IMG/VR virus record: IMGVR_UViG_3300042402_003388
Location: 36,551 to 100,550 of that record
Length of the DNA stretch: 64,000 nt
Source: a virus
Direction: 5' to 3' (one strand)
Position 1 is the first letter of the stretch. Every line of letters starts with the position of its first letter. Both the position numbers and the translations under genes were made by a program. Below the pieces are notes generated by a model. It made no database searches and was not told the origin of the DNA. It was given only the letters and a program-made list of their open reading frames with translations. Below, piece by piece: positions 1-64,000 of the stretch.

Positions 1-2
1 AA

Positions 3-647
3 TCTAAAGGTGTTACAGGAAGTAAGGCTAAAAAAATTATTAGTATTATTGAACGAGCTTCGGTAAAATCTGATGCTGAAATGTTAAAAGTATTTGAGGA
101 TAGTGTTACTACTATATTGAAAAAAGAAGGTGCGAGTCCTGAGATTATAAGTAAATTTTTAACAAAATTTGACGCGGCTAAAGAGGCTTTTGGTAGATTA
201 GGGTTTGCAGGTAAAGTTACATTTTGGATAGCAACTGATTTAATAGTTGCAAATACCGTACAAGGTCTTATGTATATGACCGCTCTTGACCAAACATTTC
301 CAACAGTTTATGGTATCTTTCAAATTTTAGGTTTCCATTTGGCACCTGGTATTAATACAATAAGACAGTCGTTTGTTGATAGTGCGGAAGAAATTAAAAA
401 AGGGCCTGAACAAAATAATTCAAGTACTTCAGCACCTAATAACAGTGCATCTACTGAAGCAACTAAAGATGACTTTAAAACTTGGTATGATAAAAAGTAT
501 CCTCAATATAGCAGTATGTTAACATCTTGGGAAGTTGATGGTTCAGATAAAAGTATAATCATAGCTAAAGGTAAAAAGAATGACGGTACTGAAGTAACTC
601 AAAAATATAAAAAACTAACAGATGGGACTTATGAATTCCAAAAATAA
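3..647 (+). CDS. Hypothetical protein, 5'-truncated by window edge
   Basis: The frame is open from base 3, so the gene begins upstream. The ATG at 81 is probably internal, because the codons before it read as normal protein with no stop. A hydrophobic stretch around VTFWIATDLIVANTV and the following segment could be membrane-associated or a buried helix bundle. A Ser/Asn/Thr-rich linker leads to a small C-terminal domain with KNDGTEVTQKYKKLTDGTY, a pattern that recurs loosely in the next gene (TFKTDGTYKRS). It overlaps that gene by up to 26 bp, so the two are probably co-transcribed. The family was not recognised; a virion role is only a guess from the neighbours. Confidence 0.75.
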   Translation, partial: SKGVTGSKAKKIISIIERASVKSDAEMLKVFEDSVTTILKKEGASPEIISKFLTKFDAAKEAFGRLGFAGKVTFWIATDLIVANTVQGLMYMTALDQTFPTVYGIFQILGFHLAPGINTIRQSFVDSAEEIKKGPEQNNSSTSAPNNSASTEATKDDFKTWYDKKYPQYSSMLTSWEVDGSDKSIIIAKGKKNDGTEVTQKYKKLTDGTYEFQK

Positions 648-2277
648 TAAAAAGATTAACGTTAATACCATTATTAATAAATTATTTGAATACGAAAATC
701 CAAATAATTTAAATGGTATGCGTAAAATATTGGCCGAGAATCCTTTTGACCAAGGTAATAGTGGTGGTAACAATCCTTTTGAACAAGGTAATAGTGGCGG
801 TAACAATCCTTTTGAACAAGGTAATAGTGGTGGTAATAACCAAAACAATAACAACCAAAACAATAACAACCAAAACAATAACAACCAAAACAATAACAAC
901 CAAAACAATAACAACCAAAATAACAATAACAACCAAAACAATAACAATTCAACTATAAGTAATCAAACTACTTTTGAAGCTGCGATTGCCGCTGGATTTC
1001 CAAAATGTGTTGCAATTCAAAACGGTACTTTGAACAATCAAAAAGAGATGGTTGTTAACTATCAGAGTGTTACTTACACATTTAAAACTGATGGGACATA
1101 CAAAAGAAGTGATAATACCTCTGGAACTTGGAAGTGTAATGGGGATACTGATGTAACAATAACCGAATCAGGAGGAAGTAATAACAACCAACAAAGCGGA
1201 GGTGATTGGATGGCAGGGTTTCCTGAATGTGTTAAGTCATTTAAACAAAGTAATCCATATTTGTATACAAATGGTAAGGATAATAAAGGCGTTGAAGTTG
1301 AGATATTCTTCACAAAAGTTGCAAGACAAGGAGGAAATTACGCAGCCATCTCAAGACCTATTGGTTCGAGAGACGCATCTGAACAAGTTAAATTATCCTA
1401 CAACTGTAATAATGGTTTAAAAATTACCGACATATACGGATTAGAATATACTGTAGGTCCTGTAGGTATGAGTAATACTCAACAATCCAATTTAACTTCT
1501 GAACAATCAGAGACTTATAATATGGTTACCGAGACTAATAATTTTTTAGGTCTTAAAGTTATTATGGGTAATTACAGATTAAATACTGTCGAATTAACTC
1601 AAGCAACTGAGGCGGTTATTTCAGGTATTAATTCAAAATATAGAAGTAATGGTTTTGGATACTATGCAACTTTCTTAGAAAATTTAATTGAGTTTTATTC
1701 GTCTATGGGGGAAAAGTATCAAAGATACGTTACAACCTTGAATGAAAATTTCACTCAAGTTAAAGGAGCTATGACAAACGCAACAAATGCGTTAGCTCAG
1801 ACAAGTAATCAATCAAATTGGAATCCATTAACAAATCCACCTCAAAAAGATATAATGAATTACACTGAGGTTAAATTTGATAAAGCACCATTTACAACAC
1901 CATTTACTGCTTATGTGTTAAAAGGTCAAAATATGACTACTAACGCCACTGCAAACATTGATGCGAATCTTTCGAAATATATGGAAGGTAATAAATTAAC
2001 CGCCGAATTCTGTAAAACAACTATCTCTAAATTATTGGAGTGTATCCAATATCAAGAAACAGGGTTATTTAAGAAGAAAGCGGAATCGGTTACAAGTTGT
2101 GAAGCGTTTGAGATTGGCGAATTAAAAGCAATGAAACAAGTTGTTGCGAATTGTGCAAGAAAACGAATTATTACTGATAGAAATCAAATAAGTGCGTTGT
2201 CTGACGAAGGATTAGAAGATAGATACAGAGTGTCATTCGCGTCTATGAAGTCTATGGACCAACCACCATTACAATAA
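622..2277 (+). CDS. Asn/Gln-repeat protein, putative structural protein
   Basis: A 551-residue protein; the start could be 622 or the ATG at 631. After about 36 N-terminal residues come three copies of a 10-residue unit built on NPFEQGNSGG, then about seven QNNNN repeats (roughly residues 72-110), which look like a flexible spacer. Two related modules follow, beginning AGFPKCVAIQNGT and AGFPECVKSFKQS, each with a Cys and a Gly-rich beta-type pattern, which suggests an internal duplication. The C-terminal half is mixed helical and contains four further Cys residues. Repeat-spaced modular proteins are common in tail fibres and virion decoration, but no family was recognised. It is followed 16 bp later by another gene on the same strand. 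Confidence 0.8.
   Translation: MGLMNSKNNKKINVNTIINKLFEYENPNNLNGMRKILAENPFDQGNSGGNNPFEQGNSGGNNPFEQGNSGGNNQNNNNQNNNNQNNNNQNNNNQNNNNQNNNNNQNNNNSTISNQTTFEAAIAAGFPKCVAIQNGTLNNQKEMVVNYQSVTYTFKTDGTYKRSDNTSGTWKCNGDTDVTITESGGSNNNQQSGGDWMAGFPECVKSFKQSNPYLYTNGKDNKGVEVEIFFTKVARQGGNYAAISRPIGSRDASEQVKLSYNCNNGLKITDIYGLEYTVGPVGMSNTQQSNLTSEQSETYNMVTETNNFLGLKVIMGNYRLNTVELTQATEAVISGINSKYRSNGFGYYATFLENLIEFYSSMGEKYQRYVTTLNENFTQVKGAMTNATNALAQTSNQSNWNPLTNPPQKDIMNYTEVKFDKAPFTTPFTAYVLKGQNMTTNATANIDANLSKYMEGNKLTAEFCKTTISKLLECIQYQETGLFKKKAESVTSCEAFEIGELKAMKQVVANCARKRIITDRNQISALSDEGLEDRYRVSFASMKSMDQPPLQ
757..950 (+). repeat. Coding tandem repeats (30-bp and 15-bp units)
   Basis: Three copies of a roughly 30-bp unit encoding GNNPFEQGNSG are followed by about seven copies of a 15-bp unit (CAAAACAATAACAAC) encoding QNNNN. 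One copy carries a 3-bp insertion, so the reading frame is preserved. This is a likely slippage hotspot with copy-number variation between related phages. Confidence 0.9.
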
Positions 2278-2293
2278 AAAAACAAATAAAGAT

Positions 2294-2983
2294 ATGAGTC
2301 TTAAAAACAATATAAGAAAACAATTAATCGAAACTAAAGAAAGTAAAAATCGATTGTTAGGTGAATCTAAGATAATTCAAACAAGATTCTTAATGATTGC
2401 TGAATCTTCTAAGATTAAAACTAAAAAACAGTTAGACGAAACTTTTGTTAATCTTCTTTCTGAGATGATTTACTTACATAAACAAGGTTTTGATAGTAAT
2501 TTAATTAAAGAGAACGCTGAAAGTGTTTTCACCGTTTTAGGTAACTTATTTGGTGGAAGTACTAATGCAGTAGTTGAATTATTTAAAGAAAAAGGAGTTA
2601 GATGGATATTAGAAAAATTAGGAATTGAGGATAACAATTTCCTTAAGAATTTCTTAATTACCGCTTTAGGTAATACGGATTTAAAAGATGTCCCTAAATT
2701 ATTTTCAGATTGTGAGTTTTTAACAGAAAAAATATCAGAGTCTATCCCTGAGGCGTACCTAAGACAATTAGAGTATGAAAAAGGTATGGGTGGTGATTTT
2801 ATGGACTTCGTTAGAAATTCATTATATGATGTGATTAAAAGTAGTGACTTTGGAGACAAAGTTAAAGAAAAGATTTCAGGTATTGTTTGTCCATTAGTGG
2901 ACAAAATGTCTGAAAAATTCGGCAATCAATTAGATTCAATGAAATCTTCTTTGATTCCCGCTGACTCGGATACTCAATCGTAA
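2294..2983 (+). CDS. Hypothetical helical protein with N-terminal LxE-type peptide
   Basis: A 229-residue, mostly helical protein that was not recognised. The N-terminus (NNIRKQLIETKESKNRLLGE, then RFLMIAE) is charged and amphipathic and ends in (L/I)xE-like triplets. Similar leaders occur on several other proteins in this window, and T4-type prohead proteases cleave after such triplets, so a head-targeted internal protein is possible (inference). It is the last gene before a strong terminator, in a run with the two upstream genes, and no Shine-Dalgarno is visible. The C-terminus is Ser/Asp-rich. Confidence 0.8.
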   Translation: MSLKNNIRKQLIETKESKNRLLGESKIIQTRFLMIAESSKIKTKKQLDETFVNLLSEMIYLHKQGFDSNLIKENAESVFTVLGNLFGGSTNAVVELFKEKGVRWILEKLGIEDNNFLKNFLITALGNTDLKDVPKLFSDCEFLTEKISESIPEAYLRQLEYEKGMGGDFMDFVRNSLYDVIKSSDFGDKVKEKISGIVCPLVDKMSEKFGNQLDSMKSSLIPADSDTQS

Positions 2984-3036
2984 TTGATTGTTTATTATAA
3001 ATAGATAAAAAAAAGGAGGGTAATTTTTCCTGTGGA

Positions 3037-3065
3037 AAAGGAGGTCATTTGACCTCCTTTTTTCA
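3037..3065. terminator. Bidirectional terminator between convergent genes
   Basis: A perfect 10-bp stem (AAAGGAGGTC / GACCTCCTTT) with a 4-nt loop is flanked by A and T runs. It sits between the convergent upstream gene and clpP and could end transcription in both directions. Confidence 0.9.
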
Positions 3066-3067
3066 TT

Positions 3068-3742
3068 TTACCCCTTCTTAGATTTTACGATTTCATCAAT
3101 GATACCGTAATTAAGTGCCTCTTGTGAAGATAACCATAAGTCACGACTTGCATCTTTCATTACCTGTTTTGCCGTTTTATCACAGTAACTACCAAGTAAT
3201 TCAAATAGAGTCTCGTTGATTTTTTTCCATTCTTTCATATCGATTTCCGCATCTTGGATATTTCCACGGAATCCCCCTGAAGATTGGTGTAACATTGTTC
3301 TTGAGAAACGTAATGAAGAACGTTTTCCTTTAGTACCTGCACCTAACAATACTGAACCCATTGACGCCGCCATACCTGTGTTTACTGTACGGATATCACA
3401 TTTAATGTAATCCATTACGTCAACCATACTTAGACCTGATTTAACCGACCCACCTGGACTGTCAATGTGCATTGTGATGTCTGTACTGTCAGCAGAATCC
3501 AAGAACATTAACTGAGCTTGAACAATAGTTGACATATTATCATTAACCTCACCCGCAACCCATAAGATACGGTCTCTCATTAATCTTGAGAAGATGTCAA
3601 TTTGAGTTGCTCTCATTTCTCTTTCCTCCAAAATGTATGGAGTCATTGAATTCTCAATTTGTTTTGAGTAGTAATCCAAATGACTTGATGGTTTATACAA
3701 GTGTTTCGTGTAATACGATTTAAATTCTTTTGCGTTATCCAT
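3068..3742 (-). CDS. clpP: ClpP-like serine protease subunit
   Basis: The 224 residues match the ClpP fold throughout. The catalytic triad is Ser127 in GMAASMGS, His152 in MLHQSSGG and Asp201 in SRDLWLSSQEAL. The oxyanion-region motif SPGGSV lies near residue 95, and the C-terminus NYGIIDEI is typical. The length is close to cellular ClpP (about 195-210) with a somewhat longer N-terminus. ClpP forms a 14-mer degradation chamber fed by a Clp ATPase. A ClpC-like ATPase with a VGF docking loop lies at 27286-29310, so the phage may supply both halves. Some phages use ClpP-like proteases in head maturation, but a separate gp21-type protease is present here. It follows two tRNA-Leu genes on the same strand and ends at a terminator. 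Confidence 0.95.
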   Translation of the reverse strand: MDNAKEFKSYYTKHLYKPSSHLDYYSKQIENSMTPYILEEREMRATQIDIFSRLMRDRILWVAGEVNDNMSTIVQAQLMFLDSADSTDITMHIDSPGGSVKSGLSMVDVMDYIKCDIRTVNTGMAASMGSVLLGAGTKGKRSSLRFSRTMLHQSSGGFRGNIQDAEIDMKEWKKINETLFELLGSYCDKTAKQVMKDASRDLWLSSQEALNYGIIDEIVKSKKG

Positions 3743-3761
3743 AGTTAAATTTTAAATTTAG

Positions 3762-3841
3762 TATCAGAGGAGGGACTCGAACCCTCACGCCGTAGCATAT
3801 GCTCCTAAGGCATACGTGTCTACCAATTCCACCACTCTGAT
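3762..3841 (-). tRNA. tRNA-Leu(TAG)
   Basis: The acceptor ATCAGAG/CTCTGAT pairs over 7 bp. The anticodon loop is CTTAGGA (anticodon TAG), there is a T arm with TTCGAGT, and a long variable arm is typical of leucine tRNA. It lies just upstream of clpP and reads CUN codons. Confidence 0.93.
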
Positions 3842-4052
3842 ATTTGGCCCCACCTGAGATTACGGTGAGTAGATATTCCTAGTTTTTCCTATTGAAAAAC
3901 CCTGCGTGTCTTACCACTTAAAACGTCAAACATACTCGGTGGATTTGTTACGTCCAGGCTCCGACGAACCCCCTCTCTAAAGTCGTGGAAGGCGACAACT
4001 ATAACATCTTGAAAGAACGTTACCAAACTTTCAGAGTATCTCTTACTCTTAG
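3842..4052 (-). other. 211-bp noncoding spacer with hairpins between two tRNA-Leu genes
   Basis: No convincing gene was found. On the minus strand there is a perfect 7-bp hairpin (GTTTTTC / GAAAAAC) and a CTCACC/GGTG stem. The short ORFs in this stretch run into the flanking tRNAs and are spurious. It is probably transcribed with the tRNAs and may contain a structured RNA. Confidence 0.5.
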
Positions 4053-4138
4053 TACTCGGGGCGGGAATCGAACCCGCACGGACCTTACGGTCCATCAGAT
4101 TTTAAGTCTGACGTGTCTACCTATTCCACCACCCGAGC
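4053..4138 (-). tRNA. tRNA-Leu(TAA)
   Basis: The acceptor is GCTCGGG/CCCGAGT, the anticodon loop CTTAAAA (anticodon TAA), the variable arm is long, and the T loop is TTCGATT. It reads UUA and UUG, codons favoured in this AT-rich genome. Confidence 0.95.
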
Positions 4139-4180
4139 GTTTCAAAGAACTATGGTACAAATGTACGAAAGAAATTTCAA

Positions 4181-4678
4181 TTAATCAAATCCCATCGAAC
4201 TTTTATATTCAATCCACACACGTTCAATTGAATTATTTAGAACATCTGAGAATAAGGATGGTTCATATGGTTTTGCCCTCATATTCAAACCCGCTTCTTG
4301 TGGTGTTCTGTCTGCTTTGTATAAATTACACTTATGACAACAAGTTACCAAGTTACTCCAAGTATTCTTACCACCCTTTGATTTTGGTATAACGTGGTCT
4401 AACGTTAATTGTTTTGTTGAACCACAATAAACACATTCTCCATTATCTCTTCTGTAAATTCTATTTCTGTTAACCCTAATATTCCTAACTCTGTATTTTA
4501 CATACTTCAATAGACGAATGATTAATGGACGAACAAAATTTTGATAACCTGCATAGATAGGGTTGTCGGAACTCTTTAAGATTTCCGCTTTACCTTTAAA
4601 CACTAACTTAAAACCTCTTTGAGGTGAAGTTACGTTTATTGGGGTATAATCCGAATTTAATACTAATACTCTATCCAT
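4181..4678 (-). CDS. HNH endonuclease
   Basis: This 165-residue protein has a C-terminal HNH domain: CVYCG and CCHKC zinc-binding pairs bracket the catalytic LTLDHVIPKSKGG and the Asn-containing NTWSNLV. The N-terminus (VLVLNSDYTPINV) is typical of a common bacterial and phage HNH family. HNH enzymes nick or cut DNA with one metal ion; phage versions act as homing endonucleases or in packaging. Its position next to tRNA genes fits a free-standing homing enzyme, but this is inference. A TAAATTTG promoter lies 7 bp before the start, so the leader is very short. Confidence 0.92.
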   Translation of the reverse strand: MDRVLVLNSDYTPINVTSPQRGFKLVFKGKAEILKSSDNPIYAGYQNFVRPLIIRLLKYVKYRVRNIRVNRNRIYRRDNGECVYCGSTKQLTLDHVIPKSKGGKNTWSNLVTCCHKCNLYKADRTPQEAGLNMRAKPYEPSLFSDVLNNSIERVWIEYKSSMGFD

Positions 4679-4685
4679 AACTGTG

Positions 4686-4715
4686 CAAATTTAATACATT
4701 TTTTTTATAAAACAA
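4686..4715 (-). promoter_or_regulatory. Bacteroidota-type promoter for the HNH gene and tRNA-Leu/clpP unit
   Basis: On the minus strand, TTG and TAAATTTG are separated by exactly 19 bp, matching the Bacteroidota -33/-7 consensus (TTG, TAnnTTTG). Confidence 0.75.
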
Positions 4716-4717
4716 AA

Positions 4718-4747
4718 AAAGGTCACAATTTCTTGTGACCTTTCTTT
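4718..4747. terminator. Rho-independent terminator
   Basis: An 11-bp stem (AAAGGTCACAA / TTGTGACCTTT) with a short loop and a following T-rich run. The flanking A and T runs would suit either direction. Confidence 0.85.
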
Positions 4748-4771
4748 TATACGTTTTTAGTTTAACTAATC

Positions 4772-4876
4772 TTATTTTTGTTTATCTAAACCGCGTAAGG
4801 TCACTATACCATTGCCACATAACGATGTGATAATGTTATCCTGTATCAAAAGACCTGTGTTGTTATACGTTTTCAT
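4772..4876 (-). CDS. Possible 34-residue small protein
   Basis: A short frame starting MKTYNNTGLLIQDN and ending LRGLDKQK. It is downstream of the dehydrogenase-like gene on the same strand, and the terminator follows it directly. It fills an otherwise empty 160-bp gap. The family was not recognised; support is only position, an ATG and plausible composition. Confidence 0.4.
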   Translation of the reverse strand: MKTYNNTGLLIQDNIITSLCGNGIVTLRGLDKQK

Positions 4877-4908
4877 AAATTACGGTTTTCTTTCTTATAA
4901 ATATGTTC

Positions 4909-5733
4909 CTATTCTGAAACCGCCCTACCTTTTAAAGATTTCCAATCTTGTTCAGGACGAACTTCTAAATTAGTTTTCCAAGCCGACTCTAATACGTTCA
5001 TATTACAACCTACTTCTTTAGCCATAGTAATTAACGCATTTATATCCTTTGGGAAACAAGTTCCACCAAAACCTAATTTACCATCAGGACCTGGAACGTG
5101 TAAATGGGAATCCCCAATTCTACCATCGGAAGCAAACCCGTAAAGAGCGTCTTCCCAATTAACACCAATTAATTGACTTAATCTATAATATTCATTCATC
5201 AGACTAACTTTTGCCGCGAAGAATGTGTTATTCATATATTTCACAAACTCAGCAGTTTTGGAATCAGTGTGAATGATGTGTCTATTCATAAATCGGTCGT
5301 TGAATAATTCCTCAACTTGTTTAGTTAACGATGGTTCACCTCCTAAAATAATTCTTGCCTGTGTTAACATATCTAACTTGGCAGTTCTCTCAGTTAAAAA
5401 CTCAGGTGAAAATATAATGTTATGACCGTATTTTTTAATTAAAGAGTCGGTAGTACCTGGTAATACGGTTGATTTGATAATGAAAATAGTATTTTCATTG
5501 TAAATAATGTTACCGAAAAAGTCTTCAATAAATGAAATATCTTGAGACCCATCACTGAACATTGGGGTTGGTAAACATACAAAAATAAATTCTTGTTCCA
5601 TTACTTCTTCTAATGTGTGAGTAGCCTTTAACGGATTAATGTCGTAAACTTTAACATCTGATGTTGGGCTAAATGCGAATGCAATAGTTTCCCCAACAAA
5701 ACCATTACCTATTACTCCTACTGTTTTTTTCAT
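4909..5733 (-). CDS. UDP-glucose/GDP-mannose 6-dehydrogenase family protein, short form
   Basis: The N-terminus has the NAD-binding GVIGNGFVGETIA. The central domain has STVLPGTT, SPEFLTE and EFVKYMNNTFFAAKV. The active-site motif is GFGGTCFPKDI with the nucleophile at Cys226. Family enzymes oxidise UDP-glucose or similar sugars to uronic acids in two NAD-dependent steps. At 274 residues it lacks the third, nucleotide-sugar-binding domain (usual length about 390-450), so it may act on an unusual substrate or form an atypical dimer. Cellular homologues usually sit in surface-polysaccharide clusters; here it is divergent from a methyltransferase-like gene and glycosyltransferases. Confidence 0.88.
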   Translation of the reverse strand: MKKTVGVIGNGFVGETIAFAFSPTSDVKVYDINPLKATHTLEEVMEQEFIFVCLPTPMFSDGSQDISFIEDFFGNIIYNENTIFIIKSTVLPGTTDSLIKKYGHNIIFSPEFLTERTAKLDMLTQARIILGGEPSLTKQVEELFNDRFMNRHIIHTDSKTAEFVKYMNNTFFAAKVSLMNEYYRLSQLIGVNWEDALYGFASDGRIGDSHLHVPGPDGKLGFGGTCFPKDINALITMAKEVGCNMNVLESAWKTNLEVRPEQDWKSLKGRAVSE

Positions 5734-5786
5734 ATTATTTATTTAAAAATTATTATACATATAATTATAATAAGAAAAATAATTAA

Positions 5787-6272
5787 ATGAATAGTGAAGT
5801 AAATTACGAATCTTTTGGGGGGTGGGCCATCTCAAGAAAACTGTTTGAATGGATTTTAAACCATTTACCGAAAGGAAGTACAATACTTGAACTAGGTAGT
5901 GGTAATGGTACTAAAGAGTTAGTTAAATTCTACAATGTGTATAGTGTGGAACATAACATTGAATGGGTTAATTTGGTTCCCGAATCTACGTATATTTACG
6001 CCCCTTTAATTAATGGATGGTATGATGTTGAAATTTTAAAACAAGAATTACCGACTCACTATGATTTACTACTTATCGACGGTCCAATAGGTAAAAATAG
6101 GGTTAATATTATTAATCATTACAAAATGTTTAAAACTGATATACCTATAATTATTGATGATACTAATCGTGAAGATGATAATAACCTTTCAATATTTTTA
6201 AGAAAAACCCTAAATAAAAAAGCATCACTATCTGTGACCTGTGAAGATAAAATATTTACAATTATTTACTAA
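5787..6272 (+). CDS. Class I SAM-dependent methyltransferase-like protein
   Basis: A 161-residue protein with the SAM-binding glycine loop ILELGSGNGTKELVKF followed by an acidic strand end (YSVEHNIEW), and YDLLLIDGPIG as the post-motif strand. The first residues (NYESFGGWAISRKLFEW) resemble small-molecule or sugar methyltransferase-like families. The target is unknown. It overlaps the following glycosyltransferase by one base (TAATG) and so belongs to a three-gene surface-modification unit. Confidence 0.75.
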   Translation: MNSEVNYESFGGWAISRKLFEWILNHLPKGSTILELGSGNGTKELVKFYNVYSVEHNIEWVNLVPESTYIYAPLINGWYDVEILKQELPTHYDLLLIDGPIGKNRVNIINHYKMFKTDIPIIIDDTNREDDNNLSIFLRKTLNKKASLSVTCEDKIFTIIY

Positions 6273-6976
6273 TGGAGGAAAATGAAAAATACGACTTTTG
6301 TATTGTTATTACGACATATGAAAGAGAGGATATGTTAAAACAGTTACTGAAAGATATTTTTGAATACACTGAATATAAAATGTATGTGGTCGTTTTTGAT
6401 GATGGAAGTAAACACCCTTATGACTTAAGTGAGTATGACGTAAAATATGTTAAATATGTAAAAAATAATGGGTTAAAGAATCTTTGGAGAGTGATAAGCG
6501 ACACTTTTAAATTTTGTAAAAATATAGACGCTAAGTATTATTTCTATTTTCAGGATGATTTGCGTCTGAAAAAAAACTTTTTCCAAGAAAGTATTAGAAT
6601 TTTTGAAAATATCCCTGACGAGAATAAAATTAGTTTAGGGACATTAATGATTGACACCCAAAGAAACATACCTAAATGGACGGGAGTTTATCCAATTGAG
6701 TATGACGAATATTATAAAACACAATGGTGTGAGTTAGTTTTTATGTGTGAATACAAGTTTTTCGAATCTTTAGAATTTAAACTTAACCCAATACCTATGT
6801 CAAGATGGGATAAAAATCCTAATAATAGTAGCGGTGTTGGTCAACAAATTAGTGTTAGATTATTTGAAAAAGGTTTAAATATGTATCACGTAATTAATAC
6901 ATTAACCACTCACGGTGACCACGAGTCTGTAATATTACCCGAACTTAGAAAAAATGAAAAATTAATTGCAATATAA
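6272..6976 (+). CDS. Glycosyltransferase family 2-like protein
   Basis: A GT-A fold is indicated by FCIVITTYEREDMLKQLL at the N-terminus, VVVFDDGS for the nucleotide-binding strand, and YFYFQDDLRLKK with the metal-binding DD. It is 234 residues long, about the size of a single catalytic domain with no membrane segment, so it is a soluble cytoplasmic enzyme. GT2 enzymes transfer a sugar from a nucleotide-sugar donor; the acceptor here cannot be read from sequence. It is translationally coupled to the preceding methyltransferase-like gene and 14 bp from the next glycosyltransferase. Confidence 0.82.
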   Translation: MEENEKYDFCIVITTYEREDMLKQLLKDIFEYTEYKMYVVVFDDGSKHPYDLSEYDVKYVKYVKNNGLKNLWRVISDTFKFCKNIDAKYYFYFQDDLRLKKNFFQESIRIFENIPDENKISLGTLMIDTQRNIPKWTGVYPIEYDEYYKTQWCELVFMCEYKFFESLEFKLNPIPMSRWDKNPNNSSGVGQQISVRLFEKGLNMYHVINTLTTHGDHESVILPELRKNEKLIAI

Positions 6977-6990
6977 AATTTAAAAATAAT

Positions 6991-8757
6991 ATGGATAAAA
7001 TAATATATAATGTTGCAAGCTATAAAAGAGGAGATACTTTAATAAAAACTATACAATCAATTTATAATCAATGTGATATTATCAACGTTGCACTTAATGA
7101 TTATGATGAAATACCTGTTGAATTGTACGATAAAAAAATAAATTTATTTATTACGGATAATGACAGAGGGGATGCGTATAAATTTTATAAATTAATGAAT
7201 TCTGAGGGTTATTATTTCACAATTGATGATGATTTAATATACCCCGAAAATTATACCGAATATATGGTTGATAAAGTTAATCAATATGGTAAAAAATCGA
7301 TAATTACACAACACTCAAGAAGTTTTAATTCATTTCCTATTAATAATTTTTATGGTCGTAATACCTTAGTTAATCATTTTAAACAACTACAAACTAACGA
7401 TATTAAAGTTCAATTTGGAGGTACTGGTGTTATGTGTTTTCACACTGATTTATTTAAAGTACCTATTGAATATTTTGATAGACCAAATATGGCTGATGTG
7501 TGGATTGGTAAATACGCAAAAGAAAATGATATTGATATTATATGCGTCAAACATAATAGCGGGTTTGTAGTACAACAAAATTTTGAGGACTCAATATATA
7601 CCTCCGATTCCAAAAATGATACAATTCAGACAATTTTGACTAACGACTGTTATATGGATAAGGAAGTGTCGATAATCATACCTACATTTGATAATGTTGA
7701 ATATATTCAAGAATGTTTAGATTCCGTAGTATCCTCGTGTTCTATGATTAATAACTTTGAAATATTGGTAGGTATCGACTATTGTCCAAAAACTTTAAAA
7801 TTTATAATGGAAAATAGTTTTGACTATCGAATAAGATTTTATTTTTTTAATGACAATGTCGGTCCGTATATCATTAAAAATTCATTATCAAGAATTTCTA
7901 AATCGGATAATATAATTTTTTTTGATTCTGATGATGTTATGGATAAAGATATGGTTAGTGAGGTTTTGTTAGGACTTAAAACTTCAGAATGTGTTAAACC
8001 AATGTTTCATAATTTTACTAATTATATTGATTATGACGACCCAAAATATAACTTAGAAACTAAGTTATTTGGTGAAGGGGTATTCGGAATTAAAAAAAAT
8101 ATTTTTTTAAATTTTAACGGGTTTGAAGGGTGGAGATGTGCCGCGGATTCTGACTTTATGGTTAGAATTCAAAAAAATGGAGTAACATTTAATTGGGCTA
8201 AAAAATTATTGTTTTACCGAAGAATACACGATAAAGGTTTAACAACGATTCCTGAAACTAATTATGGGTCTAAATTACGTAAACATTATATTGAGTTAAC
8301 AAATTCAAAAACAAATTTTGGGCCACTGGATGAAATGAAGATTTCGGATTTTACAAGAATTTATACTAAAACAGAAATAACTAAAATTAGTTATCGTAAT
8401 ATTATACCGACCAAACCTGTAATTGAGACTCCACAACATAGTACTGAGGATACTTTAAAACAAGTTTATTCTAAAAGTACGGTTATCGATAATAAAGTTA
8501 AACCAATTAATACTGAGGATAAAATTCTATCTAAATCAATTGAAAAGTCGGATAATAGTACAGTAGAAGATATTCGTAAAAATGTTTTATCATTATTGTC
8601 TGATAAAAAAGTTGTTAAAAAAATTGATAAGGATTTGATTGACCAAAAAAGACAAAATAGTAGAGATGTTGTAATACCGTATACAATTCAACCTGTTAAA
8701 AAGACCAGTAGAACGAGTGGGATTAACACAAAAAGAGGGGGAGGATTTAATTTTTAA
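6991..8757 (+). CDS. Two-domain glycosyltransferase with disordered tail
   Basis: Two GT-A domains are visible in 588 residues. Domain 1 begins IIYNVASYKRGDTLIKTI and has YYFTIDDDLIYP with a DDD metal site. Domain 2 begins VSIIIPTFDNVEYIQECL (about residue 222) and has NIIFFDSDDVMDKDM and FEGWRCAADSDFMVR. From about residue 470 the tail is Lys/Asp/Thr-rich and low in complexity, ending RGGGFNF, which may anchor or tether the enzyme. Two catalytic domains in one chain suggest synthesis of an alternating or two-step glycan. It is the last gene of the plus-strand sugar module. Confidence 0.85.
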   Translation: MDKIIYNVASYKRGDTLIKTIQSIYNQCDIINVALNDYDEIPVELYDKKINLFITDNDRGDAYKFYKLMNSEGYYFTIDDDLIYPENYTEYMVDKVNQYGKKSIITQHSRSFNSFPINNFYGRNTLVNHFKQLQTNDIKVQFGGTGVMCFHTDLFKVPIEYFDRPNMADVWIGKYAKENDIDIICVKHNSGFVVQQNFEDSIYTSDSKNDTIQTILTNDCYMDKEVSIIIPTFDNVEYIQECLDSVVSSCSMINNFEILVGIDYCPKTLKFIMENSFDYRIRFYFFNDNVGPYIIKNSLSRISKSDNIIFFDSDDVMDKDMVSEVLLGLKTSECVKPMFHNFTNYIDYDDPKYNLETKLFGEGVFGIKKNIFLNFNGFEGWRCAADSDFMVRIQKNGVTFNWAKKLLFYRRIHDKGLTTIPETNYGSKLRKHYIELTNSKTNFGPLDEMKISDFTRIYTKTEITKISYRNIIPTKPVIETPQHSTEDTLKQVYSKSTVIDNKVKPINTEDKILSKSIEKSDNSTVEDIRKNVLSLLSDKKVVKKIDKDLIDQKRQNSRDVVIPYTIQPVKKTSRTSGINTKRGGGFNF

Positions 8758-8766
8758 AAATAAAAT

Positions 8767-8796
8767 TTGACTTTTTACGTTACATACGTATATTTA
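8767..8796 (+). promoter_or_regulatory. Promoter for leader ORF upstream of the first tRNA block
   Basis: TTG and TATATTTA lie 19 bp apart, a near match to the Bacteroidota TTG/TAnnTTTG promoter (last base A rather than G). It lies 24 bp before the leader ORF. Confidence 0.6.
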
Positions 8797-8819
8797 ATTA
8801 AAAACAAGTAAAACTGCAA

Positions 8820-8894
8820 ATGAAAACAACACATATCATACTAATAGGCGGGACAGATAGAACTGAAGCGACTACTCCAATGGAGATGGTGTGA
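8820..8894 (+). CDS. Putative 24-residue leader peptide
   Basis: A short frame starting MKTTHIILIGG and ending TTPMEMV, with six Thr in 24 residues. Its last codons contain GGAGATGG, which can pair with the 5' arm of the terminator that follows. A promoter lies just upstream and the terminator just downstream. It was not recognised as a known leader; the regulatory reading is inference. Confidence 0.5.
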   Translation: MKTTHIILIGGTDRTEATTPMEMV

Positions 8895-8949
8895 TATTCC
8901 TATACTATGAATTCACTGAACCCATCTCCAAAAGAGATGGGTTTTTTGT
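8882..8949 (+). promoter_or_regulatory. Attenuator-like element (antiterminator versus terminator)
   Basis: Segment 1 GGAGATGG (8882-8889) lies inside the leader ORF. Segment 2 AACCCATCTCC (8919-8929) can pair with segment 1 or with segment 3 GAGATGGGTT (8934-8943). The 2:3 pairing is a terminator hairpin followed by TTTT. This is the geometry of ribosome-controlled attenuation, and the same arrangement recurs at 12554-12646. Confidence 0.6.
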
Positions 8950-8968
8950 TTTTAGATTGTTAAACATT

Positions 8969-8998
8969 TTGTTCTTTGAAATATTGGTTGTATCTTTG
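8969..8998 (+). promoter_or_regulatory. tRNA-block promoter overlapping a boxA-like element
   Basis: TTG and TATCTTTG are spaced by 19 bp, a full Bacteroidota-type promoter 16 bp before tRNA-Glu. The spacer includes TGTTCTTTGAAATA (8970-8983), which resembles the boxA antitermination sequence of rRNA operons and recurs at 12656, 14083 and before the tmRNA. Confidence 0.75.
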
Positions 8999-9014
8999 TA
9001 AAAGATTTAAAAAT

Positions 9015-9086
9015 GGTCCCTTCGTCTATCGGTTAGGACATATCCCTTTCACGGATAAAAGACGGGTTCGATTCCCGTAGGGACTA
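9015..9086 (+). tRNA. tRNA-Glu(TTC)
   Basis: The acceptor is GGTCCCT/AGGGACT, the anticodon loop CTTTCAC gives TTC, and the T arm ACGGG-TTCGATT-CCCGT is perfect. It is the first tRNA of the plus-strand array. Confidence 0.97.
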
Positions 9087-9107
9087 CAAAACTTAAAAAA
9101 TATTATT

Positions 9108-9371
9108 ATGCCAGAATTTAACACTTATGTTGATGTAGACGTTTACGAATTTATTGATGAATGTTCAAAAAGTGAAATTAATGAGTTAATTGACGATTTA
9201 ATTGATAGGGGTTACTTAAACAAAAATAGTAAAGGGGTTGGTAAACCACCGAAATATTCATTAATTGAGGAAACTCATAGAGATTATTGTGATGTTTTGG
9301 CGAATTCTTACCATAGAATGAGTAAGGAAGACGAAGAAACAATCGCGAATATTGCTAAAAAATATTCGTAA
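9108..9371 (+). CDS. Hypothetical 87-residue protein
   Basis: A small acidic protein lying between tRNA-Glu and tRNA-Ala. The first half (VDVYEFIDECSKSEINELID) is helical; a basic turn SKGVGKPPKYS follows, then a helical C-terminus. No family was recognised. Similar small helical proteins with IDECS-type segments occur in Bacteroidota phages, but no function can be assigned. It is co-oriented with the tRNAs and starts 21 bp after the first one, so it probably shares their transcript. Confidence 0.75.
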   Translation: MPEFNTYVDVDVYEFIDECSKSEINELIDDLIDRGYLNKNSKGVGKPPKYSLIEETHRDYCDVLANSYHRMSKEDEETIANIAKKYS

Positions 9372-9378
9372 TAAAAAT

Positions 9379-9452
9379 GGGGGTGTATGTCTCAAGGCCG
9401 ACGAGAATGATTTGCAATCAATCTGGGGTGAGTTCGATTCTCACCATCTCCA
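9379..9452 (+). tRNA. tRNA-Ala(TGC)
   Basis: The acceptor GGGGGTG/CATCTCC contains the G3-U70 pair used by alanyl-tRNA synthetase. The loop TTTGCAA gives TGC, with one mismatch in the anticodon stem. The T arm GTGAG-TTCGATT-CTCAC is perfect. Cys(GCA) was considered but does not fold, and a proper tRNA-Cys lies at 12926. Confidence 0.8.
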
Positions 9453-9455
9453 CAA

Positions 9456-9548
9456 TGTTATCATAGCTCAGTAGGATGAGGCCGCAATCGGATTCCTTTA
9501 AACAACGCGTGAGGGGCGGCTTTCACGATGTGGCTGAAGTGATAACAA
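9456..9548 (+). ncRNA. tRNA-derived RNA lacking a T arm
   Basis: An 8-bp closing stem TGTTATCA/TGATAACA and a tRNA-like D arm (AGCTCAGTAGGATGAG) start it like a tRNA. The interior forms a GCCGC/GCGGC stem, and there is no TTC T loop or clear anticodon arm. It lies between tRNA-Ala and tRNA-fMet and may be a decayed tRNA or a tRNA-shaped RNA. Confidence 0.45.
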
Positions 9549-9557
9549 ATAATATAT

Positions 9558-9629
9558 CGCGGGATAGAGCAGTGGTAGCTCGCAAGGCTCATAACCTTGA
9601 GGTCGGGGGTTCGAATCCCTCTCCCGCAA
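9558..9629 (+). tRNA. Initiator-type tRNA-fMet(CAT)
   Basis: CGCGGGATAGAGCAG matches bacterial initiator tRNA, including the unpaired C1-A72 end. The anticodon loop is CTCATAA and the T loop TTCGAAT. The anticodon stem (CAAGG/CCTTG) has only two G-C pairs next to the loop instead of three. Confidence 0.92.
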
Positions 9630-9638
9630 CTAATATAT

Positions 9639-9712
9639 CGTGGGTTAGACTGGAGGTGGTTCCAGCTTGGTCTCATAAGCCAAAGACGGGGGTTCGAGTC
9701 CCTCACCCGCAA
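9639..9712 (+). tRNA. Second initiator-like tRNA-Met(CAT)
   Basis: The CTCATAA loop gives CAT. The acceptor CGTGGGT/ACCCGCA again has a C1-A72 mismatch, and the T arm matches the preceding fMet gene closely while the D and anticodon arms differ. It is probably a diverged tandem duplicate. Confidence 0.85.
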
Positions 9713-9790
9713 CAAAGTGTCTCGGTCCGCTCTGACGAAAGTTAACGACGAGGTCTCGGTAGACAGAACGCGTCTGATTCTACCCAAAAT
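9713..9790 (+). other. 78-bp spacer between tRNA-Met and tRNA-Gly
   Basis: No gene or clear fold was found. ORFs reading through here also read through tRNAs and are spurious. Confidence 0.4.
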
Positions 9791-9863
9791 GCGAGAGTAG
9801 CTCAGTTGGTAGAGCACAACCTTGCCAAGGTTGGGGTCGCGGGTTCGAATCCCGTCTCTCGCT
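9791..9863 (+). tRNA. tRNA-Gly(GCC)
   Basis: The acceptor GCGAGAG/CTCTCGC, loop TTGCCAA and T arm CGGG-TTCGAAT-CCCG fit. It reads GGC and GGU. Confidence 0.97.
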
Positions 9864-9872
9864 CAATAATAA

Positions 9873-9945
9873 GCGGATATCGTATAATGGCTTATTACTT
9901 CAGCCTTCCAAGCTGAAGATGTGAGTTCGATTCTCACTATCCGCT
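9873..9945 (+). tRNA. tRNA-Gly(TCC)
   Basis: The acceptor GCGGATA/TATCCGC, loop CTTCCAA and T arm GTGAG-TTCGATT-CTCAC fit. It complements the GCC isoacceptor. Confidence 0.97.
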
Positions 9946-9950
9946 CAAAA

Positions 9951-10023
9951 GGTCCCGTGGTTGAATGGTTACAATTCCACCCTGTCACGGTGCGAGGTAC
10001 GGGTTCGAATCCCGTCGGGACCG
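9951..10023 (+). tRNA. tRNA-Asp(GTC), copy 1
   Basis: The acceptor GGTCCCG/CGGGACC, stem CCACC/GGTGC around the loop CTGTCAC, and discriminator G fit tRNA-Asp. Confidence 0.96.
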
Positions 10024-10031
10024 CAAACTTT

Positions 10032-10103
10032 GGTCTATTCGTTCATCGGCTAGGATGCTACCCTGTCACGGTAGTGAGGAGGGTTCGATTCCCTCATAGA
10101 CCG
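10032..10103 (+). tRNA. tRNA-Asp(GTC), copy 2
   Basis: The acceptor GGTCTAT/ATAGACC and stem CTACC/GGTAG surround the same loop CTGTCAC. The body differs clearly from copy 1, so this is not a recent duplication. Confidence 0.95.
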
Positions 10104-10133
10104 CAAAAATAAATTAATTTATACTTATTGAGT

Positions 10134-10292
10134 ATGGATAAAGAAAAATGGGATTCTGATGAATGGCAAGGGCGTTCTAAAGACAGGGTCGAAAAAAACA
10201 ATAAAGTTTTTGGATACTCTATATTACTTACAATACTTGGTACAGTAATTTGTTATTTATACGTCATAATATCCACTTATTTTAGATTTTGA
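10134..10292 (+). CDS. Small single-span membrane protein (52 residues)
   Basis: This frame starts MDKEKWDSDEWQGRSKDR, a charged N-terminus, followed by a hydrophobic span (YSILLTILGTVICYLYVII) and the tail STYFRF. The layout predicts one transmembrane helix with a cytoplasmic N-terminus. It sits 30 bp after the second tRNA-Asp and just before a promoter. The family was not recognised. Small membrane proteins in this position of a phage genome are often early host-takeover genes, but that is only context. Confidence 0.7.
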   Translation: MDKEKWDSDEWQGRSKDRVEKNNKVFGYSILLTILGTVICYLYVIISTYFRF

Positions 10293-10293
10293 T

Positions 10294-10324
10294 TTGTTAT
10301 TTCGTAAAAAATTTACTAAATTTG
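10294..10324 (+). promoter_or_regulatory. Promoter, Bacteroidota type
   Basis: TTG and TAAATTTG are separated by 20 bp, 18 bp upstream of the ATG at 10343. The TTG lies just after the stop of the previous small gene. Confidence 0.75.
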
Positions 10325-10342
10325 TAGTGTAAATAAAATATT

Positions 10343-10519
10343 ATGTGGGTAATTGTAAAATTAATGGAAAGTCTTAATGGTGTTAAAGTTCCTGTCATTA
10401 TCTTAGATGGACACTCAGAAATTTGGGAATTTGAAACTGAAGAAGAGGCGGTTAAAATGAGAGACATTTTTTCTAAAAACTCGGACTCAGGTCACGTTTA
10501 CTTAGTTAAAAAAGTCTAA
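10343..10519 (+). CDS. Hypothetical 58-residue protein
   Basis: A compact protein starting MWVIVKLMESLNGVKVPVII, with LDGHSEIWEFETEEEAVKM in the middle and HVYLVKKV at the end. The beta-alpha-beta pattern with an acidic helix resembles small ferredoxin-fold or ACT-like proteins, but no family can be named. It has its own promoter and stops 5 bp before tRNA-Arg, so the tRNA may be processed from the same transcript. Confidence 0.75.
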   Translation: MWVIVKLMESLNGVKVPVIILDGHSEIWEFETEEEAVKMRDIFSKNSDSGHVYLVKKV

Positions 10520-10524
10520 CAAAT

Positions 10525-10598
10525 GGTTCCGTAGCTCAGCTGGATAGAGCAACTGCCTTCTAAGCAGTAGGTCACAGGTTCGAATCCTGTCGGGACTA
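10525..10598 (+). tRNA. tRNA-Arg(TCT)
   Basis: The stem ACTGC/GCAGT around the loop CTTCTAA gives TCT (AGA and AGG codons). The acceptor GGTTCCG/CGGGACT uses two wobble pairs. The T arm ACAGG-TTCGAAT-CCTGT is perfect. Confidence 0.96.
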
Positions 10599-10613
10599 CT
10601 AAATTAAAAAATT

Positions 10614-10868
10614 ATGGTTGATATTAATCAAGATATTGTATTTGAGGAAGAACATAATGAGTTTATTAAAAGTGAGTTATTCTGTCAAATGATGAAAGAA
10701 AAAATAGAACATTCTGCGTATCATAAATTTGATGGTATTGCACCTGAAGGATTTACGTTGGTACCAAATGAGGTGTTAGAAGAACTTAAGGACTTTGACA
10801 ATTGGAAGGAGTTTAAATACGATTTAGAATGGATTAAGAAAAATTCTATAAAGTATTTGGTAGTTTAA
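10614..10868 (+). CDS. Hypothetical 84-residue acidic protein
   Basis: A small protein starting MVDINQDIVFEEEHNEFIKS, with a central helical segment and APEGFTLVPNEVLEELKDF. The second half resembles the short 'PEGFxLVPxE' segments seen in phage-encoded accessory proteins, but I cannot assign a function. It lies between tRNA-Arg and a lipoprotein gene with no strong promoter of its own, and is probably read from the promoter at 10294. Confidence 0.75.
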   Translation: MVDINQDIVFEEEHNEFIKSELFCQMMKEKIEHSAYHKFDGIAPEGFTLVPNEVLEELKDFDNWKEFKYDLEWIKKNSIKYLVV

Positions 10869-10885
10869 CTTATAAAAAATAATAT

Positions 10886-11164
10886 ATGAAAAAATTTGCA
10901 CCATACGTATTAGTACTTATTTGGTTTTTAGTTATTGGGTTATTGGCGTTCTTATTGACAGGATGTAAAAATAAGAATAAAATAGAACCTGGTGATAAAG
11001 TAGTTAAATGTGTAATTGATAGTGTTTCAACTGAAGGACCTCGTTCAACTATTGAACCGTATGTAAGATATTATTACTATACCAAATGTGGTGAAAGACT
11101 TATTACCAATCGAGATGACATTTACAAAATTGGGGACACGATAACTTACGTATATAAAAAATAA
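10886..11164 (+). CDS. Putative lipoprotein (92 residues)
   Basis: The N-terminus MKKFAPYVLVLIWFLVIGLL leads to the lipobox FLLTGC, a signal peptidase II site (lipidated Cys at about residue 27). The mature part is about 66 residues with KCVIDSVSTEGPRST and a Tyr-rich segment. It could act in the host envelope, for example in superinfection exclusion, but that is inference. The uncommonly long hydrophobic stretch before the Cys leaves open a plain membrane anchor. It sits 5 bp before tRNA-Thr. Confidence 0.8.
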   Translation: MKKFAPYVLVLIWFLVIGLLAFLLTGCKNKNKIEPGDKVVKCVIDSVSTEGPRSTIEPYVRYYYYTKCGERLITNRDDIYKIGDTITYVYKK

Positions 11165-11169
11165 AATAA

Positions 11170-11242
11170 GCCTCCTTAGCTCAGCTGGTAGAGCACTTCA
11201 CTTGTAATGAAGGGGTCGTAGGTTCGAATCCTACAGGAGGCT
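11170..11242 (+). tRNA. tRNA-Thr(TGT)
   Basis: The acceptor GCCTCCT/AGGAGGC, stem CTTCA/TGAAG around the loop CTTGTAA, and T arm GTAGG-TTCGAAT-CCTAC fit. Confidence 0.97.
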
Positions 11243-11248
11243 CAAATT

Positions 11249-11322
11249 GGTCCTTTAGCTCAGTTGGTTAGAGCAGCTCACTCATAATGAGAAGGTCACA
11301 GGTTCAAGTCCTGTATGGACCA
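11249..11322 (+). tRNA. tRNA-Met(CAT), elongator type
   Basis: The paired G1-C72 acceptor (GGTCCTT/ATGGACC with one T-T mismatch), stem GCTCA/TGAGA and loop CTCATAA indicate an elongator-like tRNA. An Ile2 identity cannot be excluded for any CAT tRNA. Confidence 0.92.
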
Positions 11323-11343
11323 CAAATATCTAAAAACACAAAT

Positions 11344-11511
11344 ATGCAACTTATATTCAATATTATCGCAACAATTGTATTCCTAATCTTTGGGATTATA
11401 TGGAGTAAGAAAACGTTCACAGACATTATAGCCAAAATAATTTGTCTTGGTTTATCCATTTTAGGAATTATTCTAATTTTGATACAATGCGGGTATATTA
11501 TTAAAAAATAG
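11344..11511 (+). CDS. Small two-span membrane protein (55 residues)
   Basis: The ATG at 11344 is chosen because the longer frame from 11287 runs through the 3' half of tRNA-Met. The protein starts MQLIFNIIATIVFLIFGIIW, followed by the short polar turn SKKTFTD and a second hydrophobic helix (IICLGLSILGIILILI). It therefore predicts as a helical hairpin in the inner membrane. Holin-like proteins can look like this, but there is no lysis gene nearby, so no function is given. Confidence 0.7.
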   Translation: MQLIFNIIATIVFLIFGIIWSKKTFTDIIAKIICLGLSILGIILILIQCGYIIKK

Positions 11512-11514
11512 TCA

Positions 11515-11522
11515 TATATTTG
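11515..11522 (+). promoter_or_regulatory. -7 element immediately upstream of start codon
   Basis: TATATTTG ends 4 bp before the ATG at 11527, so a transcript from here would be leaderless or nearly so. No well-spaced TTG is visible. Confidence 0.55.
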
Positions 11523-11526
11523 TACT

Positions 11527-11802
11527 ATGAAAAGTTACCTGATTATTAGAGAGGATTATTTTAATGAAAAAGGAATTGGTAACAATACTCATTTCTGTAT
11601 TAAAGAATCTAAAAAATTTTTATGGTTTGAATGGTGGTCGTACGTGAAATACAAAGAATGTTACGAAAGTGGTTCATATAACACTGTTTTAAAGTTCACT
11701 AATTTATATGAAGCAGAAAAATTTGTTAATGAAGTTTTGTTAAAAAACGGACCAAGACAAAAATGGTCATCTATGACCCTAAAAGAAATAAAAGAAAAAT
11801 GA
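11527..11802 (+). CDS. Hypothetical 91-residue protein
   Basis: A basic and aromatic-rich protein starting MKSYLIIREDYFNEKGIG, with FLWFEWWSYVKYKECYESGSY in the middle. A helical segment EAEKFVNEVLL near the C-terminus completes a small alpha/beta domain. It overlaps the following HAD-like gene by 4 bp (ATGA), so the two are translationally coupled, which hints at a linked role. The family was not recognised. A TATATTTG element sits directly before the start. Confidence 0.75.
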   Translation: MKSYLIIREDYFNEKGIGNNTHFCIKESKKFLWFEWWSYVKYKECYESGSYNTVLKFTNLYEAEKFVNEVLLKNGPRQKWSSMTLKEIKEK

Positions 11803-12386
11803 AAACGATATTTTTAGACCACGATGGAGTAATCTGTTTATCCACAGAGTGGGGTGGTCGTTACAAGAAACAAAAAAAATGGGGAGAACTTAAAATGTCT
11901 ATGGGGATGAATGAAATCCCTATTGAATTTAGATTTGACAATTTTAATAAGAAGGCAATCAAAATTCTGAATTCAATTATTGAAGAAACTGGTGCTGAGA
12001 TAGTAGTTTCATCTGATTGGAAACGATGGGCAACTGTTGAGGAAATGGGACAATACTACGAATCTCAAGGGATTATCAAAAAACCAATCTCATTTACTCC
12101 AAACTTAAGTGAATGTAATAACTATGATGGTTCATTTCCTTGGAATAGAGATTGGGATTTAGAACAAACTCGTACATTAGAAATTAACCAATATTTGAAG
12201 GACCATCCTGAGGTGACAGAATGGGTTGCAATCGATGACCTTAATATGGGAAAAGAGGGGATGTCATATTCAATTAAATGGGTTCACGATTGGGGTTTAG
12301 ATAATTTTGTACTAACACCAAAAGGTAATGAAGGGTTAAAACAATCAGGAATTAAAGAAAAAGTTTTATCTTTTTTAATAAAATAA
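11799..12386 (+). CDS. HAD-like protein resembling RNA-repair-associated HAD domains
   Basis: The start is set at the ATG of MKTIFLDHDGVICL because the HAD motif I (DHDGV, nucleophile at Asp7) follows at once; a longer frame from 11763 lacks any domain upstream. Motif II is in AEIVVSSDWKRW, and the acidic motif is VAIDDLNMG. The sequence VSSDWKR and VAIDDL resembles the HAD family linked to 'Swiss army knife' RNA-repair proteins, which could remove 3' or 2' phosphates from damaged RNA. An RNA ligase and a cREC-like protein lie at 18-21 kb and a large tRNA array surrounds it, so tRNA repair is a reasonable inference. A deoxynucleotidase role is an alternative. Confidence 0.8.
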   Translation: MKTIFLDHDGVICLSTEWGGRYKKQKKWGELKMSMGMNEIPIEFRFDNFNKKAIKILNSIIEETGAEIVVSSDWKRWATVEEMGQYYESQGIIKKPISFTPNLSECNNYDGSFPWNRDWDLEQTRTLEINQYLKDHPEVTEWVAIDDLNMGKEGMSYSIKWVHDWGLDNFVLTPKGNEGLKQSGIKEKVLSFLIK

Positions 12387-12394
12387 AAAAATAT

Positions 12395-12424
12395 TTGACA
12401 ATTACGGAATTTTTCGTAACTTTG
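12395..12424 (+). promoter_or_regulatory. Promoter for second leader ORF and tRNA block
   Basis: TTG and TAACTTTG are separated by 19 bp, a perfect match to the Bacteroidota consensus, 45 bp before the leader ORF. Confidence 0.8.
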
Positions 12425-12469
12425 TAGTAATTATAGAAACAGGTAGAAATACCACAACAAATAGAAAAA

Positions 12470-12580
12470 ATGAAAAACACTAATAAACATATGAACGTCG
12501 TGATTTGGAAACAACAATTTAGTAATTGTTCGTATCCGCGTATTTCGCATACAAGTTCAGTTGATGAAGGTTTAGTGTAA
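12470..12580 (+). CDS. Putative 36-residue leader peptide
   Basis: A short frame starting MKNTNKHMNVVIWKQQF and ending SVDEGLV. Its 3' part contains AGTTCAG (12554-12560), which can pair with CTGAACT in the terminator downstream. It sits between a perfect promoter and a strong terminator, as does the leader at 8820. Whether it is translated or only structural is unknown. Confidence 0.5.
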   Translation: MKNTNKHMNVVIWKQQFSNCSYPRISHTSSVDEGLV

Positions 12581-12646
12581 TGTAAATAAAATAACATACA
12601 ACAAATATCTCAAGTCCTGAACTCAAAAAGTTCAGGATTTTTTTTT
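12554..12646 (+). promoter_or_regulatory. Second attenuator-like element with strong terminator
   Basis: Segment 1 AGTTCAG lies in the leader ORF. Segment 2 TCCTGAACT (12615-12623) pairs either with segment 1 or with segment 3 AGTTCAGGA (12629-12637). The 2:3 hairpin is followed by nine T residues and would terminate transcription. Confidence 0.65.
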
Positions 12647-12655
12647 GTTATAAAG

Positions 12656-12669
12656 TGTTCTTTGACATA
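12656..12669 (+). promoter_or_regulatory. boxA-like antitermination element
   Basis: TGTTCTTTGACATA closely matches rRNA-operon boxA (core TGYTCTTT) and lies 17 bp before tRNA-Pro, the first of a block of tRNAs. Confidence 0.6.
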
Positions 12670-12686
12670 TTGGTAAGAAAAGTAAA

Positions 12687-12758
12687 CGGGGTGTAGTCTC
12701 GAGGAGAGACGCGTGTTTTGGGAACACGAGGCGGCAGGTTCGACTCCTGTCACCCCGA
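12687..12758 (+). tRNA. tRNA-Pro(TGG)
   Basis: The acceptor CGGGGTG/CACCCCG, stem CGTGT/ACACG around the loop TTTGGGA, and T arm GCAGG-TTCGACT-CCTGT fit. Confidence 0.96.
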
Positions 12759-12764
12759 CTATAT

Positions 12765-12838
12765 TGTCACATAGCTCAGTTGGTTAGAGCGTTCGCCTGA
12801 TACGCGAAAGGTCGATGGTTCGAGTCCATCTGTGACAA
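12765..12838 (+). tRNA. tRNA-Ile(GAT)
   Basis: The acceptor TGTCACA/TGTGACA and stem TTCGC/GCGAA surround the loop CTGATAC. The T arm is GATGG-TTCGAGT-CCATC. Confidence 0.96.
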
Positions 12839-12844
12839 CTTAAT

Positions 12845-12919
12845 GTCTTCGTAGCTCAGTTGGTTTAGAGCACCTCACTTTTAATGAGGGAGTCACAGGT
12901 TCGAGTCCTGTCGGGGACA
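12845..12919 (+). tRNA. tRNA-Lys(TTT)
   Basis: The acceptor GTCTTCG/CGGGGAC has two wobble pairs. The stem CCTCA/TGAGG surrounds the loop CTTTTAA. Confidence 0.95.
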
Positions 12920-12925
12920 CAATAT

Positions 12926-12997
12926 GGTCGGTTGGCCGAGTGGCTTAGGCGATAGTCTGCAAAACTATCTACACAGGTTCGATTCCTGTACCGACCT
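12926..12997 (+). tRNA. tRNA-Cys(GCA)
   Basis: The acceptor GGTCGGT/ACCGACC and stem ATAGT/ACTAT surround the loop CTGCAAA. Confidence 0.96.
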
Positions 12998-13002
12998 CAA
13001 AT

Positions 13003-13075
13003 ACGTCTGTAGCTCAGTTGGTAGAGCACTGGTCTCCAAAACCAGGTGTCGGTGGTTCGAATCCATCCAGGCGTG
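13003..13075 (+). tRNA. tRNA-Trp(CCA)
   Basis: The acceptor ACGTCTG/CAGGCGT and stem CTGGT/ACCAG surround the loop CTCCAAA; the discriminator is G. Confidence 0.96.
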
Positions 13076-13079
13076 CAAT

Positions 13080-13153
13080 GACTCAGTAGCTCAGGGGTTT
13101 AGAGCAGTTGACTGTTAATCAACGGGTCGTAGGTTCGATTCCTACCTGGGTCG
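13080..13153 (+). tRNA. tRNA-Asn(GTT)
   Basis: The acceptor GACTCAG/CTGGGTC and stem GTTGA/TCAAC surround the loop CTGTTAA; the discriminator is G. Confidence 0.96.
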
Positions 13154-13154
13154 C

Positions 13155-13290
13155 AATAGGTTGATTAGGGAATGATTGTACTGATAGTTCGAGAGTGAAT
13201 ACTGACTAGTACAATCGGAGTTTGCAGGTATTCACCCGAGTAATGCTAATCGTAAAAACAGATGTCCACTGAACCATCTTCTGTTTTCCT
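13155..13290 (+). ncRNA. Unassigned structured RNA with predicted pseudoknot
   Basis: A closing stem GATTAG (13163-13168) / CTAATC (13246-13251) encloses two interlocking perfect helices: GATTGTACT (13174-13182) / AGTACAATC (13208-13216), and GTGAATAC (13195-13202) / GTATTCAC (13228-13235). This is an H-type pseudoknot. A further imperfect hairpin (AAAACAGA / TCTGTTTT) follows. It lies between tRNA-Asn and tRNA-Tyr in the same orientation. No known RNA family was recognised. Confidence 0.6.
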
Positions 13291-13295
13291 AAATT

Positions 13296-13376
13296 GGGAG
13301 TGTTGAGCAACGGTTGCTTAGCTGACTGTAAATCAGTGGTCTTACGACATTGGGGGTTCGAATCCCTCCACTCCCA
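13296..13376 (+). tRNA. tRNA-Tyr(GTA)
   Basis: The acceptor GGGAGTG/CACTCCC, loop CTGTAAA, a long variable arm as expected for bacterial tRNA-Tyr, and the T loop TTCGAAT fit. Confidence 0.95.
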
Positions 13377-13383
13377 CAAAATA

Positions 13384-13412
13384 AAAAAGGGGATATAAAT
13401 CCCCTCTTTTTC
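13384..13412. terminator. Terminator after the tRNA block
   Basis: A GGGGAT/ATCCCC stem with a 4-nt loop is flanked by A6 and CTTTTT. It probably ends the plus-strand tRNA transcript and the convergent membrane-protein gene. Confidence 0.8.
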
Positions 13413-13429
13413 GATTAGGTCGTTATCAA

Positions 13430-13594
13430 TTATTTCTGTTTAGCAATAATTGACCATACACCACCAACTAATGTAACTGCAGCTCCGATAAGTTCTTGAA
13501 CTGTTGAATCAGTTGCAAGACCTTTCATAATCAGGATACCACCCACAAAAGTAAGTGCGTGTCTAACGATACCTTGGATTTGTTCTTTAGTCAT
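13430..13594 (-). CDS. Small phage membrane protein, possible holin (54 residues)
   Basis: The start is set at MTKEQIQGIVRHAL because the longer frame runs through tRNA-Gln on the other strand. Two hydrophobic helices (ALTFVGGILIMKG and IGAAVTLVGGVWSII) flank a polar turn, a layout that resembles a widespread family of short phage membrane proteins sometimes called holin-like. No endolysin lies next to it, so the holin role is unproven. It is the only minus-strand gene within the tRNA array and ends at the shared terminator. Confidence 0.7.
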   Translation of the reverse strand: MTKEQIQGIVRHALTFVGGILIMKGLATDSTVQELIGAAVTLVGGVWSIIAKQK

Positions 13595-13650
13595 TATAAA
13601 TTTGATTAAAGGTTTATGCCAGACTATAAATATTGGAAAAACGGTCAAAC

Positions 13651-13721
13651 TGTCCTTTCGTCTAATGGCAGGACACGTGGTTTTGGTCCACGCGGTGGAG
13701 GTTCGAATCCTCCAGGGACAA
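13651..13721 (+). tRNA. tRNA-Gln(TTG)
   Basis: The acceptor TGTCCTT/AGGGACA and stem CGTGG/CCACG surround the loop TTTTGGT. The T arm is GGAGG-TTCGAAT-CCTCC. Confidence 0.96.
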
Positions 13722-13775
13722 CAAGGGGTTAGGTGGAAACCCAAGAGTAGGTGATGAGTCTACGTCCACCAAAAT
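13722..13775 (+). other. 54-bp hairpin-forming spacer
   Basis: GGTGGA and TCCACC can close a stem around an inner GTAG/CTAC hairpin. There is no anticodon or T arm. It may be a small structured RNA or a processing signal between tRNAs. Confidence 0.35.
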
Positions 13776-13847
13776 ACCGATGTAGCTCAGTGGTAGAGCA
13801 CTTCTTTCATACGGAAGGTGTCGGAAGTTCAATTCTTCCCATCGGTA
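13776..13847 (+). tRNA. tRNA with CAT anticodon (Met or lysidine-modified Ile2)
   Basis: The acceptor ACCGATG/CATCGGT and stem CTTCT/GGAAG surround the loop TTCATAC. The loop differs from the other three CAT tRNAs (CTCATAA). An Ile2 identity for AUA codons would complete the decoding set, but this is inference. Confidence 0.88.
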
Positions 13848-13853
13848 CTTAAC

Positions 13854-13928
13854 AGTTCCTTAGCTCAGTTGGTTTAGAGCACTTCTTTTACACGGAAGGG
13901 GTCGTAGGTTCGAATCCTACAGGGACTA
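13854..13928 (+). tRNA. tRNA-Val(TAC)
   Basis: The acceptor AGTTCCT/AGGGACT, loop TTTACAC and T arm GTAGG-TTCGAAT-CCTAC fit. Confidence 0.96.
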
Positions 13929-13935
13929 CAAAATG

Positions 13936-13972
13936 CCAAACTCGGTAGTAAAACACGTCCAAACTCGGTAGT
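13936..13972 (+). repeat. Two 14-bp direct repeats upstream of a promoter (operator-like)
   Basis: CCAAACTCGGTAGT occurs at 13936-13949 and 13959-13972, two helical turns apart (23 bp), ending 12 bp before a -33 TTG. The spacing fits a dimeric regulator acting on the promoter at 13985. Confidence 0.65.
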
Positions 13973-13984
13973 TTTAAAAAAAGT

Positions 13985-14015
13985 TTGGTGAATTGAAAAA
14001 TGTTTCATACCTTTG
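13985..14015 (+). promoter_or_regulatory. Promoter for the tRNA/structured-RNA block 14.0-15.4 kb
   Basis: TTG and TACCTTTG are separated by 20 bp, matching the Bacteroidota consensus. No ORF follows; the first products are structured RNAs and tRNAs. Confidence 0.75.
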
Positions 14016-14029
14016 TATTCACAAACAAC

Positions 14030-14066
14030 GGGGGGTAGGAGTTAGTAAGTCGGTGGCCTACCCCCC
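14030..14066 (+). other. Strong 10-bp hairpin at the 5' end of the RNA block
   Basis: GGGGGGTAGG and CCTACCCCCC form a perfect stem with a 17-nt loop. No T run follows, so it is not a terminator; it may protect or help process the transcript's 5' end. Confidence 0.7.
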
Positions 14067-14082
14067 CTGAGACAAGATAGAA

Positions 14083-14096
14083 AGTTCTTTGAATTA
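14083..14096 (+). promoter_or_regulatory. boxA-like element
   Basis: AGTTCTTTGAATTA matches the boxA-like motif at 8970 and 12656. It lies 68 bp after the -7 element, inside the transcript of the RNA block. Confidence 0.5.
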
Positions 14097-14102
14097 AAAT
14101 AC

Positions 14103-14237
14103 TGATAATGGTTTTCCCCACTCAACGGATGTCGACAATCCAGAATGGAATCGGAATTCAGCACCCCCTGCCGAGGCCTCGTAAAACTACGATTAAGCAG
14201 TTAAGATTGGAGCGAGATGGGTACTCCAACATTATCA
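14103..14237 (+). ncRNA. Unassigned structured RNA closed by an 8-bp stem
   Basis: TGATAATG (14103-14110) and CATTATCA (14230-14237) close the element. Inside are a TCGTA/TACGA hairpin, TCCA/TGGA and GGAG/CTCC stems. It lies just before tRNA-Phe. The only ORF spanning it also reads through the tRNA and is spurious. It resembles the T-arm-less element at 9456 in having an 8-bp acceptor-like closing stem. Confidence 0.45.
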
Positions 14238-14242
14238 TACTT

Positions 14243-14315
14243 GGAACGGTAGCTCAGTTGGTAGAGCACTTGCCTGAAGAGCAAGGTGTCGGCGGTTCGA
14301 TTCCGCCCCGTTCCA
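14243..14315 (+). tRNA. tRNA-Phe(GAA)
   Basis: The acceptor GGAACGG/CCGTTCC and stem CTTGC/GCAAG surround the loop CTGAAGA. The T arm is GGCGG-TTCGATT-CCGCC. Confidence 0.97.
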
Positions 14316-14464
14316 CGGAGTCCTGAAATAACAGGAAACCCCCACTCCCATATGGCAGCCAGTCCATTAACCTGGTGAAGTGGGGTAATAGTCGAGTGGG
14401 CGTAATGAGGGATGGTACCCGAGTCCCCAAGACCAATAGTCCCAGACACTTGTGGGTTCTATGG
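14316..14464 (+). other. 149-bp noncoding region with strong base-pairing potential
   Basis: CCCCACT/AGTGGGG (7 bp), CCTG/CAGG and CCAG/CTGG hairpins can form. No ORF was found that does not also cross tRNAs. It is probably part of a longer structured RNA in the 14.1-15.4 kb transcript. Confidence 0.45.
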
Positions 14465-14523
14465 AGTCGTAAGGTTGTCTAATCCGTCTTGAACGGTATT
14501 CGGTTCGAGTCCGACCTTGACTA
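14465..14523 (+). ncRNA. Mini tRNA-like RNA without a D arm
   Basis: AGTC-(GT)-AAGG pairs with CCTTGACT as an acceptor with a 2-nt bulge. A serine-like CCG..CGG anticodon arm containing CTTGAA and a T arm (TCGG-TTCGAGT-CCGA) follow, with no room for a D arm. The total is 59 nt. It may be a deletion remnant of a tRNA-Ser or a functional tRNA mimic. Confidence 0.45.
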
Positions 14524-14529
14524 CAAAAT

Positions 14530-14631
14530 AGTCAGGAGTCCATTGGTTGGAGTCACCTCCCCAAGGTTGAGTAACAGTAAGGCTGACTCTTTATGGCAAA
14601 GACGGAACAGGTTCGAATCCTGTCCTGACTA
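14530..14631 (+). ncRNA. tRNA-like RNA with replaced anticodon arm
   Basis: The acceptor AGTCAGG/CCTGACT (7 bp), D-like TCC/GGA arm and perfect T arm (ACAGG-TTCGAAT-CCTGT) are intact. In place of a normal anticodon arm there is an extended GAGTCA..TGACTC arm and a CTTT/AAAG hairpin, and no loop has U33 plus a plausible anticodon. At 102 nt it is longer than any normal tRNA without an intron. Confidence 0.5.
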
Positions 14632-14847
14632 CACGAGTCGAGTAGTATACGACTAGTTTGCTCCCGAATGATGAGAAGTGGTGTTACAACCATAGGGACC
14701 TGAGCCGATTACTTGAGTCTAAGTCGGTTGGTTAGTGTACCAGTAACAGGAGTAAGTTAACACACAAGTTCTAACCCCTCACGAAATTGGTGAGTTGCCG
14801 CTGAAATTCGGTATTGGGGACAGTCAAAAATGATTGAACGACTATAT
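14632..14847 (+). other. 216-bp noncoding region, probably structured
   Basis: GTCG/CGAC, CCGA/TCGG and CTCAC/GTGAG hairpins are visible. No supported ORF was found. It continues the pattern of structured RNA between tRNAs. Confidence 0.4.
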
Positions 14848-14922
14848 GGTGGTTATAGCTCAGTTGGTAGAGCACTTGATTGTGGTTCAAGGTGTCACGG
14901 GTTCGATTCCCGTTAATCACCC
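14848..14922 (+). tRNA. tRNA-His(GTG)
   Basis: The acceptor GGTGGTT/AATCACC, stem CTTGA/TCAAG around the loop TTGTGGT, and discriminator C are typical of His. An encoded G at -1 is absent. Confidence 0.94.
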
Positions 14923-14927
14923 AAAAA

Positions 14928-15015
14928 GGAGGAATGGCAGAGTGGTCGATTGCACTAGTCTTGAAAACTAGCGTACCGAAAGGTACCGTAGGTTCGAATC
15001 CTACTTCCTCCGCCA
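14928..15015 (+). tRNA. tRNA-Ser(TGA), with encoded CCA
   Basis: The acceptor GGAGGAA/TTCCTCC, stem CTAGT/ACTAG around the loop CTTGAAA, and a long variable arm (GTACCGAAAGGTAC) fit. GCCA follows the acceptor, so the CCA end is encoded, unlike in most tRNAs here. Confidence 0.96.
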
Positions 15016-15424
15016 AAGACCCCACGATTAACGGAAGTATCCGACCGTTACGGAGTGTGAACCTGACTTGAAGGCTTCAAGGCTATGGGGGAGGCAACAC
15101 AAACAAACAAGGATTCCCCATTATGGATTAAGGGGGTAAGGGGCTTTAATTAGTCGTAATACAATCCACAAGTTGTAAGAATACTGAACAATCTTACAAT
15201 ACACACTCAGCTTCCGAGTGAGACTCGCCACGTAACTTTGGGGGTAGGGTGAAGATGTTCTGAGGGTAACCCTGAAATATGGGTGAGAGTAGAAACCCAC
15301 CGTGGACGGTTACTATGGGCTAACGAATCTTAGTCATATCGGTGAGGGATACTAATGACGCCAGACTATATTAAAAACTAAAAGGTTCTCCTCAAAGGCG
15401 GAGGGACGATTCAGGACCTTTTTT
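15016..15424 (+). ncRNA. Large (~410 nt) unassigned structured RNA
   Basis: There is no credible ORF. Helices visible by eye include TAACGG/CCGTTA (15029-15050), CTTGA/TCAAG, TTGTAAGA/TCTTACAA (15173-15199, 8 bp), CACTC/GAGTG (15204-15220), AGGG/CCCT, TGGGT/ACCCA (15280-15299) and GTCAT/ATGAC. The RNA ends in an imperfect AAAAGGT..ACCTTTTTT terminator. It lacks the conserved cores of RNase P RNA and tmRNA. Large ornate RNAs such as GOLLD and ROOL are known from phages, often beside tRNAs, so it may be one of these or a new class. Confidence 0.6.
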
Positions 15425-15452
15425 AATCCTACACTTAAAAAATCTAAAATAT

Positions 15453-15656
15453 ATGACAGACAAATTACAAGAGTTGTTAGAAACATCTCAAATCGGTGAG
15501 CCCGAAATTGTTGACTTATTAAACTCAATGTACAAATTGGTTGAAACTAAATTATTTACACAGGATGAGTTCAATGTTGTGTTAGATAGGTTAGGAATCA
15601 AACAAGAAGGGAATTCCTTCATTTTTAATGAAGATATGGTTTATACCTTCAATTAA
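15453..15656 (+). CDS. Hypothetical 67-residue protein
   Basis: A small helical protein starting MTDKLQELLETSQIGEPEIV, with KLVETKLFTQDEFNVVLDRLG in the second half and FNEDMVYTFN at the end. The amphipathic helix pattern suggests a small helical bundle or oligomer. It follows the terminator of the large structured RNA and precedes two tRNAs. The family was not recognised. Confidence 0.75.
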   Translation: MTDKLQELLETSQIGEPEIVDLLNSMYKLVETKLFTQDEFNVVLDRLGIKQEGNSFIFNEDMVYTFN

Positions 15657-15662
15657 AAGTAT

Positions 15663-15734
15663 AGTCCCTTGGTGTAACGGATAGCACGAAACACTACGGA
15701 TGTTTTAGTGGGGGTTCGAATCCCTCAGGGACTA
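15663..15734 (+). tRNA. tRNA-Arg(ACG)
   Basis: The acceptor AGTCCCT/AGGGACT and stem AAACA/TGTTT surround the loop CTACGGA. A34 would need conversion to inosine by a host TadA to read CGU, CGC and CGA. Confidence 0.95.
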
Positions 15735-15739
15735 CTATT

Positions 15740-15825
15740 GGAAGATTACCCAAGTTGGTGAAGGGGCTTGTTTGCTAAACAAGTAGGACTGTAAGGTCGC
15801 GAGGGTTCGAGCCCCTCATCTTCCG
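15740..15825 (+). tRNA. tRNA-Ser(GCT)
   Basis: The acceptor GGAAGAT/ATCTTCC, stem CTTGT/ACAAG around the loop TTGCTAA, and a long variable arm fit. It is the last tRNA of the array. Confidence 0.96.
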
Positions 15826-15829
15826 CACA

Positions 15830-16372
15830 TTATCTTAATTGATTATATACCGATAACGACTTATTAATGAATACCTTTCTGTCTGATTTTTGATAACAGT
15901 CGGATGCGAAATATCCATCAGCGTCATACCTATCAATATGGAATCTTGTATCACCAATAGTTTCAATAGACACTATAAAGTTATGACTATCGATATACCC
16001 AACCCTAATAATGTTACCAATCAATCTATTAGAGTTATCTTTATTTGATTGACCAAAACTTATAAAATCAGCGTCAATATCTTTAATATTATCCCATAGT
16101 TCAGGATGTAGTAATGTGTCGTCATCATTTGAGTATACATAACCATCCTTAATCATATCAATAGCGTAATTTCGTTGTGCGTGGCCTGCGGTACTTCTCG
16201 GATTTCTATGTAAATACGTCTCACAATTATCAGGAATTAACTTTTTGTCGGGTAGTTCGTCAAAATCAAAAACAACTATCCATCGATAATTTTCTTTTGG
16301 GATGTTTATACTTTCAGAGATTAAATGTAAATTCTCAGGTCTACTACAAGGTGTTATGATATTTAATTTCAT
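15830..16372 (-). CDS. Glycosyltransferase-like protein (GT-A fold)
   Basis: A short GT-A-type protein of 180 residues. The N-terminus LNIITPCSRPENLHLISESI is the donor-binding start, WIVVFDFDELPD follows, and GYVYSNDDDTLLHPELW carries a DDD metal-binding site. The C-terminus covers the acceptor-side strands, so it is near the minimal size for a catalytic domain. It starts 4 bp inside the end of the upstream methyltransferase gene (ATGA-type coupling). The set of methyltransferases and glycosyltransferase in one unit suggests modification of a glycan or virion component. Confidence 0.8.
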   Translation of the reverse strand: MKLNIITPCSRPENLHLISESINIPKENYRWIVVFDFDELPDKKLIPDNCETYLHRNPRSTAGHAQRNYAIDMIKDGYVYSNDDDTLLHPELWDNIKDIDADFISFGQSNKDNSNRLIGNIIRVGYIDSHNFIVSIETIGDTRFHIDRYDADGYFASDCYQKSDRKVFINKSLSVYNQLR

Positions 16373-16956
16373 TTTAACTTATCTAATTTTTTAATCCAAC
16401 TTGTGTCTTGGAATATTTTATCAGGTTCACCTAATTTTTCGTGGATTGCATTTACAACTCCTTGCCATACTGAATGATAATCGTGTCCACAAATAAAACC
16501 TGATTTATTAATTATAGGTTGGTAATTTTCAATATCAGTTTTAACTTGGTCGTACGTATGTAAACCATCAATGTAAACTAAATCTACCTTTAGGTCTTTT
16601 AATTCTTTAATAGCTTCGTCTGAAATTTTACGGATATGAGTAACATTATTATATTTCGACATTCTTGAGTTAAACGTATCATATACTTTAGTTAAATCCA
16701 TATATTGACAGGTCACATCATTTTTGTCGTAATCGTTGAAGAACGGGTCAATTGCAATTACTTTTTTAAACTTATTTGCGAATAATTCTGTAGATTCACC
16801 AGCGTATGAACCGATTTCAATCATCACCATTTCTTTAGTGTCTGAAAACGTGTTAACATATTCGATTAAATCTTCTAATCCTTGACGATATTTCTCGTCT
16901 CTCATTACATATAATTTATCTTTGTGTAAATTTTTTTTGTCTAAATTTTCTACCAT
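16369..16956 (-). CDS. Class I methyltransferase (Methyltransf_24-like)
   Basis: A 195-residue SAM-dependent methyltransferase. The glycine loop VMIEIGSYAGESTELFA is followed by the acidic KKVIAIDPF. The later strands have VDLVYIDGLHTYDQVKTDI and GFICGHDYHS, typical of sugar or rhamnose-linked methyltransferases. The IDG(L)H and GHDY motifs carry likely metal or catalytic residues. It overlaps the preceding methyltransferase by 7 bp and is coupled to the following glycosyltransferase. Substrate unknown; O-methylation of a surface glycan is a plausible inference. Confidence 0.88.
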   Translation of the reverse strand: MVENLDKKNLHKDKLYVMRDEKYRQGLEDLIEYVNTFSDTKEMVMIEIGSYAGESTELFANKFKKVIAIDPFFNDYDKNDVTCQYMDLTKVYDTFNSRMSKYNNVTHIRKISDEAIKELKDLKVDLVYIDGLHTYDQVKTDIENYQPIINKSGFICGHDYHSVWQGVVNAIHEKLGEPDKIFQDTSWIKKLDKLK

Positions 16957-17573
16957 TTTTTTTGATTTAATAAGTTAGTATGTGGGTGAACAGACCCATT
17001 AGTGTAGTTATGGAAATCATTAATAATTCTATCAGGGTGTGATTCTAAAAATTTAGAATTCTTTAAGAATATCCCCACATAATCTGACCAAATGTCCGAT
17101 TCCTTATTACTGGTATATTGTTCCAATAGTGTTGAGTCGTGACCATTTCGGTTACCCCATTTAATTAACGACTGACCACTATCAGGAAAAAATCTCCAAC
17201 TGTCAATTGGGTATTGGTGGAAGTCCCCATTAGACGGTGCGTTTAAATAAAAAACTCCTGAAGGTTTTAGTACTCTCATAATCTCCAAATACGATAACCA
17301 AAAGAAATCAATGTGTTCAAAACAAGATGAACTAATAACAAAATCAAACGTATTATCTTCAAAGGGTAATACATATGGGTCTGTCAATACTACATCGACT
17401 CCTGGACCCTCAGACAGGTCAACACCGACATACTTAGAGTTTTGAGGGTTTAAAGAACGAATGTTGAACCCTCCAATATATGAACCAATTTCTAAAATTG
17501 TCATCTCTTCTTTGTTTGGGTAAACATATTTGTTGAAAAATCTATAAGCGTTTTGTTCTGCGGTTTTGTGCAT
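16950..17573 (-). CDS. Class I methyltransferase (Methyltransf_11-like)
   Basis: A 207-residue protein. The SAM-binding loop is MTILEIGSYIGGFNI, followed by KYVGVDLSEG, the LPFEDNTFDFVISSSCFEHI motif and MRVLKPSGVFYLNAPS, a complete Methyltransf_11-type signature. Such enzymes methylate sugars, lipids or small molecules; the acceptor cannot be read here. It is the first gene of a three-gene minus-strand unit with a second methyltransferase and a glycosyltransferase, and no clear promoter was found upstream in the 107-bp gap. Confidence 0.9.
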   Translation of the reverse strand: MHKTAEQNAYRFFNKYVYPNKEEMTILEIGSYIGGFNIRSLNPQNSKYVGVDLSEGPGVDVVLTDPYVLPFEDNTFDFVISSSCFEHIDFFWLSYLEIMRVLKPSGVFYLNAPSNGDFHQYPIDSWRFFPDSGQSLIKWGNRNGHDSTLLEQYTSNKESDIWSDYVGIFLKNSKFLESHPDRIINDFHNYTNGSVHPHTNLLNQKKW

Positions 17574-17646
17574 AATATTTTTTTAAATAAATGTAATATC
17601 TTTGGATAATATATCAATAGTCATTCATTTTTGAGTAATCAATTTT

Positions 17647-17676
17647 TTGTCAGTCTAAATTTTTTTTGTATCTTTG
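17647..17676 (+). promoter_or_regulatory. Promoter giving a near-leaderless transcript
   Basis: TTG and TATCTTTG are separated by 19 bp. The -7 element ends 4 bp before the ATG at 17681, so a longer ORF start at 17666 lies inside the promoter and is unlikely. Confidence 0.8.
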
Positions 17677-17680
17677 TCTT

Positions 17681-18181
17681 ATGAAAAATCAACTACCATA
17701 CTGTAAGACATCTGATGCGATTAAAGGTTATGATAATTCTTCTATCGCAAAATCTGAAACTAATGATTGTGTTGTGAGAGCGATAGCTTCGGCTTTTGAC
17801 ATTGAGTATGATAAAGCTCACAAATTTGTCGCCGATAAATTTGGACGTAAACCAAGACAAGGAACTTTTGGGTTTATCCTTGGAATGAATAAATTTGCTA
17901 AAGACCGTACTCGTATTGGTCGTAAATGTTGTAAAGAGATGGGTAGACCTGTTGAACACTCATCTTTCAGCACCCTTGAGTATACCGTTACCGTAAAAGG
18001 TGAGAAAGTTAATCGTCAAATGACTGTAGGTACCTTCATTAAAAAATACCCAAAAGGAACTTATGTTTTGTGTGTTAGTAGACACGCGTTTACAATTAAA
18101 GACGGTGTTGTAATCGGTAATACAGATGACGCCACTAAAAAAAGAAAAATTGTAAACTTCGCTTGGAAAGTCGGTAGTTAA
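17681..18181 (+). CDS. Papain-like cysteine peptidase-fold protein
   Basis: The start is set at ATG 17681 because the TTG at 17666 lies in the -7 box. In 166 residues, ETNDCVVRAIASAF holds a candidate nucleophile Cys, CVSRHAFTIKDGVVIGN carries the His, and the following GNTDD supplies a candidate acidic residue. This Cys-His-Asn/Asp layout is that of papain-like or C39-like folds found as small proteins in phages and bacteria. The cleavage target is unknown. It heads the 17.7-20.4 kb early-type cluster. Confidence 0.72.
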   Translation: MKNQLPYCKTSDAIKGYDNSSIAKSETNDCVVRAIASAFDIEYDKAHKFVADKFGRKPRQGTFGFILGMNKFAKDRTRIGRKCCKEMGRPVEHSSFSTLEYTVTVKGEKVNRQMTVGTFIKKYPKGTYVLCVSRHAFTIKDGVVIGNTDDATKKRKIVNFAWKVGS

Positions 18182-18193
18182 TCCCTATATTTG
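18163..18193 (+). promoter_or_regulatory. Promoter, Bacteroidota type
   Basis: TTG and TATATTTG are spaced by 20 bp, overlapping the end of the previous gene. The -7 element ends 34 bp before the preferred start at 18228 and 1 bp before an in-frame ATG at 18195. Confidence 0.75.
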
Positions 18194-18227
18194 TATGATG
18201 AAGAGAATTAGTAAAAAAAATTATAGT

Positions 18228-18638
18228 ATGAAACAAAGAATATATTTGGACGATGTAAGAACTCCTGTTGAGAAAGACCAATGGGTTGTGGTTCGTTCTT
18301 ACGATGAATTTGTGGAAAAAGTAACTGAGATTGGTTTAGACAATATTGGGTTAATTTCTTTGGACCACGATTTAGGTGACACCGCAATGGCCGAGTGGCA
18401 TAAAAACGTTTACCACAATTACGAATTGAATTACGACAACATCACCGAAAAGACTGGAATGGATTGTACTAAATGGTTAGTTGAACAGTGGATGAACGGA
18501 CAACCTGTAGTTGATGTTGTTATTCACTCAGCAAATGCTATCGGTAGTGCGAATATGATGGGGTACATCAACAACTACCGACACATTAATCGTTTACCTC
18601 AAAATTGTATCAGAGTACAAATCGAACACACAGTATAA
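18228..18638 (+). CDS. Cyclic-phosphate-processing receiver-like protein (cREC)
   Basis: The ATG at 18228 is preferred because the family motif starts at once: MKQRIYLDDVRTP. Other signatures are VVRSYDEFVEKV, GLISLDHDLGD and VVDVVIHSANAIGSANMMGYI. These match the receiver-domain family predicted to process cyclic phosphates on RNA ends, in which LDD and LDHDLG carry acidic residues. Families of this type were predicted computationally in RNA-repair gene neighbourhoods, so an RNA-end healing role is inferred. An Rnl1-type RNA ligase lies 1.8 kb downstream. It is 136 residues long and 2 bp from the next gene. Confidence 0.8.
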   Translation: MKQRIYLDDVRTPVEKDQWVVVRSYDEFVEKVTEIGLDNIGLISLDHDLGDTAMAEWHKNVYHNYELNYDNITEKTGMDCTKWLVEQWMNGQPVVDVVIHSANAIGSANMMGYINNYRHINRLPQNCIRVQIEHTV

Positions 18639-18639
18639 T

Positions 18640-18873
18640 ATGGAAAAATTAAAGTATAAAATAAATGCGTTTCTTGAAGTACTTTGGATGATATTACTTC
18701 CGTTAGTAATCGCTAACGGAATATTTTATCTCCTTGGTAGTTTTATTGCTTGGGACTTTAACCCATTTAATTGGTGGGCGTTTACAAGTACTTTTGGTAG
18801 AGTTTTAATGGTAATTGTTGAGGTTGCCATATTAGTTAACATTCCTACTTGGTGGGAGCAATTCGATAAATAA
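18640..18873 (+). CDS. Small membrane protein (77 residues)
   Basis: Two hydrophobic segments are visible: LWMILLPLVIANGIFYLLG and, after a Trp/Asn/Pro-rich loop (WDFNPFNWWAFTS), VLMVIVEVAILVNI. It is therefore predicted to span the inner membrane twice. It sits tightly between the cREC-like gene and the next gene, overlapping the latter by one base (TAATG), so it is in the same operon. The family was not recognised, and its presence in an RNA-related cluster is unexplained. Confidence 0.75.
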   Translation: MEKLKYKINAFLEVLWMILLPLVIANGIFYLLGSFIAWDFNPFNWWAFTSTFGRVLMVIVEVAILVNIPTWWEQFDK

Positions 18874-19370
18874 TGAATATTTTTATTCTTGATTATGACG
18901 TTAAAAAATGTGCACAATATCACGTAGATAAGCACGTTGTTAAAATGATATTAGAGACCGCTCAGTTATTGTGTGGAGTTCATCACTTAACCCCCCAAGT
19001 CACCACCCAAGTCCCATACAAGTTGTCTCATAAGAATCACCCTTGTTCAATTTGGACAAGAGAGTCATTATCAAATTACTTGTACTTGTGTGAGTTGGGT
19101 TTGGAGTTATGTAAGGAATATACTTACCGATATGGAAAAAGACATAAATCTCAGGATGTAATTGAGTGGTGTTTGATTAACAAACCAAACATTCCTGATA
19201 TCGGATTTACAGAACCTGCTATGGCGATGCCTGACGAATATAAAGTCAAATCTGTGGTTGAATCCTATAGAAATTATTATATGGGTGCGAAATCAGGATT
19301 TGCGGTTTGGAAAAATAGAGAAAAACCTGAATGGTTTAAAGAAAAAGTATTAGATTTACAATATGATTAA
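18873..19370 (+). CDS. Conserved phage protein, often annotated pyrimidine dimer glycosylase-like
   Basis: The 165 residues start MNIFILDYDVKKCAQYHVDKHVVKMILETAQ and include SHKNHPCSIW, CKEYTYRYGK and YRNYYMGAKSGFAVWKNREKPEWF. I recognise this as a common phage family that many genomes label as a pyrimidine dimer DNA glycosylase, but it lacks the obvious N-terminal catalytic Thr of T4 endonuclease V, so that label is uncertain. The conserved His, Cys and Lys residues near the start (CAQYHVDKHVVK) suggest a metal- or nucleic-acid-binding site. It overlaps the metallophosphoesterase gene by 8 bp. Confidence 0.7.
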   Translation: MNIFILDYDVKKCAQYHVDKHVVKMILETAQLLCGVHHLTPQVTTQVPYKLSHKNHPCSIWTRESLSNYLYLCELGLELCKEYTYRYGKRHKSQDVIEWCLINKPNIPDIGFTEPAMAMPDEYKVKSVVESYRNYYMGAKSGFAVWKNREKPEWFKEKVLDLQYD

Positions 19371-20022
19371 GATAGATAACAATTTTAAAGGTAATGTGTG
19401 GATTTTTTCGGACCCACATTACAATCACAAAAATATATGTCGTGGTACGACAAACTGGCGTATGCCAGACGGTTCAATCCCAATCTCGCAAACTCGTGAT
19501 TTTGAATCATTGGACAAAATGAACGCGTCAATCGTTAACAACATTAACGAAAATGTAATGCAAGACGATATCTTGATTTGTCTTGGAGATTGGAGTTTTG
19601 GTGGATTTGAATCTATCAAAGAATTTTGGGACCGAATCGTTTGTAAAAACATTCACCTTATTCTTGGCAACCACGACCACCATATTGAAAACAACCGACA
19701 AGGATGCCAGGGTTATTTCTTGAGTGTTAGTCACTATAACACTTTGAAAATTGCCGAACACACATTTCGTTTGATGCACTACCCAATTAGTTCTTGGGAC
19801 GGTTTAAATAAAGGGGTTATGCACCTTCACGGGCACTGTCACTTACCGACTAGTTTGAGATTTGGTAAAGGACAACGTATGGATGTGGGGATGGACGGAC
19901 ACCCTGAGTTCCGACCTTACAATATTATGAGAGAAGTAGTTCCATTATTACGTCACAGAGATAAAGTGTCTGAAATGGATAACGACCATCACACAGATGA
20001 ACTAAAGGGGGTTGTAGGATAA
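19363..20022 (+). CDS. Calcineurin-like metallophosphoesterase
   Basis: All motifs of the family are present in 219 residues: FSDPHYNHKN (motif I, D and H), LICLGDWSFGG (II), LILGNHDHH (III), MHYPISSW and HLHGHCHLP. The enzyme binds two metal ions and hydrolyses phosphomonoesters or diesters; relatives act on 2',3'-cyclic phosphates, nucleotides or RNA ends. Being next to cREC-like and RNA ligase genes suggests an RNA-end healing phosphatase, though this is inference. It overlaps the neighbouring genes by 8 bp and 1 bp (TAATG), so expression is coupled. Confidence 0.9.
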   Translation: MIKIDNNFKGNVWIFSDPHYNHKNICRGTTNWRMPDGSIPISQTRDFESLDKMNASIVNNINENVMQDDILICLGDWSFGGFESIKEFWDRIVCKNIHLILGNHDHHIENNRQGCQGYFLSVSHYNTLKIAEHTFRLMHYPISSWDGLNKGVMHLHGHCHLPTSLRFGKGQRMDVGMDGHPEFRPYNIMREVVPLLRHRDKVSEMDNDHHTDELKGVVG

Positions 20023-20240
20023 TGGCTTGTAAAGAATGTCCTTGGGTTGTGAGGAATAAACATAATGATATGATTGTGGGGGTCTCCAAAAGATTGGACA
20101 AACCCCACAACTGTCATATGAAAAATGGTGGAAAAGAACTTTGGAATATAAACGAAAAAACTAAATGTGATGGGAGGAAAGAATACGAGAAAGACCGTGA
20201 TTCACGAGGAACTCAACGAGAAACAACAGAAAATGTATGA
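20022..20240 (+). CDS. Cys/His-rich small protein (DUF6283-like)
   Basis: The 72-residue protein starts MACKECPWVVRNKHND, and HNCHMKNGGKELWN follows, matching a short Cys/His metal-binding family (CxxCPW ... HxCH) found in phages and actinobacteria. The residues CKEC and HNCH probably bind one zinc ion. The C-terminus is highly charged. It is coupled by TAATG to the metallophosphoesterase and overlaps the next frame by up to 74 bp. Function unknown. Confidence 0.75.
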   Translation: MACKECPWVVRNKHNDMIVGVSKRLDKPHNCHMKNGGKELWNINEKTKCDGRKEYEKDRDSRGTQRETTENV

Positions 20241-20388
20241 TGAGTGGTTATCACACATTAAAGCGATTTATGGTGAATATGGACATTTCACTTGGAAAAT
20301 AAGTCCAACAGGTATTGGTAGTGGTATTGTGGTTTATAGTCACCATACCAGAACAGAATTGGATTTAACCGACGTTGATAGTTGGTAA
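20167..20388 (+). CDS. Hypothetical 73-residue protein
   Basis: The start is ambiguous: 20167 gives a large overlap with the previous gene, and the ATG at 20233 would start MYDEWLSHIKAIYGEYGHF with 8 bp overlap. The segment KQQKMYDEWL upstream of that ATG looks coding, which favours the longer form. The rest is HFTWKISPTGIGSGIVVYSHHTRTELDL, a beta-rich pattern. The family was not recognised. It is the last gene before the RNA ligase promoter. Confidence 0.7.
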   Translation: MMGGKNTRKTVIHEELNEKQQKMYDEWLSHIKAIYGEYGHFTWKISPTGIGSGIVVYSHHTRTELDLTDVDSW

Positions 20389-20411
20389 TTAAAAAAAAAG
20401 TATTACCTTTG
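20382..20411 (+). promoter_or_regulatory. Promoter for RNA ligase gene, near-leaderless
   Basis: TTG and TACCTTTG are separated by 19 bp; the -7 element ends 4 bp before the ATG at 20416. Confidence 0.78.
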
Positions 20412-20415
20412 TAGA

Positions 20416-21498
20416 ATGTTAGAAAGATTGAACAAATATTATGAGGATGAGTTGGTGCAAAAACAAGTGCACCCTACACTTCCTTTGACTATATGGAACT
20501 ACACTCCAAAAGTTCAATACGGTGAAGGTAATAACCAATATAAATTTTGGGATGAAATCACAAAACAATGTCGTGGATTGGTCACCGACAATGAAGGTAA
20601 TGTAGTTGCAAGACCATTTAAGAAATTCTTTAACATAGAAGAAAAACAACATACTCCAACTGAAGAGTTTGATGTCTATGAAAAAATGGATGGTTCTTTA
20701 GGTATCCTATTCAACTATAAAGGTGAGTGGATTCTTGCAACTCGAGGTTCTTTTACTTCTGACCAATCAGTTAAAGGTACTGAGTTACTTCAGAAATACG
20801 ATTATGACAGATTGAATCCTGATTACACTTATTTGTTTGAGATAATATATCCTGAGAATAGGATAGTTTGTACTTACGATTTTGAGGATTTGGTGTTGTT
20901 AGGAATGATACATACTCAAAGTGGTTATGAAGTTAATATCCACTCAGGTAATGATGAGGACGTTAGATTCAAAAATCTTTTGAATAACTTGGGATTCAAT
21001 ATCGTTAGGAAGTATGATGGTATATCGGACTACACTTACTTAAAACACGCAATTGCCGACAATAAAGAGGGATTTGTTGTTCGATTCACTAATGGAGATA
21101 GAATGAAGATAAAAGGGGAGGAATACCTTCGTCTTCATAAGATAATGACTAACCTATCCACTACAGGTGTTTGGGAAGTATTGAGTACTGGTGGTAAAAT
21201 GGAGGATTACTTGAAGGATGTTCCTGATGAGTTCTACAAAAAAGTTAAAATGTACGTTCAAGATTTAAATTATAACTTCTATCGTTATTCTGAATATGCT
21301 GGTAAAGTACACGATTATTTTAGATACGGTAAGTATGGTGATAGGGAAGTTGAACCAACTAAAAAAGAATTTGCGGAACATTTGGTTAATTGTGAGGTAC
21401 ACCCTAAAGTAAAATCTATCTGTTTTGCAATGTGGGATAGAAAACCATATGACCATATTATATGGAATCTAGTTAAACCTAAGTTTGAAAAGCTTTAA
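20416..21498 (+). CDS. rnlA: T4 Rnl1-type RNA ligase
   Basis: A 360-residue ATP-dependent RNA ligase. The nucleotidyl-transfer lysine is Lys90 in YEKMDGSLG (motif I). LVTDNEGNVVARPFKKFFN lies before it as in T4 Rnl1; YLFEIIYPENRIV, KEGFVVRF (motif IV) and MKIKGEEYLRLH (motif V) follow. The family joins 3'-OH and 5'-phosphate RNA ends; T4 Rnl1 repairs tRNA cut by host anticodon nuclease. With cREC-, HAD- and phosphoesterase-like genes and 28 tRNAs nearby, tRNA repair is the likely role. No polynucleotide kinase was recognised in this window. It has its own promoter and terminator. Confidence 0.93.
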   Translation: MLERLNKYYEDELVQKQVHPTLPLTIWNYTPKVQYGEGNNQYKFWDEITKQCRGLVTDNEGNVVARPFKKFFNIEEKQHTPTEEFDVYEKMDGSLGILFNYKGEWILATRGSFTSDQSVKGTELLQKYDYDRLNPDYTYLFEIIYPENRIVCTYDFEDLVLLGMIHTQSGYEVNIHSGNDEDVRFKNLLNNLGFNIVRKYDGISDYTYLKHAIADNKEGFVVRFTNGDRMKIKGEEYLRLHKIMTNLSTTGVWEVLSTGGKMEDYLKDVPDEFYKKVKMYVQDLNYNFYRYSEYAGKVHDYFRYGKYGDREVEPTKKEFAEHLVNCEVHPKVKSICFAMWDRKPYDHIIWNLVKPKFEKL

Positions 21499-21523
21499 AA
21501 TACGACATTATGTCGTATTTTTT
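21498..21523 (+). terminator. Terminator after RNA ligase gene
   Basis: AAATACGACAT/ATGTCGTATTT forms an 11-bp stem followed by a T run. Confidence 0.88.
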
Positions 21524-21566
21524 TTTATATTAGAATATTTATTAAACATAAAACAAAAATTATCAA

Positions 21567-22175
21567 TTGATGTCGAGTGAAGTAATCGTAGCATTTATTA
21601 CGGGGGTATTAGGACCCGTAGTTCTTTTATACTTGAAGAGTAAGTTAGAAAAGAAAAAGGAAAAACCTGATATGGTAAAAGAAGCCTTAGAAGTTAGTGA
21701 ATTAGTTAGCTCAAAAATTGACCATATTCGTGAGGAATTTAAACCTGATAGAGTTTGGGTCGCCCAATTCCATAATGGAGGTCATTTTTATCCTACGGGG
21801 AAATCAATGGCTAAATTCAGTATTATCTACGAAACTGTTAGTCAAGGTGCAACATCAATCCAAAGTAATTTCCAAAATATACCAGTTAATTTATTTAGTA
21901 AATCTATAAATCAGTTATTAGAAAACGATGTAATTGAAATACCTGACTTCAAAGACGAGTCAATCGCCACTTATGGTTTAAAATATATTGCGGAAGAATC
22001 AGGATGTAAATCAGGTTATTTATTTGCAATTCACACCATTGATGATAAATTCATTGGAATCTTAGGGTTGGATTATACAAAAAGAAAAACAAAACTTGAT
22101 ATGGAATCTATTAATCACCTTTTAGTTCACGCAACATCTATGGGTGGTGTACTAATGGGCCACTTAAATAAGTAA
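21567..22175 (+). CDS. Membrane-anchored GAF-like protein
   Basis: A 202-residue protein with one N-terminal transmembrane helix (VIVAFITGVLGPVVLLYL) and a positively charged KSKLEKKKEK after it, so the rest is cytoplasmic. The remainder has a GAF-like pattern: VWVAQFHNGGHFYPTG, YLFAIHTIDDKFIGILGLDY and a final helix. GAF domains bind small ligands, but no ligand residues can be named. A TATTTATT late-type motif lies about 35 bp before the start. It ends one base before a convergent gene. Role unknown. Confidence 0.7.
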   Translation: MMSSEVIVAFITGVLGPVVLLYLKSKLEKKKEKPDMVKEALEVSELVSSKIDHIREEFKPDRVWVAQFHNGGHFYPTGKSMAKFSIIYETVSQGATSIQSNFQNIPVNLFSKSINQLLENDVIEIPDFKDESIATYGLKYIAEESGCKSGYLFAIHTIDDKFIGILGLDYTKRKTKLDMESINHLLVHATSMGGVLMGHLNK

Positions 22176-22955
22176 TTACATAAATTCGGATAGACTATCA
22201 AAAAATCCTGAATAAAGAATTCTCCCATTACCGTAAACAAGTTGTTCACTCACTTCTTCATCACTAATTTCTAATAGTTGTGTAGTATCCGCAAATTTAC
22301 TATTAATAGACTCGCTTTGACCCTCATCAACCCCTGTCGAATCAACCGACAATAAAAATGTTTTTTTAGAGTTAAATTCGGGGTCCAAAGTATTATTCCT
22401 CAATAATTTTTGTTCTAATGTAGTTTTAAGTTGGGTATCATATGAAATATAATATCCAATGTCATACGGAACGTAATCTTCTGTATCATTATATCCTTGG
22501 CCATCACAATAATTACATTCTTCGTTACCCTCACCACTACAATTATTACATTCGACTTTACCACCACCTTGACATTCGTGACAAGAATCCCCCTCTTCAT
22601 CTTCTCCTGAACCATCACATTCGTCACAATCTACTTCACCTAAACCGTCACACGATGTACACTCGTAGTTACCATCCCCCATACAATATTCACAATCAAT
22701 AGTTTGTTCATTACTTCCAAATTCTACTGTAGAAAATACAAAAAGATTATTATCAAGTTGAGACATCATTTCTCTGGGGTCTTCATTATTTGATATTTTT
22801 TTGGTAATAAAAACTAATTTAACCAATTCAATTGGAGTTAACATACTTTTAAATGGTAACGATTTGTTAGTTAAGATTTCTTTATATATTCCTTCTAACG
22901 TAATGTTTTTTTGAATGAATGGTTGAACGGCTTTTGCAAATGCGATTAGTTTCAT
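22176..22955 (-). CDS. DnaJ-like zinc-finger protein with six CxxCxGxG repeats
   Basis: The middle (about residues 85-155) has six repeats of the DnaJ type: CEYCMGDG, CTSCDGLG, CDECDGSG, CHECQGGG, CNNCSGEG and CNYCDGQG. DnaJ has four repeats, binding two zinc ions; six would bind three. There is no J domain, and the flanks are not recognised. Such proteins could act as chaperone-like or thiol-redox helpers in virion assembly, which is inference. A TATTTATA-type late motif lies upstream on the minus strand. Confidence 0.85.
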   Translation of the reverse strand: MKLIAFAKAVQPFIQKNITLEGIYKEILTNKSLPFKSMLTPIELVKLVFITKKISNNEDPREMMSQLDNNLFVFSTVEFGSNEQTIDCEYCMGDGNYECTSCDGLGEVDCDECDGSGEDEEGDSCHECQGGGKVECNNCSGEGNEECNYCDGQGYNDTEDYVPYDIGYYISYDTQLKTTLEQKLLRNNTLDPEFNSKKTFLLSVDSTGVDEGQSESINSKFADTTQLLEISDEEVSEQLVYGNGRILYSGFFDSLSEFM

Positions 22956-22970
22956 CGTTGTTTTAATTTA

Positions 22971-22992
22971 ATTATAAATACCAGTATTTATA
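22971..22992. promoter_or_regulatory. Divergent pair of late-type promoter motifs
   Basis: GTATTTATA reads toward the minus-strand zinc-finger gene (minus-strand motif within 22971-22982) and again toward the plus-strand gene at 22997 (22984-22992). The same motif in both outward directions shows that it is strand-specific. Confidence 0.6.
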
Positions 22993-22996
22993 ACAT

Positions 22997-23710
22997 ATGG
23001 TAGCAGGTTTAGAAAAAATACTTAAACACTTTATAAATGGAAAAGAATATTCTCCAGGTTTGATTGTTAATATTATCAGTGTTGAATCTGATATGTACGA
23101 CAATGTCAGAGTTGTGTTTGATGTTGATAACGTTGGAGATGTTCCATATAATCTATTAATAGTCGGTGTTAACTTAAGGAGTGAAGTTGAAAAATTATCA
23201 GAATACATATCATTCGAACCTAACCATATTTATGTGAGTTACGTTGGTCAGAAAAAAGGTATTCAGGATGTATTTCATATACAAGGTTCTGAGGTTCCAT
23301 TTAGTGAAATATTTTATTTAACGAAATCGTTCAAATCAGAATTACTACATAACCTACAAGATATTACTCAATTACCTGTTGGATACCATCACGGAAAAAA
23401 AGAACATCTTAAAATATTTGGAAAGTTTATACCAAGAATAGGTGTTAGTGATTTTAGAGATGAACTATTTTTAGATTTAACATTTAGAGTTAAGGATACT
23501 GAACCTAAAATAGAATATGATTTGCAACAATTAGAGGGAGACGTGGATGAAGAACTTATTCAAGAAGGATTTCCAGAATATAAACGTATTCGAGAGGCGT
23601 TATCAGAAACTTTCGATAAATGGCCAAGAAACTTTTACTTTGATGATTCGGGAATTGATTTACCGTATTGGATGGAAGAAGTCTTTAGAGTATCAATAAG
23701 TTTAGTTTAA
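22997..23710 (+). CDS. Hypothetical 237-residue protein
   Basis: An acidic protein starting MVAGLEKILKHFINGKEYSP, with beta-rich segments such as LIVNIISVESDMYDNVRVVFD and YHHGKKEHLKIFGKF. The C-terminus contains GIDLPYWMEEVFRVSISLV. Nothing identifies a family. Its late-type motif upstream and neighbours suggest a virion or assembly role, but this is weak. The ATG lies 5 bp after the late motif, so its leader would be very short. Confidence 0.75.
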   Translation: MVAGLEKILKHFINGKEYSPGLIVNIISVESDMYDNVRVVFDVDNVGDVPYNLLIVGVNLRSEVEKLSEYISFEPNHIYVSYVGQKKGIQDVFHIQGSEVPFSEIFYLTKSFKSELLHNLQDITQLPVGYHHGKKEHLKIFGKFIPRIGVSDFRDELFLDLTFRVKDTEPKIEYDLQQLEGDVDEELIQEGFPEYKRIREALSETFDKWPRNFYFDDSGIDLPYWMEEVFRVSISLV

Positions 23711-23727
23711 AACAAATATTTAATAAT

Positions 23728-24315
23728 ATGAAACATAATTTAATAGAAGAAATTAAAAGAAATAGAGAATTAATGAATATCAATGAATCAGACATTGATG
23801 GTATTGATGAGTTAGTTTATAATCCTGCAACCAAAACAGGTGGTGAGATAGGTCACGGATATGACCACGGTACAAGAATTAACGGAATCACTTGGTCAGG
23901 ACACGAAGACCATTTACATATTGGGTTTACCGATAGAGATGTTGCGATAAAGGTAATCGATAAAGCAGATAGTATGGGACTAAGAACAACTGAAAACCCT
24001 TACGCTAAAAAAGACCCAAATGGTAAGGTCGATAACGTACATACCACAGGTAGTTTTCATTATAAAACATTTCCAGGGGAACCTGAAGTAGGTGCTGGTG
24101 TTGATATTAGTGGTAATGAGGAAAAAATAGTAGAATTAATTATGTGGATTGAGGAGGAATACGCAAATGGTGATTATAAAATTAATTATAGAACAGATGA
24201 TGACGCGAATCTGTTATCCAAAATAATGGATTATAAAGTTGGGGATACTACACTCAAAGATTTGGTATCAAATGCCTCGACAGGAATTAAAGATTTTTTT
24301 TCAAAATTAGTATAA
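23728..24315 (+). CDS. Hypothetical protein with possible M15-like peptidase motifs
   Basis: A 195-residue protein with a charged N-terminal peptide (HNLIEEIKRNRELMNINE) of the LxE-like type. The next part has GHGYDHGTRI, GHEDHLHIGFTD and TGSFHYKTFPG. His-x-His and SFHY patterns occur in zinc D,D-peptidases of the M15 type, so a cell-wall or structural peptidase is possible, but the required Asp/His spacing cannot be verified by eye. If active, it could be a virion-associated lysin. It ends at a terminator. Confidence 0.6.
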   Translation: MKHNLIEEIKRNRELMNINESDIDGIDELVYNPATKTGGEIGHGYDHGTRINGITWSGHEDHLHIGFTDRDVAIKVIDKADSMGLRTTENPYAKKDPNGKVDNVHTTGSFHYKTFPGEPEVGAGVDISGNEEKIVELIMWIEEEYANGDYKINYRTDDDANLLSKIMDYKVGDTTLKDLVSNASTGIKDFFSKLV

Positions 24316-24320
24316 CAAAA

Positions 24321-24347
24321 AAACCCTCCAATTGGAGGGTTTATTAT
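24321..24347. terminator. Terminator between convergent genes
   Basis: AAACCCTCC/GGAGGGTTT stem with a 4-nt loop, followed on the plus strand by a T-rich run. Confidence 0.85.
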
Positions 24348-24363
24348 TTGGGCTCAGTAATAA

Positions 24364-24528
24364 TTATTTTACTGATGTAGTGTCAACTTTTGTTGAATCT
24401 ACAACCATTTTAGTAGTGTCAGTTGAAACTGCAGTTGAATCAACACTAGTTCCTTCTGTTTTAGAAGCGTTACCACCACAAGATGATAAAATTGCTACTA
24501 CTCCGATTGCGAAAAATACTTTTTTCAT
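24364..24528 (-). CDS. Small phage lipoprotein (54 residues)
   Basis: The minus-strand frame starts MKKVFFAIGVVAILSSCGGN. It has a short lysine-rich signal peptide and the lipobox ILSSC, with the lipidated Cys at residue 17. The mature part is a short Ser/Thr/Asp repeat (SVDSTAVSTDTTK, then VDSTKVDTT) with no domain. CGG after the Cys is common in Bacteroidota lipoproteins. The overlapping plus-strand frame at 24332-24535 has no motif and is rejected. Phage lipoproteins often block superinfection from the envelope, which is one possible role. Confidence 0.85.
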   Translation of the reverse strand: MKKVFFAIGVVAILSSCGGNASKTEGTSVDSTAVSTDTTKMVVDSTKVDTTSVK

Positions 24529-24616
24529 TGTCTGATTTTTGTTTTTAGTTAAGATTTATTGTTTAAATTAGAATATAAATATAGTTTATTAATTTAAATT
24601 TGTCAATGGGTTAAAA

Positions 24617-24645
24617 AATAAGGGACGATTAAATCCCTTATTTTT
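24617..24645. terminator. Bidirectional terminator after tmRNA
   Basis: AATAAGGGA and TCCCTTATT form a stem flanked by A and T runs. It lies just past the tmRNA 3' end. Confidence 0.8.
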
Positions 24646-24649
24646 TTAA

Positions 24650-25035
24650 TGGTGGAGATGGAGAGATTCGAACTCTCGTCTTGTTCACTTTACATATAAG
24701 TGACTACACGTTTAGGTCAACATTTTCTAATGTTCCGAAATTCACAATTCCCTTATTTTATAGTGGTTCGGTTTACTGAGAACTAATCCTCCACTTGTTT
24801 CTTTTCAGATAGAAACCACACCTATAAAGACTTCTGTTCCTAGGTTATAAGTCCGCCGACCCGAATGTTTTTGTGCTTACGCTACAGAAACAAGCTCATC
24901 TTGTTTAACAAGACCTAATAGAGCCATTTTGTCTAAAACGTTGCCGTTTACAGTTTTGAATCAGTTTTTACGGAATTAATTCAGTTCCGACGTGCCACCG
25001 ATACGCAACAATGCCAATCGATTCCATTCATCCCC
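24650..25035 (-). ncRNA. ssrA: tmRNA (ssrA), phage-encoded
   Basis: The 5' end GGGGATGAATGGAATCGAT and 3' end GTTCGAATCTCTCCATCTCC plus ACCA form the tRNA-like domain. The acceptor GGGGATG/CATCTCC has the G3-U70 pair used by alanyl-tRNA synthetase, and CCA is encoded. The total is 386 nt, typical of one-piece tmRNA. The tag frame (24877-24945, minus strand) follows the usual pre-resume GTAAAC, begins GNVLDKM and ends DELVSVA before TAA. At 22 codons it is long, and it lacks the common LAA end. A boxA-like element and promoter precede it. SmpB was not seen here. Confidence 0.94.
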
Positions 25036-25036
25036 A

Positions 25037-25085
25037 TATTTTCAAAGAACATTACAAAGATACGATTTGTTTTTTAAATATCCAA
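25037..25085 (-). promoter_or_regulatory. tmRNA promoter with boxA-like element
   Basis: On the minus strand, TTG and TATCTTTG are separated by 20 bp, then TGTTCTTTGAAAATA (boxA-like) lies between the -7 element and the tmRNA 5' end. Confidence 0.8.
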
Positions 25086-25119
25086 ATGTTCGTTGTATTT
25101 ATTGTTAAAGTAAATATAG

Positions 25120-26148
25120 ATGAAAATACTAAAAGAGTCAAACCCTGATTGGTTATATATGCAATTACATATGTTTAAGAGGGGATTAATTGATGGTAAA
25201 GGGTTAAACGATGAGTTAATATTCAATGTTAGAGATAACGGAATTATAACTTTGAAGTTTGATAATGACGAACAATATTTTAGATTGTTTGACCTATCAG
25301 ATGATGATATTTGGTTTTTAAATAATTTATACTCATCATATGGAAACTTAGAATTGTTTGACAGTTATAGAGCCGAGGAAGATTGGAACGAAGGGTACGT
25401 TTTCCCTTATTTTAATGACGAGAATAAAGAATTAATGGAGGAGATTAAAAGATTAATTGCTCCAAATCTAAACTTACAGGATGATGGTCAGGCGGTAGAA
25501 TTTTGTAGATTACTCAATGACTTATTTAGTAAAAGAGTTGATTACATTATTGGTGATTATGAGGTTGAGATGGACTCAGGGATGAAGAACTCTATGGAAA
25601 AGGAAATCACTAATGAATTGTGTGACATTTTTTTAGAAAACGGTATTCATAATACTCAAGGGTGTTTTTATAAGTATATGACAACTGTTGACGCCATAAT
25701 TAAATTGTATGATAAGTATGGTGATAAAAATAGTGATTTATTAACGTTATTAGGTAAGGTCGGTCACGATAAATCGGTTGACGGTGATTATTGGAGTAAT
25801 ATGTACGAATATATGGGTACTAATGAATTTGATTCCGAATCGTTTAATAGAAGTACAAAATACCAATTAGAGTCTATCATATCCGATATGGAGGATGATG
25901 ATAAATTTACTAATTTAGATGAGTATAAAAAAATTGTATCACAAATCACTAAAAAATTCAAGTATAATGTTTGGTACGGTAGACCAAAAGATGAAAATAA
26001 AATGATGTTCAAAGTCATAAGAATAAATCCTGAAAACAATAAAATTGAAATTGAATATAAGAAAAAAGGTACTATGGATTTTAATAGAGGAAATTACGAT
26101 TTAGAACAATTTAATAATTTTTTATATCATCCAGAGTTGTTTGATTAA
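25120..26148 (+). CDS. Hypothetical 342-residue protein
   Basis: An acidic, probably mostly helical protein starting MKILKESNPDWLYMQLHMFK. No domain was recognised. Segments such as SSYGNLELFDSYRAEEDWNEGYVFP and the repeated Asp/Tyr-rich helices suggest a globular protein; WYGRPKDENKMMFKVIRINP near the end is beta-like. A TATTTATT late-type motif lies about 20 bp upstream. It follows the tmRNA divergently. Confidence 0.75.
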   Translation: MKILKESNPDWLYMQLHMFKRGLIDGKGLNDELIFNVRDNGIITLKFDNDEQYFRLFDLSDDDIWFLNNLYSSYGNLELFDSYRAEEDWNEGYVFPYFNDENKELMEEIKRLIAPNLNLQDDGQAVEFCRLLNDLFSKRVDYIIGDYEVEMDSGMKNSMEKEITNELCDIFLENGIHNTQGCFYKYMTTVDAIIKLYDKYGDKNSDLLTLLGKVGHDKSVDGDYWSNMYEYMGTNEFDSESFNRSTKYQLESIISDMEDDDKFTNLDEYKKIVSQITKKFKYNVWYGRPKDENKMMFKVIRINPENNKIEIEYKKKGTMDFNRGNYDLEQFNNFLYHPELFD

Positions 26149-26167
26149 ATTATTTTACTTATCTTTG
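26137..26167 (+). promoter_or_regulatory. Promoter for M20-type peptidase gene
   Basis: TTG and TATCTTTG are separated by 20 bp, overlapping the end of the previous gene and 19 bp before the ATG at 26187. Confidence 0.75.
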
Positions 26168-26186
26168 TGTCTAATATACTAAAATT

Positions 26187-27017
26187 ATGGCAAGAGATTT
26201 GCAGTTACTTAAGGAGGTACTTTCAGTTCCTACCTACACATATCAAGAAGATTTAATGGTTCAATTTATTGTTGATTGGTTGAAGTCTAATAATATTGAA
26301 CACTACGTTGATGAACATTTAAATGTTTATGCGATAAAACAAACAGGTGAACTACCTGAAGACTTTATGTTCCCTTGCGTTGTTGCACATACAGACACTG
26401 TTCACAAGTTAGACACTATTAACGTTAGAGAAGAAATGTTACCTAATTCTAATGGTGATTTAAAACTTTCGTTAAAAGCGTATAATGATAATGGATTACC
26501 AACAGGGATAGGTGGGGATGATAAATGTGGTGTATTTGCCTGTTTTGAATTATTAAAAGAACTTCCAAATCTTAAAGCCGCGTTTTTTGTATCTGAAGAA
26601 ACAGGTTGTCACGGTTCAAAAATGGCGGACCCAAGTTTTTTTACTAACGTTGGATACGCAATTCAATTCGACGCACCTGAAAATTGGATGGTAACTGAAA
26701 CTTGTTATGGTGCAAGATTATTTGACAGGGAGGGTGAATTCTTTGAGAAATGTAACAAAGTCATTACTGAAAGTATGAATGAGAAACGTGAATATATGAT
26801 ACACCCATACACAGACGTTTACGCATTAAAGACTAAGTTTGATTTCTCCTGTATTAACTTCTCAATTGGATATTATCGATACCATACTAATCAAGAATAT
26901 GTTGTTGTCGAGGATACTTTTAACGGTATTGAAATGGGTAAACAAATGATAGAGTTATTAGGTTATAAAAAATATACCCACGAACCCCAAAAATCATCAA
27001 CATTTAGATATTGGTAA
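26187..27017 (+). CDS. M20/M28-family zinc peptidase
   Basis: The metal-binding residues of the family are in place: His68 and Asp70 in CVVAHTDTV, Asp111/112 in GGDDKCG, Glu137/Glu138 in VSEETGCHG, and Asp in IQFDAP. The family removes N-terminal residues from di- or tripeptides or splits acyl-amino acids with two zinc ions in the cytoplasm. At 276 residues it is much shorter than PepT (about 410); the dimerisation (lid) domain is probably missing. A phage-encoded exopeptidase is unusual; it could recycle peptides from Clp proteolysis, which is inference. It has its own promoter and terminator. Confidence 0.82.
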   Translation: MARDLQLLKEVLSVPTYTYQEDLMVQFIVDWLKSNNIEHYVDEHLNVYAIKQTGELPEDFMFPCVVAHTDTVHKLDTINVREEMLPNSNGDLKLSLKAYNDNGLPTGIGGDDKCGVFACFELLKELPNLKAAFFVSEETGCHGSKMADPSFFTNVGYAIQFDAPENWMVTETCYGARLFDREGEFFEKCNKVITESMNEKREYMIHPYTDVYALKTKFDFSCINFSIGYYRYHTNQEYVVVEDTFNGIEMGKQMIELLGYKKYTHEPQKSSTFRYW

Positions 27018-27018
27018 A

Positions 27019-27052
27019 ATAAACCCCTTCAGAAACGGAGGGGTTTTTTATT
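27019..27052 (+). terminator. Terminator after peptidase gene
   Basis: AAACCCCTTC and GAGGGGTTT arms form a stem with a short loop, followed by TTTTT. Confidence 0.8.
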
Positions 27053-27070
27053 TTAAGTCTATTTATTAGT

Positions 27071-27289
27071 ATGAAGTATTTTATACGATATACACTTTCT
27101 TGGGTTTCTCAAAATTTATCAATACCATTTTGGGTTGTTGGACATATTCATTTAACTATGAACATATATGACGACATTTATGAAATATTGGCATCTTTAG
27201 GAATGAATATTATCGTTGGGTTAGGGTTTTATTTAGATTATATTGATTATCAAAAAGATAAAATAAAGAATAAAAAAAAGGGGTTTTAA
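27071..27289 (+). CDS. Small membrane protein (72 residues)
   Basis: Two hydrophobic segments, WVSQNLSIPFWVVGHIHL and LGMNIIVGLGFYLDYI, surround a polar loop (TMNIYDDIYEIL). The C-terminus is very basic ([10 protein letters not shown]), fitting a cytoplasmic end. A short TATTTATTAG motif lies about 10 bp before the start. The family was not recognised. It overlaps the last bases of the convergent ClpC-like gene and the shared terminator. Confidence 0.7.
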   Translation: MKYFIRYTLSWVSQNLSIPFWVVGHIHLTMNIYDDIYEILASLGMNIIVGLGFYLDYIDYQKDKIKNKKKGF

Positions 27290-27300
27290 ACCCCTTTTTT
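27273..27300. terminator. Bidirectional terminator
   Basis: AAAAGGGG and CCCCTTTT arms are flanked by A and T runs, overlapping the ends of both convergent genes. Confidence 0.82.
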
Positions 27301-29310
27301 CTTTTTAGTTTGTACTGTTACATTTTCCCCATCCTCGGTAATAAGAACATATTTAACCTCTTCTTTAAGATTACCTTTAAGAACCTCCTCAGAGATATAA
27401 TCTTCGACTTTATCCTGAATTGCTCTCTTCAAAGGACGAGCCCCATACATTTCATCAAAACCTACTTTAGAAATCATTTTTGAGATTGATTCGTCAAAAG
27501 TGATTTGATATTTCATATTATCTAAACGAACTTTTAATTTATCTAACTCAATTGCCACAATCTTATCCACATCATTCTGACCAAGACTATTAAAGATAAT
27601 TGTATCGTCAATACGGTTTAAGAACTCAGGTGAGAAAAATTTCTTTAACTCCTTCTGTAGAGTTTGTTTTCTTAATTCTTCATTAACGAATGCGTTATTA
27701 GAATTAGAGAACCCAACACCATTACCAAAGTCTTGTAGTTTTTTAACCCCCAAGTTAGATGTCATAATGATGATACAATTTTTGAAGTTAATCTTACGAC
27801 CTAATCCATCGGTCATATGACCATCATCTAACATTTGTAGTAAAGATGAAAAGATATCTTTGTTCGCTTTCTCAATTTCATCAAACAAGATTACAGAGTA
27901 AGGTTTGTTTTTAACTTGTTCAGTTAATTGGCCACCCTCATCGTACCCAACGTATCCTGGAGGGGCCCCAATCAAACGAGATACTGTGTGTTTCTCTTGA
28001 TACTCGGACATATCTACACGAATTAACGAATCCTCACTACCAAAAACTTCTTTCGCCAATTGTTTAGCTAAGTAAGTTTTACCGACACCTGTAGAACCCA
28101 AGAAAATGAATGAACCGATAGGACGATTTGGGTCTTTAATTCCCAAACGATTTCTACGGATTGATTTGGCAATACGTTTAACCGCTTCTTCCTGCCCGAT
28201 AACTTTGTTATTTAAAGTTTTATCTAAATCAACCAAAGCTTTAGTATCGTCAGCATTTAACTTACTAACAGGAATTTTAGTCATATTTGAGACTACATCA
28301 TAAACTAACTCTAAAGACACTTCTTTACGTTTAGTTGTTAGGTCTTGCTCAAATTTTTTCTTCTCATCATCAAGTTTAGCCAAAACTTTTCTTTCCTTAT
28401 CTCTAAGTTCCGCAGCCTCTTCGTATCGTTGGTTTTTTACCACTTCAACCTTTTGATTTTTAATCTCCTGAGCCTTAACCTTCAACTCTTCAATGATTTC
28501 AGGTAATTTCATATCAACCTGACTACGAGCCCCAACCTCATCAAGAATGTCGATTGCTTTATCAGGGAATTCTCTATCTGTGATATAACGTTCCGCTAAA
28601 GTTACACAAGTCTCAAGAACTTCATCACTAAAGGATACTTTATGGAATCCCTCATACTTGTCTTTAAGATTTTTAAGAATAACTAAAGTTTCTTCTTTAG
28701 TTGCCCCATCGACAATTACTTTTTGAAAACGACGTTCTAACGCCCCATCCTTCTCAAAGTTTTTACGATATTCGTCTAATGTGGTAGCTCCGATACATTG
28801 GATTTCACCACGAGCAAGTGCTGGTTTAAAGATATTTGATGCGTCTAATGAACCTGAAGAATTACCCGCCCCAACTATTGTATGAATTTCATCAATAAAA
28901 ATGATAATATCAGGGTTAGCTTGAAGTTCTTCAATAAGAACCTTCATTCTTTCTTCAAATTGTCCACGGTATTTAGTACCAGCAACAATTGAAGTCATAT
29001 CTAATGAAAGAATTCTTTTGTCTGCCAAATTTCTTGGGCAATCTCCTTCATAGATTTTCATTGCCAAACCTTCAACAATTGCGGTTTTACCACAACCAGG
29101 TTCCCCAATGATAATTGGATTATTTTTCTTTCTACGGGAAAGTATTTGAGCGATACGTAAGATTTCTTTTTCTCTACCAACCACAGGGTCTAATTTACCT
29201 TGTTCTGCAAGTTTAATCAAATCACGACTAAAATTGTCTAATGCGGGTGTTGATGAGTCAGAAGGTCGTTTGTTCTCTTTTCTGTTGTCATTGTCCATTG
29301 ATTCTATCAT
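27286..29310 (-). CDS. clpC: ClpC-like AAA+ unfoldase
   Basis: Two AAA+ modules are visible in 674 residues. D1 has [22 protein letters not shown] and the arginine-finger region ERRF. A UVR-type segment ([17 protein letters not shown]) lies between the modules. D2 has [19 protein letters not shown] and MTSNLG. The loop [10 protein letters not shown] contains VGF, the docking loop for ClpP in ClpC proteins. The N-terminal Clp-N repeat of cellular ClpC is absent, so substrate choice may use the UVR-motif protein at 29513 as adaptor. It should form a hexamer that feeds ClpP, which is encoded at 3068. ClpB is unlikely because its long middle domain is missing. Confidence 0.95.
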
Positions 29311-29327
29311 ATTGTTTTATTTTTTTA

Positions 29328-29358
29328 CAAAGGTACAAAAATTATTCTAAAAATCCAA
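29328..29358 (-). promoter_or_regulatory. Promoter of the ClpC-like gene
   Basis: On the minus strand, TTG and TACCTTTG are separated by 20 bp. The -33 TTG overlaps the inverted repeat at 29357-29369, so a repressor bound there could block it. Confidence 0.75.
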
Positions 29359-29433
29359 TATTGTCATAATGTCAGGTGATAATATTTATATATGACATTA
29401 TGTCACATAAGGGTATTGACTTATGACAATATT
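29357..29433. promoter_or_regulatory. Nested operator-like palindromes in divergent intergenic region
   Basis: AATATTGTCATAA (29357-29369) and TTATGACAATATT (29421-29433) are a perfect 13-bp inverted repeat. Between them TGACATTATGTCA (29393-29405) is a 13-bp palindrome nearly concentric with it. The arrangement suggests cooperative binding of a dimeric regulator controlling the ClpC-like gene and the divergent UVR gene. Confidence 0.65.
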
Positions 29434-29512
29434 TCTTTTATTATTGTTACGGTACAAATTTAGATAGAATAATTGAAAATAAAAAATAAATTTAAAACAA
29501 AATTTTAAAACT

Positions 29513-29959
29513 ATGATTTTCGGAAGAAGAAAAAACAATTTTAACGACTTATTTAATGAATTTGATTCAATGTTTAGTCAATTCGATTCAATTTTTGGTG
29601 GCCTACCAAATAAAAGTGAGGTTGAGAAGGGAACCGATGAATTAGGTAATTGGACAAAAGAGACTTTTATTTCTGATGATGGTTCAGTACACGTCACAAG
29701 TTTTATTAGAACAAGTGGTAGTGGTAATGTAAAATCAAACGACAATTCGGTGATTAACGATTTAAAAAGAAAACTTAAATCTGCGGTTGAATCTGAAAAA
29801 TTTGAGGATGCGGTTAAACTTAGAGACCAAATTAAAAAATACGAGTCTAATCAAGAGGAGATTTCTAAATTAGAACTAGAACTTAAAAAATCTATAAACA
29901 CTCAAGATTTTGAAAAGTCGATTGAATTAAGAGATAAGTTGAAGAAATTAAAATCGTAA
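29513..29959 (+). CDS. UVR-motif protein (McsA-like)
   Basis: The C-terminal half of this 148-residue protein has two UVR motifs: LKSAVESEKFEDAVKLRDQI and LKKSINTQDFEKSIELRDKL. The N-terminal half is Phe/Asp-rich (FNEFDSMFSQFDSIFGG) with a short Gly/Ser segment. UVR motifs mediate coiled-coil contacts in UvrB/UvrC, ClpC and its adaptor McsA. Because it lies divergent from the ClpC-like gene with a shared operator-like region, an adaptor role is plausible. No Cys-rich zinc region of McsA is present. Confidence 0.8.
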   Translation: MIFGRRKNNFNDLFNEFDSMFSQFDSIFGGLPNKSEVEKGTDELGNWTKETFISDDGSVHVTSFIRTSGSGNVKSNDNSVINDLKRKLKSAVESEKFEDAVKLRDQIKKYESNQEEISKLELELKKSINTQDFEKSIELRDKLKKLKS

Positions 29960-29964
29960 AACAA

Positions 29965-29991
29965 ACCCCCCAATTAACGGGGGTTTTTTAT
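29965..29991 (+). terminator. Terminator after UVR gene
   Basis: AACCCCC/GGGGGTT stem with an 8-9 nt loop and TTTTTT. Confidence 0.8.
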
Positions 29992-29995
29992 TTTT

Positions 29996-30007
29996 AATAT
30001 ATTTATG
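29996..30007 (+). promoter_or_regulatory. Late-type promoter motif
   Basis: AATATATTTATG directly abuts the start of the gene at 30005, one of many TATTTAT motifs before late genes. Confidence 0.5.
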
Positions 30008-30310
30008 TCTATGAGACCTTTTGAGAAATATATTAAACAACTTGATGCGGATAAGGAACTACAATCAATATATCGTAAATTACGTCGTTGCTTTAAAAGA
30101 GAAGGATGGTCAGAGGAAGATTTAGTTAAACCTCCTTACTATCCGCAAGATATAATGAAGTACTATCAAGATTTTAGTAGTGAACATTCAAGATTATTCA
30201 ATGAGGTTAGAATGTATTTTGATATTGACCATAATGAGTTTATTGATTATCTTAAAAAAGAGATGAAACACATTGATGAAGAAACTCCACTAAATACTCC
30301 AAATGATTAA
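30005..30310 (+). CDS. Hypothetical 101-residue protein
   Basis: A basic-acidic helical protein starting MSMRPFEKYIKQLDADKELQS, with RRCFKREGWSEEDLVKPPYYP and a C-terminal LKKEMKHIDEETPLN. It overlaps the next gene by 8 bp and so shares its transcript. The family was not recognised. The Arg-rich first part might bind nucleic acid. A late-type motif overlaps its start. Confidence 0.7.
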   Translation: MSMRPFEKYIKQLDADKELQSIYRKLRRCFKREGWSEEDLVKPPYYPQDIMKYYQDFSSEHSRLFNEVRMYFDIDHNEFIDYLKKEMKHIDEETPLNTPND

Positions 30311-30557
30311 TGATATGGGAATCAAAAAAGAAACAATATTAGGTACTAAAATTATTAACGAAATAGACTCGACGAATTTGGTTAAAACCGAGTACGATAC
30401 GGAAACAAGTAAACTTGTTGTTGAGTTTAAAAATGGGACTAAATATGAGTATGATGATGTCACTCATAAAACTTACACCCAATTTAGAATGGCCGAATCC
30501 CAAGGTAAATTCTTTAATACAAATATTTCTAAGGTTCATAAATACAAAAAGGTTTAA
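30303..30557 (+). CDS. KTSC-domain protein
   Basis: In 84 residues, LVVEFKNGTKYEYDDVTHKTYTQF and AESQGKFFNTNISKVHKYKKV match the KTSC domain (named after a Lys-Thr-Ser-Cys motif in relatives of lysyl-tRNA synthetase-linked and other proteins), a small beta-sheet domain of unknown function. The start has a Met-rich leader (MINDMGIKKETILG); the second ATG at 30315 is an alternative. It is common in phages and bacteria. It overlaps the preceding gene. Confidence 0.8.
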   Translation: MINDMGIKKETILGTKIINEIDSTNLVKTEYDTETSKLVVEFKNGTKYEYDDVTHKTYTQFRMAESQGKFFNTNISKVHKYKKV

Positions 30558-30587
30558 CAAAGTTAACTTTTTAAGTATTTATGTATA

Positions 30588-31349
30588 ATGGGACAACAAT
30601 CTGAAATTTTAAAAAGTTTTTCATTACAGGATGAATTGAATCCTGATGTTTGGTATTTCCCTAATGGAAAGGTTGAAACTATGAAACCTGAAATTAGAGA
30701 AAGACTATTGGAGATTGCTTATGAATTTATAGAATTCTTAGACGTTCCCGTATTTGTTGGTGACATAATTTTAACAGGGTCTCTTTCTAATTATAATTGG
30801 TCTAAATTTTCAGACTTTGATTTGCATTTGTTAATCGACTTCGACCAATTTCCAAAGGAATCTGTTGAATTGTATCAAAAACTCTTTAATCTTAAAAAGA
30901 TGTTGTTCAACAACACTCACGATATTACTATAAAAAAATATGAAGTCGAATTATATGCACAGGATGAGAAGGAACCTCACGAGAGTACTGGAGTTTATTC
31001 AGTATTATTTGACGAGTGGGTTAAGAAACCAAAAAAAGAAGACGTTAGTATTAACATTGATGAGATTAAACATAAATCAGAACAATGGATGGAAATTATT
31101 GACGGTGTAATTGAAAACGCTGGCGATGAAGAATTGGAAGACGCTAAAGAATTAATCAAAAAATATAAAGAAAAAATAAAGAAATTTAGACAGTGTGGTT
31201 TAGAGAAAGGTGGAGAGTATTCTAATGAAAACTTGGTATTTAAGGTATTAAGACGAAATGGATATATTGAAAAACTTTATGATTTTGAAAATAAACTAAC
31301 AGATGAAAGACTATCATTACAAGAGAAGATTAACAAATCTTTGAAATAA
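30588..31349 (+). CDS. Nucleotidyltransferase-like protein
   Basis: The 253-residue protein has a core ILTGSLSNYNWSKFSDFDLHLLIDF (about residues 61-85), with the GS motif and DxD metal site of the polymerase-beta nucleotidyltransferase fold, plus YEVELYAQ as the third acidic strand. Related phage proteins occur in structural regions, and their substrate is not established. A late-type motif (AAGTATTTATG) lies about 10 bp upstream. The C-terminal part is helical and Lys/Glu-rich. It could modify a tRNA, protein or other RNA; none can be chosen from the sequence. Confidence 0.78.
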   Translation: MGQQSEILKSFSLQDELNPDVWYFPNGKVETMKPEIRERLLEIAYEFIEFLDVPVFVGDIILTGSLSNYNWSKFSDFDLHLLIDFDQFPKESVELYQKLFNLKKMLFNNTHDITIKKYEVELYAQDEKEPHESTGVYSVLFDEWVKKPKKEDVSINIDEIKHKSEQWMEIIDGVIENAGDEELEDAKELIKKYKEKIKKFRQCGLEKGGEYSNENLVFKVLRRNGYIEKLYDFENKLTDERLSLQEKINKSLK

Positions 31350-31360
31350 TGGTTAGTTTG

Positions 31361-31371
31361 ATATATTTATA
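31361..31371 (+). promoter_or_regulatory. Late-type promoter motif
   Basis: ATATATTTATA, about 15 bp before the start at 31386. Confidence 0.5.
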
Positions 31372-31385
31372 GATAAAAAAATACT

Positions 31386-31568
31386 ATGGCAACAACATAT
31401 AGCGCTGGAACATTTACGTCCGAAATTTGTGTAGTGTGTGACACTGACCAAGGGACTACTGCAACTTACGTTGACACCCCACATCCAACATACACTAATG
31501 GTGCTGGTGATGCGGTTGTACAATTACAAATGGTTACATTAGGGGGACCTAATGGGTTAAACAGTTAA
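31386..31568 (+). CDS. Hypothetical 60-residue protein
   Basis: A small Thr/Gly/Val-rich protein starting MATTYSAGTFTSEICVVCDTD, with HPTYTNGAGDAVVQLQMVTLGG. The composition, free of charged residues, resembles small beta-stranded virion proteins such as head decoration or fibre tips, but this is weak. A late-type promoter motif lies 15 bp upstream. It is the first gene of the head and packaging block, 30 bp before the next one. Confidence 0.65.
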   Translation: MATTYSAGTFTSEICVVCDTDQGTTATYVDTPHPTYTNGAGDAVVQLQMVTLGGPNGLNS

Positions 31569-31598
31569 TAAATTAAAAAAAGTTAAAATAAAAATAAA

Positions 31599-32984
31599 AT
31601 GGCAGATTTAAAACCACTAGGAAGTGAAAAACTTCAAGGTATGGAAAAAATACAAAGGATTCTTGAAATCGCAAGATTTAACGAGAGTACCCCATCCCGA
31701 ATTAATGAAACGTCTAAAAACGAATATAGCCTTCAACTTGCTGACGGTAATGAATACCAAATTGTTAGAGAAAAAACAGGTTATATTATTAAACAAACTA
31801 TTTCTGAATCAGAGGTTGACTATATTGCACCAATGAGAGAAAGAAAATATTATGATTCATATTCTCAAGCGTTAAAAAGATTAAATTTAATGGCTAAAGA
31901 GATGAATGAATTATATGGTAATGATGAAGGTACATCATTATTTTCGGAACAAAAAAGATTTACATTAAAAACTCCGAAATCAGAAAAAAAAAATTCTAAT
32001 CCTACCGACGAGGTAGAAAATGTACCATTACCTCCTGCACCACCCGCGGCTCCTTCAGGGGATGTCCCACCTCCACCACCTGCACCAACTGATGATATGG
32101 GAGATGTCCCACCTCCACCACCTGCACCGACTGATGATATGGGTACAGATGATATGGGTACAGATGATATGGGCACTGATGATATGGAAATGGGAGATAT
32201 GGAAGGTAATGAGGAAAACGACGAAATCGTAACTTTCAAAACAATACAAAAACTTACAGGTAAACTAGGTCAAAAATTAAGAACGTTAAATTCATCTGAA
32301 GATGATGAAGAATCTATGTCATCAAAAGACATTAAGTACGTTATTAATTCTATATTGTCTGCGTTAGATTTGGAAAAATTAGATGAAGATGATATGGAAG
32401 ATATCCTTAACAAATTAGAAGGGGCTGAAGAAGAATTTAACCCTGAAGAAAAATTTGGTAATGATGATGAAGAGGAAAATGATGAAGATAATTTTGGAGA
32501 AGAGTTACCAAACACTGATGACGAAGAACCTATTGGATTTGGGGAAATGAGTGAAGAAAACGCTTGGGCTGAGTTAGGTAACGATATTGCTCAAACAACT
32601 GCGTTAAAGGCCACAGGTGCAAGGTTTGGTTCTGATGGTGGTGAAATGAGTGAAGATTCTAAACACTTAAATAATATCGCAACTTCAATGTTTGAATCTA
32701 AAATTGAAGATACTTTAATGAAGTATTTCAACATCACTGAAAGTGAAAAAAAATTCAACAAAACAATTAACGAAGAAAGAAAAGTAAAAACTAAAATTAC
32801 TTTATCTGAGTTGAATGGTGAAATTAAAAGATTATCTGAATCTGTACAACAAGAGGTGAGTGCTAAAAAATTCTTAAAAGAAAATGTTAACGCAAAACTT
32901 GTTGGTAAAACAAATAAGAAAAATTTAGTATTTGAATTAGGATATAAACAATATAAAATATCACCTAAAGGTAGTCTTATATGA
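31599..32984 (+). CDS. Acidic Pro-rich putative structural protein
   Basis: A 461-residue protein with an N-terminal domain (about residues 1-110), a Pro-rich linker with VPPPPPAPTDDMG and a GTDDM repeat (about 145-200), and an acidic middle (EEENDEDNFGEELP). The C-terminus is Lys-rich (about residues 385-461). The repeat and charge patches are typical of internal head or scaffolding-type proteins. It resembles the acidic 41847 protein in composition. The family was not recognised. It overlaps the next gene by 4 bp (ATGA), indicating coupling. Confidence 0.75.
   Translation: MADLKPLGSEKLQGMEKIQRILEIARFNESTPSRINETSKNEYSLQLADGNEYQIVREKTGYIIKQTISESEVDYIAPMRERKYYDSYSQALKRLNLMAKEMNELYGNDEGTSLFSEQKRFTLKTPKSEKKNSNPTDEVENVPLPPAPPAAPSGDVPPPPPAPTDDMGDVPPPPPAPTDDMGTDDMGTDDMGTDDMEMGDMEGNEENDEIVTFKTIQKLTGKLGQKLRTLNSSEDDEESMSSKDIKYVINSILSALDLEKLDEDDMEDILNKLEGAEEEFNPEEKFGNDDEEENDEDNFGEELPNTDDEEPIGFGEMSEENAWAELGNDIAQTTALKATGARFGSDGGEMSEDSKHLNNIATSMFESKIEDTLMKYFNITESEKKFNKTINEERKVKTKITLSELNGEIKRLSESVQQEVSAKKFLKENVNAKLVGKTNKKNLVFELGYKQYKISPKGSLI
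32055..32195 (+). repeat. Coding repeats in Pro-rich linker
   Basis: A roughly 39-bp unit encoding VPPPPPAPTDDMG is repeated twice, followed by a 15-bp unit encoding GTDDM repeated about four times. Copy number may vary. Confidence 0.8.
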
Positions 32985-33391
32985 GTTATTTAGTCTTTAT
33001 AAACGGATTAGGTCCTAATTATAAAGGGGATAATATGTATGAGTTTATCTTTTCTGATGATAAGACTGATATTTGGGACGATAGTTGGGAGGCAAAGCCT
33101 TCCAACGGTTATCCTAAACCACCAGAACTTGATTACATAAAGAAAGTCGGAGTACTGAAAAATACCTCAATAGAGTTAGAATTAATACAGAACTCTGATT
33201 TTTTTAGTTTTATGGATTGTATGGATGGTGTAATTGCCTTAGGTTGGGAAAAAGAAAATGATAATATTGATTTTACAATTACTAAAAGATTGGTATTTAA
33301 TTTTGGCGAAACCGAACAAGAAGTTAAAAATAAATTATACGAACGAGATGTCGTTCTTGAATTTGAAAAAAAAGTAGTATATGAAAACTAA
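32981..33391 (+). CDS. Hypothetical 136-residue protein
   Basis: A protein starting MSYLVFINGLGPNYKGDNMYE, with EFIFSDDKTDIWDDSW, SNGYPKPPELDYIKK and RLVFNFGETEQEVKNKLYE. The alternating hydrophobic pattern suggests an alpha/beta fold. It starts at the end of the acidic protein (ATGA) and overlaps the following gene by 11 bp, so it is in the middle of a head-region operon. The family was not recognised. Confidence 0.75.
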   Translation: MSYLVFINGLGPNYKGDNMYEFIFSDDKTDIWDDSWEAKPSNGYPKPPELDYIKKVGVLKNTSIELELIQNSDFFSFMDCMDGVIALGWEKENDNIDFTITKRLVFNFGETEQEVKNKLYERDVVLEFEKKVVYEN

Positions 33392-34286
33392 CAAATACTC
33401 AAAATTGATAGATTTTGGTTTTAGTCCAAAAACCCTAATGACTTTAAGTGAGTCAGAAATCAACACATTACATAGAAACCTTGTAGAAGGTAAAAAGAAC
33501 GAAACTAAAGAAGCTCAAACAGTTCAGACTAGTATTACGAAATACAGTGCTAGTGAAGTCCAAGACGCTAAGAGTAAGGGTGAATCAATCCCTGGTGGTA
33601 GAGCGGTTAAAATGAACCCTGATGGTAGTATGGACGTGACTAATGAAGGTGAAATGTCGGAAGGTAAAAAGAAGAAAAAGAATAAGATTAATCCATTTGC
33701 AATCTGTACTTCTCAATTAGGTAATGAGTTTGGTACTACTGAAAGACATATGTGGAATTCAAAACAGAATAACAAATATGAAAGATGTGTTAAAGCGATT
33801 AAACAATCAATGAATGAAGGAAAAGATATTACTTCTGTGATTTTAGAAAATAAAATCCTATATTTGCTTGAGAAACACTCAAACGCTAAAATGAATAAAG
33901 GAGATTTAATGGATTTAATAACTAAAAAAACACTTAACAAACCTATTGGTACTTTAGGTTCTATTGACGTTAAAGAGAATAACACAAAAGAGGCTCCTGT
34001 AAAGACACCTGTTAAAACTCCAACAAAACCTGATAAAGGTAACCCTTACAAACCTAAAACGTCGCCAGCACCTAAAGCTAAAAAATCTGAGACTAAAGAG
34101 TCTATGGTTGCTAATGCACCTGCACCGACTAAACCAACAACAAAACCTGGAACTAAAACTCCACCAAAACCAGATAAGGGAAGTCCTTATAAACCTAAAA
34201 CATCACCAAATCCTAAGGCGAGAACTAATAAAGAATTACCGTCTTGGATGTCATTTGATAATATTGGAATTAAATTAAAAAAATAA
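33381..34286 (+). CDS. Lys/Pro-rich putative virion protein
   Basis: The N-terminus (TLMTLSESEINTLHRNLVE) is one of the recurrent Glu-ending leaders in this window. A central segment has NPFAICTSQLGNEFGTTER and KYERCVKAIKQS, a short Cys-containing motif. The rest is repetitive and basic, with PDKGNPYKPKTSPAPKA and PDKGSPYKPKTSPNPKA. A head-packaged internal protein is possible: the basic C-terminus could bind packaged DNA and the leader might be cut by the prohead protease, but both are inference. Its last base overlaps the next gene. Confidence 0.72.
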   Translation: MKTNKYSKLIDFGFSPKTLMTLSESEINTLHRNLVEGKKNETKEAQTVQTSITKYSASEVQDAKSKGESIPGGRAVKMNPDGSMDVTNEGEMSEGKKKKKNKINPFAICTSQLGNEFGTTERHMWNSKQNNKYERCVKAIKQSMNEGKDITSVILENKILYLLEKHSNAKMNKGDLMDLITKKTLNKPIGTLGSIDVKENNTKEAPVKTPVKTPTKPDKGNPYKPKTSPAPKAKKSETKESMVANAPAPTKPTTKPGTKTPPKPDKGSPYKPKTSPNPKARTNKELPSWMSFDNIGIKLKK

Positions 34287-35572
34287 TGGCAAAGTTTAAA
34301 TTAGACGCTAAAGAAGCTATAGATTACGGTCCAGGACGTGAAAGAATGAATCCTGATTTAGAAAATAAACTTAGAACACAAACGACAAGTTTATCAAAAA
34401 ACCCTGCATTCCCTGATGTGGATAAAAATGGTGTTCCTGATAATTTTGAGGAGTTAGTTGCATCTAAAAGATTTAAAGATGTTGTTGAAAAAGTAAAACG
34501 TTATACTGGTATGGAAGACATATCAGGTCAAAACGCCTTTATGCAATTACAGAGAGCTTTAATGGGTGCGGTTCAAAGAGTTATGCAAATAGAGTCTCAA
34601 AATAAAGAATATCTTGAGAAATTAGCGGTTGACTTAGTTATTAAAGAAATGGGGATTCCTGATGGGTCTTTCCAATTTGATGCCAAATTAGTTGGTATGG
34701 GAGGTATCGACCAAAGTAGATTCCAACAACAAGGTGAAGAACCTGAAGAAGAAGAGATTGAACAACAATTCGGTAGTCAAGACGCTGAAGAAGATTTGGA
34801 CGATTTTATGACTGCAATGGAGAAGTTTGACTTAGAGAAAGCTAAACGTAGATTCATTAACGCATTAATTCAAGGGTCGTCTAAAAAAGGTCATTATATG
34901 TTTGAATTGGTTAGAGCCGAGTTGAACAGAATTGACCCTCAGTTGTTAAACTTATATGGTGTTTTAATGTCAATTAACGATTTAGTTTATTGGTTAATGC
35001 CTGACGAAGCCGTTCAAATGATGGCGGGTAACCCATCAAGTATGGCGGGTAAAGAAGAGGTTGATGATACTACTGACCCACCAACAATTAAAGCGAGAGG
35101 ATTATTCTTCCCTGTTTTAATTCACGAACTTATTAAAGGGGTTATGGAGGTTTTTGGTACTCACGGATTACCAGACGACCCTAAATCACAACAAATGATT
35201 ATGGGAAGTACTGATACTCTACCTAACGAGATTTGGGACTTAAGATTAGGACCTGTTATTTGGGAGAAATTCTCTCAAGCATATCCTATGGAAGTCTTTG
35301 ATGAAGATAAAAAACATATCCAACACTACCTGTTCGCTAGATTTTCAGCGTTAGATTCAAAACAGTTTTTTGAAGTTGCGAAACAAATATTATCAGGAGA
35401 CCCTAAAGGTGAGAAATTCTTACAAGATATGGTTAGAGATATTATCACTGATTTGAAAAAACGTGATTTAGAAGATTCATTAGGAAGTTATGATGACGAC
35501 TATGGTGATGACGACGACGATGACGGTTTAGATGATTTCTTAGGTGGCTTGGGTATCTCAAGACCTAAGTAA
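34286..35572 (+). CDS. Conserved-looking hypothetical protein upstream of terminase
   Basis: A 428-residue protein starting MAKFKLDAKEAIDYGPGRERM. The middle is helical, with NAFMQLQRALMGAVQRVMQI and GSSKKGHYMFELVRAELNRI. The C-terminus is extremely acidic (YDDDYGDDDDDDGLDDF). It lies 3 bp before the large terminase. A small terminase subunit often sits here, but this protein is much longer than known ones and no helix-turn-helix is obvious. It may be a head, neck or packaging accessory factor. Confidence 0.72.
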   Translation: MAKFKLDAKEAIDYGPGRERMNPDLENKLRTQTTSLSKNPAFPDVDKNGVPDNFEELVASKRFKDVVEKVKRYTGMEDISGQNAFMQLQRALMGAVQRVMQIESQNKEYLEKLAVDLVIKEMGIPDGSFQFDAKLVGMGGIDQSRFQQQGEEPEEEEIEQQFGSQDAEEDLDDFMTAMEKFDLEKAKRRFINALIQGSSKKGHYMFELVRAELNRIDPQLLNLYGVLMSINDLVYWLMPDEAVQMMAGNPSSMAGKEEVDDTTDPPTIKARGLFFPVLIHELIKGVMEVFGTHGLPDDPKSQQMIMGSTDTLPNEIWDLRLGPVIWEKFSQAYPMEVFDEDKKHIQHYLFARFSALDSKQFFEVAKQILSGDPKGEKFLQDMVRDIITDLKKRDLEDSLGSYDDDYGDDDDDDGLDDFLGGLGISRPK

Positions 35573-35575
35573 TTT

Positions 35576-37342
35576 ATGGCTTTTACAAGAGAACAATTAA
35601 TATTAGAATATACTAAGTGCGTAAAGAATACTCCTTACGCACTTAAAACTTATTTACAGACCTATGACAATACTGTATCTCAGTATGTCCCCTTGGAGTT
35701 ATTTCCCGACCAAGTAACCTTATTAGAGGATTACGAAAATTACAATGAAAATATTGCGTTAAAATACAGACAAGCAGGAGTATCTACAGTTACCGCTGCT
35801 TGGGCGTCAAAACGTTTAGTATTTGCATCTAAGAAAAAACCTGAAAAAATTCTAATCATTGCCAACAAATTGGACACTGCAGTTGAAATGGCTAATAAGA
35901 TTAGAGGTTTCACAGAACAATGGCCTAATTGGACTGGTGTGGGGTTTTCAAGTGAAAAAAATTCACAAAGACATTATAAGTTAACTAACGGATGTGAAGT
36001 TAAAGCGGTTGCAACATCACGAGATGCCTTAAGGGGTTATACCCCAACAATTCTTGTATTTGACGAGGCCGCATATATTGAAGCCGATGGTGATTTTTGG
36101 GCTGCTTGTATGGCGTCCCTATCTACAGGGGGTAAAGTTATTGTGGTATCAACACCTAACGGTTATGACCCAATTTATTACGAAATATATGACCAAGCAT
36201 TACGAGGAATGAATGAATTCAAAATTTCGGAGATGTATTGGTTTAAAGACCCAAGATATACTAAAGATTTAAAATTACTAAAAGTAGAAGACCTAATTCA
36301 TTATTACTTAAATCGAGAAGAATATAAGGAAATTGATACGATAGATTATTCGGAAACAGACCCTAGATTAAGAGATTTTGACGAAATAAAACAAAAACTT
36401 GCCGATGGATATAAACCTACTTCAAGTTGGTTTGAGGGGATGGTTAAGAAATTAAAATACGATAAACGTAAAGTATCTCAGGAGTTAGAATGTAACTTTT
36501 TAGGTTCAGGGGATAACGTATTTGATTCAAAACAATTACAGGATATCCATCAAAATATGTTAAAAGAACCTACCAACAGAATGATGGGAGGTGCATTATG
36601 GATGTGGAAAGAACCCGTTGAAGGTCATAAGTATATTATGGGGGTCGACGTATCAAGAGGGGATTCTGAGGATTTTACTTCTATGATTATTATCGATTTT
36701 GATGAAAGAGAACAAGTATTAGAATATATCGGTAAAATCCCACCCGATGTTGCTGCCGAGATTGCCTATAAATGGGCGATGATGTATAGTGCCTTTGTAG
36801 TGATTGATATCACAGGTGGTATGGGTGTTTCAACCGCAAGAAAATTACAAGAGATGAATTATAAGAACTTGTATATTGATGGGGTTGAAATGGGTAATAA
36901 ATGGAAATATGACCCTAAGGCGTTAGATAAGATTCCAGGGTTAAACTTTAATAATAAAAGGGTTCAGATAATTTCTTCTTTTGAAGAATCTATGAGACAC
37001 GGATTTAAAATCTACAGTAATAGACTCTTTAATGAGATGAATACCTTTGTGTATATAAACGGAAGACCTGACCACCAAAAAGGTCATCACGATGACTTGA
37101 TTATGGCGATTGCTATGGCAACGTATGTTGGTGAGAATTCATTTAATCAGTTGACTAAAGTTACCGAACAAACTAAGGCGATGTTAAGTTCTTGGACGGT
37201 AAATAATAATGAAGAGATTGGTAAACAGGTTTCATTTAATCCTGTAATTCCCGCGGGAATCCCAAATCATCAGAATTATTCTAACGAGGCCACTAAAAAT
37301 GATTATCAAAAATATTTATGGTTGTTCGGTAGGTCGAGATAA
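35576..37342 (+). CDS. Large terminase subunit (T4 gp17-like)
   Basis: A 588-residue DNA-packaging motor. The ATPase half has a deviant Walker A (YRQAGVSTVTAAW), ILIIANKLDTAVEMANKI, a Walker B (TILVFDEAAYIE) and a coupling motif (VVSTPNG). The nuclease half has YIMGVDVSRGDSEDF, VVIDITGGMG and HHDDLIMAIAMA, giving the RNase H-like acidic triad. The enzyme pumps genome DNA into the prohead through the portal and cuts it at headful. The length is close to gp17 (610). It follows the preceding gene by 3 bp and is separated from the portal by a short gap with a late-type motif. Confidence 0.95.
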   Translation: MAFTREQLILEYTKCVKNTPYALKTYLQTYDNTVSQYVPLELFPDQVTLLEDYENYNENIALKYRQAGVSTVTAAWASKRLVFASKKKPEKILIIANKLDTAVEMANKIRGFTEQWPNWTGVGFSSEKNSQRHYKLTNGCEVKAVATSRDALRGYTPTILVFDEAAYIEADGDFWAACMASLSTGGKVIVVSTPNGYDPIYYEIYDQALRGMNEFKISEMYWFKDPRYTKDLKLLKVEDLIHYYLNREEYKEIDTIDYSETDPRLRDFDEIKQKLADGYKPTSSWFEGMVKKLKYDKRKVSQELECNFLGSGDNVFDSKQLQDIHQNMLKEPTNRMMGGALWMWKEPVEGHKYIMGVDVSRGDSEDFTSMIIIDFDEREQVLEYIGKIPPDVAAEIAYKWAMMYSAFVVIDITGGMGVSTARKLQEMNYKNLYIDGVEMGNKWKYDPKALDKIPGLNFNNKRVQIISSFEESMRHGFKIYSNRLFNEMNTFVYINGRPDHQKGHHDDLIMAIAMATYVGENSFNQLTKVTEQTKAMLSSWTVNNNEEIGKQVSFNPVIPAGIPNHQNYSNEATKNDYQKYLWLFGRSR

Positions 37343-37343
37343 T

Positions 37344-37355
37344 GTTTATATATTT
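37344..37355 (+). promoter_or_regulatory. Late-type promoter motif before portal gene
   Basis: GTTTATATATTT about 24 bp before the start at 37379, a looser version of the TATTTATA motif. Confidence 0.45.
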
Positions 37356-37378
37356 TTAAATTATACTAAATTTTAATT

Positions 37379-39223
37379 ATGAGTAATGAAAATAAAGATT
37401 TAACGGTTTGGCAGAGGTTATCACAGACCTTTGGTCCTAATTCTTTGATGAATCAGGATTACCCCGTTTTTAAGTACGATAAGAAAGAGTTATTAAAAAC
37501 AACAAATGCACAAGAATATGAAAAGGCTAAATTACAAGCCCAACAAACATTCTACCTTGCAAATCAGTGGACTAAAATAGAAAACAACCTATACAGTCAA
37601 GGGGTTTATTTTGAACCAACAAGATTGGCGTCGTATTACGACTACGAATCTATGGAGTATACTCCTGAAATTTCGGCAGCGTTAGACATTTATGCTGAAG
37701 AATCTACAACTGCAGACCAAAACGGTTTTATCTTACAAATATACTCAGAATCAAAACGTATTAAATCAGTATTAGCCGATTTATTTAACAATGTGTTAGA
37801 TATTAACACTAACCTTGCGATGTGGACTAGAAACACTTGTAAGTACGGTGATAACTTTGTTTATCTTAAATTAGACCCTGAGAAAGGAATTGTTGGATGT
37901 ATGCAATTACCTAACATTGAGATTGAAAGGGTTGAGAGAGGTATGAAAGGTAAATCTAACTTAGATAGTGGAGAAAGTGAACAAAAAGCTCTTGCGTTCA
38001 ATTGGAAGAATAAAGATATGTCGTTTAACACGTGGGAAATTGCTCACTTTAGATTGTTAGGTGATGATAGAAAACTACCTTACGGTACTTCTATGTTGGA
38101 AAAGGCAAGACGTATTTGGAAACAATTATTGTTATCTGAAGACGCAATGTTAATTTATCGTACATCAAGAGCACCTGAAAGAAGAATCTTCAAAGTGTTT
38201 GTTGGTAATATGGATGATAAAGATGTTGAAGCTTATGTACAACGTGTCGCTAACAAATTTAAAAGAGACCAAGTCGTTGACCACAAAACTGGTAACGTTG
38301 ATATGAGGTTTAACCAAATGGCGGTTGACCAAGATTACTTCGTACCTGTTCGTGACCCTGCAGCTCCAAATCCTATTGACACATTACCTGGTGCTCAGAA
38401 CCTTTCTGAGATTGCAGATATTGAATATATCCAAAAGAAATTATTAACGGCTCTTCGTGTTCCTAAAGCATTTTTAGGGTTTGAAGAAGTTGTTGGTGAT
38501 GGTAAAAACTTATCATTACAAGACATCCGTTTTGCAAGAACTATTAATAGAATTCAAAAAAGTATGTTAGCGGAACTTAATAAAGTTGCTATTATACATT
38601 TATTTTTATTAGGGTTTGAAGACGAATTATCTAACTTTACGTTAACATTATCGAATCCATCGACACAAGCGGATTTATTAAAAATTGATGTTTGGAAGGA
38701 AAAGATTTTACTATATAAAGACGCGGTTACCGCTATTGAGGGTATTGCACCTGTATCCGTATCGTGGGCTAAGAAACACGTTTTAGGTTTCTCAGATGAG
38801 GATATTAGATTAGATTTACAACAACAAAGACTTGAAAAAGCGGTATCTAAAGAACTTGAAAATACCCCAACAGTAATTGTTAAAACAGGTATTTTTGACA
38901 ACATAGATAAACTATATGGTAGTACTTCAGGTTCTACCGCACCTGCGGGTGGTGAAGGGGCTGGCACCGAAGAAGGTGGGTTGACACCTCCATCTGATTT
39001 AGGTGGTGGAGCACCTCCATCGGATTTAGGCGGTGGAACACCTCCAGCTGGTGGTGAAGGGGAAGTTACTCCTGAGTCGGTTAAACGAGATAACCTTAAT
39101 ATTTTATTAGAATCTCAAGATATGTTAACTGAGGATAGTTATATTGATTTATCTAAAGGACAAGATTATTTAGGAGATATTTCAGATGAATTGGACAAAC
39201 TATTAAATAAGAGATATTTATAA
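37379..39223 (+). CDS. Portal protein (T4 gp20-like)
   Basis: The 614-residue protein has typical T4-type portal segments: SYYDYESMEYTPEISAALDI at about residue 82 and GDNFVYLKLDPEKGIVGC further on. IWKQLLLSEDAMLIYRTSRA and PERRIFKVFVGNMDDKDVE are among the most characteristic. It forms the 12-subunit ring at the unique vertex for DNA entry and tail attachment. The C-terminus is Gly/Pro-rich and repetitive (TPPSDLGGGAPPSDLGGG), unusual for gp20. It follows the terminase with a late-type motif. Confidence 0.93.
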   Translation: MSNENKDLTVWQRLSQTFGPNSLMNQDYPVFKYDKKELLKTTNAQEYEKAKLQAQQTFYLANQWTKIENNLYSQGVYFEPTRLASYYDYESMEYTPEISAALDIYAEESTTADQNGFILQIYSESKRIKSVLADLFNNVLDINTNLAMWTRNTCKYGDNFVYLKLDPEKGIVGCMQLPNIEIERVERGMKGKSNLDSGESEQKALAFNWKNKDMSFNTWEIAHFRLLGDDRKLPYGTSMLEKARRIWKQLLLSEDAMLIYRTSRAPERRIFKVFVGNMDDKDVEAYVQRVANKFKRDQVVDHKTGNVDMRFNQMAVDQDYFVPVRDPAAPNPIDTLPGAQNLSEIADIEYIQKKLLTALRVPKAFLGFEEVVGDGKNLSLQDIRFARTINRIQKSMLAELNKVAIIHLFLLGFEDELSNFTLTLSNPSTQADLLKIDVWKEKILLYKDAVTAIEGIAPVSVSWAKKHVLGFSDEDIRLDLQQQRLEKAVSKELENTPTVIVKTGIFDNIDKLYGSTSGSTAPAGGEGAGTEEGGLTPPSDLGGGAPPSDLGGGTPPAGGEGEVTPESVKRDNLNILLESQDMLTEDSYIDLSKGQDYLGDISDELDKLLNKRYL

Positions 39224-39235
39224 GATAAAAAAGAT

Positions 39236-39940
39236 ATGGAATTCGGATTAATCAAATCAAAAATAGAAACAAAACTTGTTGAGTCTTACAAAAAAGATTC
39301 ATTTAATACTGAGATTAAAATGTTTAAAAAATTAGTATTAGAAAATAAAGAAGTTAGTAAGATGTTTTATCTTTACGATGAATTAAGTAAAGAAAAAGGT
39401 TACGAGAAAAGTTTTGCCGACGATTATTTAAACGAATGTATTGATTTGATTGAAAGAGTTAGAATCAATAAAAAATCAATATCATTATTAGAGTCTTGGT
39501 TAAAAGATGTTAAGTCTGAAAATCATTATAAAGATATCGATACTGTAGTTATTAAAAATACAGTTGTTGTTGAAAATATTATTAATAGTAAAAATACTAT
39601 TATTAATAATTTAGTTAAAAAGAAAGACTTAAATAAAATTATCAACGTATCTTATGATACTATGGTTGAGGTTGCAAATAACACTTTAAAAAATTATTTA
39701 GAAACAATTAGTGAATCTGAATTAAAAGAAATTAAAAAATATTCAACCCTATCTCAAACAGAGTTGGATAAAAGATACGAAGTGGTTAGCGAAATGGTTA
39801 TTGAAAAATTAGAGAATTTGTCAATGAATTCTGATTCAACAACCAAAACTAAAATAACGGAAACTATTGAGAAAATTAAAACTGAAAAGATTGATTCAGT
39901 TTCATTATTTAAATTGAAATCTCTTAACGAGACACTTTAA
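39236..39940 (+). CDS. Hypothetical helical protein, possible prohead core protein
   Basis: A Lys/Glu-rich, nearly all-helical 234-residue protein starting MEFGLIKSKIETKLVESYKKD. No family was recognised. In T4, small core proteins (gp67, gp68) lie between portal and protease, so this position and composition suggest a prohead core protein, but that is inference. It overlaps the tail of the bS21-like gene on the opposite strand by 17 bp. Confidence 0.7.
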   Translation: MEFGLIKSKIETKLVESYKKDSFNTEIKMFKKLVLENKEVSKMFYLYDELSKEKGYEKSFADDYLNECIDLIERVRINKKSISLLESWLKDVKSENHYKDIDTVVIKNTVVVENIINSKNTIINNLVKKKDLNKIINVSYDTMVEVANNTLKNYLETISESELKEIKKYSTLSQTELDKRYEVVSEMVIEKLENLSMNSDSTTKTKITETIEKIKTEKIDSVSLFKLKSLNETL

Positions 39941-40112
39941 ATTTTTCTTTATAAATCGCACTTATTTTTTGGTCCCTGAGTTTTACTGATTTTTTAGTGA
40001 ACTCTTTCCTATTTCTTAGGATTTCGTTTTGTTTAGTACGGATTACTTTACCCTTAAGAACTTTAAGAGCCTTCTCTAATGGTTGTCGGTTATTTATCTC
40101 TACAATTAACAT
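39924..40112 (-). CDS. rpsU: Ribosomal protein bS21 homologue
   Basis: The start is set at MLIVEINNRQPLEKALKVLK because the bS21 fold begins there; the longer frame from 40157 has an unrelated leader. The rest (KGKVIRTKQNEILRNRKEF then SVKLRDQKISAIYKEK) has the basic helix pattern of bS21 (62 residues, close to 60-70). bS21 sits at the 30S platform next to the anti-Shine-Dalgarno region. In Bacteroidota it helps hide that region, so a phage copy could alter mRNA choice. It is isolated on the minus strand within the head cluster and has its own promoter. Phage bS21 genes are known from other environmental phages. Confidence 0.82.
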   Translation of the reverse strand: MLIVEINNRQPLEKALKVLKGKVIRTKQNEILRNRKEFTKKSVKLRDQKISAIYKEKFKVSR

Positions 40113-40127
40113 ATAATACAAATATTT

Positions 40128-40135
40128 CAAAGTTA
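40128..40135 (-). promoter_or_regulatory. -7 promoter element of the bS21 gene
   Basis: TAACTTTG on the minus strand, 15 bp before the start codon. A well-spaced TTG is not obvious (the nearest is about 14 bp upstream). Confidence 0.6.
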
Positions 40136-40207
40136 CATAAAGTTTTTGACAAGACAAGAATTATTACTTATTTTTATAAAAAATAAACTTGAACAATATG
40201 AAACAGA

Positions 40208-40651
40208 ATGAAAAAAGGGAAAAGTGCGAAACTATCGGGTTATCGTTCCTACAAAGTTAATTATGGTACTGTCGATTCGAAAAACCTAAAATCAATTTAT
40301 CTAAACATCCAAACTTGGGCAGAACCAAAAGAAGAAATCGAATCCCCAAATAGAGAAGTAAATAATCTATCAAGGTCAATTAAACACACCGTATTAGAGT
40401 ATATTGACAAAGAAATTTATGACGATAAATTTATTGTTGATTTAGACTTAAGGTGTAGTGGGATTCAAAAAAACAAAAAATCATTTTTAAATTTAGAATG
40501 TTACTTTTACCTAAATGAGGTGGGAATAGACTTTAAAAGTAAGGAAATTAAAAATTCAATTAAAAAAGTGACAGATTCAATTATCAAAAATAACTTCAGA
40601 GACAATGACATATTCAAGTTCTCATTAACAAAAAAACAAACGGTTTTATAA
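40208..40651 (+). CDS. Hypothetical 147-residue protein, head region
   Basis: A basic protein starting MKKGKSAKLSGYRSYKVNYG, with LKSIYLNIQTWAEPKEE and IKHTVLEYIDKEIYDDKFIVD. The later LDLRCSGIQKNKKSFLNLE begins a beta-rich half. It sits between the bS21-like gene and the prohead protease. No family was recognised; T4 has small head genes here. No late motif is seen immediately upstream. Confidence 0.72.
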   Translation: MKKGKSAKLSGYRSYKVNYGTVDSKNLKSIYLNIQTWAEPKEEIESPNREVNNLSRSIKHTVLEYIDKEIYDDKFIVDLDLRCSGIQKNKKSFLNLECYFYLNEVGIDFKSKEIKNSIKKVTDSIIKNNFRDNDIFKFSLTKKQTVL

Positions 40652-40677
40652 AATACGGACCAATACTATATTATCGG

Positions 40678-40687
40678 TATATTTATT
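40678..40687 (+). promoter_or_regulatory. Late-type promoter motif before prohead protease
   Basis: TATATTTATT, about 14 bp before the start at 40702. Confidence 0.5.
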
Positions 40688-40701
40688 TGTAAACAAAAAA
40701 G

Positions 40702-41430
40702 ATGAAAGTATTAGCACCAAATGAATCAGGTAAGGGAATTCTGATTGAGTACGACGCGGGTTATGTGTCACCATCAGATACTCATAACGCTGAGATTATT
40801 AAGGAATCTAAAAATACATTAGACCACTCAAAACCATTTGAGTTCTATGCAGTATTACAAAAATATAATACCCCTAATAGAAATGGGAGAGTATATCCTG
40901 AACGAATATTAAAAAGAGAGGCGGAGAACTATAAAAAAGCAATTGCAAAAGGAACTTCGTTATCTGAATTAAATCACCCTGAATCATCATTAATTGATTT
41001 AGATAGAGTTTCTCATATTATCACTGAAGTGTGGTGGGAAGGTAATGTATTGATGGGTAAATTAAAACTATTAACTTCGCCAGGTTTTCACGAAAGAGGA
41101 ATTGTATCCACTAAAGGAGATATGGCTGCCAACTACCTAAGACAAGGAGTTACTTTAGGTATTTCATCAAGAGGTGTTGGGTCATTGGCTAAGAAAGGGG
41201 AACAAAACGAAGTACAAGACGATTTTGAATTAATCTGTTTTGACTTAGTATCTTCACCATCAACACCAGGGGCGTATTTATTCTTAAACGCTGAGGATAG
41301 AAGTAAGTATGATGAGAATCTTGACGAAGAAAAACAAATGCAGATGTCAAGGGCGACAGGTATGAGTACAGATTCAGGAAACAAATCGCTTGACTTAATG
41401 AAAAAATTATCCGATTATTTGGGTAAATAA
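40702..41430 (+). CDS. Prohead serine protease (T4 gp21-like)
   Basis: The 242-residue protein has the gp21 signature: FYAVLQKYNTPNRNGRVYP at the front, then LSELNHPESSLIDL with the catalytic His. TLGISSRGVGSLA holds the catalytic Ser and CFDLVSSPSTPGAYLF completes the core. It cleaves scaffold and capsid proteins after (L/I)xE during prohead maturation. The capsid protein (43402) has FLINE followed by ASS at residue 60, a fitting site. It lies just before the scaffold-like and capsid genes, as in T4. Confidence 0.93.
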   Translation: MKVLAPNESGKGILIEYDAGYVSPSDTHNAEIIKESKNTLDHSKPFEFYAVLQKYNTPNRNGRVYPERILKREAENYKKAIAKGTSLSELNHPESSLIDLDRVSHIITEVWWEGNVLMGKLKLLTSPGFHERGIVSTKGDMAANYLRQGVTLGISSRGVGSLAKKGEQNEVQDDFELICFDLVSSPSTPGAYLFLNAEDRSKYDENLDEEKQMQMSRATGMSTDSGNKSLDLMKKLSDYLGK

Positions 41431-41436
41431 AAATTT

Positions 41437-41655
41437 ATGGAAATGGACGAAAAGTATTTTGTAGCAAAAATTCAGTATGATTTACCTGATGAGAACACTG
41501 GTAAGATTAAAAAAATCAGAGAAGAAAAATTAGTAAAAGGTTTTTCCGTAACAGACGTAGAGGCCAAAGTTACTAAACGATATGAGTCATTCTCTCAAGA
41601 ATGGAGAATCACATCGGTTTCTGAAAGTAAAATCGACGAAGTAATTGAAGATTAA
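41437..41655 (+). CDS. Small conserved-looking protein (DUF4494-like)
   Basis: This 72-residue protein has EKYFVAKIQYDLPDENTGKIK and REEKLVKGFSVTDVEAKV, resembling the DUF4494 family common in Bacteroidota and their phages. That family has no known function. It follows the protease by 6 bp and ends at a terminator, so it is the last gene of the protease unit. The similarity is a by-eye judgement. Confidence 0.7.
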   Translation: MEMDEKYFVAKIQYDLPDENTGKIKKIREEKLVKGFSVTDVEAKVTKRYESFSQEWRITSVSESKIDEVIED

Positions 41656-41674
41656 TCATTAGAAGAAATTATTT

Positions 41675-41703
41675 AAAAGGAGGACAATAGTCCTCCTTTT
41701 TTT
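41675..41703 (+). terminator. Terminator after protease unit
   Basis: AAAAGGAGGAC/GTCCTCCTTTT 11-bp stem followed by T residues. Confidence 0.9.
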
Positions 41704-41818
41704 GTTTTTGGCAATATTTATTAGTTGTATTAAAATATACTTTTTTCATCAAATAAACCCCTAATCAAAAAAAATTTAATTTAACAAACTATAAAGTTAA
41801 GTTTTTTAATGATTTGGA

Positions 41819-41828
41819 AATATTTATA
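41819..41828 (+). promoter_or_regulatory. Late-type promoter motif before scaffold gene
   Basis: AATATTTATA lies about 18 bp before the start at 41847, one of the best examples of the motif; the gene is expected to be expressed late. Confidence 0.6.
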
Positions 41829-41846
41829 TACAAATAAAAAAGAATA

Positions 41847-43370
41847 ATGGCAGAAAAACAAAATCTTGTAGAAGAGGCACTTATCCAAATGAAAAGTTTG
41901 GAGAATGTAGTTGCTGAAAATGCAAAAGGAATACTTGCTTCAACAATGAAGGAAGAAATCAGCGAATTAGTAAAAGAGTCTTTAACTGAGACTGAAGAAG
42001 ATTCCAACCTAGATTTAGATATGTCTTATGGTCAAGACCTTGAGGAAGCAGATGATGACGACTTAGAGTTTGACGATATGGATGACATTGAAGATGACGA
42101 GGATATGGATGATAATATGTCAATGGACGATACAGATGAATTTGATTCAGATGATGAGTTCGAGTTTGGTTCTGATGATGATTCATTAGTTGACTTAACA
42201 AACGCTAGCGACGAAGAAATCCTTAAAGTTTTTAAAGCTATGGGTGACGAAGACGGTATCATTGTAAAGAAAGACGGTGGAACAATCGATTTAGAAGATT
42301 CAAACGACGACGTACATTATAAAATTTCATTAGGTGAAGAAACTGAAAACCCGTTTGAAAAGGGTAATAGTAGTTTTGAAGACTCTAACGAAATGGAAGA
42401 AGATATGATGTATGAAATCTCATTAGATGATGATATGGAAGATGATTGGTCAGAAATTGATATGGATTTTTCAGATGAAGACGATGTAAATTCGGATGAA
42501 TTCAGTTTTAATCTTGATGATGATTCTGATGACGATTTCTTATCATCATTTAACGACTTCGAAGAAGAAGGAGATGGTGAAGAAGAAGAAATTGTTTACG
42601 AAATCGAAATGGATGATAACTCTCAAGAAATTGATGCAGTTGCTGAAGAATGGTCAGAAGAAGCTGACATTGAAAAAATGGAAACAAAAGAAGGATTCAA
42701 AGCTAAAGGAGTAGGAATGGGTAAACCTAAGTTCGGTTACAAAAAGACTACTGGTGGTTTTAAAGAAAATATGAAACACGGTAATCCTACAAAAGGAACA
42801 GGTAAACCTAAGTTTGAATTTAAAGAAGAAGACGAAATGGAACCAACCAAAATGGGTGGTGAAACAGGAGAGGCTTCAAGAACTTTAGGAACAGGTAAAT
42901 ATTTCGGTAAGAAAGGTCTACCAAAACCAAAAGCAGCACCACAACACTTAAGAGTAGAATCTGTAAACAATAAAGAATTACAAGTACTTAGAGAAAGAAA
43001 CGAAGAGTACAGAAAAGCTTTAAACGTTTTCAGAACTAAATTAAATGAGGTGGCAGTATTCAACTCAAACTTAGCATACGCTACTAGATTGTTCACAGAA
43101 CACTCAACAACTAAACAGGAAAAAATCAACATCTTAAGAAGATTTGATTCTGTTGAATCTTTAAAAGAGTCAAAATCTCTTTATAAAACAATAAAAGATG
43201 AATTAGGTAACCAAGGTTCTGCTACTGTAGTAAAAGAGTCTTTACAAGAGAAAATCGAAAGAAGTCCAGCTTCAGGTTCAGCAGTTAACTTAATGGAATC
43301 TAAAACATACGAAAATCCTCAATTCTTAAGAATGAAGGATTTGATGACGAAAATGAACGTCGTTAAATAA
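41847..43370 (+). CDS. Acidic prohead scaffold-like protein (gp22 position)
   Basis: A 507-residue protein between the prohead protease and capsid genes, as T4 gp22. It begins with a helical MAEKQNLVEEALIQMKSLEN, followed by very acidic segments such as DDDDLEFDDMDDIEDDEDMD. A central part has Gly/Lys repeats (GMGKPKFGYKKT, GTGKPKFEFKEED). The C-terminal region is helical (LQVLRERNEEYRKALNVFRT) and could bind the capsid. A scaffold is expected to be cut by the prohead protease and expelled. gp22 is normally shorter (about 270), so the acidic expansions are unusual. Confidence 0.78.
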   Translation: MAEKQNLVEEALIQMKSLENVVAENAKGILASTMKEEISELVKESLTETEEDSNLDLDMSYGQDLEEADDDDLEFDDMDDIEDDEDMDDNMSMDDTDEFDSDDEFEFGSDDDSLVDLTNASDEEILKVFKAMGDEDGIIVKKDGGTIDLEDSNDDVHYKISLGEETENPFEKGNSSFEDSNEMEEDMMYEISLDDDMEDDWSEIDMDFSDEDDVNSDEFSFNLDDDSDDDFLSSFNDFEEEGDGEEEEIVYEIEMDDNSQEIDAVAEEWSEEADIEKMETKEGFKAKGVGMGKPKFGYKKTTGGFKENMKHGNPTKGTGKPKFEFKEEDEMEPTKMGGETGEASRTLGTGKYFGKKGLPKPKAAPQHLRVESVNNKELQVLRERNEEYRKALNVFRTKLNEVAVFNSNLAYATRLFTEHSTTKQEKINILRRFDSVESLKESKSLYKTIKDELGNQGSATVVKESLQEKIERSPASGSAVNLMESKTYENPQFLRMKDLMTKMNVVK

Positions 43371-43401
43371 ATAAAATAAAATTTAAAAAACAAATACTAA
43401 A

Positions 43402-45213
43402 ATGGGAGCATTATTAGAATCAGGTCTTGTTGGTAACATCGGGTTAAAACACCTTAAAGTTATCAAAGAAGATACAATCAACAAATGGGATAAATTAGGA
43501 TTCCTAGAAGGCCTTAAAGGTCACCTAAAAGAGAACGTAGCTCAGTTATATGAAAACCAAGCTTCTTTCTTAATCAACGAAGCGTCTTCAACGGATTCAT
43601 CAGGTTCTTTCGAAACTGTTGTATTCCCAATCGTTAGACGTGTATTCTCTAAATTATTAGCGAATGATATCGTTTCTGTACAAGCTATGAACTTACCAAT
43701 CGGTAAATTGTTCTACTTCGTACCTAAAATTCAAGGTTACACAGGTGGTACTGCGAACAAATCAGGTGAGCACTACGCTCCAATTGGTTCTCCAGGTAAC
43801 TATCCAGGTAATCAAAACGCTGGTTACACAGGTTCAGGAGCTTACGCTAAAAACCTTTACGATTTATTCTACGAAGGTGCAGAACCAACTTTAAACCCTG
43901 CAGGTCTTTTTGATTATTCAAAAGGTCAATGGTCAGCAATCACTGCAACAACAACTGTACAAGTATGGTCTGATGGTGCTTTAGTTGACGCTACAACTCA
44001 ATTTAACGGTACTAACGTTAGAAAGATGATTGTTAAAATGTGTGGTTTCTACGATAACGGTGTAGGTAAATTAATGGGACCTGACGGTTCTGAGATTGAT
44101 ACTGAAACTTTCTTATCAGACTTACACATCATCGCAGGTACAGGTTTAACTGCAGTTTCAGGATGTACTGACACAACTGCATCAGCTTTACCATTCAGAG
44201 TTGTTACACAACAATACGGTAAAGGTATCGTTGCACCAACATCAACTCCAACACCAACTACTTGGCCAAACGGTAACGGTGGAACTTACGATAGTATCTG
44301 TTCTCAAGACGGATGTATCTATTTAGAAGTTGACTTACAATGTCCAGTATGTGCTACTTGTGGAGCTGACTCTTTAGATGGTTACACAGGTACTTCTATC
44401 ACATCTGCAGTTGCAGGAACTTCATTCATCGCTGTTTTCAGACGTTATGAAGAATTAGAATTTGAAGATAAAATCGGTGAGGTTTCTTTCGACTTAGAAT
44501 CTGTTACAGTTTCTGTTACTGAAAGAAAATTAAGAGCACAATGGTCTCCTGAGTTAGCTCAAGACGTTGCGGCATTCCACAACATCGATGCTGAAGCTGA
44601 ATTAACGGCTTTATTATCTGAACAAGTTGCTGCTGAGATTGACCGTGAAATTTTACGTGACTTACGTAAAGGTGCGGCTTGGTCTTTACGTTGGGACTAC
44701 AACGGATGGAAGAGATTATCTCAAACTACATCTTACACACAAAAAGATTGGAACCAAACTTTGATTACTGCAATCAACCAAGTTTCGGCTCAAATCCACA
44801 AATCAACATTAAGAGGTGGGGCTAACTGGATTGTTGTTTCTTCTGAGATTTCAGCTATCTTCGACGATTTAGAATACTTCCACGTATCTAACGCGGCTCC
44901 AGACCAAGACCAATACAATATGGGTATTGAAAGAGTTGGTACTTTAGCAGGTCGTTACCAAGTTTACCGTGACCCTTACTTCCCAGCTAACACAGTGTTA
45001 ATGGGACACAAAGGAACATCATTGTTAGACACAGGTTACATCTACGCACCGTACGTACCTCTACAATTAACTCCTACAATGTACAATCCATTTAACTTCA
45101 CACCTATCAAAGGTATTATGACAAGATACGCTAAGAAAATGGTTAACAACCGTTTCTATGGTAAAATCACTGTCGATGGAGTTAGAACATTTGACTTACA
45201 AGAGTTAAGATAA
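43402..45213 (+). CDS. Major capsid protein (T4 gp23-like)
   Basis: The 603-residue protein begins with a helical leader of about 60 residues that ends FLINE followed by ASS, a (L/I)xE site expected to be cut by the gp21-type protease. The mature start (FETVVFPIVRRVFSKLLANDIVSVQ) matches gp23-type capsids. Later FDLESVTVSVTERKLRAQW and GNRFYGKITVDG-like ends (NNRFYGKITVDGVRTFDLQ) are typical. An insertion with CPVCATCGAD and another Cys (about residues 300-330) is atypical. It forms the hexamers of the head; its codon choice (TTC, GGT, ACA) suggests high expression. Confidence 0.95.
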   Translation: MGALLESGLVGNIGLKHLKVIKEDTINKWDKLGFLEGLKGHLKENVAQLYENQASFLINEASSTDSSGSFETVVFPIVRRVFSKLLANDIVSVQAMNLPIGKLFYFVPKIQGYTGGTANKSGEHYAPIGSPGNYPGNQNAGYTGSGAYAKNLYDLFYEGAEPTLNPAGLFDYSKGQWSAITATTTVQVWSDGALVDATTQFNGTNVRKMIVKMCGFYDNGVGKLMGPDGSEIDTETFLSDLHIIAGTGLTAVSGCTDTTASALPFRVVTQQYGKGIVAPTSTPTPTTWPNGNGGTYDSICSQDGCIYLEVDLQCPVCATCGADSLDGYTGTSITSAVAGTSFIAVFRRYEELEFEDKIGEVSFDLESVTVSVTERKLRAQWSPELAQDVAAFHNIDAEAELTALLSEQVAAEIDREILRDLRKGAAWSLRWDYNGWKRLSQTTSYTQKDWNQTLITAINQVSAQIHKSTLRGGANWIVVSSEISAIFDDLEYFHVSNAAPDQDQYNMGIERVGTLAGRYQVYRDPYFPANTVLMGHKGTSLLDTGYIYAPYVPLQLTPTMYNPFNFTPIKGIMTRYAKKMVNNRFYGKITVDGVRTFDLQELR

Positions 45214-45234
45214 TCATTATCTTGATTAATACTG

Positions 45235-45267
45235 AAAAAGGGAACCATTATGGTTCCCTTTTTTTAT
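45235..45267 (+). terminator. Terminator after capsid gene
   Basis: AAAAAGGGAACCAT/ATGGTTCCCTTTTT 14-bp stem, the strongest in the window, fitting a highly expressed gene. Confidence 0.92.
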
Positions 45268-45273
45268 TTTTTG

Positions 45274-45283
45274 AATATTTATA
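45274..45283 (+). promoter_or_regulatory. Late-type promoter motif
   Basis: AATATTTATA, 13 bp before the start at 45297 and after the capsid terminator, so the next gene has its own transcript. Confidence 0.6.
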
Positions 45284-45296
45284 TATAAAAAACTTT

Positions 45297-46895
45297 ATGT
45301 GTAATACTTGTAAATCAAAAAATTTAATCACTGAAGAAGAAAGATTAAGTATTCTTAGCAAATATAATTTAATAGAACAAAAATCAACAACACCTTCAGG
45401 TACCGTACCAAAAGGATTTACTGCGGATGCCAATGGAAGATTTGTTAGTCCATTTATAACTAACTTATACGCACCAGGGTTTTACACCCTTGAGGACCAC
45501 GAATGGAAGGGTAAATCATATTCTAATAAAGGTAAATTAAACCCATATATTCTGGCTGCTAAAGAATTCTTAAAAACTAATAAAGGATTAATACCAAGAA
45601 TTTATGTTAGTGCTGGGGAATCAATTATACCAAATTACGATAATGAAGGTAAATTAGGTGGTGGTAAGTTAAAAGAAGGGGACTTGTCTAAAGCTAGGTC
45701 AAACAATATTCAAGCCTATTTTTTAAAAGAAATACAAAGTTTAATTGACGGTAAATTTGTATCTAGAAAACCTGATGAAATTAGATTAGATACTATTACA
45801 GGTAAAACTCAGAAAAAAGAACCAAGTGGTGGTTGGGATTCTTATCGTGCTTGGGTTAAGGCGGGTGCCGACCCTAACGCAAATCCTGAATACGCACAAT
45901 TAAAGCAAGGTTACGACAATGACCAATTTACTCAGATAAGATTTGTAATTGAACCTGATTTAGGAGTAAACCAATGTTTATTTAATTTAAAACTTAAGAT
46001 TAATTATGATATGGATGGTGGTCACAATTGTAATGCGGCATTATTTGAAGTGACCGCAAATGGTACAAGAATTACGACACAAGCTGGTGGTGACTGTAAT
46101 ATGAATAATAATGGTTATAGTAAAGTTTTAGACCCTACAGGTTATAATGACCCCACTAAAGTTGGTGGATTTAGATATAACACATTAATATTGAAAGATA
46201 AGGCAACTGTCGATAAAATAATTAATGCCAATCCTAAGAAAGAAATTTCAATTAGATTAAGATGTTTAACACCTCCAGGTGAGGATAGAGGTTGGGGTGC
46301 GGGTAAATGTCATACATCAGTACCTCACGTAAGTGTATATAATAGTGATAACCAAGTGGTGGTAGAACCTTTCTTCCCAAATGTTGCTGAAGGAGAAATA
46401 TGTGTGTTAGACAAGTGTGGTAATCTACTTAGAGGTGGTGGAGGTTCTGCATCAACAACAGGTGATAAAAACGGTAATACTGCGATTGACGTACCAGCGA
46501 CTTTCACAGGGACAAGTCAAGATTACGCAAATTCTTTAATTAAATCTAAGACGATTATATTAAATGCCGATAAAAAATCGTATAACGTTTTAATCGATTT
46601 TAAATCAGGTAAAAATTCCGCTCAACAGATTAAAAAAGGAAGTAATATTACCTTCAATCAAAAGGCTGCTACACCTGCAACTACTACAACAACTAAAGTT
46701 ACGGTACCAACAGGTACAACACCAATTTTAGTTAAAGTAATTAATAATGATACTGTTGCTACTGCGGGTAAAAAATTCGTGGATAATAAGTTCGCATCTG
46801 CGACTACAACTCCTGATGTTTATAAAATACTTAAAACTACGGGGTATAATACTAAGACATATACCGCAGGTCAGTTTATCAAACTAGTCCCTTAA
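45297..46895 (+). CDS. Putative virion protein with Glu-ending leader (532 residues)
   Basis: The start is set at ATG 45297 because the longer frame from 45222 crosses a strong terminator and promoter. It starts MCNTCKSKNLITEEERL, followed by SILSKYNLIE, one of the recurrent leaders here. The middle has FTQIRFVIEPDLGVNQCLFN and CLTPPGEDRGWGAGKCH; QDYANSLIKSKTIILNADKK and GYNTKTYTAGQFIKL are near the end. Part of it (residues 105-170) resembles OmpA-like or peptidoglycan-binding segments (LIPRIYVSAGES, KARSNNIQAYFLKEI), but that is uncertain. It overlaps the end of the methylglyoxal synthase gene. Confidence 0.72.
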   Translation: MCNTCKSKNLITEEERLSILSKYNLIEQKSTTPSGTVPKGFTADANGRFVSPFITNLYAPGFYTLEDHEWKGKSYSNKGKLNPYILAAKEFLKTNKGLIPRIYVSAGESIIPNYDNEGKLGGGKLKEGDLSKARSNNIQAYFLKEIQSLIDGKFVSRKPDEIRLDTITGKTQKKEPSGGWDSYRAWVKAGADPNANPEYAQLKQGYDNDQFTQIRFVIEPDLGVNQCLFNLKLKINYDMDGGHNCNAALFEVTANGTRITTQAGGDCNMNNNGYSKVLDPTGYNDPTKVGGFRYNTLILKDKATVDKIINANPKKEISIRLRCLTPPGEDRGWGAGKCHTSVPHVSVYNSDNQVVVEPFFPNVAEGEICVLDKCGNLLRGGGGSASTTGDKNGNTAIDVPATFTGTSQDYANSLIKSKTIILNADKKSYNVLIDFKSGKNSAQQIKKGSNITFNQKAATPATTTTTKVTVPTGTTPILVKVINNDTVATAGKKFVDNKFASATTTPDVYKILKTTGYNTKTYTAGQFIKLVP

Positions 46896-47289
46896 TTTGG
46901 TTGTCTAACGAATCAATAACCATTTTACCTGTTTTATAATTAGTTGCTAACGGTACGTCGTGAACGTTACAAATTCTTAGTAACATATTAACATCTACTT
47001 GATGGGGATGAGCCTCCAATGGGTCTATGAAGAATATAACGGCATCTATTTGATTTTTAGTAATCATTGATGCTATTTGAGCGTCACCCCCCATAGGTCC
47101 ACTTAACATTGTATGTACATTAGTTAACCCTGCGTGGATTAAATGTTTACCTGTGGTTCCCGTGGCAATAACATCAACATTATTTGACTTAAAGAATTCA
47201 AGACGTTTCATTGCAAAAGAAACCATATCGGCTTTCTTACCATCGTGGGCAATCATTGCGATTTTAATTGTTTTCTTCAGTAGTTGCAT
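46879..47289 (-). CDS. mgsA: Methylglyoxal synthase
   Basis: The 136-residue protein aligns with E. coli MgsA (152). The phosphate-binding GTTGKHL, the SGPMGGDAQ motif with the catalytic Asp (residue 69), and FFIDPLEAHPHQVDV with Asp89, His96 and Asp99 are all present; the N-terminus has IAHDGKK (His15, Asp16). MgsA converts dihydroxyacetone phosphate to toxic methylglyoxal and phosphate, a glycolytic bypass that frees phosphate. In a phage it could remodel host carbon or phosphate supply or help kill the cell, which is inference. It is convergent with the preceding gene and overlaps the next. Confidence 0.92.
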   Translation of the reverse strand: MQLLKKTIKIAMIAHDGKKADMVSFAMKRLEFFKSNNVDVIATGTTGKHLIHAGLTNVHTMLSGPMGGDAQIASMITKNQIDAVIFFIDPLEAHPHQVDVNMLLRICNVHDVPLATNYKTGKMVIDSLDNQIKGLV

Positions 47290-47524
47290 TTTCAGTTTTA
47301 TTTAATTTTGAAATTTTTCTAATAGATTTTGAAATAACCTCAGCTTCTGCGATAGTAAAGGCATTTCTTTGGTACGCGGCTTGTACCCCCTGAACAATAC
47401 AATATAGAGCTTGTTCGTGATTAATACTTGATATAAACTTCTCTAAATCTTCAATACTATAATAATTGATAGTATTGAATAAAGAACCTATAGGTTGATT
47501 TTGATTTAACTCAACGTTTTCCAT
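47264..47524 (-). CDS. Hypothetical 86-residue protein
   Basis: A small helical protein starting MENVELNQNQPIGSLFNTIN, with YYSIEDLEKFISSINHEQ and a C-terminus of charged helix (SKSIRKISKLNKTE). No family was recognised. It overlaps the start of the methylglyoxal synthase gene by 26 bp, so it is expressed with it. It may be a small regulator or phage-specific accessory protein. Confidence 0.7.
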   Translation of the reverse strand: MENVELNQNQPIGSLFNTINYYSIEDLEKFISSINHEQALYCIVQGVQAAYQRNAFTIAEAEVISKSIRKISKLNKTENATTEENN

Positions 47525-47566
47525 TTAATTGATATTTATTGATAATAGTAATAAAAAAAATTGTAA

Positions 47567-48286
47567 ATGTATAGAGACAGGTTAGAGGAAAATGTGAGAG
47601 ATTGGTATTATAAAAAACCAATCAGAGAAGCCACAGGAGATTCTGGAGGGGGTAGAGGGTCATATATTGGGCCTTTAGTACCTGGCGTTCGTAAATTTGA
47701 CAAAACTTCCATACAACCATTTACAGTCCCTGTGTCAAAATATAACGACGCAATGTTGGAGTATGATAGTTACGATGGTTCTATGGATGAGACTAAAAAA
47801 CAAATTAAAAAAATAGAAGGTACTGCTAAAAGAATTACCAATTATTTAAAAAAACATCCTAATCTAACTACAAGTGATGAAGATGGTAATAACATTAATC
47901 AAACACCTGGTCGAAAATTAAAAACCGTTCCGATTAAAGAAGGAGATACTTCAGTAACTGCGGGTATATATAATGGACCCATAGAACTTGGTCTAAAAAA
48001 ATGGAAAAAGGAACACTTAGGTCCTTTTGAAGAATTTGTCGATACAGAATTTAATCACAAGAAAAAGCAAAAAACTTTAAAAAATAATATTAAACGTACT
48101 GTTGGTGTTTGGGAGAAAAACCCTAAGGATGGTTATGAAATGGATGGATACGATGTTCATACAGTTAATGAATGGGTTGAAATTACCGAATCAACAAGTA
48201 TGAAAGATTTAGGTTATACTAATAAGGACCAACAACTGTACGAAACATTATATCGTAGATTATCTAAAAAATTGAAGGGGATTTAA
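47567..48286 (+). CDS. Putative virion protein with N-terminal leader
   Basis: A 239-residue protein starting MYRDRLEENVRDWYYKKPIRE, a charged leader ending in a (I)xE triplet. Gly/Pro-rich segments follow (GSYIGPLVPGVRKFDKTSIQ), then NGPIELGLKKWKKEHLGPFEE and a final helical part ITESTSMKDLGYTN. YIGPLVPGxR and NGPIELGL look like a duplicated motif that may bind or fold twice. It is convergent with the ParB-like gene. No family was recognised; a virion role is inferred from its leader and upstream TATTTATT motif. Confidence 0.7.
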   Translation: MYRDRLEENVRDWYYKKPIREATGDSGGGRGSYIGPLVPGVRKFDKTSIQPFTVPVSKYNDAMLEYDSYDGSMDETKKQIKKIEGTAKRITNYLKKHPNLTTSDEDGNNINQTPGRKLKTVPIKEGDTSVTAGIYNGPIELGLKKWKKEHLGPFEEFVDTEFNHKKKQKTLKNNIKRTVGVWEKNPKDGYEMDGYDVHTVNEWVEITESTSMKDLGYTNKDQQLYETLYRRLSKKLKGI

Positions 48287-48733
48287 CCTTGATATTAATT
48301 TTAATGGTCTTACCACTAATGTTATAAATAAAAAATGAGTAAATGGGAGTTTAACGTTTAATATTTTTCTAACTTTAATTTCATAATCACCACCAAAGTT
48401 TTTTTTTAAAATAAAGTATCGATGATGACCATCACCAATAAGGTTATCGGATGTTACGGTTATCATTCCTTTAGTATAATCAAAACCATTCTCTAAAATA
48501 TCCACCTCTATTTTTTTATGTCTTTTAGACATTGATGGGGACTTTAACTGTCCTTTTAAATCTGATAATCTAACATTCTCCTCAACAACCTTATAACACC
48601 ATAAATTAAAACAAAACATACCTGATATTTGTTCATAGTATTTGTAATAACCCTCATCAATTACCATAGGGATTGATAATTCTCTTTTATTTTTTAAAAC
48701 AATTTTAAGTATGTCAATTTTATTTAAAGACAT
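48260..48733 (-). CDS. ParB-like nuclease-fold protein, copy 2
   Basis: A 157-residue protein with MITVTSDNLIGDGHHRYFIL (about residues 93-112), the ParB/sulfiredoxin-like motif GxHR in which residues bind phosphate. The N-terminal half has FCFNLWCYKVVEENVRLSDL, shared with the neighbour at 48720, which marks the two as paralogues. Such domains hydrolyse or bind nucleotides in ParB and Srx relatives; a DNA-binding or nuclease role is possible. It overlaps the upstream gene by 14 bp. Confidence 0.78.
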   Translation of the reverse strand: MSLNKIDILKIVLKNKRELSIPMVIDEGYYKYYEQISGMFCFNLWCYKVVEENVRLSDLKGQLKSPSMSKRHKKIEVDILENGFDYTKGMITVTSDNLIGDGHHRYFILKKNFGGDYEIKVRKILNVKLPFTHFLFITLVVRPLKLISRLNPLQFFR

Positions 48734-49169
48734 TAATTAACGATTTAAATACTAAGTTTATAAATTTAAGAGGTACAATATATAGTAAATAAAAATATAG
48801 ACTAACCATTATCTCACCACTATAAAAGTTAGTTAAACGTTTAATCATTATCTTACTATTTGGGTGATAATTTTCTGACAATGAAACAAATCTATGATTA
48901 CCATCAATAATGTCACCGTCATTGGTTAATATGATATAACCCTTGGTGTAATCATAACCCGAGGTCTTAATGTCCTCTCTCATACTATTTTGTTTCTTAG
49001 TCCAAAATAATTTACGATTTCTATGTTCTATATTTGATAGAGTAATAACTTCGTCCTTACATTTATAACACCAAAAATCATTGCACAAAATACCCTCAGA
49101 TGGTGAATACCAATCTGCATCGTCAGGTAATCTATTTAAAACTTCTTTATATATCTCCGCTCTTGTCAT
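48720..49169 (-). CDS. ParB-like nuclease-fold protein, copy 1
   Basis: The 149-residue protein has YIILTNDGDIIDGNHRFVSL, the ParB-like GNHR motif, and the N-terminal ILCNDFWCYKCKDEVITLSN shared with its paralogue at 48260. The C-terminus has a hydrophobic stretch (VSLYFYLLYIVPLKFINLVF), which the other copy shares in part (THFLFITLVVRPLKLIS), so both may associate with membranes. Tandem duplication is clear. It overlaps the genes on both sides, so the three are one operon. Confidence 0.8.
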   Translation of the reverse strand: MTRAEIYKEVLNRLPDDADWYSPSEGILCNDFWCYKCKDEVITLSNIEHRNRKLFWTKKQNSMREDIKTSGYDYTKGYIILTNDGDIIDGNHRFVSLSENYHPNSKIMIKRLTNFYSGEIMVSLYFYLLYIVPLKFINLVFKSLINVFK

Positions 49170-49665
49170 TTTTTAAGTCTTCACTAATCAAATTTAGATT
49201 GTCTAAAGTTCTTTTATCGTATTTTTCTTCCATTTGTTTTCTACGAACTTCAACATTACGATAAAAGATATCCTTAAGTTTGTCAATATGACTACTGGGT
49301 AACCATATATAATAGGAGTATTTACCGTTTGTTATGGTAACTGCCGAGTCCCCAAATCTAATGAAATAATGTCTCCATTCGATGTAGCATATACTCGAAA
49401 TTGGTGCAATTAGTAATGTTGCATCTTTTTTTGTTATCATTTGACGAACATTGAATATTGTTCGTATTTGAATTTCGTCAAGTCCTTTATAGTTCGAATC
49501 CTCTAAATTTCCTGAAATTTTTTTAAAAATTTTTCGAAGAAATACTCTAAACCTTCTTCTTTCACGCTTTGTCAGTAGTAACATTTCACTATGTGTATTT
49601 GTTTTTAATAATTGAAATATATAACTTTTTTTGTAAGAAAACAATATTTTAAAAATATATTTCAA
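49147..49665 (-). CDS. Hypothetical 172-residue protein
   Basis: A basic protein starting MKYIFKILFSYKKSYIFQLL, with RRRFRVFLRKIFKKISGNLED. Beta-like segments follow (TLLIAPISSICYIEWRHYFI and FGDSAVTITNGKYSYYIWLP), then a charged helical end. The very basic N-terminus may bind nucleic acid or membrane. It heads the three-gene operon with the ParB-like paralogues. The family was not recognised. Confidence 0.72.
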   Translation of the reverse strand: MKYIFKILFSYKKSYIFQLLKTNTHSEMLLLTKRERRRFRVFLRKIFKKISGNLEDSNYKGLDEIQIRTIFNVRQMITKKDATLLIAPISSICYIEWRHYFIRFGDSAVTITNGKYSYYIWLPSSHIDKLKDIFYRNVEVRRKQMEEKYDKRTLDNLNLISEDLKNDKSGDI

Positions 49666-49720
49666 AAACGTTGATTAACATAAAATATGTTCGTATACTT
49701 AATTAAATAAAAAACATACT

Positions 49721-50170
49721 ATGCAAAAAATTAAAAACGGAGACACTGTTAGTGTAAACTATACAGGGAAATTAGAAGATGGTACCGTATTCGATACTTC
49801 ATTAGCCGAAGGAAGACAACCATTAAATGCCAAATTAGGTCAAGGTCAGTTAATCCCTGGGTTTGAGAAAGGATTAATTGATATGTCGGTAGGTGAAACT
49901 AAGACTGTTGAAATTGAACATACTGAAGCATACGGAGAAATTATTCAAGAAATGATTATCGAAGTTGCTAAAAACCAAGTTCCTGAAAATATTGAAGTTG
50001 GTCATATGTTACAAGGTAGCGGTCCTATGGGTCCTGTCAATGTAAAAGTAGTTGAGATTAAAGAAGATACTGTTGTTATTGATGGAAATCATCCATTGGC
50101 AGGAAAAAAATTAATCTTTGAATTAGAAGTTGTGGGTATTGAACCATCGACTGAGACTGAAACTAACTAA
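49721..50170 (+). CDS. FKBP-type peptidyl-prolyl isomerase (SlyD-like)
   Basis: The 149-residue protein has VSVNYTGKLEDGTVFDTS, GQGQLIPGFEKGLIDMSVGE and KTVEIEHTEAYGE, the FKBP core with an IF (insert-in-flap) domain as in SlyD. NGDTVSVNYTGKL is near the N-terminus. It speeds proline cis-trans isomerisation and acts as a chaperone in the cytoplasm. It lacks the His-rich tail of SlyD. A phage version may help fold abundant virion proteins. It stands alone, divergent from the 49665 operon, and ends at a terminator. Confidence 0.93.
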   Translation: MQKIKNGDTVSVNYTGKLEDGTVFDTSLAEGRQPLNAKLGQGQLIPGFEKGLIDMSVGETKTVEIEHTEAYGEIIQEMIIEVAKNQVPENIEVGHMLQGSGPMGPVNVKVVEIKEDTVVIDGNHPLAGKKLIFELEVVGIEPSTETETN

Positions 50171-50175
50171 AACAA

Positions 50176-50203
50176 AAAACCCTCATTACTGAGGGTTTTT
50201 TTA
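50176..50203. terminator. Terminator between convergent genes
   Basis: AAAACCCTCA/TGAGGGTTTTT stem with a 4-nt loop and a T run. Confidence 0.85.
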
Positions 50204-50206
50204 TTT

Positions 50207-50707
50207 TTAACAATATGGGGAAGAACATCGTTTGTTCCCTGAAGCGTCAGGTTGTTTACCTTTACATACTTGAACCGCATAACCGTTAGCGTATGCTGAC
50301 GGATAAACATCAAACTTAGCCTTAGCTGCGGCTTTACCACGAGCACACAATTTAGTACCTGATTTCTTTTTACCTTCACCCATAACTAATATATCGTTTT
50401 TTGGTGCGGTACCTAATTCATCCCCCATCTTATGAAAGCTTTTAGTTTCATTCATTAAAAAATCAAAAACTTGGTCAATAGATTCTTTGGCGGTTGCAAT
50501 ATGGTCCTGAGCCCAATCGTGACCATTCTCAAGAATTTCTTCAACTTGGTCGTGATTAAGGTCTAATAACAAACCCATTTGTCTTTGAATTTGTTCAATA
50601 TTACTAAAGAACATATATCTTTGAGATTTTTGTTCTTCGTCCTCTTTAATAACTCTTTGGATTAATCTATGTATATCTTTTTCGGTTAGTTTTACTACTT
50701 TACTCAT
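50207..50707 (-). CDS. Virion-type protein with leader and Cys-rich C-terminal domain (DUF5872-like)
   Basis: The N-terminus VKLTEKDIHRLIQRVIKE is the most regular of the Glu-ending leaders. The C-terminal part has GTKLCARGKAAAKAKFDVYP, then SAYANGYAVQVCKGK, the phage domain resembling DUF5872 (KAKFDVYPSAYANGY). Its repeated Cys residues could bind zinc. The middle is helical. It may be a virion-packaged protein, cut from its leader by the prohead protease, but this is inference. It follows a structural gene with no gap. Confidence 0.75.
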   Translation of the reverse strand: MSKVVKLTEKDIHRLIQRVIKEDEEQKSQRYMFFSNIEQIQRQMGLLLDLNHDQVEEILENGHDWAQDHIATAKESIDQVFDFLMNETKSFHKMGDELGTAPKNDILVMGEGKKKSGTKLCARGKAAAKAKFDVYPSAYANGYAVQVCKGKQPDASGNKRCSSPYC

Positions 50708-50708
50708 A

Positions 50709-52268
50709 TTATTTTTTATTAACTATTAAGAATTTTATTGTTCTTTTATAAGTATCTACTTCTCCACTACTTTTGACTTTAATGTCGATATAATACTCAT
50801 TAGGTATTTTGTCTCTTGTGTCAAAAATAAAATAATACTCATTTGAGGTTCTATTTATTTTTGTCCAATCTTGAACTTGAACTTCAGTCATCCCCTCTCT
50901 TACATAAACTCGATAACTAGCATCCACATTTTGTAACAATTGTTTAGTCGTGTAAGCTTTTTTAATAACGACCCCAACTTTTCTAACGTCAGTATTTAAT
51001 ATTTTTTCATCTTGTTTTATACCATAAAAATCAAAACCATATAAATCAGGTTCTTTAGATTGAACACCGATTGATACTCTATTTTTATAAGGTTGTAAAA
51101 CAAAATCATTTTCAATATCAGGTAAAGAATCTCCATTGTAAACAATGTTCCCCCATACATCACTAAATTGACAAGGTGTTGGGTATCCACTTATTGGTGG
51201 GATTGTTACCTCATATACCCCTTTAGTTCTTGAACAAGTCGGTAAGTTAATTAACGAAGGTATTACATCACCATTAGGGTCTAAAATTGTTACGGTAGGA
51301 TTTGAATCTAATGTCACTAAGTCACCATCAACATAAGCAAACATATAAAGTTTATTTGTAATTTTTTCAACAAACAAATTTCTATCGTCCTGAATTAAAT
51401 CATTATATGTGGTTAATAAGTATGGTTCGTAAAATGTTTGGGTATGTCTTGTAAAAAACGATACTGAATAATTTGAGGTTAAACCCGTGATTAGTTCAAA
51501 TTCAGGTCGGTAGGCAATTCCCCATCCTGTGACGTTAGTGATGGTACCATTAATAATACCATTAATCTCGTTAGTCATATCAAAATTAATGTCCTCATTC
51601 CCTTTTTCAAAATGTTGTATGTCTACGACTACTAAATCATTATAATTAACATATGTCGAAGTGTTAGTGTTGGAGTACATTCCTGGCTCTGACCAATAAT
51701 CTAAATTACTGGTTTCAAACCAATTTGAAGGTCTTTTTGAAAAGGCATTATCAATTAATGGTTGACTATAAATTGCAACACCTGTCGGTGTATTTATGGG
51801 TGAATTTGAATTATTGAAATCATAACCAACCCCCTCATCCCAATACTGAGGATATGGTACACATTGTTGTGTTGTAGTTGTTGTGGTTGTTGATGTAGTA
51901 TTACCTGTCGGAGTGTGAGTGTAACAAGTTTGAGGTATTCTAAATAAAATTAAATCAAATGAACTAGCTCTTCTTCTTTCGTCGGAATTATACGTATTTA
52001 ATAAATCCTCATCAAATCTTATGGTGTTTGTCATTGTTAGATTATGTGACATATTATCCACACAATCTAAAGTTATTGTCCCATCTAAGATTTTATTTAA
52101 AAGTGGTTCTAAATTTAAGTTAAAGATAAATCTTGTGTACCCAAAAGGTGCGGTTGTATCTTTAGCAGACCCAAAATATAAATCAGTTACGGGGTTTCTA
52201 CCTGTATTAGCGTATGAATCACTAATGATAGTGTTGTTTTTATTAAAGTATGACCTATGTGTTGACAT
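50709..52268 (-). CDS. Putative tail or baseplate structural protein
   Basis: A 519-residue beta-rich protein. The N-terminus (SYANTGRNPVTDLYFGSAKD then TTAPFGYTRFIFNLNLEPLL) and a Thr-rich run (NTTSTTTTTTTQQC) are followed by repeats of beta strands typical of baseplate or fibre proteins. A late-type motif (GATATTTATA) lies 14 bp upstream on the minus strand. No family was recognised. It lies next to the gp5-like gene, which supports a baseplate role. Confidence 0.72.
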   Translation of the reverse strand: MSTHRSYFNKNNTIISDSYANTGRNPVTDLYFGSAKDTTAPFGYTRFIFNLNLEPLLNKILDGTITLDCVDNMSHNLTMTNTIRFDEDLLNTYNSDERRRASSFDLILFRIPQTCYTHTPTGNTTSTTTTTTTQQCVPYPQYWDEGVGYDFNNSNSPINTPTGVAIYSQPLIDNAFSKRPSNWFETSNLDYWSEPGMYSNTNTSTYVNYNDLVVVDIQHFEKGNEDINFDMTNEINGIINGTITNVTGWGIAYRPEFELITGLTSNYSVSFFTRHTQTFYEPYLLTTYNDLIQDDRNLFVEKITNKLYMFAYVDGDLVTLDSNPTVTILDPNGDVIPSLINLPTCSRTKGVYEVTIPPISGYPTPCQFSDVWGNIVYNGDSLPDIENDFVLQPYKNRVSIGVQSKEPDLYGFDFYGIKQDEKILNTDVRKVGVVIKKAYTTKQLLQNVDASYRVYVREGMTEVQVQDWTKINRTSNEYYFIFDTRDKIPNEYYIDIKVKSSGEVDTYKRTIKFLIVNKK

Positions 52269-52281
52269 TAATTCTTTTACC

Positions 52282-52291
52282 TATAAATATC
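52282..52291 (-). promoter_or_regulatory. Late-type promoter motif (minus strand)
   Basis: GATATTTATA on the minus strand, just before the structural gene starting at 52268. Confidence 0.55.
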
Positions 52292-52297
52292 AAAGAA

Positions 52298-53845
52298 TTA
52301 ATTAATTCTGATATTTTGATTAAGAATTATCTCAGGAGCGGTCGCTAATTTTTGAAAGATGTCGGAAATGTTAGTACCGTCCTGTGAAACAGGTACTGGT
52401 GGCATACCGTGAAATGCGTGTACGTGAGATGATAAGAACCTAACTACTAAGTTCATAAACTTCATTAATTCATCACCTCTAACCATTGCATCGGTATTTG
52501 GAAGTACATTAGAGATTAGATAATTTTGTTCTATACCGTATATAGTTGTTTCATCTAAAACAATTTGTTCTTTACCCGTAATTCTACTTTCGTGAGAAAG
52601 AAATAACAATTTATCCGCACCTGTTATATTATAAGTGATTGGGGCATCGTTCTTAATCTCTTTTTGTTTTTGAACATCTTTAACAAGTTCAAATTGTTGA
52701 CCTATCTTATCTTTTGAATATATAAGACCAGTACCGTTCTTTAAGGCTTTATAATCAATCGCTAACGCAATTGCGGTAATATTTGAGAACTCAACACCTG
52801 ATGATGGGGATTCCATATATTTTAAAGTTTCGGGTGAAGGTCTTAAAAATAAAGGAAATTGATTTTCTAATTTAGTTATTGGGTAAGGTGGTATGTTAAT
52901 TTCACCATCATTACATTGACCAATGAACTTAATAATTTTTTGGGTTAAATCAAAAACTCCTTCTGCCGAAAACTGCATTCTGAAAAATAGGGACTTATCG
53001 TCATCCAATACCTCGGTATCTATTGTCATATTTTGAGTATTGTATTCTTTTTTTCCTTTTTCAGGTAATCGATAAAGACTAACTATGTAATTAAACTTAT
53101 TCTGTGCGTTTTCAGGATTTGTAATATTCCACTCAATAAGTGTCTTAGTAAATGAAACACTTTCTTGAAATCTCGTTGATTCTGAATTAGGTAGTGCAAC
53201 TTCTCTTTGATTAAAATCAGATAACTGTATAAAACTTCTAGTTGGTTTTGCGTTAATTTCCTTATTTGGATTATCGGGCATTGTTGTACTCTTACCCGCT
53301 CTAAGTAAAACGTGTCGGTCTTTAATTACGATGTCTGTAGTTCCCCTACCCATCAGTCCAATATCTTCAGGTTCAATGAATACGCCTTTAGTTTTGGTAA
53401 TATAGTATTCGTTGTTTAACGGGTTTTTTAATAATTTAGGGGACTCAAGTCTGTTCTTAGATGCGAACATTCTTTGGGCGTTAAAATTTTCATTATAAAC
53501 AGTTAACGGAGACGTAACAGAACCTTGTATATAATATTGTTCGTCATATTGGTATTCGTTATCAGGGAATATAACATTAACCGATTCATTTTTTTTAGGA
53601 GTTACGTTTAAATATAATGGTAATAACGGTAAGCAACAGAATGAGTCAATCTCAGTCCATTTGAATTCAGGTTTTAAATCACCACCTTCTTTAGTCTCTT
53701 TACCATTTTTAGTATTTGGTATCGCGTTTAAAATCGATTCGTTATTTTTAGTTCCGAAATCAACCCTAACTCTATTAAGCATTAACGGGTCATTTACGTC
53801 TTTAACTTTCGCAAACCATAAAATTCTATTTTTATTTAAATCCAT
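52298..53845 (-). CDS. Baseplate spike/hub protein with gp5-like OB fold
   Basis: The 515-residue protein begins MDLNKNRILWFAKVKDVNDP then LMLNRVRVDFGT, matching the gp5/VgrG OB-fold start (a strand, then NDPLxLNRVRV). KWTEIDSFCCLPLLPLYLNV and ESVNVIFPDNEYQYDEQYYI complete that domain; no lysozyme domain is visible. Late parts (ISNVLPNTDAMVRGDELM and SSHVHAFHGMPPVPVSQDG) look spike-like. It probably forms part of the membrane-piercing spike at the tail tip. It overlaps the start of the next (upstream) gene by 14 bp. Confidence 0.85.
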   Translation of the reverse strand: MDLNKNRILWFAKVKDVNDPLMLNRVRVDFGTKNNESILNAIPNTKNGKETKEGGDLKPEFKWTEIDSFCCLPLLPLYLNVTPKKNESVNVIFPDNEYQYDEQYYIQGSVTSPLTVYNENFNAQRMFASKNRLESPKLLKNPLNNEYYITKTKGVFIEPEDIGLMGRGTTDIVIKDRHVLLRAGKSTTMPDNPNKEINAKPTRSFIQLSDFNQREVALPNSESTRFQESVSFTKTLIEWNITNPENAQNKFNYIVSLYRLPEKGKKEYNTQNMTIDTEVLDDDKSLFFRMQFSAEGVFDLTQKIIKFIGQCNDGEINIPPYPITKLENQFPLFLRPSPETLKYMESPSSGVEFSNITAIALAIDYKALKNGTGLIYSKDKIGQQFELVKDVQKQKEIKNDAPITYNITGADKLLFLSHESRITGKEQIVLDETTIYGIEQNYLISNVLPNTDAMVRGDELMKFMNLVVRFLSSHVHAFHGMPPVPVSQDGTNISDIFQKLATAPEIILNQNIRIN

Positions 53846-54041
53846 TGTGTCTCTTTTCGTGTTCTTTTAATACTTTATTATAAACAATTTCAATACTATC
53901 TAAATGTTTTGTCAAGTTTATAATCATATCTTTTGTTTTCTCGTAATCTTCATTAAGAAAATTTAACGCAAATAACAATTCGTTATTTGTACTGTCACTA
54001 ATCTCTTTAACGATGTTATTAACTCTATCCCTACCGTCCAT
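53832..54041 (-). CDS. Hypothetical 69-residue coiled-coil protein
   Basis: An acidic helical protein starting MDGRDRVNNIVKEISDSTNN, followed by ELLFALNFLNEDYEKTK and a heptad-like pattern to the end. It sits between the gp5-like gene (14 bp overlap) and the large tail gene (1 bp gap), so it belongs to the baseplate operon. It may be an assembly chaperone or small structural subunit. No family was recognised. Confidence 0.7.
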   Translation of the reverse strand: MDGRDRVNNIVKEISDSTNNELLFALNFLNEDYEKTKDMIINLTKHLDSIEIVYNKVLKEHEKRHNGFK

Positions 54042-54042
54042 A

Positions 54043-55938
54043 TTAGAATGCTTTTCCGTATATATCTGCAGATGGTAATGTACCAGCTGGAGTTACTGTT
54101 AATGGTTTCATAAAGATTTGTACTTTACCATTTTCATCTTGTTCTTGGGCCTGACCTTTGATTTGACCCATCATCGCTTGTAACGCTAAATTAGGACTTC
54201 CGTCAGGCATCGCCCCTGTAGGTAATCCTACTTTTTGCCATTCAGATACACCGTTAATAAACGCTCTTGTTGGGGATGAACCTTGCAACAATTGAGCCGC
54301 TGCCAATAAAGGTGCGGGAATACCCCCACCAAAATTAGGGGTGACTAATGTAAGTAATGCAAGTATTTCGTCGACGACACTCTTACATTTTCTCCAGTCG
54401 TCGACAAATTTGGCAATAATCATTATGAGTTGTATTAGTTTTAAAATCATAACATATTTTTTAAGAACCTTCTCTTTAGCCAAATCTCTAATAATTTGAG
54501 AAATAAGATTCATAATATCTTTTTTGATGATTTCAAAAAGTTCCTGAACAAATAAAGAACCTATTTTAGACATAATATTTATACAATATTTTTTAAATGC
54601 CTTCATAAAGTCCATTAAACTTTCTATAGCGTAACCACTTAACTGACCAATAGCCTTCGCCATAATGTATAGTGGTAATAATACCTTAGGAGATAATAAT
54701 GCCATCATAATCGCCTTAGGTAAATTAGTTAAGAAACTTAAATCAACACTTAAGTTAATGTCCACTGAATTAGGTACTAAAAATTTCCATTTTTCATTAC
54801 CTGTTAAAGTTTCGGTTAATTGTTCTGCTAATGCCTGCTCATCTTCAATCTTTGTTATTTTATTAAACTTTAATAAAGAATTCATTATTGATTGACTATC
54901 GACAGGAAGTTTAACATTCTCACAATCCTCAAACTCAACAACTCCATTTTGTATGTTAGATATAGTGTCATTAATATATCTTAAATCCATATCGGTAAAT
55001 TCAAAGAAAGATTCGTCAATACCGTCTAATTCAGCAACTTTAGAGTTACCACTAATATCAATCTCTCTTGCACTGTCAAAACATAAACCTAAAATTCTTT
55101 GTAGAATTAACATAAATTTATTTTCTTCCTCTAACTGACCAAAACCTACTTTAGCATCAAAAGAAACTGCCCCTGAAATTTGGTCCATTAGTTGTTGAAA
55201 TAAATTACCCGTGTCAATTATTTTTACGGCACGATAATAATCGACAATGAAATTGGCGACTTTATTCATACCAACAGTTTTGTTAACTAAATCTATTTTG
55301 TAAAAATCCCCACTAATACCGTTACCATCTTGTTGAACGTAACTAATGTCAAATAGTTTTTGACCCGAACGTCCATAAAATGGTTGAGGTACATTCAAAT
55401 CTTGTAACCTTTCCCATAATTGTCTATTCATTGAATATGGAATTTGATTTGGTGTTGGTGCGACTTTTTCATAAGCAACTGCCGCAGCCTCTTCATCAGG
55501 GTCACGGGTTAATAGACGTTGTAAATCAACACTTTTAACTTTTATATAGATTGTTTGTGCGGAATAGGCTTGTTGTTGGGAACAACCTAAAGCCTTAATA
55601 GTTTCTTTATTAAGGATATCAAAAATTTTAGGTTCTACTCGTAAAGCGGCTTGAATAAATTTAGTCTTAATATAATTCATCGACGAAGAACCAGACCCTC
55701 CATTAAATTGGACCATACTTAACATTTGGTCCATTTGGGTTTTCATCTGTCTTTGAAATCTCTTCTTTTGGTCTTTAACTTTATCAATACTTGAAAGTAC
55801 TTTTTGTTTTGCCTGTTCTAAGTTATCACCAGTGTTTTTTTCTAAATCAATAGACGCCATCTTGGTATCAAGATAGGTTCTTGACGCCTTCATTTTACTC
55901 TCAATACTGGCATAACCACTTTCTAAATCAAATCCCAT
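54043..55938 (-). CDS. Large putative baseplate/tail protein (631 residues)
   Basis: The N-terminal part is helical, Lys/Gln-rich (KVKDQKKRFQRQMKTQMDQM). The middle has hydrophobic segments (VLLPLYIMAKAIGQLSGYAI and VLKKYVMILKLIQLIMIIAK), and the last part is Gly/Pro-rich (PNFGGGIPAPLLAAAQLL and MPDGSPNLALQAMMG). It is within the baseplate operon. A membrane-inserting baseplate or tape-like role is possible, but no family was recognised. The hydrophobic stretches are long for a pure structural protein. Confidence 0.7.
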   Translation of the reverse strand: MGFDLESGYASIESKMKASRTYLDTKMASIDLEKNTGDNLEQAKQKVLSSIDKVKDQKKRFQRQMKTQMDQMLSMVQFNGGSGSSSMNYIKTKFIQAALRVEPKIFDILNKETIKALGCSQQQAYSAQTIYIKVKSVDLQRLLTRDPDEEAAAVAYEKVAPTPNQIPYSMNRQLWERLQDLNVPQPFYGRSGQKLFDISYVQQDGNGISGDFYKIDLVNKTVGMNKVANFIVDYYRAVKIIDTGNLFQQLMDQISGAVSFDAKVGFGQLEEENKFMLILQRILGLCFDSAREIDISGNSKVAELDGIDESFFEFTDMDLRYINDTISNIQNGVVEFEDCENVKLPVDSQSIMNSLLKFNKITKIEDEQALAEQLTETLTGNEKWKFLVPNSVDINLSVDLSFLTNLPKAIMMALLSPKVLLPLYIMAKAIGQLSGYAIESLMDFMKAFKKYCINIMSKIGSLFVQELFEIIKKDIMNLISQIIRDLAKEKVLKKYVMILKLIQLIMIIAKFVDDWRKCKSVVDEILALLTLVTPNFGGGIPAPLLAAAQLLQGSSPTRAFINGVSEWQKVGLPTGAMPDGSPNLALQAMMGQIKGQAQEQDENGKVQIFMKPLTVTPAGTLPSADIYGKAF

Positions 55939-55943
55939 CGTTA

Positions 55944-56315
55944 TTATTTTTTATTTAATTTATAAGAGTCGTCTACTTTTTCAACATCTCTACTAATTAG
56001 AGATTCCATTAAATCATCATCCAAATCATCAATAGTAAAATCACTTGTCTCTTTTGATGATTTTTCCCAAATTGAAGATTGTAGTTTAGATAACGATAAT
56101 TTTTTCTCGACACAGTCATTAATAATCTTTTGTTGTTCTTTAATGATTGGTCCAATTGTCTGCATATCTTCAGCATCTTTCATTAATGCCAACATTTTAT
56201 TTTGGATTCTTAATGCAGTATTTCTCTGTTCCACAATTTCATTATATACTTCTTGTAAAATTGTGAGAACAGAGTCTTTTGTGAATTTTACTTCTTTTTT
56301 CTTAGGTCTACTCAT
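55944..56315 (-). CDS. Hypothetical helical protein (123 residues)
   Basis: The protein starts MSRPKKKEVKFTKDSVLTIL then helices EVYNEIVEQRNTALRIQNKM and KEQQKIINDCVEKKLSLSKL, a coiled-coil candidate. A late-type motif (GGTATTTATA) lies directly upstream on the minus strand. It is 5 bp from the large tail gene. It could be a small tail-assembly chaperone, but no family was recognised. Confidence 0.72.
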   Translation of the reverse strand: MSRPKKKEVKFTKDSVLTILQEVYNEIVEQRNTALRIQNKMLALMKDAEDMQTIGPIIKEQQKIINDCVEKKLSLSKLQSSIWEKSSKETSDFTIDDLDDDLMESLISRDVEKVDDSYKLNKK

Positions 56316-56318
56316 ATC

Positions 56319-56328
56319 TATAAATACC
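56319..56328 (-). promoter_or_regulatory. Late-type promoter motif (minus strand)
   Basis: GGTATTTATA on the minus strand, 3 bp before the start at 56315 and just after the late sigma factor gene. Confidence 0.55.
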
Positions 56329-56337
56329 TTATAACGT

Positions 56338-57093
56338 TTATTTTAGAATGATACCTATAATACTACCGTATAATTTCTTATATTTTTTCATTGAGTTCCT
56401 AATTTCTTTTGTAGATAAATTAGTCATCTCTCGTAATGAAAGTAGAATTACGTTTTTATTAAACTTATTGTTATCCGCCCCCATAAAAATTTCTTCATAG
56501 TTATCGAATAAATCAATTAACGCATATCCTAATTTTCTTTCATTGTCGTTTAAATTTTCAGTATCAATAAATGTTTTCAATTCTTGTTTAAACCTTTCAA
56601 TTACCATTGTGGCGTCAACATCTTCATTATCTATTGAATATGAGAATTTTACATTTTCTTCTAATGATGAAGAAATGTCCTCATATGAAATTTTTCTATT
56701 TAATTCTTTTTGGTCTTTAATAATTTGACCCATTAAATAGTTTTTACAGATAGTACCAAAATAAGAATATGCTTTCTTTTCTTTTGACGGTTTAAATTTT
56801 TCAATTTTAGTCATCAAAAAAGAATGAGTATCCGTATGGATTTCAGTAAAGTCCATATCTTTTCGATATAGTTTATATCGTCTAATAATAGACGATATCA
56901 TTTTGTCTAAAGGGTCTCTTAGGTATTCATTATAAATCTTATTCCTTACTTCCCAAGAAGGTTCAACCAAGAACATCCTAACTGCATTTTCTTCTCGTAC
57001 GTCAAAATAATTTGCTTGTTTCGCCTTCCTTCCTCGTTTTCTAGATTCAATACTTTCAGTTTCCCCACTTAATTCATTTGTTGTGAGTTGCAT
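56338..57093 (-). CDS. Late sigma factor-like protein (T4 gp55-like)
   Basis: The 251-residue protein has a sigma region-2 pattern: VRMFLVEPSWEVRNKIYNEY, IISSIIRRYKLYRKDMDFTE and the conserved KAYSYFGTICKNYLMGQIIK segment, which resembles AYxYFxxIxxNxF of gp55-type factors. gp55 directs RNA polymerase to late promoters, with region 2 reading the -10 octamer. The C-terminal half is helical and not recognised. It probably reads the strand-specific TATTTATA motif before late genes here. It overlaps the upstream glycosyltransferase by 1 bp. Confidence 0.82.
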   Translation of the reverse strand: MQLTTNELSGETESIESRKRGRKAKQANYFDVREENAVRMFLVEPSWEVRNKIYNEYLRDPLDKMISSIIRRYKLYRKDMDFTEIHTDTHSFLMTKIEKFKPSKEKKAYSYFGTICKNYLMGQIIKDQKELNRKISYEDISSSLEENVKFSYSIDNEDVDATMVIERFKQELKTFIDTENLNDNERKLGYALIDLFDNYEEIFMGADNNKFNKNVILLSLREMTNLSTKEIRNSMKKYKKLYGSIIGIILK

Positions 57094-57896
57094 TAAACTT
57101 GTGGTTCATAATTTAATGGTCTTTCGTCAGCGAAAAAGTATTCTTTTTTTGCCGAGTCAATCCAAAACTTAACCTCGTTTTCGGATAATTTGTCAGCACC
57201 ATATTTATGATTCCAAAAGATTGACCCTTCTCTAAGGTTAATGTGTTTATACCCGATTTTCGGGATAGTCATTACTCGTACAGAATTAAATGTCAGTCTT
57301 AATAAAAATTCGTAAACAAATGTTAATTTAAAATTAGATTTAATACCTCCAAAATCAGTTACCAAACTTTTCTTAAATGCCATTCCTGAGGTTTGAAAGT
57401 TTTGATATTCTTGTAGTGTTTCGTTAGTTAAAAACCCAATTTCTTGTGTGAAATTTTGTGCAAAAGTCGCTTCATTAGTGAAACCTGCGAACGTACCTTT
57501 TTCGTCCACATCAATAACGATTGGTAAAAATGCTGAAACATCTTTATATATTTCAGAATATTTTTTCACATTTTTAAACCAAATACTTGAGTATTCATCG
57601 TCAAATTCTAAGATTGATACCCATTCAGATTCCGATTGTGAAATCCCAAAATTTACTTGGTTTGCAAAATTCGCTTCGTCAGACCAAACTAATTTTTTAA
57701 CATTTAAATTACCGAAATCATATTCAGTTATTTTTTTAGTTAATAGTTCTTCGTCAGTATGAACAATAACTAACTCATTTACACTTGTTTGTTGTTCTGA
57801 GACAGATTTGATTGCTTTTTCGAAAAACTCGTCAAAATCTTTAGCAGTTGCAGTTTTGATTGGTAGTATTACAGATAAGTTAAAAGTATTTTCCAT
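57093..57896 (-). CDS. Glycosyltransferase family 2-like protein
   Basis: The 267-residue protein has LSVILPIKTATAKDFDEFFEKA and VNELVIVHTDEELL as a GT-A start, then SWVSILEFDDEYSSIWF with the Asp-Asp metal site, and NLREGSIFWNH further on. It is soluble. It is coupled to the late sigma gene downstream (1 bp overlap) and follows another glycosyltransferase. It may modify a virion or host surface glycan; the donor and acceptor are unknown. Confidence 0.8.
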   Translation of the reverse strand: MENTFNLSVILPIKTATAKDFDEFFEKAIKSVSEQQTSVNELVIVHTDEELLTKKITEYDFGNLNVKKLVWSDEANFANQVNFGISQSESEWVSILEFDDEYSSIWFKNVKKYSEIYKDVSAFLPIVIDVDEKGTFAGFTNEATFAQNFTQEIGFLTNETLQEYQNFQTSGMAFKKSLVTDFGGIKSNFKLTFVYEFLLRLTFNSVRVMTIPKIGYKHINLREGSIFWNHKYGADKLSENEVKFWIDSAKKEYFFADERPLNYEPQV

Positions 57897-57897
57897 A

Positions 57898-58956
57898 TTA
57901 TTCTTCAGTTTTTAATTTTGTTAATTGTTCATTAAATGATTCGTATCTTGTCTCTAAATAATCTGTGAAAAATTTAGTGACATTAGTTTCAAAAGTTTCC
58001 TTACTTGATAAAGATGAAACAGTTTTTTCCATTTCGGTGTATAGTTCAGGTTTAATATTGTCTTCCAACCAATTTTGAATAAAGTCTGCAGTAAAGTCAG
58101 TTAATTTGGTTTCTTCTGATAACCACAAACCGTTATCCTCATTAATCCAATGAGGGAATAAACTTGGTATTTTACCAATTACTGGTACACCACACTTCAT
58201 CGATTCCATTGGGAATGTTCCAAAACCACTTGTTTCGTCAATCCAAACACTTAAGAAACACTCTTGTAAACTATTTGCAAATTCATCCTCAGTTAACCCT
58301 CTCATATCTCTAAACGTAATCCATCTGTATTGAGGGAATTTTAAATAGAATGATTTAATAAAGTTTAATGTTTTTCTTTGGTCTCTTGAGTGTACCGCAA
58401 CAATTGGCTTTTGAGTAGTACTTGTAGGTTTAAACTTCTCATCAATATATAACGGAAGAACGTCAGTACTAACACCTCTCATAATTGAAGAGATATAATC
58501 TTTTTGGAATTCAGATGTTGTGATACATTTATAGAATCCATAGTTCGTCCAACCAAATCCAGGTTGAAGAGTTTCCATCATATGGTCATATGCTTGACAA
58601 AGTACGATTTTGGCACAAGGTAAATCTTTAACTTGTTCCATAATAAATCCAAAAATTTCAGGAATGATTAAAAAATCTTCAGGAGAAATTTCTAAATTCT
58701 GACCTTCGATTGGTTTATGAGGTAGTTCCATATATTCAGGACCTAACCACTCAGCTACTCCGACATATTCAGGTTTTTCGTGTAAAATAATTGGATTAAA
58801 TCCGTTATTTTTTAATGCCATACCCATTTGATATATGTATCTTACCGAAGCTCTAGGATTACCTTTAGTATCCTGTACAAATAGGTAAATTCTCGATGAT
58901 TTACTTTGTAAATTCTCGATTGATTTTTGTAGTTTTAATATTCTATTTTGTTCCAT
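57898..58956 (-). CDS. Glycosyltransferase family 4-like protein
   Basis: A 352-residue protein. RIYLFVQDTKGNPRASVRYI and FNPIILHEKPEYVGVAEWLG are the N-terminal Rossmann-type domain. The C-terminal part has CFLSVWIDETSGFGTFPMES and MKCGVPVIGKIPSLFPHW, the E-x7-E motif of GT4 enzymes (GT-B fold). This is a different fold from the neighbouring GT-A enzymes, suggesting several steps in glycan assembly. It lies in the same unit as the GT2-like gene. Confidence 0.85.
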   Translation of the reverse strand: MEQNRILKLQKSIENLQSKSSRIYLFVQDTKGNPRASVRYIYQMGMALKNNGFNPIILHEKPEYVGVAEWLGPEYMELPHKPIEGQNLEISPEDFLIIPEIFGFIMEQVKDLPCAKIVLCQAYDHMMETLQPGFGWTNYGFYKCITTSEFQKDYISSIMRGVSTDVLPLYIDEKFKPTSTTQKPIVAVHSRDQRKTLNFIKSFYLKFPQYRWITFRDMRGLTEDEFANSLQECFLSVWIDETSGFGTFPMESMKCGVPVIGKIPSLFPHWINEDNGLWLSEETKLTDFTADFIQNWLEDNIKPELYTEMEKTVSSLSSKETFETNVTKFFTDYLETRYESFNEQLTKLKTEE

Positions 58957-58959
58957 AAT

Positions 58960-59244
58960 TTAAAATGATTTTAAGATTTTTTTACTGATTAATGTGTTAA
59001 ACGCGAGTTTAAATGGTATTGATAAATTGGAAGACGCTTTATGACCTAAAGTCTCATCAATTTCCTCTTGTTCATCCATTAATATCTCTAACATTAATTT
59101 AACTGTTTCGTATTTTACAATACTAATGTGATTTTCTCCCGTATAACCTGATAATGGTTCTTTAGGTTCAATTTGAATATATTTGTCTATTTCGTCGATA
59201 TCTAAGAAATAGTGTTCATTCATTATCTTAAGCATTGGCCCCAT
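58960..59244 (-). CDS. Hypothetical 94-residue protein
   Basis: A short acidic protein starting MGPMLKIMNEHYFLDIDEID, with YIQIEPKEPLSGYTGENHI and a helical KLMLEILMDEQEEIDETLGH. It overlaps the start of the following gene by 17 bp. The family was not recognised. Its position between a GT4-like gene and a HAD-like protein gene gives no clear role. Confidence 0.65.
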   Translation of the reverse strand: MGPMLKIMNEHYFLDIDEIDKYIQIEPKEPLSGYTGENHISIVKYETVKLMLEILMDEQEEIDETLGHKASSNLSIPFKLAFNTLISKKILKSF

Positions 59245-59839
59245 ATATTTGATTTATTTTTTCTTTTAATTCTTTTATTGACGATATTTCGTGCTCCATT
59301 TTAATATCTTTATTGTATTCTGTGTTAAATTTTACAATAATTTTATTTTTTGGATAGTCTAATAATAAGTCAGGATTTGATGTAAGTAAAAGGTCTATTT
59401 CATCCCACATTGAATTTATTGTGGTATTACTATAAAATTTTACTTTTTCAGTTAAACAACCAAATTTAGATAAGAAAAATAACGACGCAGGTTTTGACTT
59501 ACCAATTTCGTCAGAAACCACAATAATGTCGTGATTACTTCTGAACTCAACATAAAATTCGTTAAAATCATTAAATGTCATTGTTTCTGTAGACCCCGCG
59601 TGACCAAATATTTCCATAGGAAACTCATCATAAAGGAATGAGAAAAATTCTTCGTCATCTCTAAACACAAAATGGTCTCTTAAATTTAAACTGGTTACAG
59701 GAAGATTCATACCGTATTCAAACGGGTTCTCATCTTCTTCCATTCCATCAGTTTTATCCATTAGATATTTTTTATAAACCATCTCTAGTTTACCAATAGT
59801 ATCTCTTAAAACTCCATTAATCTCAATACCTAATCTCAT
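59228..59839 (-). CDS. HAD-like protein with altered catalytic motif
   Basis: The 203-residue protein starts MRLGIEINGVLRDTIGKLEM, which resembles the HAD motif I of 5'-nucleotidase-like proteins (DxDGVLRD) but has Glu and Asn in place of both Asp residues. Later DIIVVSDEIGKSKPASLFFL looks like motif II/III. The nucleophile seems to be lost, so it may be a non-catalytic relative or a binder. It overlaps the PhoH gene by 4 bp and the previous small gene by 17 bp. The HAD identification is moderate. Confidence 0.62.
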   Translation of the reverse strand: MRLGIEINGVLRDTIGKLEMVYKKYLMDKTDGMEEDENPFEYGMNLPVTSLNLRDHFVFRDDEEFFSFLYDEFPMEIFGHAGSTETMTFNDFNEFYVEFRSNHDIIVVSDEIGKSKPASLFFLSKFGCLTEKVKFYSNTTINSMWDEIDLLLTSNPDLLLDYPKNKIIVKFNTEYNKDIKMEHEISSIKELKEKINQIYGANA

Positions 59840-60579
59840 TGTTCTTCGTATTTCTCTAAAATTTTAGTAATTAAAGGGTTCCTTACTATATCATTTTTAT
59901 CTTTAAATTCAAATATGGAAATTCCGTCAGAACCTCTAAATTTTTCAATCGCGTCCCATAATCCACTCTGAGTTTTATTTCTATATTTATCAGACTGCTC
60001 AACGTCACCTGAAATAAAGAACTTACTGTTAAATCCAATTCTAGTTAATAGTAACTTCATTTGACTTGGTGATGCGTTCTGACCCTCTTCAAATATTAAA
60101 ATAGAGTTGTCGATGTTCATACCTCTCATATACGCCAATGCGAACACCTCAATAACTTCAATCTCTTTAAGTTTTTCTCTAGCCTCTTTACCAATAATTT
60201 TATTTAACAAATAATAAGACGGGAAAATATACGGGTCTAACTTCTCTTCAACGTTTCCAGGTAACGACCCTAATTTCTCTTCAGCTTCAACCGCGGGTCT
60301 AACGATAATTATTTTTTCGTAAGGGGTTGTAGGGTCTGCAATTAAATCAATTGCGGCTTTCATTGTAATATAACTTTTACCTACTCCTGCAGGTCCTGAA
60401 CAAACCGTAATTTCACTTGATGTTAACGTATCATAATATTTTTTTTGATTAGTTGTTAAGAATTTTTCTTTGGTTTTCTTCTTAATAATTTGTGATATTA
60501 GTTCTTTTTTAGACATTGTTGGTTTATACTCGTTTTCTTTTGGGGTTTGAGTTGTACCTTTTTTTCTTCTTTCAGTCAT
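59836..60579 (-). CDS. phoH: PhoH-like ATPase
   Basis: The 247-residue protein has LTTNQKKYYDTLTSSEITVC and SGPAGVGKSYITMKAAIDLI (Walker A), KIIIVRPAVEAEEKLGSLPG and NSILIFEEGQNASPSQMKLL (Walker B), and FISGDVEQSD, the PhoH signature. PhoH proteins are ATPases, probably RNA helicase-like, and common in phages, sometimes linked to phosphate stress. Here it lies between a HAD-like gene and glycosyltransferases. The N-terminal KKGTTQTPKENEYKP is a flexible leader. Confidence 0.94.
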   Translation of the reverse strand: MTERRKKGTTQTPKENEYKPTMSKKELISQIIKKKTKEKFLTTNQKKYYDTLTSSEITVCSGPAGVGKSYITMKAAIDLIADPTTPYEKIIIVRPAVEAEEKLGSLPGNVEEKLDPYIFPSYYLLNKIIGKEAREKLKEIEVIEVFALAYMRGMNIDNSILIFEEGQNASPSQMKLLLTRIGFNSKFFISGDVEQSDKYRNKTQSGLWDAIEKFRGSDGISIFEFKDKNDIVRNPLITKILEKYEEQ

Positions 60580-60637
60580 ATTGATTTATTAATATTTATA
60601 CATTAATGATATTCAAATTATTTTATTTGTGTAGTAA

Positions 60638-62158
60638 TTATTGTAAGACCATTACGAGTCTTTTTATCTTGTCAAAGTTTTGGACAATATAAGGGTATAA
60701 ATTATTCTGATAATCATTCATTAATTTTTTCATATCATCAGGGTCTTCATTTCTAGTTTGAGATTCATAATGATAGGCAACAGAGTTACCTGTAAAATAA
60801 TTTTTTAACCCTGACACCAAACACTTAAGATTAAGTTCTACGTCCTCAAAACACGCGTTATATTTTTCATTAAACATTCCCATCTTAATAAAGACGTTTT
60901 TTCTAATCATTAATAAAGCTCCCGTATTACCAATAACTTCTTTTGTTGTTGTTGTGTAATTGTAGTAATTTCTAAGTCCTGAATGAGAAATGTGTAAAGT
61001 TCTATCTTGTTTAAGATATATTAAAATACCATCGTGTTGTACTGTACCATCTTCGTAATGTAGTCTGGCACCTACAGTACCAACATTTGAATTTTGTTTG
61101 AATACGTTTAACATATCATTTATGACATTGTTTAATATCTTAATATCATTATTACAGAATAATAGATACTCATATTCATCTGTAATATGGTTTAAGACAA
61201 CGTCATTATTTATTTTAGCAAAATTATAATAATCATATTGAAGTAATGTTATACTAATTAATGATGAATTATCTTCAATAAATTTTTTAATTTCTAAAAT
61301 TTCTTCGTCGTTTGACCCAGTATCTGCAACGAAAATATGATAAGAGTGAGAGTTGGAATATTCGATAAATGATTGTAAACATTGTAATAAAAGATTAGTT
61401 TTCCCTTTTGTTGGGATTATTACGGCAACCTTACCTACATTCTTAATTGGTTTTTCTTTTATTTCGGTAAAGAATGGTGTTGAAGGTTTTAAATCTAACG
61501 GTAACTTATCCCCATATTTTTTTAGGAAAACATCTTTAGATGCGAAGAATTCATCATTTGGTTTACCTATTGATTCGTGAGTTATTTCAAAAGAAGATGT
61601 AACGCCAATCTTAACCCCATCTAAATAATTTGCAAGACAGAATGGGTGGTCGTAATAGTGAAATTTACCAATAGATTCGTCAAACCCTTGTGTGATTTTA
61701 GTTTTATCAAATGAGATAAAAAGACCATCAACGGTAACCACGGGAATTAAGAAAGGTAGTTTGGGGGAATAACGGTTAATCCATTTTTTACTATCTTTAG
61801 GATGATGGTAAACTTGACCAACCATAGTCTGAGTCATTCTTTCCCAATAAATCCCTGACTCAGGAAAGTAACAAGAACCCGCTTTACCGATAATTCCATA
61901 ATCAGGATTACTATCAAAGTCCTGTAATAATTTCTTACCCCAATTTTTTTCTAATTTAATATCGTTATGACAACAAACTACAATATTATACTCGGATTCC
62001 TCAATACCTTTATTATACAGACTAGATAAACTAAACTCGTTATTATTAATGTATTCTAGAATTTGAATGTTTTTTAATCCTGAAGTTTGTAACAAATGTT
62101 GTTTAAATTTGTTATTATACTCTTGGTCCTTATGTGTTGAATAAATTACTGTTATCAT
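60638..62158 (-). CDS. Two-domain glycosyltransferase family 2
   Basis: Two GT-A domains in 506 residues: the first has MITVIYSTHKDQEYNNKFK and NIVVCCHNDIKLEKNWG; the second (about residue 240 on) has VAVIIPTKGKTNLLLQCLQS, YEYLLFCNNDIKIL and GMFNEKYNACFEDVELNLKC, the ED motif of the catalytic base. Bacterial rhamnosyl and galactofuranosyl transferases look like this. It overlaps the GT8-like gene by 29 bp. It resembles the two-domain enzyme at 6991, though the order of motifs differs. Confidence 0.88.
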   Translation of the reverse strand: MITVIYSTHKDQEYNNKFKQHLLQTSGLKNIQILEYINNNEFSLSSLYNKGIEESEYNIVVCCHNDIKLEKNWGKKLLQDFDSNPDYGIIGKAGSCYFPESGIYWERMTQTMVGQVYHHPKDSKKWINRYSPKLPFLIPVVTVDGLFISFDKTKITQGFDESIGKFHYYDHPFCLANYLDGVKIGVTSSFEITHESIGKPNDEFFASKDVFLKKYGDKLPLDLKPSTPFFTEIKEKPIKNVGKVAVIIPTKGKTNLLLQCLQSFIEYSNSHSYHIFVADTGSNDEEILEIKKFIEDNSSLISITLLQYDYYNFAKINNDVVLNHITDEYEYLLFCNNDIKILNNVINDMLNVFKQNSNVGTVGARLHYEDGTVQHDGILIYLKQDRTLHISHSGLRNYYNYTTTTKEVIGNTGALLMIRKNVFIKMGMFNEKYNACFEDVELNLKCLVSGLKNYFTGNSVAYHYESQTRNEDPDDMKKLMNDYQNNLYPYIVQNFDKIKRLVMVLQ

Positions 62159-62903
62159 AAATTTTGTTAAACTTTTTTGTCATTTCATTAAAATATGGGG
62201 TTACCATTTGAGGATATGGGAATTTTTTATAATCTTCATCTTTAAACGTTGGTTTGGGACCGTGAAAATGTAAAATTTTAATTCCATCCCCAAAATTCCA
62301 ATAAGGTTTGTAATTGTAGTTAAAATCTAACGATTCTACTTTATCTATAAAAAACATTCGTATTGCGTCTTGGTCGTAAGTTTGAAACTTAGGTAGGTTT
62401 AATTTAATAAAGAAAACAAATTCATCGTAACATTTACCCATATTTTTCCAATTAATCCACATAACACCTGTATTAATCAATGATGGGGTAAAGTTTTTAT
62501 CAAACTCACCAGCAGCCATAAAATAATTCGGTTTTAAATTTTTTAACTCGGAAACATTATCTAAAAAAAGTACATCATTATCCGTGTATAAAATATAATC
62601 ATCTTCGATTTGTAATTTCTCACATATTTTAGGAATGTCGATTCTTAGAAACGCTCCAAATGCCGTAGTATTTGTATTATAATGTGATAATAGTGAATCG
62701 TAAAACAATGATTTGTGTTGTATGATAGTAACCCCCAAATCTTGTAACTCTTCTAAATATTCATCAACAACCCCATCTAAGATAAGATATGGTTTAATAT
62801 TTGGATTAGTTTCTTTAGCGGATAAAACCGCCACAGTATACATTTTAATGTAATCCAAATATCTTTCTTGATTATGATTATTAACTCCTGAAAACCAATA
62901 CAT
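62130..62903 (-). CDS. Glycosyltransferase family 8-like protein
   Basis: The 257-residue protein has DDYILYTDNDVLFLDNVSEL with a DxD metal site, SLINTGVMWINWKNMGKCYDE and TYDQDAIRMFF, as in GT8-type retaining enzymes. The N-terminal YWFSGVNNHNQERYLDYIKM fits the donor-binding region. It is soluble. Together with the neighbouring GT2 enzyme it could act on one glycan. The GT8 call is from motifs by eye only. Confidence 0.8.
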   Translation of the reverse strand: MYWFSGVNNHNQERYLDYIKMYTVAVLSAKETNPNIKPYLILDGVVDEYLEELQDLGVTIIQHKSLFYDSLLSHYNTNTTAFGAFLRIDIPKICEKLQIEDDYILYTDNDVLFLDNVSELKNLKPNYFMAAGEFDKNFTPSLINTGVMWINWKNMGKCYDEFVFFIKLNLPKFQTYDQDAIRMFFIDKVESLDFNYNYKPYWNFGDGIKILHFHGPKPTFKDEDYKKFPYPQMVTPYFNEMTKKFNKIYDNSNLFNT

Positions 62904-62905
62904 AA

Positions 62906-63475
62906 TTAAAACCTTAAACCTGTTGAACCAAACCCATTATCACCTCTATCCTTTTCGTCAACAGAATCTACTTTAATTAACTCAACCCAATTACCGTTTA
63001 CTACAGGACATAAAACCGCTTGGGCGATTTTCATACCCTTCTCAATGGTAAATGGTTTTGGGTTAGTATTAAACACAATCACTTGTATTTCTCCGTTATA
63101 TCCTGAATCAACAGTGCCTGGGGTATTTAATACCGTTAATCCTTGTTTTAAGGCTAAACCACTTTTAGGTCTAACTTGAATCTCACTCCCGTCTGGAATA
63201 TCAAACTTCAATCCCGTTGGAATAAGAGCTCTACCAAAAGGTTCCAAGGTAACCTCTTCGGTTGAGTATAAATCAAACCCTGAATCCGATGGGTAATTAT
63301 ATGACGGTTCTACCGCATCATCTGAAATTACTTCGTATTTTAAAGGTTTTCTTGGGTGGTAATTCGCAAACTCCTTTTCAAGGTCGTCCAAATCCACACC
63401 CATATCTAATAACATTTTTTTTAATTCTGATTCGTCATCAGTGAATAGTTCTTCAAGTTGGTCAATATCCATCAT
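62906..63475 (-). CDS. dut: dUTPase
   Basis: The trimeric dUTPase motifs are all present: SDSGFDLYSTEEVTLEPFGR (motif 1), VRPKSGLALKQG (2), GTVDSGYNGEIQVIVFN (3), MKIAQAVLCPV (4) and DRGDNGFGSTG (5). It hydrolyses dUTP to dUMP, keeping uracil out of phage DNA and supplying thymidylate synthesis. It has an N-terminal acidic extension of about 45 residues (DIDQLEELFTDDESELKKM) that most dUTPases lack, whose role is unknown. It is 2 bp from the GT8-like gene. Confidence 0.95.
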   Translation of the reverse strand: MMDIDQLEELFTDDESELKKMLLDMGVDLDDLEKEFANYHPRKPLKYEVISDDAVEPSYNYPSDSGFDLYSTEEVTLEPFGRALIPTGLKFDIPDGSEIQVRPKSGLALKQGLTVLNTPGTVDSGYNGEIQVIVFNTNPKPFTIEKGMKIAQAVLCPVVNGNWVELIKVDSVDEKDRGDNGFGSTGLRF

Positions 63476-63481
63476 AATTTT

Positions 63482-64000
63482 TTATTTAAGTAATTTTAAT
63501 TTTTTAATTGCGTCAATTAGTACGTCAACATCTCTCTCACAATACTCGGCAATTTCTTTTAACATATTTTTATTCCAATATGCGTCGTGAACTTTATCAC
63601 CTGTAACCTCACCATTTTTAGGTGATGGGATATCCATACAAGCACACATTAAATCTAAAGAACCGATTGCGGTGTAGGCCCCGTATTGCCAAATCTCCTT
63701 AGTATCAATAGCTTTAATTTCCCAAGGTTTTGTATCGTATGACGGAAGGATTGATGGTGGCATTAATCCATTAATAATCATACGTTTTGCCAACATAGGA
63801 ATGTCAAAGTTTTTAAGATTATGTCCACATAGGAAAAAATCCAGTTTACCACATCTGTCTAATAATTTTTGAACGCCTTCCAATAGTTCTTTTTCATCGT
63901 CACCTGAAAATGTTTGTCGTTTAATCTCTCCGTTATCCATAACGAAGGCAACACTAACACAAATTATCTTTGCGAATTCGGGAACCAAAGCGGTCCTTTT
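63482..64000 (-). CDS. 3'-5' exonuclease-like protein (DnaQ/PolB-type), 5'-truncated
   Basis: The frame is open to the window end, so the gene begins beyond it; a TTG at 63988 is not a real start, since codons before it read KRTALVPEF. The visible part has FLCGHNLKNFDIPMLAKRM (Exo II), AYTAIGSLDLMCACMDI and LKEIAEYCERDVDVLIDAIK (Exo III, Asp). This is the RNase H-like fold of DnaQ-type proofreading exonucleases. The Exo I DxE would be in the missing N-terminus. It probably belongs to the replication module outside the window. Confidence 0.82.
   Translation of the reverse strand, partial: KRTALVPEFAKIICVSVAFVMDNGEIKRQTFSGDDEKELLEGVQKLLDRCGKLDFFLCGHNLKNFDIPMLAKRMIINGLMPPSILPSYDTKPWEIKAIDTKEIWQYGAYTAIGSLDLMCACMDIPSPKNGEVTGDKVHDAYWNKNMLKEIAEYCERDVDVLIDAIKKLKLLK

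Follow-up and report, generated by a model that had tools for sequence, protein, structure and literature searches.

A candidate new class of large structured non-coding RNA in the tRNA arrays of large phages

Only few large structured RNAs without an assigned function are known, and every new class described so far has been informative. GOLLD assembles into a 14-mer RNA cage, ROOL into an octameric one. GOLLD (RF02032) is a structured phage RNA of more than 800 nt located in or near tRNA arrays, which comprises a conserved 3' domain, a variable 5' domain and covarying loop-to-strand pairings. ROOL, an RNA of phages and prophages, is often found near tRNA islands and contains several pseudoknots, and its function is unknown (PMC12286853). 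For both, as for OLE, a large ornate RNA forming RNA-only dimers, complexes consisting solely of RNA have recently been demonstrated, and for ROOL and GOLLD the loop pairings first predicted from covariation are intermolecular contacts of RNA-only cages (PMC12286853).

The window analyzed here, a stretch of 64,000 nt from the IMG/VR record (100,550 bases) of a large uncultivated phage, contains 28 tRNAs (ARAGORN) and a tmRNA (RF00023, 24650-25035) on the minus strand, i.e. opposite to the RNA described in the following. Portal, major head protein and terminase of the record match the PHROGs families phrog_213, phrog_138 and phrog_2, which we take to be T4-like. Within the tRNA array, a tRNA-Ser(tga) with encoded CCA (14928-15015, plus strand) directly abuts a unit of about 409 nt (15016-15424, plus strand). 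According to ARAGORN and the sequence, the CCA ends at 15015, the unit begins with AAGACCCCAC at the next base, 15016, and its last stem and T-run finish at 15422-15424, so that the position behind tRNA-Ser given in the preliminary description was right. In about 70 viral contigs the unit is conserved with both ends sharp, and in record L002 its site is precisely empty. Downstream, a 67-aa ORF starts 29 nt past the RNA, while a Bacteroidota-type promoter-like site, TTG-N-TACCTTTG, precedes this section of the array at 13985-14025 (plus strand). Promoter-like TTG-N-TANNTTTG sites occur 31 times in the window compared to 13.8 expected (maximum of 22 in 20 resamplings), and this enrichment suggests a host from the Bacteroidota.

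The plus strand of the region contains no notable ORF, as had been claimed before. The sole notable ORF, comprising 59 aa on the minus strand (15121-15300), is not conserved and was rejected as a gene: in-frame stops occur in 46 of 51 homologues and frame-breaking length changes in 37 of 51, and the differences per codon position (432, 447 and 533) show no strong bias. Translation, named beforehand as an objection to an RNA, is therefore set aside, and the region is non-coding.

The search for homologues started from a neighbouring gene as query and led to four related copies, whose conserved words served as patterns for scans of IMG/VR. The RNA was found in about 70 viral contigs, with unit lengths between 340 and 490 nt, and 52 distinct full-length copies were aligned (alignment A3; mean pairwise identity of 73%, minimum of 56%). 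Three further pattern matches (L151, L153 and L156) turned out to be chance matches in coding sequence. Since a final independent pattern brought only one further true member (L204), the family seems to be near saturation in the IMG/VR collection. A conserved-word scan of 84,980 bacterial and archaeal genomes (GTDB species genomes) revealed no homologue, its sole match (L150) being a chance match within a MotB-like gene. Among isolated phages, the window query matched tRNAs only and three diverged homologues used as queries found nothing; the homologue search in plasmids likewise found nothing. A single copy was present in each of the 25 large records searched (25 of 25), with a clear gap between true matches (E<1e-31) and noise (E>0.05). 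The first 261 nt of the RNA are 96% identical on the DNA level to L002 and L040, whereas nearby proteins of these records show 75-80% identity to those of the window, which points to a strong constraint on the RNA.

For the window copy alone, the folding energy is ordinary (MFE z of -0.13; 40 of 100 dinucleotide shuffles fold equally well). Therefore, the case rests on the comparison of homologues, and the helices noticed in the preliminary description would by themselves prove nothing. Based on a mutual-information scan and RNAalifold, a consensus structure was derived that comprises 14 stems plus five pseudoknots (101 pairs in 19 helices; A3, 52 copies), where at least six helices had been claimed before. 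In A3, standard pairs are present in 95.2% of the 5205 cells, compared to 33-45% after sliding the partners by 1-3 columns, and both partners have changed in 70 of the 101 pairs. The homologues covary strongly, with a score of 0.433 compared to 0.182 ± 0.004 after shuffling, and none of 500 shuffles reached the observed value. All members belong to one broad phage group and part of the covariation may reflect shared ancestry, for which a tree-based count (FastTree, parsimony) of about 266 compensatory events attempts to allow. The pseudoknots contribute 6 (PK1), 16 (PK2), 16 (PK3), 7 (PK4) and 13 (PK5) of such double-change events, although they were discovered and counted on one alignment (A3); PK2 was also tested alignment-free, and the later-found L204 fits. 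Altogether, the comparison indicates that purifying selection acts on the structure of the RNA.

All elements of the consensus are located on the plus strand. In the 5' part, the nearly invariant P1 (15023-15026/15056-15059) encloses the hairpin P1.1 (15029-15034/15045-15050), for which 22 double-change events were counted on the tree. The sequence ATCC in the loop of P1.1 pairs with GGAT (PK3, 15039-15042/15111-15114); this pairing was detected by the covariation scan and occurs among the members also as CTC/GAG and ATCT/AGAT. In the hairpin P2 (15062-15066/15077-15082), two pairs have changed on both sides, and the loop of P2 pairs with a downstream strand (PK4, 15074-15076/15093-15095; covariation scan, A3), where the pair G59-C80 is also found as U-A, G-U and A-U (52 of 52 sequences). 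A pairing between ACCC near the 5' end and GGGU, proposed by RNAalifold, was rejected as unsupported, because only one of its two sides varies at all. In some members, a further optional arm of about 80 nt is present between PK4 and P3.

In the central part, the hairpin P3 (15115-15119/15132-15136) shows changes from C-G to U-A. Its loop UGGAUU pairs with AAUCCA (PK1, 15124-15129/15163-15168), with changes on both sides at four pairs and the variant UGGGU/ACCCA in L152 and in L204. The hairpin P4 (15142-15145/15152-15155) accounts for 13 double-change events. The perfect 8-bp helix reported from the sequence alone corresponds to the hairpin P5 (15173-15180/15192-15199), for which 99.5% of the cells are paired and both partners have changed in seven of eight pairs. 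The P5 loop GAACA pairs with UGUUC (PK5, 15186-15190/15256-15260), which is replaced by GGACA/UGUCC or GAUU/AAUC in other members. For the hairpins P6 (15204-15208/15216-15220) and P7 (15223-15230/15239-15245), 100% and 96.4% of the cells are paired, respectively. According to A3, the variable arm P8 is present in the window in a short form (15269-15284), while in homologues it comprises about 50-70 nt and occurs in several exchangeable alternative forms; its closing pair 256-267 is found as AU, CG, GC and UA. The alignment thus describes an RNA with an exchangeable peripheral arm.

In the 3' part, P10 (15288-15291/15350-15353) closes P9 (15296-15302/15340-15347) and P9a (15318-15323/15330-15335). 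While P9 and P9a jointly show 43 double-change events, P10 is weak, with no pair changed on both sides. Since P1 and P10 hardly vary or covary, these two stems are less certain. Between P9 and P9a, a near-invariant GGAYGGUUACUA is located. The terminator-like 3' end noted before is formed by the terminal hairpin P11/P11a with a U-run (15380-15393/15401-15422, to 15424), P11 showing changes on both sides at nine of ten pairs. The J segment CGCC pairs with GGCG in the apical loop of P11a (PK2, 15359-15362/15397-15400). Across the members, this pairing occurs as at least eight different Watson-Crick helices (CGCCA/UGGCG, UGGUA/UACCA, UACCA/UGGUA, CAUCA/UGAUG, CACUA/UAGUG, UGGGA/UCCCA, UGGUG/CACCA and CGGAU/AUCCG). 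In the alignment-free test, own partners reached a mean of 4.58 bp compared to 3.46 bp for shuffled ones (maximum of 3.81 in 1000 shuffles), where a few mis-parsed members bias the result against the signal.

The genomic context varies among the phages. Flanking tRNAs within 1.5 kb share the strand of the RNA in all loci having them. Depending on the phage, the RNA abuts tRNA-Ser, tRNA-Arg, tRNA-Leu or a tRNA with an amber anticodon, or it lies 48-144 nt behind a tRNA. In L148 it is preceded by a promoter-like box, TATATTTG. At the empty site of L002, tRNA-Ser and the 67-aa ORF are 22 nt apart without the RNA, which L002 carries at another place behind tRNA-Leu. The changing tRNA neighbours together with this empty site indicate a discrete unit that changes place. 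In L145, the tRNA directly before the RNA, at about 2505, was called by ARAGORN with a CUA anticodon (Pyl); it is a possible amber suppressor and a hint of recoding in that phage.

These observations bear on two other explanations. The terminal hairpin with its U-run and the closely following ORF in the window could suggest that the RNA regulates the tRNA operon or the 67-aa ORF in cis or acts as their terminator/attenuator. This is improbable, since the adjoining tRNAs and genes differ between phages, so that no fixed position by one gene was found, and since in L002 the ORF follows tRNA-Ser without the RNA. Furthermore, some members have no terminal U-run and run on into a tRNA, and termination would need neither the upstream 360 nt nor PK2. 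A unit that is precisely present or absent and whose tRNA neighbours change would also fit the remnant of a selfish element, such as a degenerate group I intron, hopping between tRNA 3' ends. We regard this as very improbable, because there is one copy per genome, purifying selection acts on the structure, no ORF is present and the group I/II intron models gave no match at E<=10. Moreover, the upstream tRNA-Ser is complete with its CCA and therefore no split exon exists; the empty site is located behind the tRNA. In L108, the intron model did find a group I intron, and there a tmRNA with an adjoining or overlapping group I intron match (RF00028, 8352-8575) was observed at 8352-8942, both on the minus strand.

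A comparison with known families was carried out with Rfam 15 (4227 families, GOLLD and ROOL included). Neither the window copy nor six homologues matched any family at E<=10, group I/II introns, GOLLD and ROOL among them. The stated lack of RNase P and tmRNA cores was borne out, with no RNase P match at this threshold and no tmRNA called in the RNA by ARAGORN or Rfam. The RNA resembles tmRNA (RF00023) in its richness in pseudoknots and its similar length, but contains neither a tRNA-like domain nor a tag ORF. Like OLE, it is large and ornate, but without a match to any model. With ROOL it shares the phage setting near tRNAs and the several pseudoknots, although it is shorter and differs in secondary structure. 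The closest parallel is GOLLD, which is likewise a large structured phage RNA of tRNA arrays with covarying loop-to-strand pairings, but comprises more than 800 nt instead of about 410 and has another secondary structure. The freshwater-1 RNA (RF02979), finally, is a structured RNA of the same phage tRNA arrays (L095:3348-3409 and L002:10532-10593), but comprises 62 nt and is unrelated to the new RNA. Its sites point to these phages as the source of that orphan family. A likeness to 23S rRNA, spotted by eye from the shared words AAGACCCC, ACACUGAAC and AUAGGU, was dropped, because these words are located in part in the variable arm and lack conservation in homologues, and because no Rfam match appears.

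The similar genomic setting and the presence of GOLLD in many of the same phages could suggest that the RNA belongs to GOLLD, ROOL or a different Rfam family as a diverged member which the models miss. A true GOLLD was found elsewhere in 36 of the 69 contigs carrying the new RNA, for example at L009:12019-12424, L095:11836-12243, L108:7078-7485 and L099:9341-9753. These copies score about 300-340 bits and show that the Rfam models work in this lineage, whereas the new RNA gave no match to the GOLLD covariance model. In addition, nhmmer detected no similarity between the new RNA and the GOLLD regions of the same phages, 5' domains included. A diverged member is accordingly extremely improbable. 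Of the two options offered in the preliminary description, a distant GOLLD/ROOL member or a new class, the first has to be given up for lack of a match or similarity, while the 52 covarying homologues speak strongly for the second. None of the three objections raised there beforehand (lack of covariation, translation, membership in a known family) was borne out. The analogy itself, with large phages, tRNA arrays and pseudoknots, is apt in terms of context. The family is unrelated to all Rfam 15 families, but GOLLD and ROOL already represent its genre, that of large ornate RNAs which phages encode next to tRNAs. No earlier description was found in the literature searched; bioRxiv and most subscription journals lay outside its scope, so that one may exist.

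Among 43 control records related by another gene, GOLLD was present in 8 and the new RNA in 2 (G057 and G059, both without GOLLD), although these rates are confounded by contig fragmentation and shared ancestry. GOLLD is also absent from the record of the window. The two RNAs often travel together, yet are separable. Where records were compared, GOLLD and the new RNA occupy separate loci on one strand, 6-29 kb apart, and the GOLLD regions examined have their own TAACTTTG promoter-like sites. Predicted pairing between the new RNA and GOLLD in 25 phages showed no excess over a reversed-sequence control.

Judged from the comparative data, the RNA represents a discrete and autonomously structured unit under selection, present in one copy per genome and located in tRNA arrays on the strand of the tRNAs. 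It very probably constitutes a new class of non-coding RNA, large, stand-alone and highly structured, which is encoded by large phages with T4-like structural genes, probably phages of Bacteroidota. From its context, the RNA would be transcribed together with the tRNAs and, in one phage, from a promoter of its own. If the RNA begins immediately behind a tRNA, the 3'-end processing of this tRNA could release the 5' end of the RNA, while the terminal hairpin would set the 3' end. In members without a U-run that continue into a tRNA, RNase P could release the 3' end.

Regarding function, the reading we tentatively place first is based on analogy: the region would act as an RNA, rather than as a coding or antisense sequence, in the form of a self-assembling structural RNA like GOLLD and ROOL that aids the takeover or support of translation by the phage, along with phage tRNAs and tmRNA. 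By the same analogy, some of the five loop-to-strand pairings may be formed between molecules. A more specific version, possible but rather doubtful, is that of a further class of phage RNA forming RNA-only, cage- or shell-like homo-oligomers, without sequence relationship to GOLLD or ROOL, with some intermolecular loop pairings and often deployed alongside GOLLD.

Alternatively, the folded RNA could serve as a decoy, sponge or scaffold, binding and titrating the ribosome or a protein of the host. Such a role would fit the purine-rich single-stranded segments and the loops that are conserved, and an interaction of GOLLD with the ribosome in a pull-down is cited in PMC12286853. Since nothing indicates a particular protein and the loops are tightly coupled in pseudoknots, leaving few conserved loops free, we consider this explanation unlikely, though to be kept in mind. 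The five pseudoknots and the near-invariant core (GGCUAUGGGGGAGGC, GGAYGGUUACUA) also recall the organization of large ribozymes, and the RNA always adjoins tRNAs. That the RNA is a ribozyme of unknown class, or forms the core of such a catalytic ribonucleoprotein, e.g. a tRNA-processing or RNA-splicing enzyme, is nonetheless distinctly unlikely, because no Rfam ribozyme, be it a group I/II intron, RNase P or any other, matched at E<=10, the flanking tRNA-Ser is complete and no conserved cleavage junction was seen.

Compared to a self-assembling structural RNA, both explanations are thus placed lower. The well-determined consensus with five covarying pseudoknots, the compact size of 340-490 nt, suited to in vitro work, and the frequent co-carriage of GOLLD make two questions testable, namely whether RNA-only assemblies are a general strategy of phages and what role they have in tRNA-rich phages. 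Furthermore, an RNA-family entry built from the 52-member alignment would allow annotation in viromes, where the RNA now goes unnoticed.

Further elements were observed nearby in the tRNA array of the window. Between tRNA-Val and tRNA-Phe, a conserved structured element (14094-14240) has 22 distinct members in related phages and shows changes on both sides at 18 of 38 predicted pairs; it is not in Rfam and looks like a second new RNA family. Directly behind tRNA-Phe, a conserved element of about 115 nt (14317-14435; 13 members) shows few compensatory changes. For an unassigned element of about 200 nt at 14642-14842 (six members), 62 pairs were predicted, with 97.8% kept. Finally, a 108-nt element at 14526-14633 (nine members), uncalled by ARAGORN, combines a tRNA-like acceptor (AGTCAGG/CCTGACT) and a T-arm with an odd middle, and is possibly an aberrant tRNA or a tRNA-mimic.
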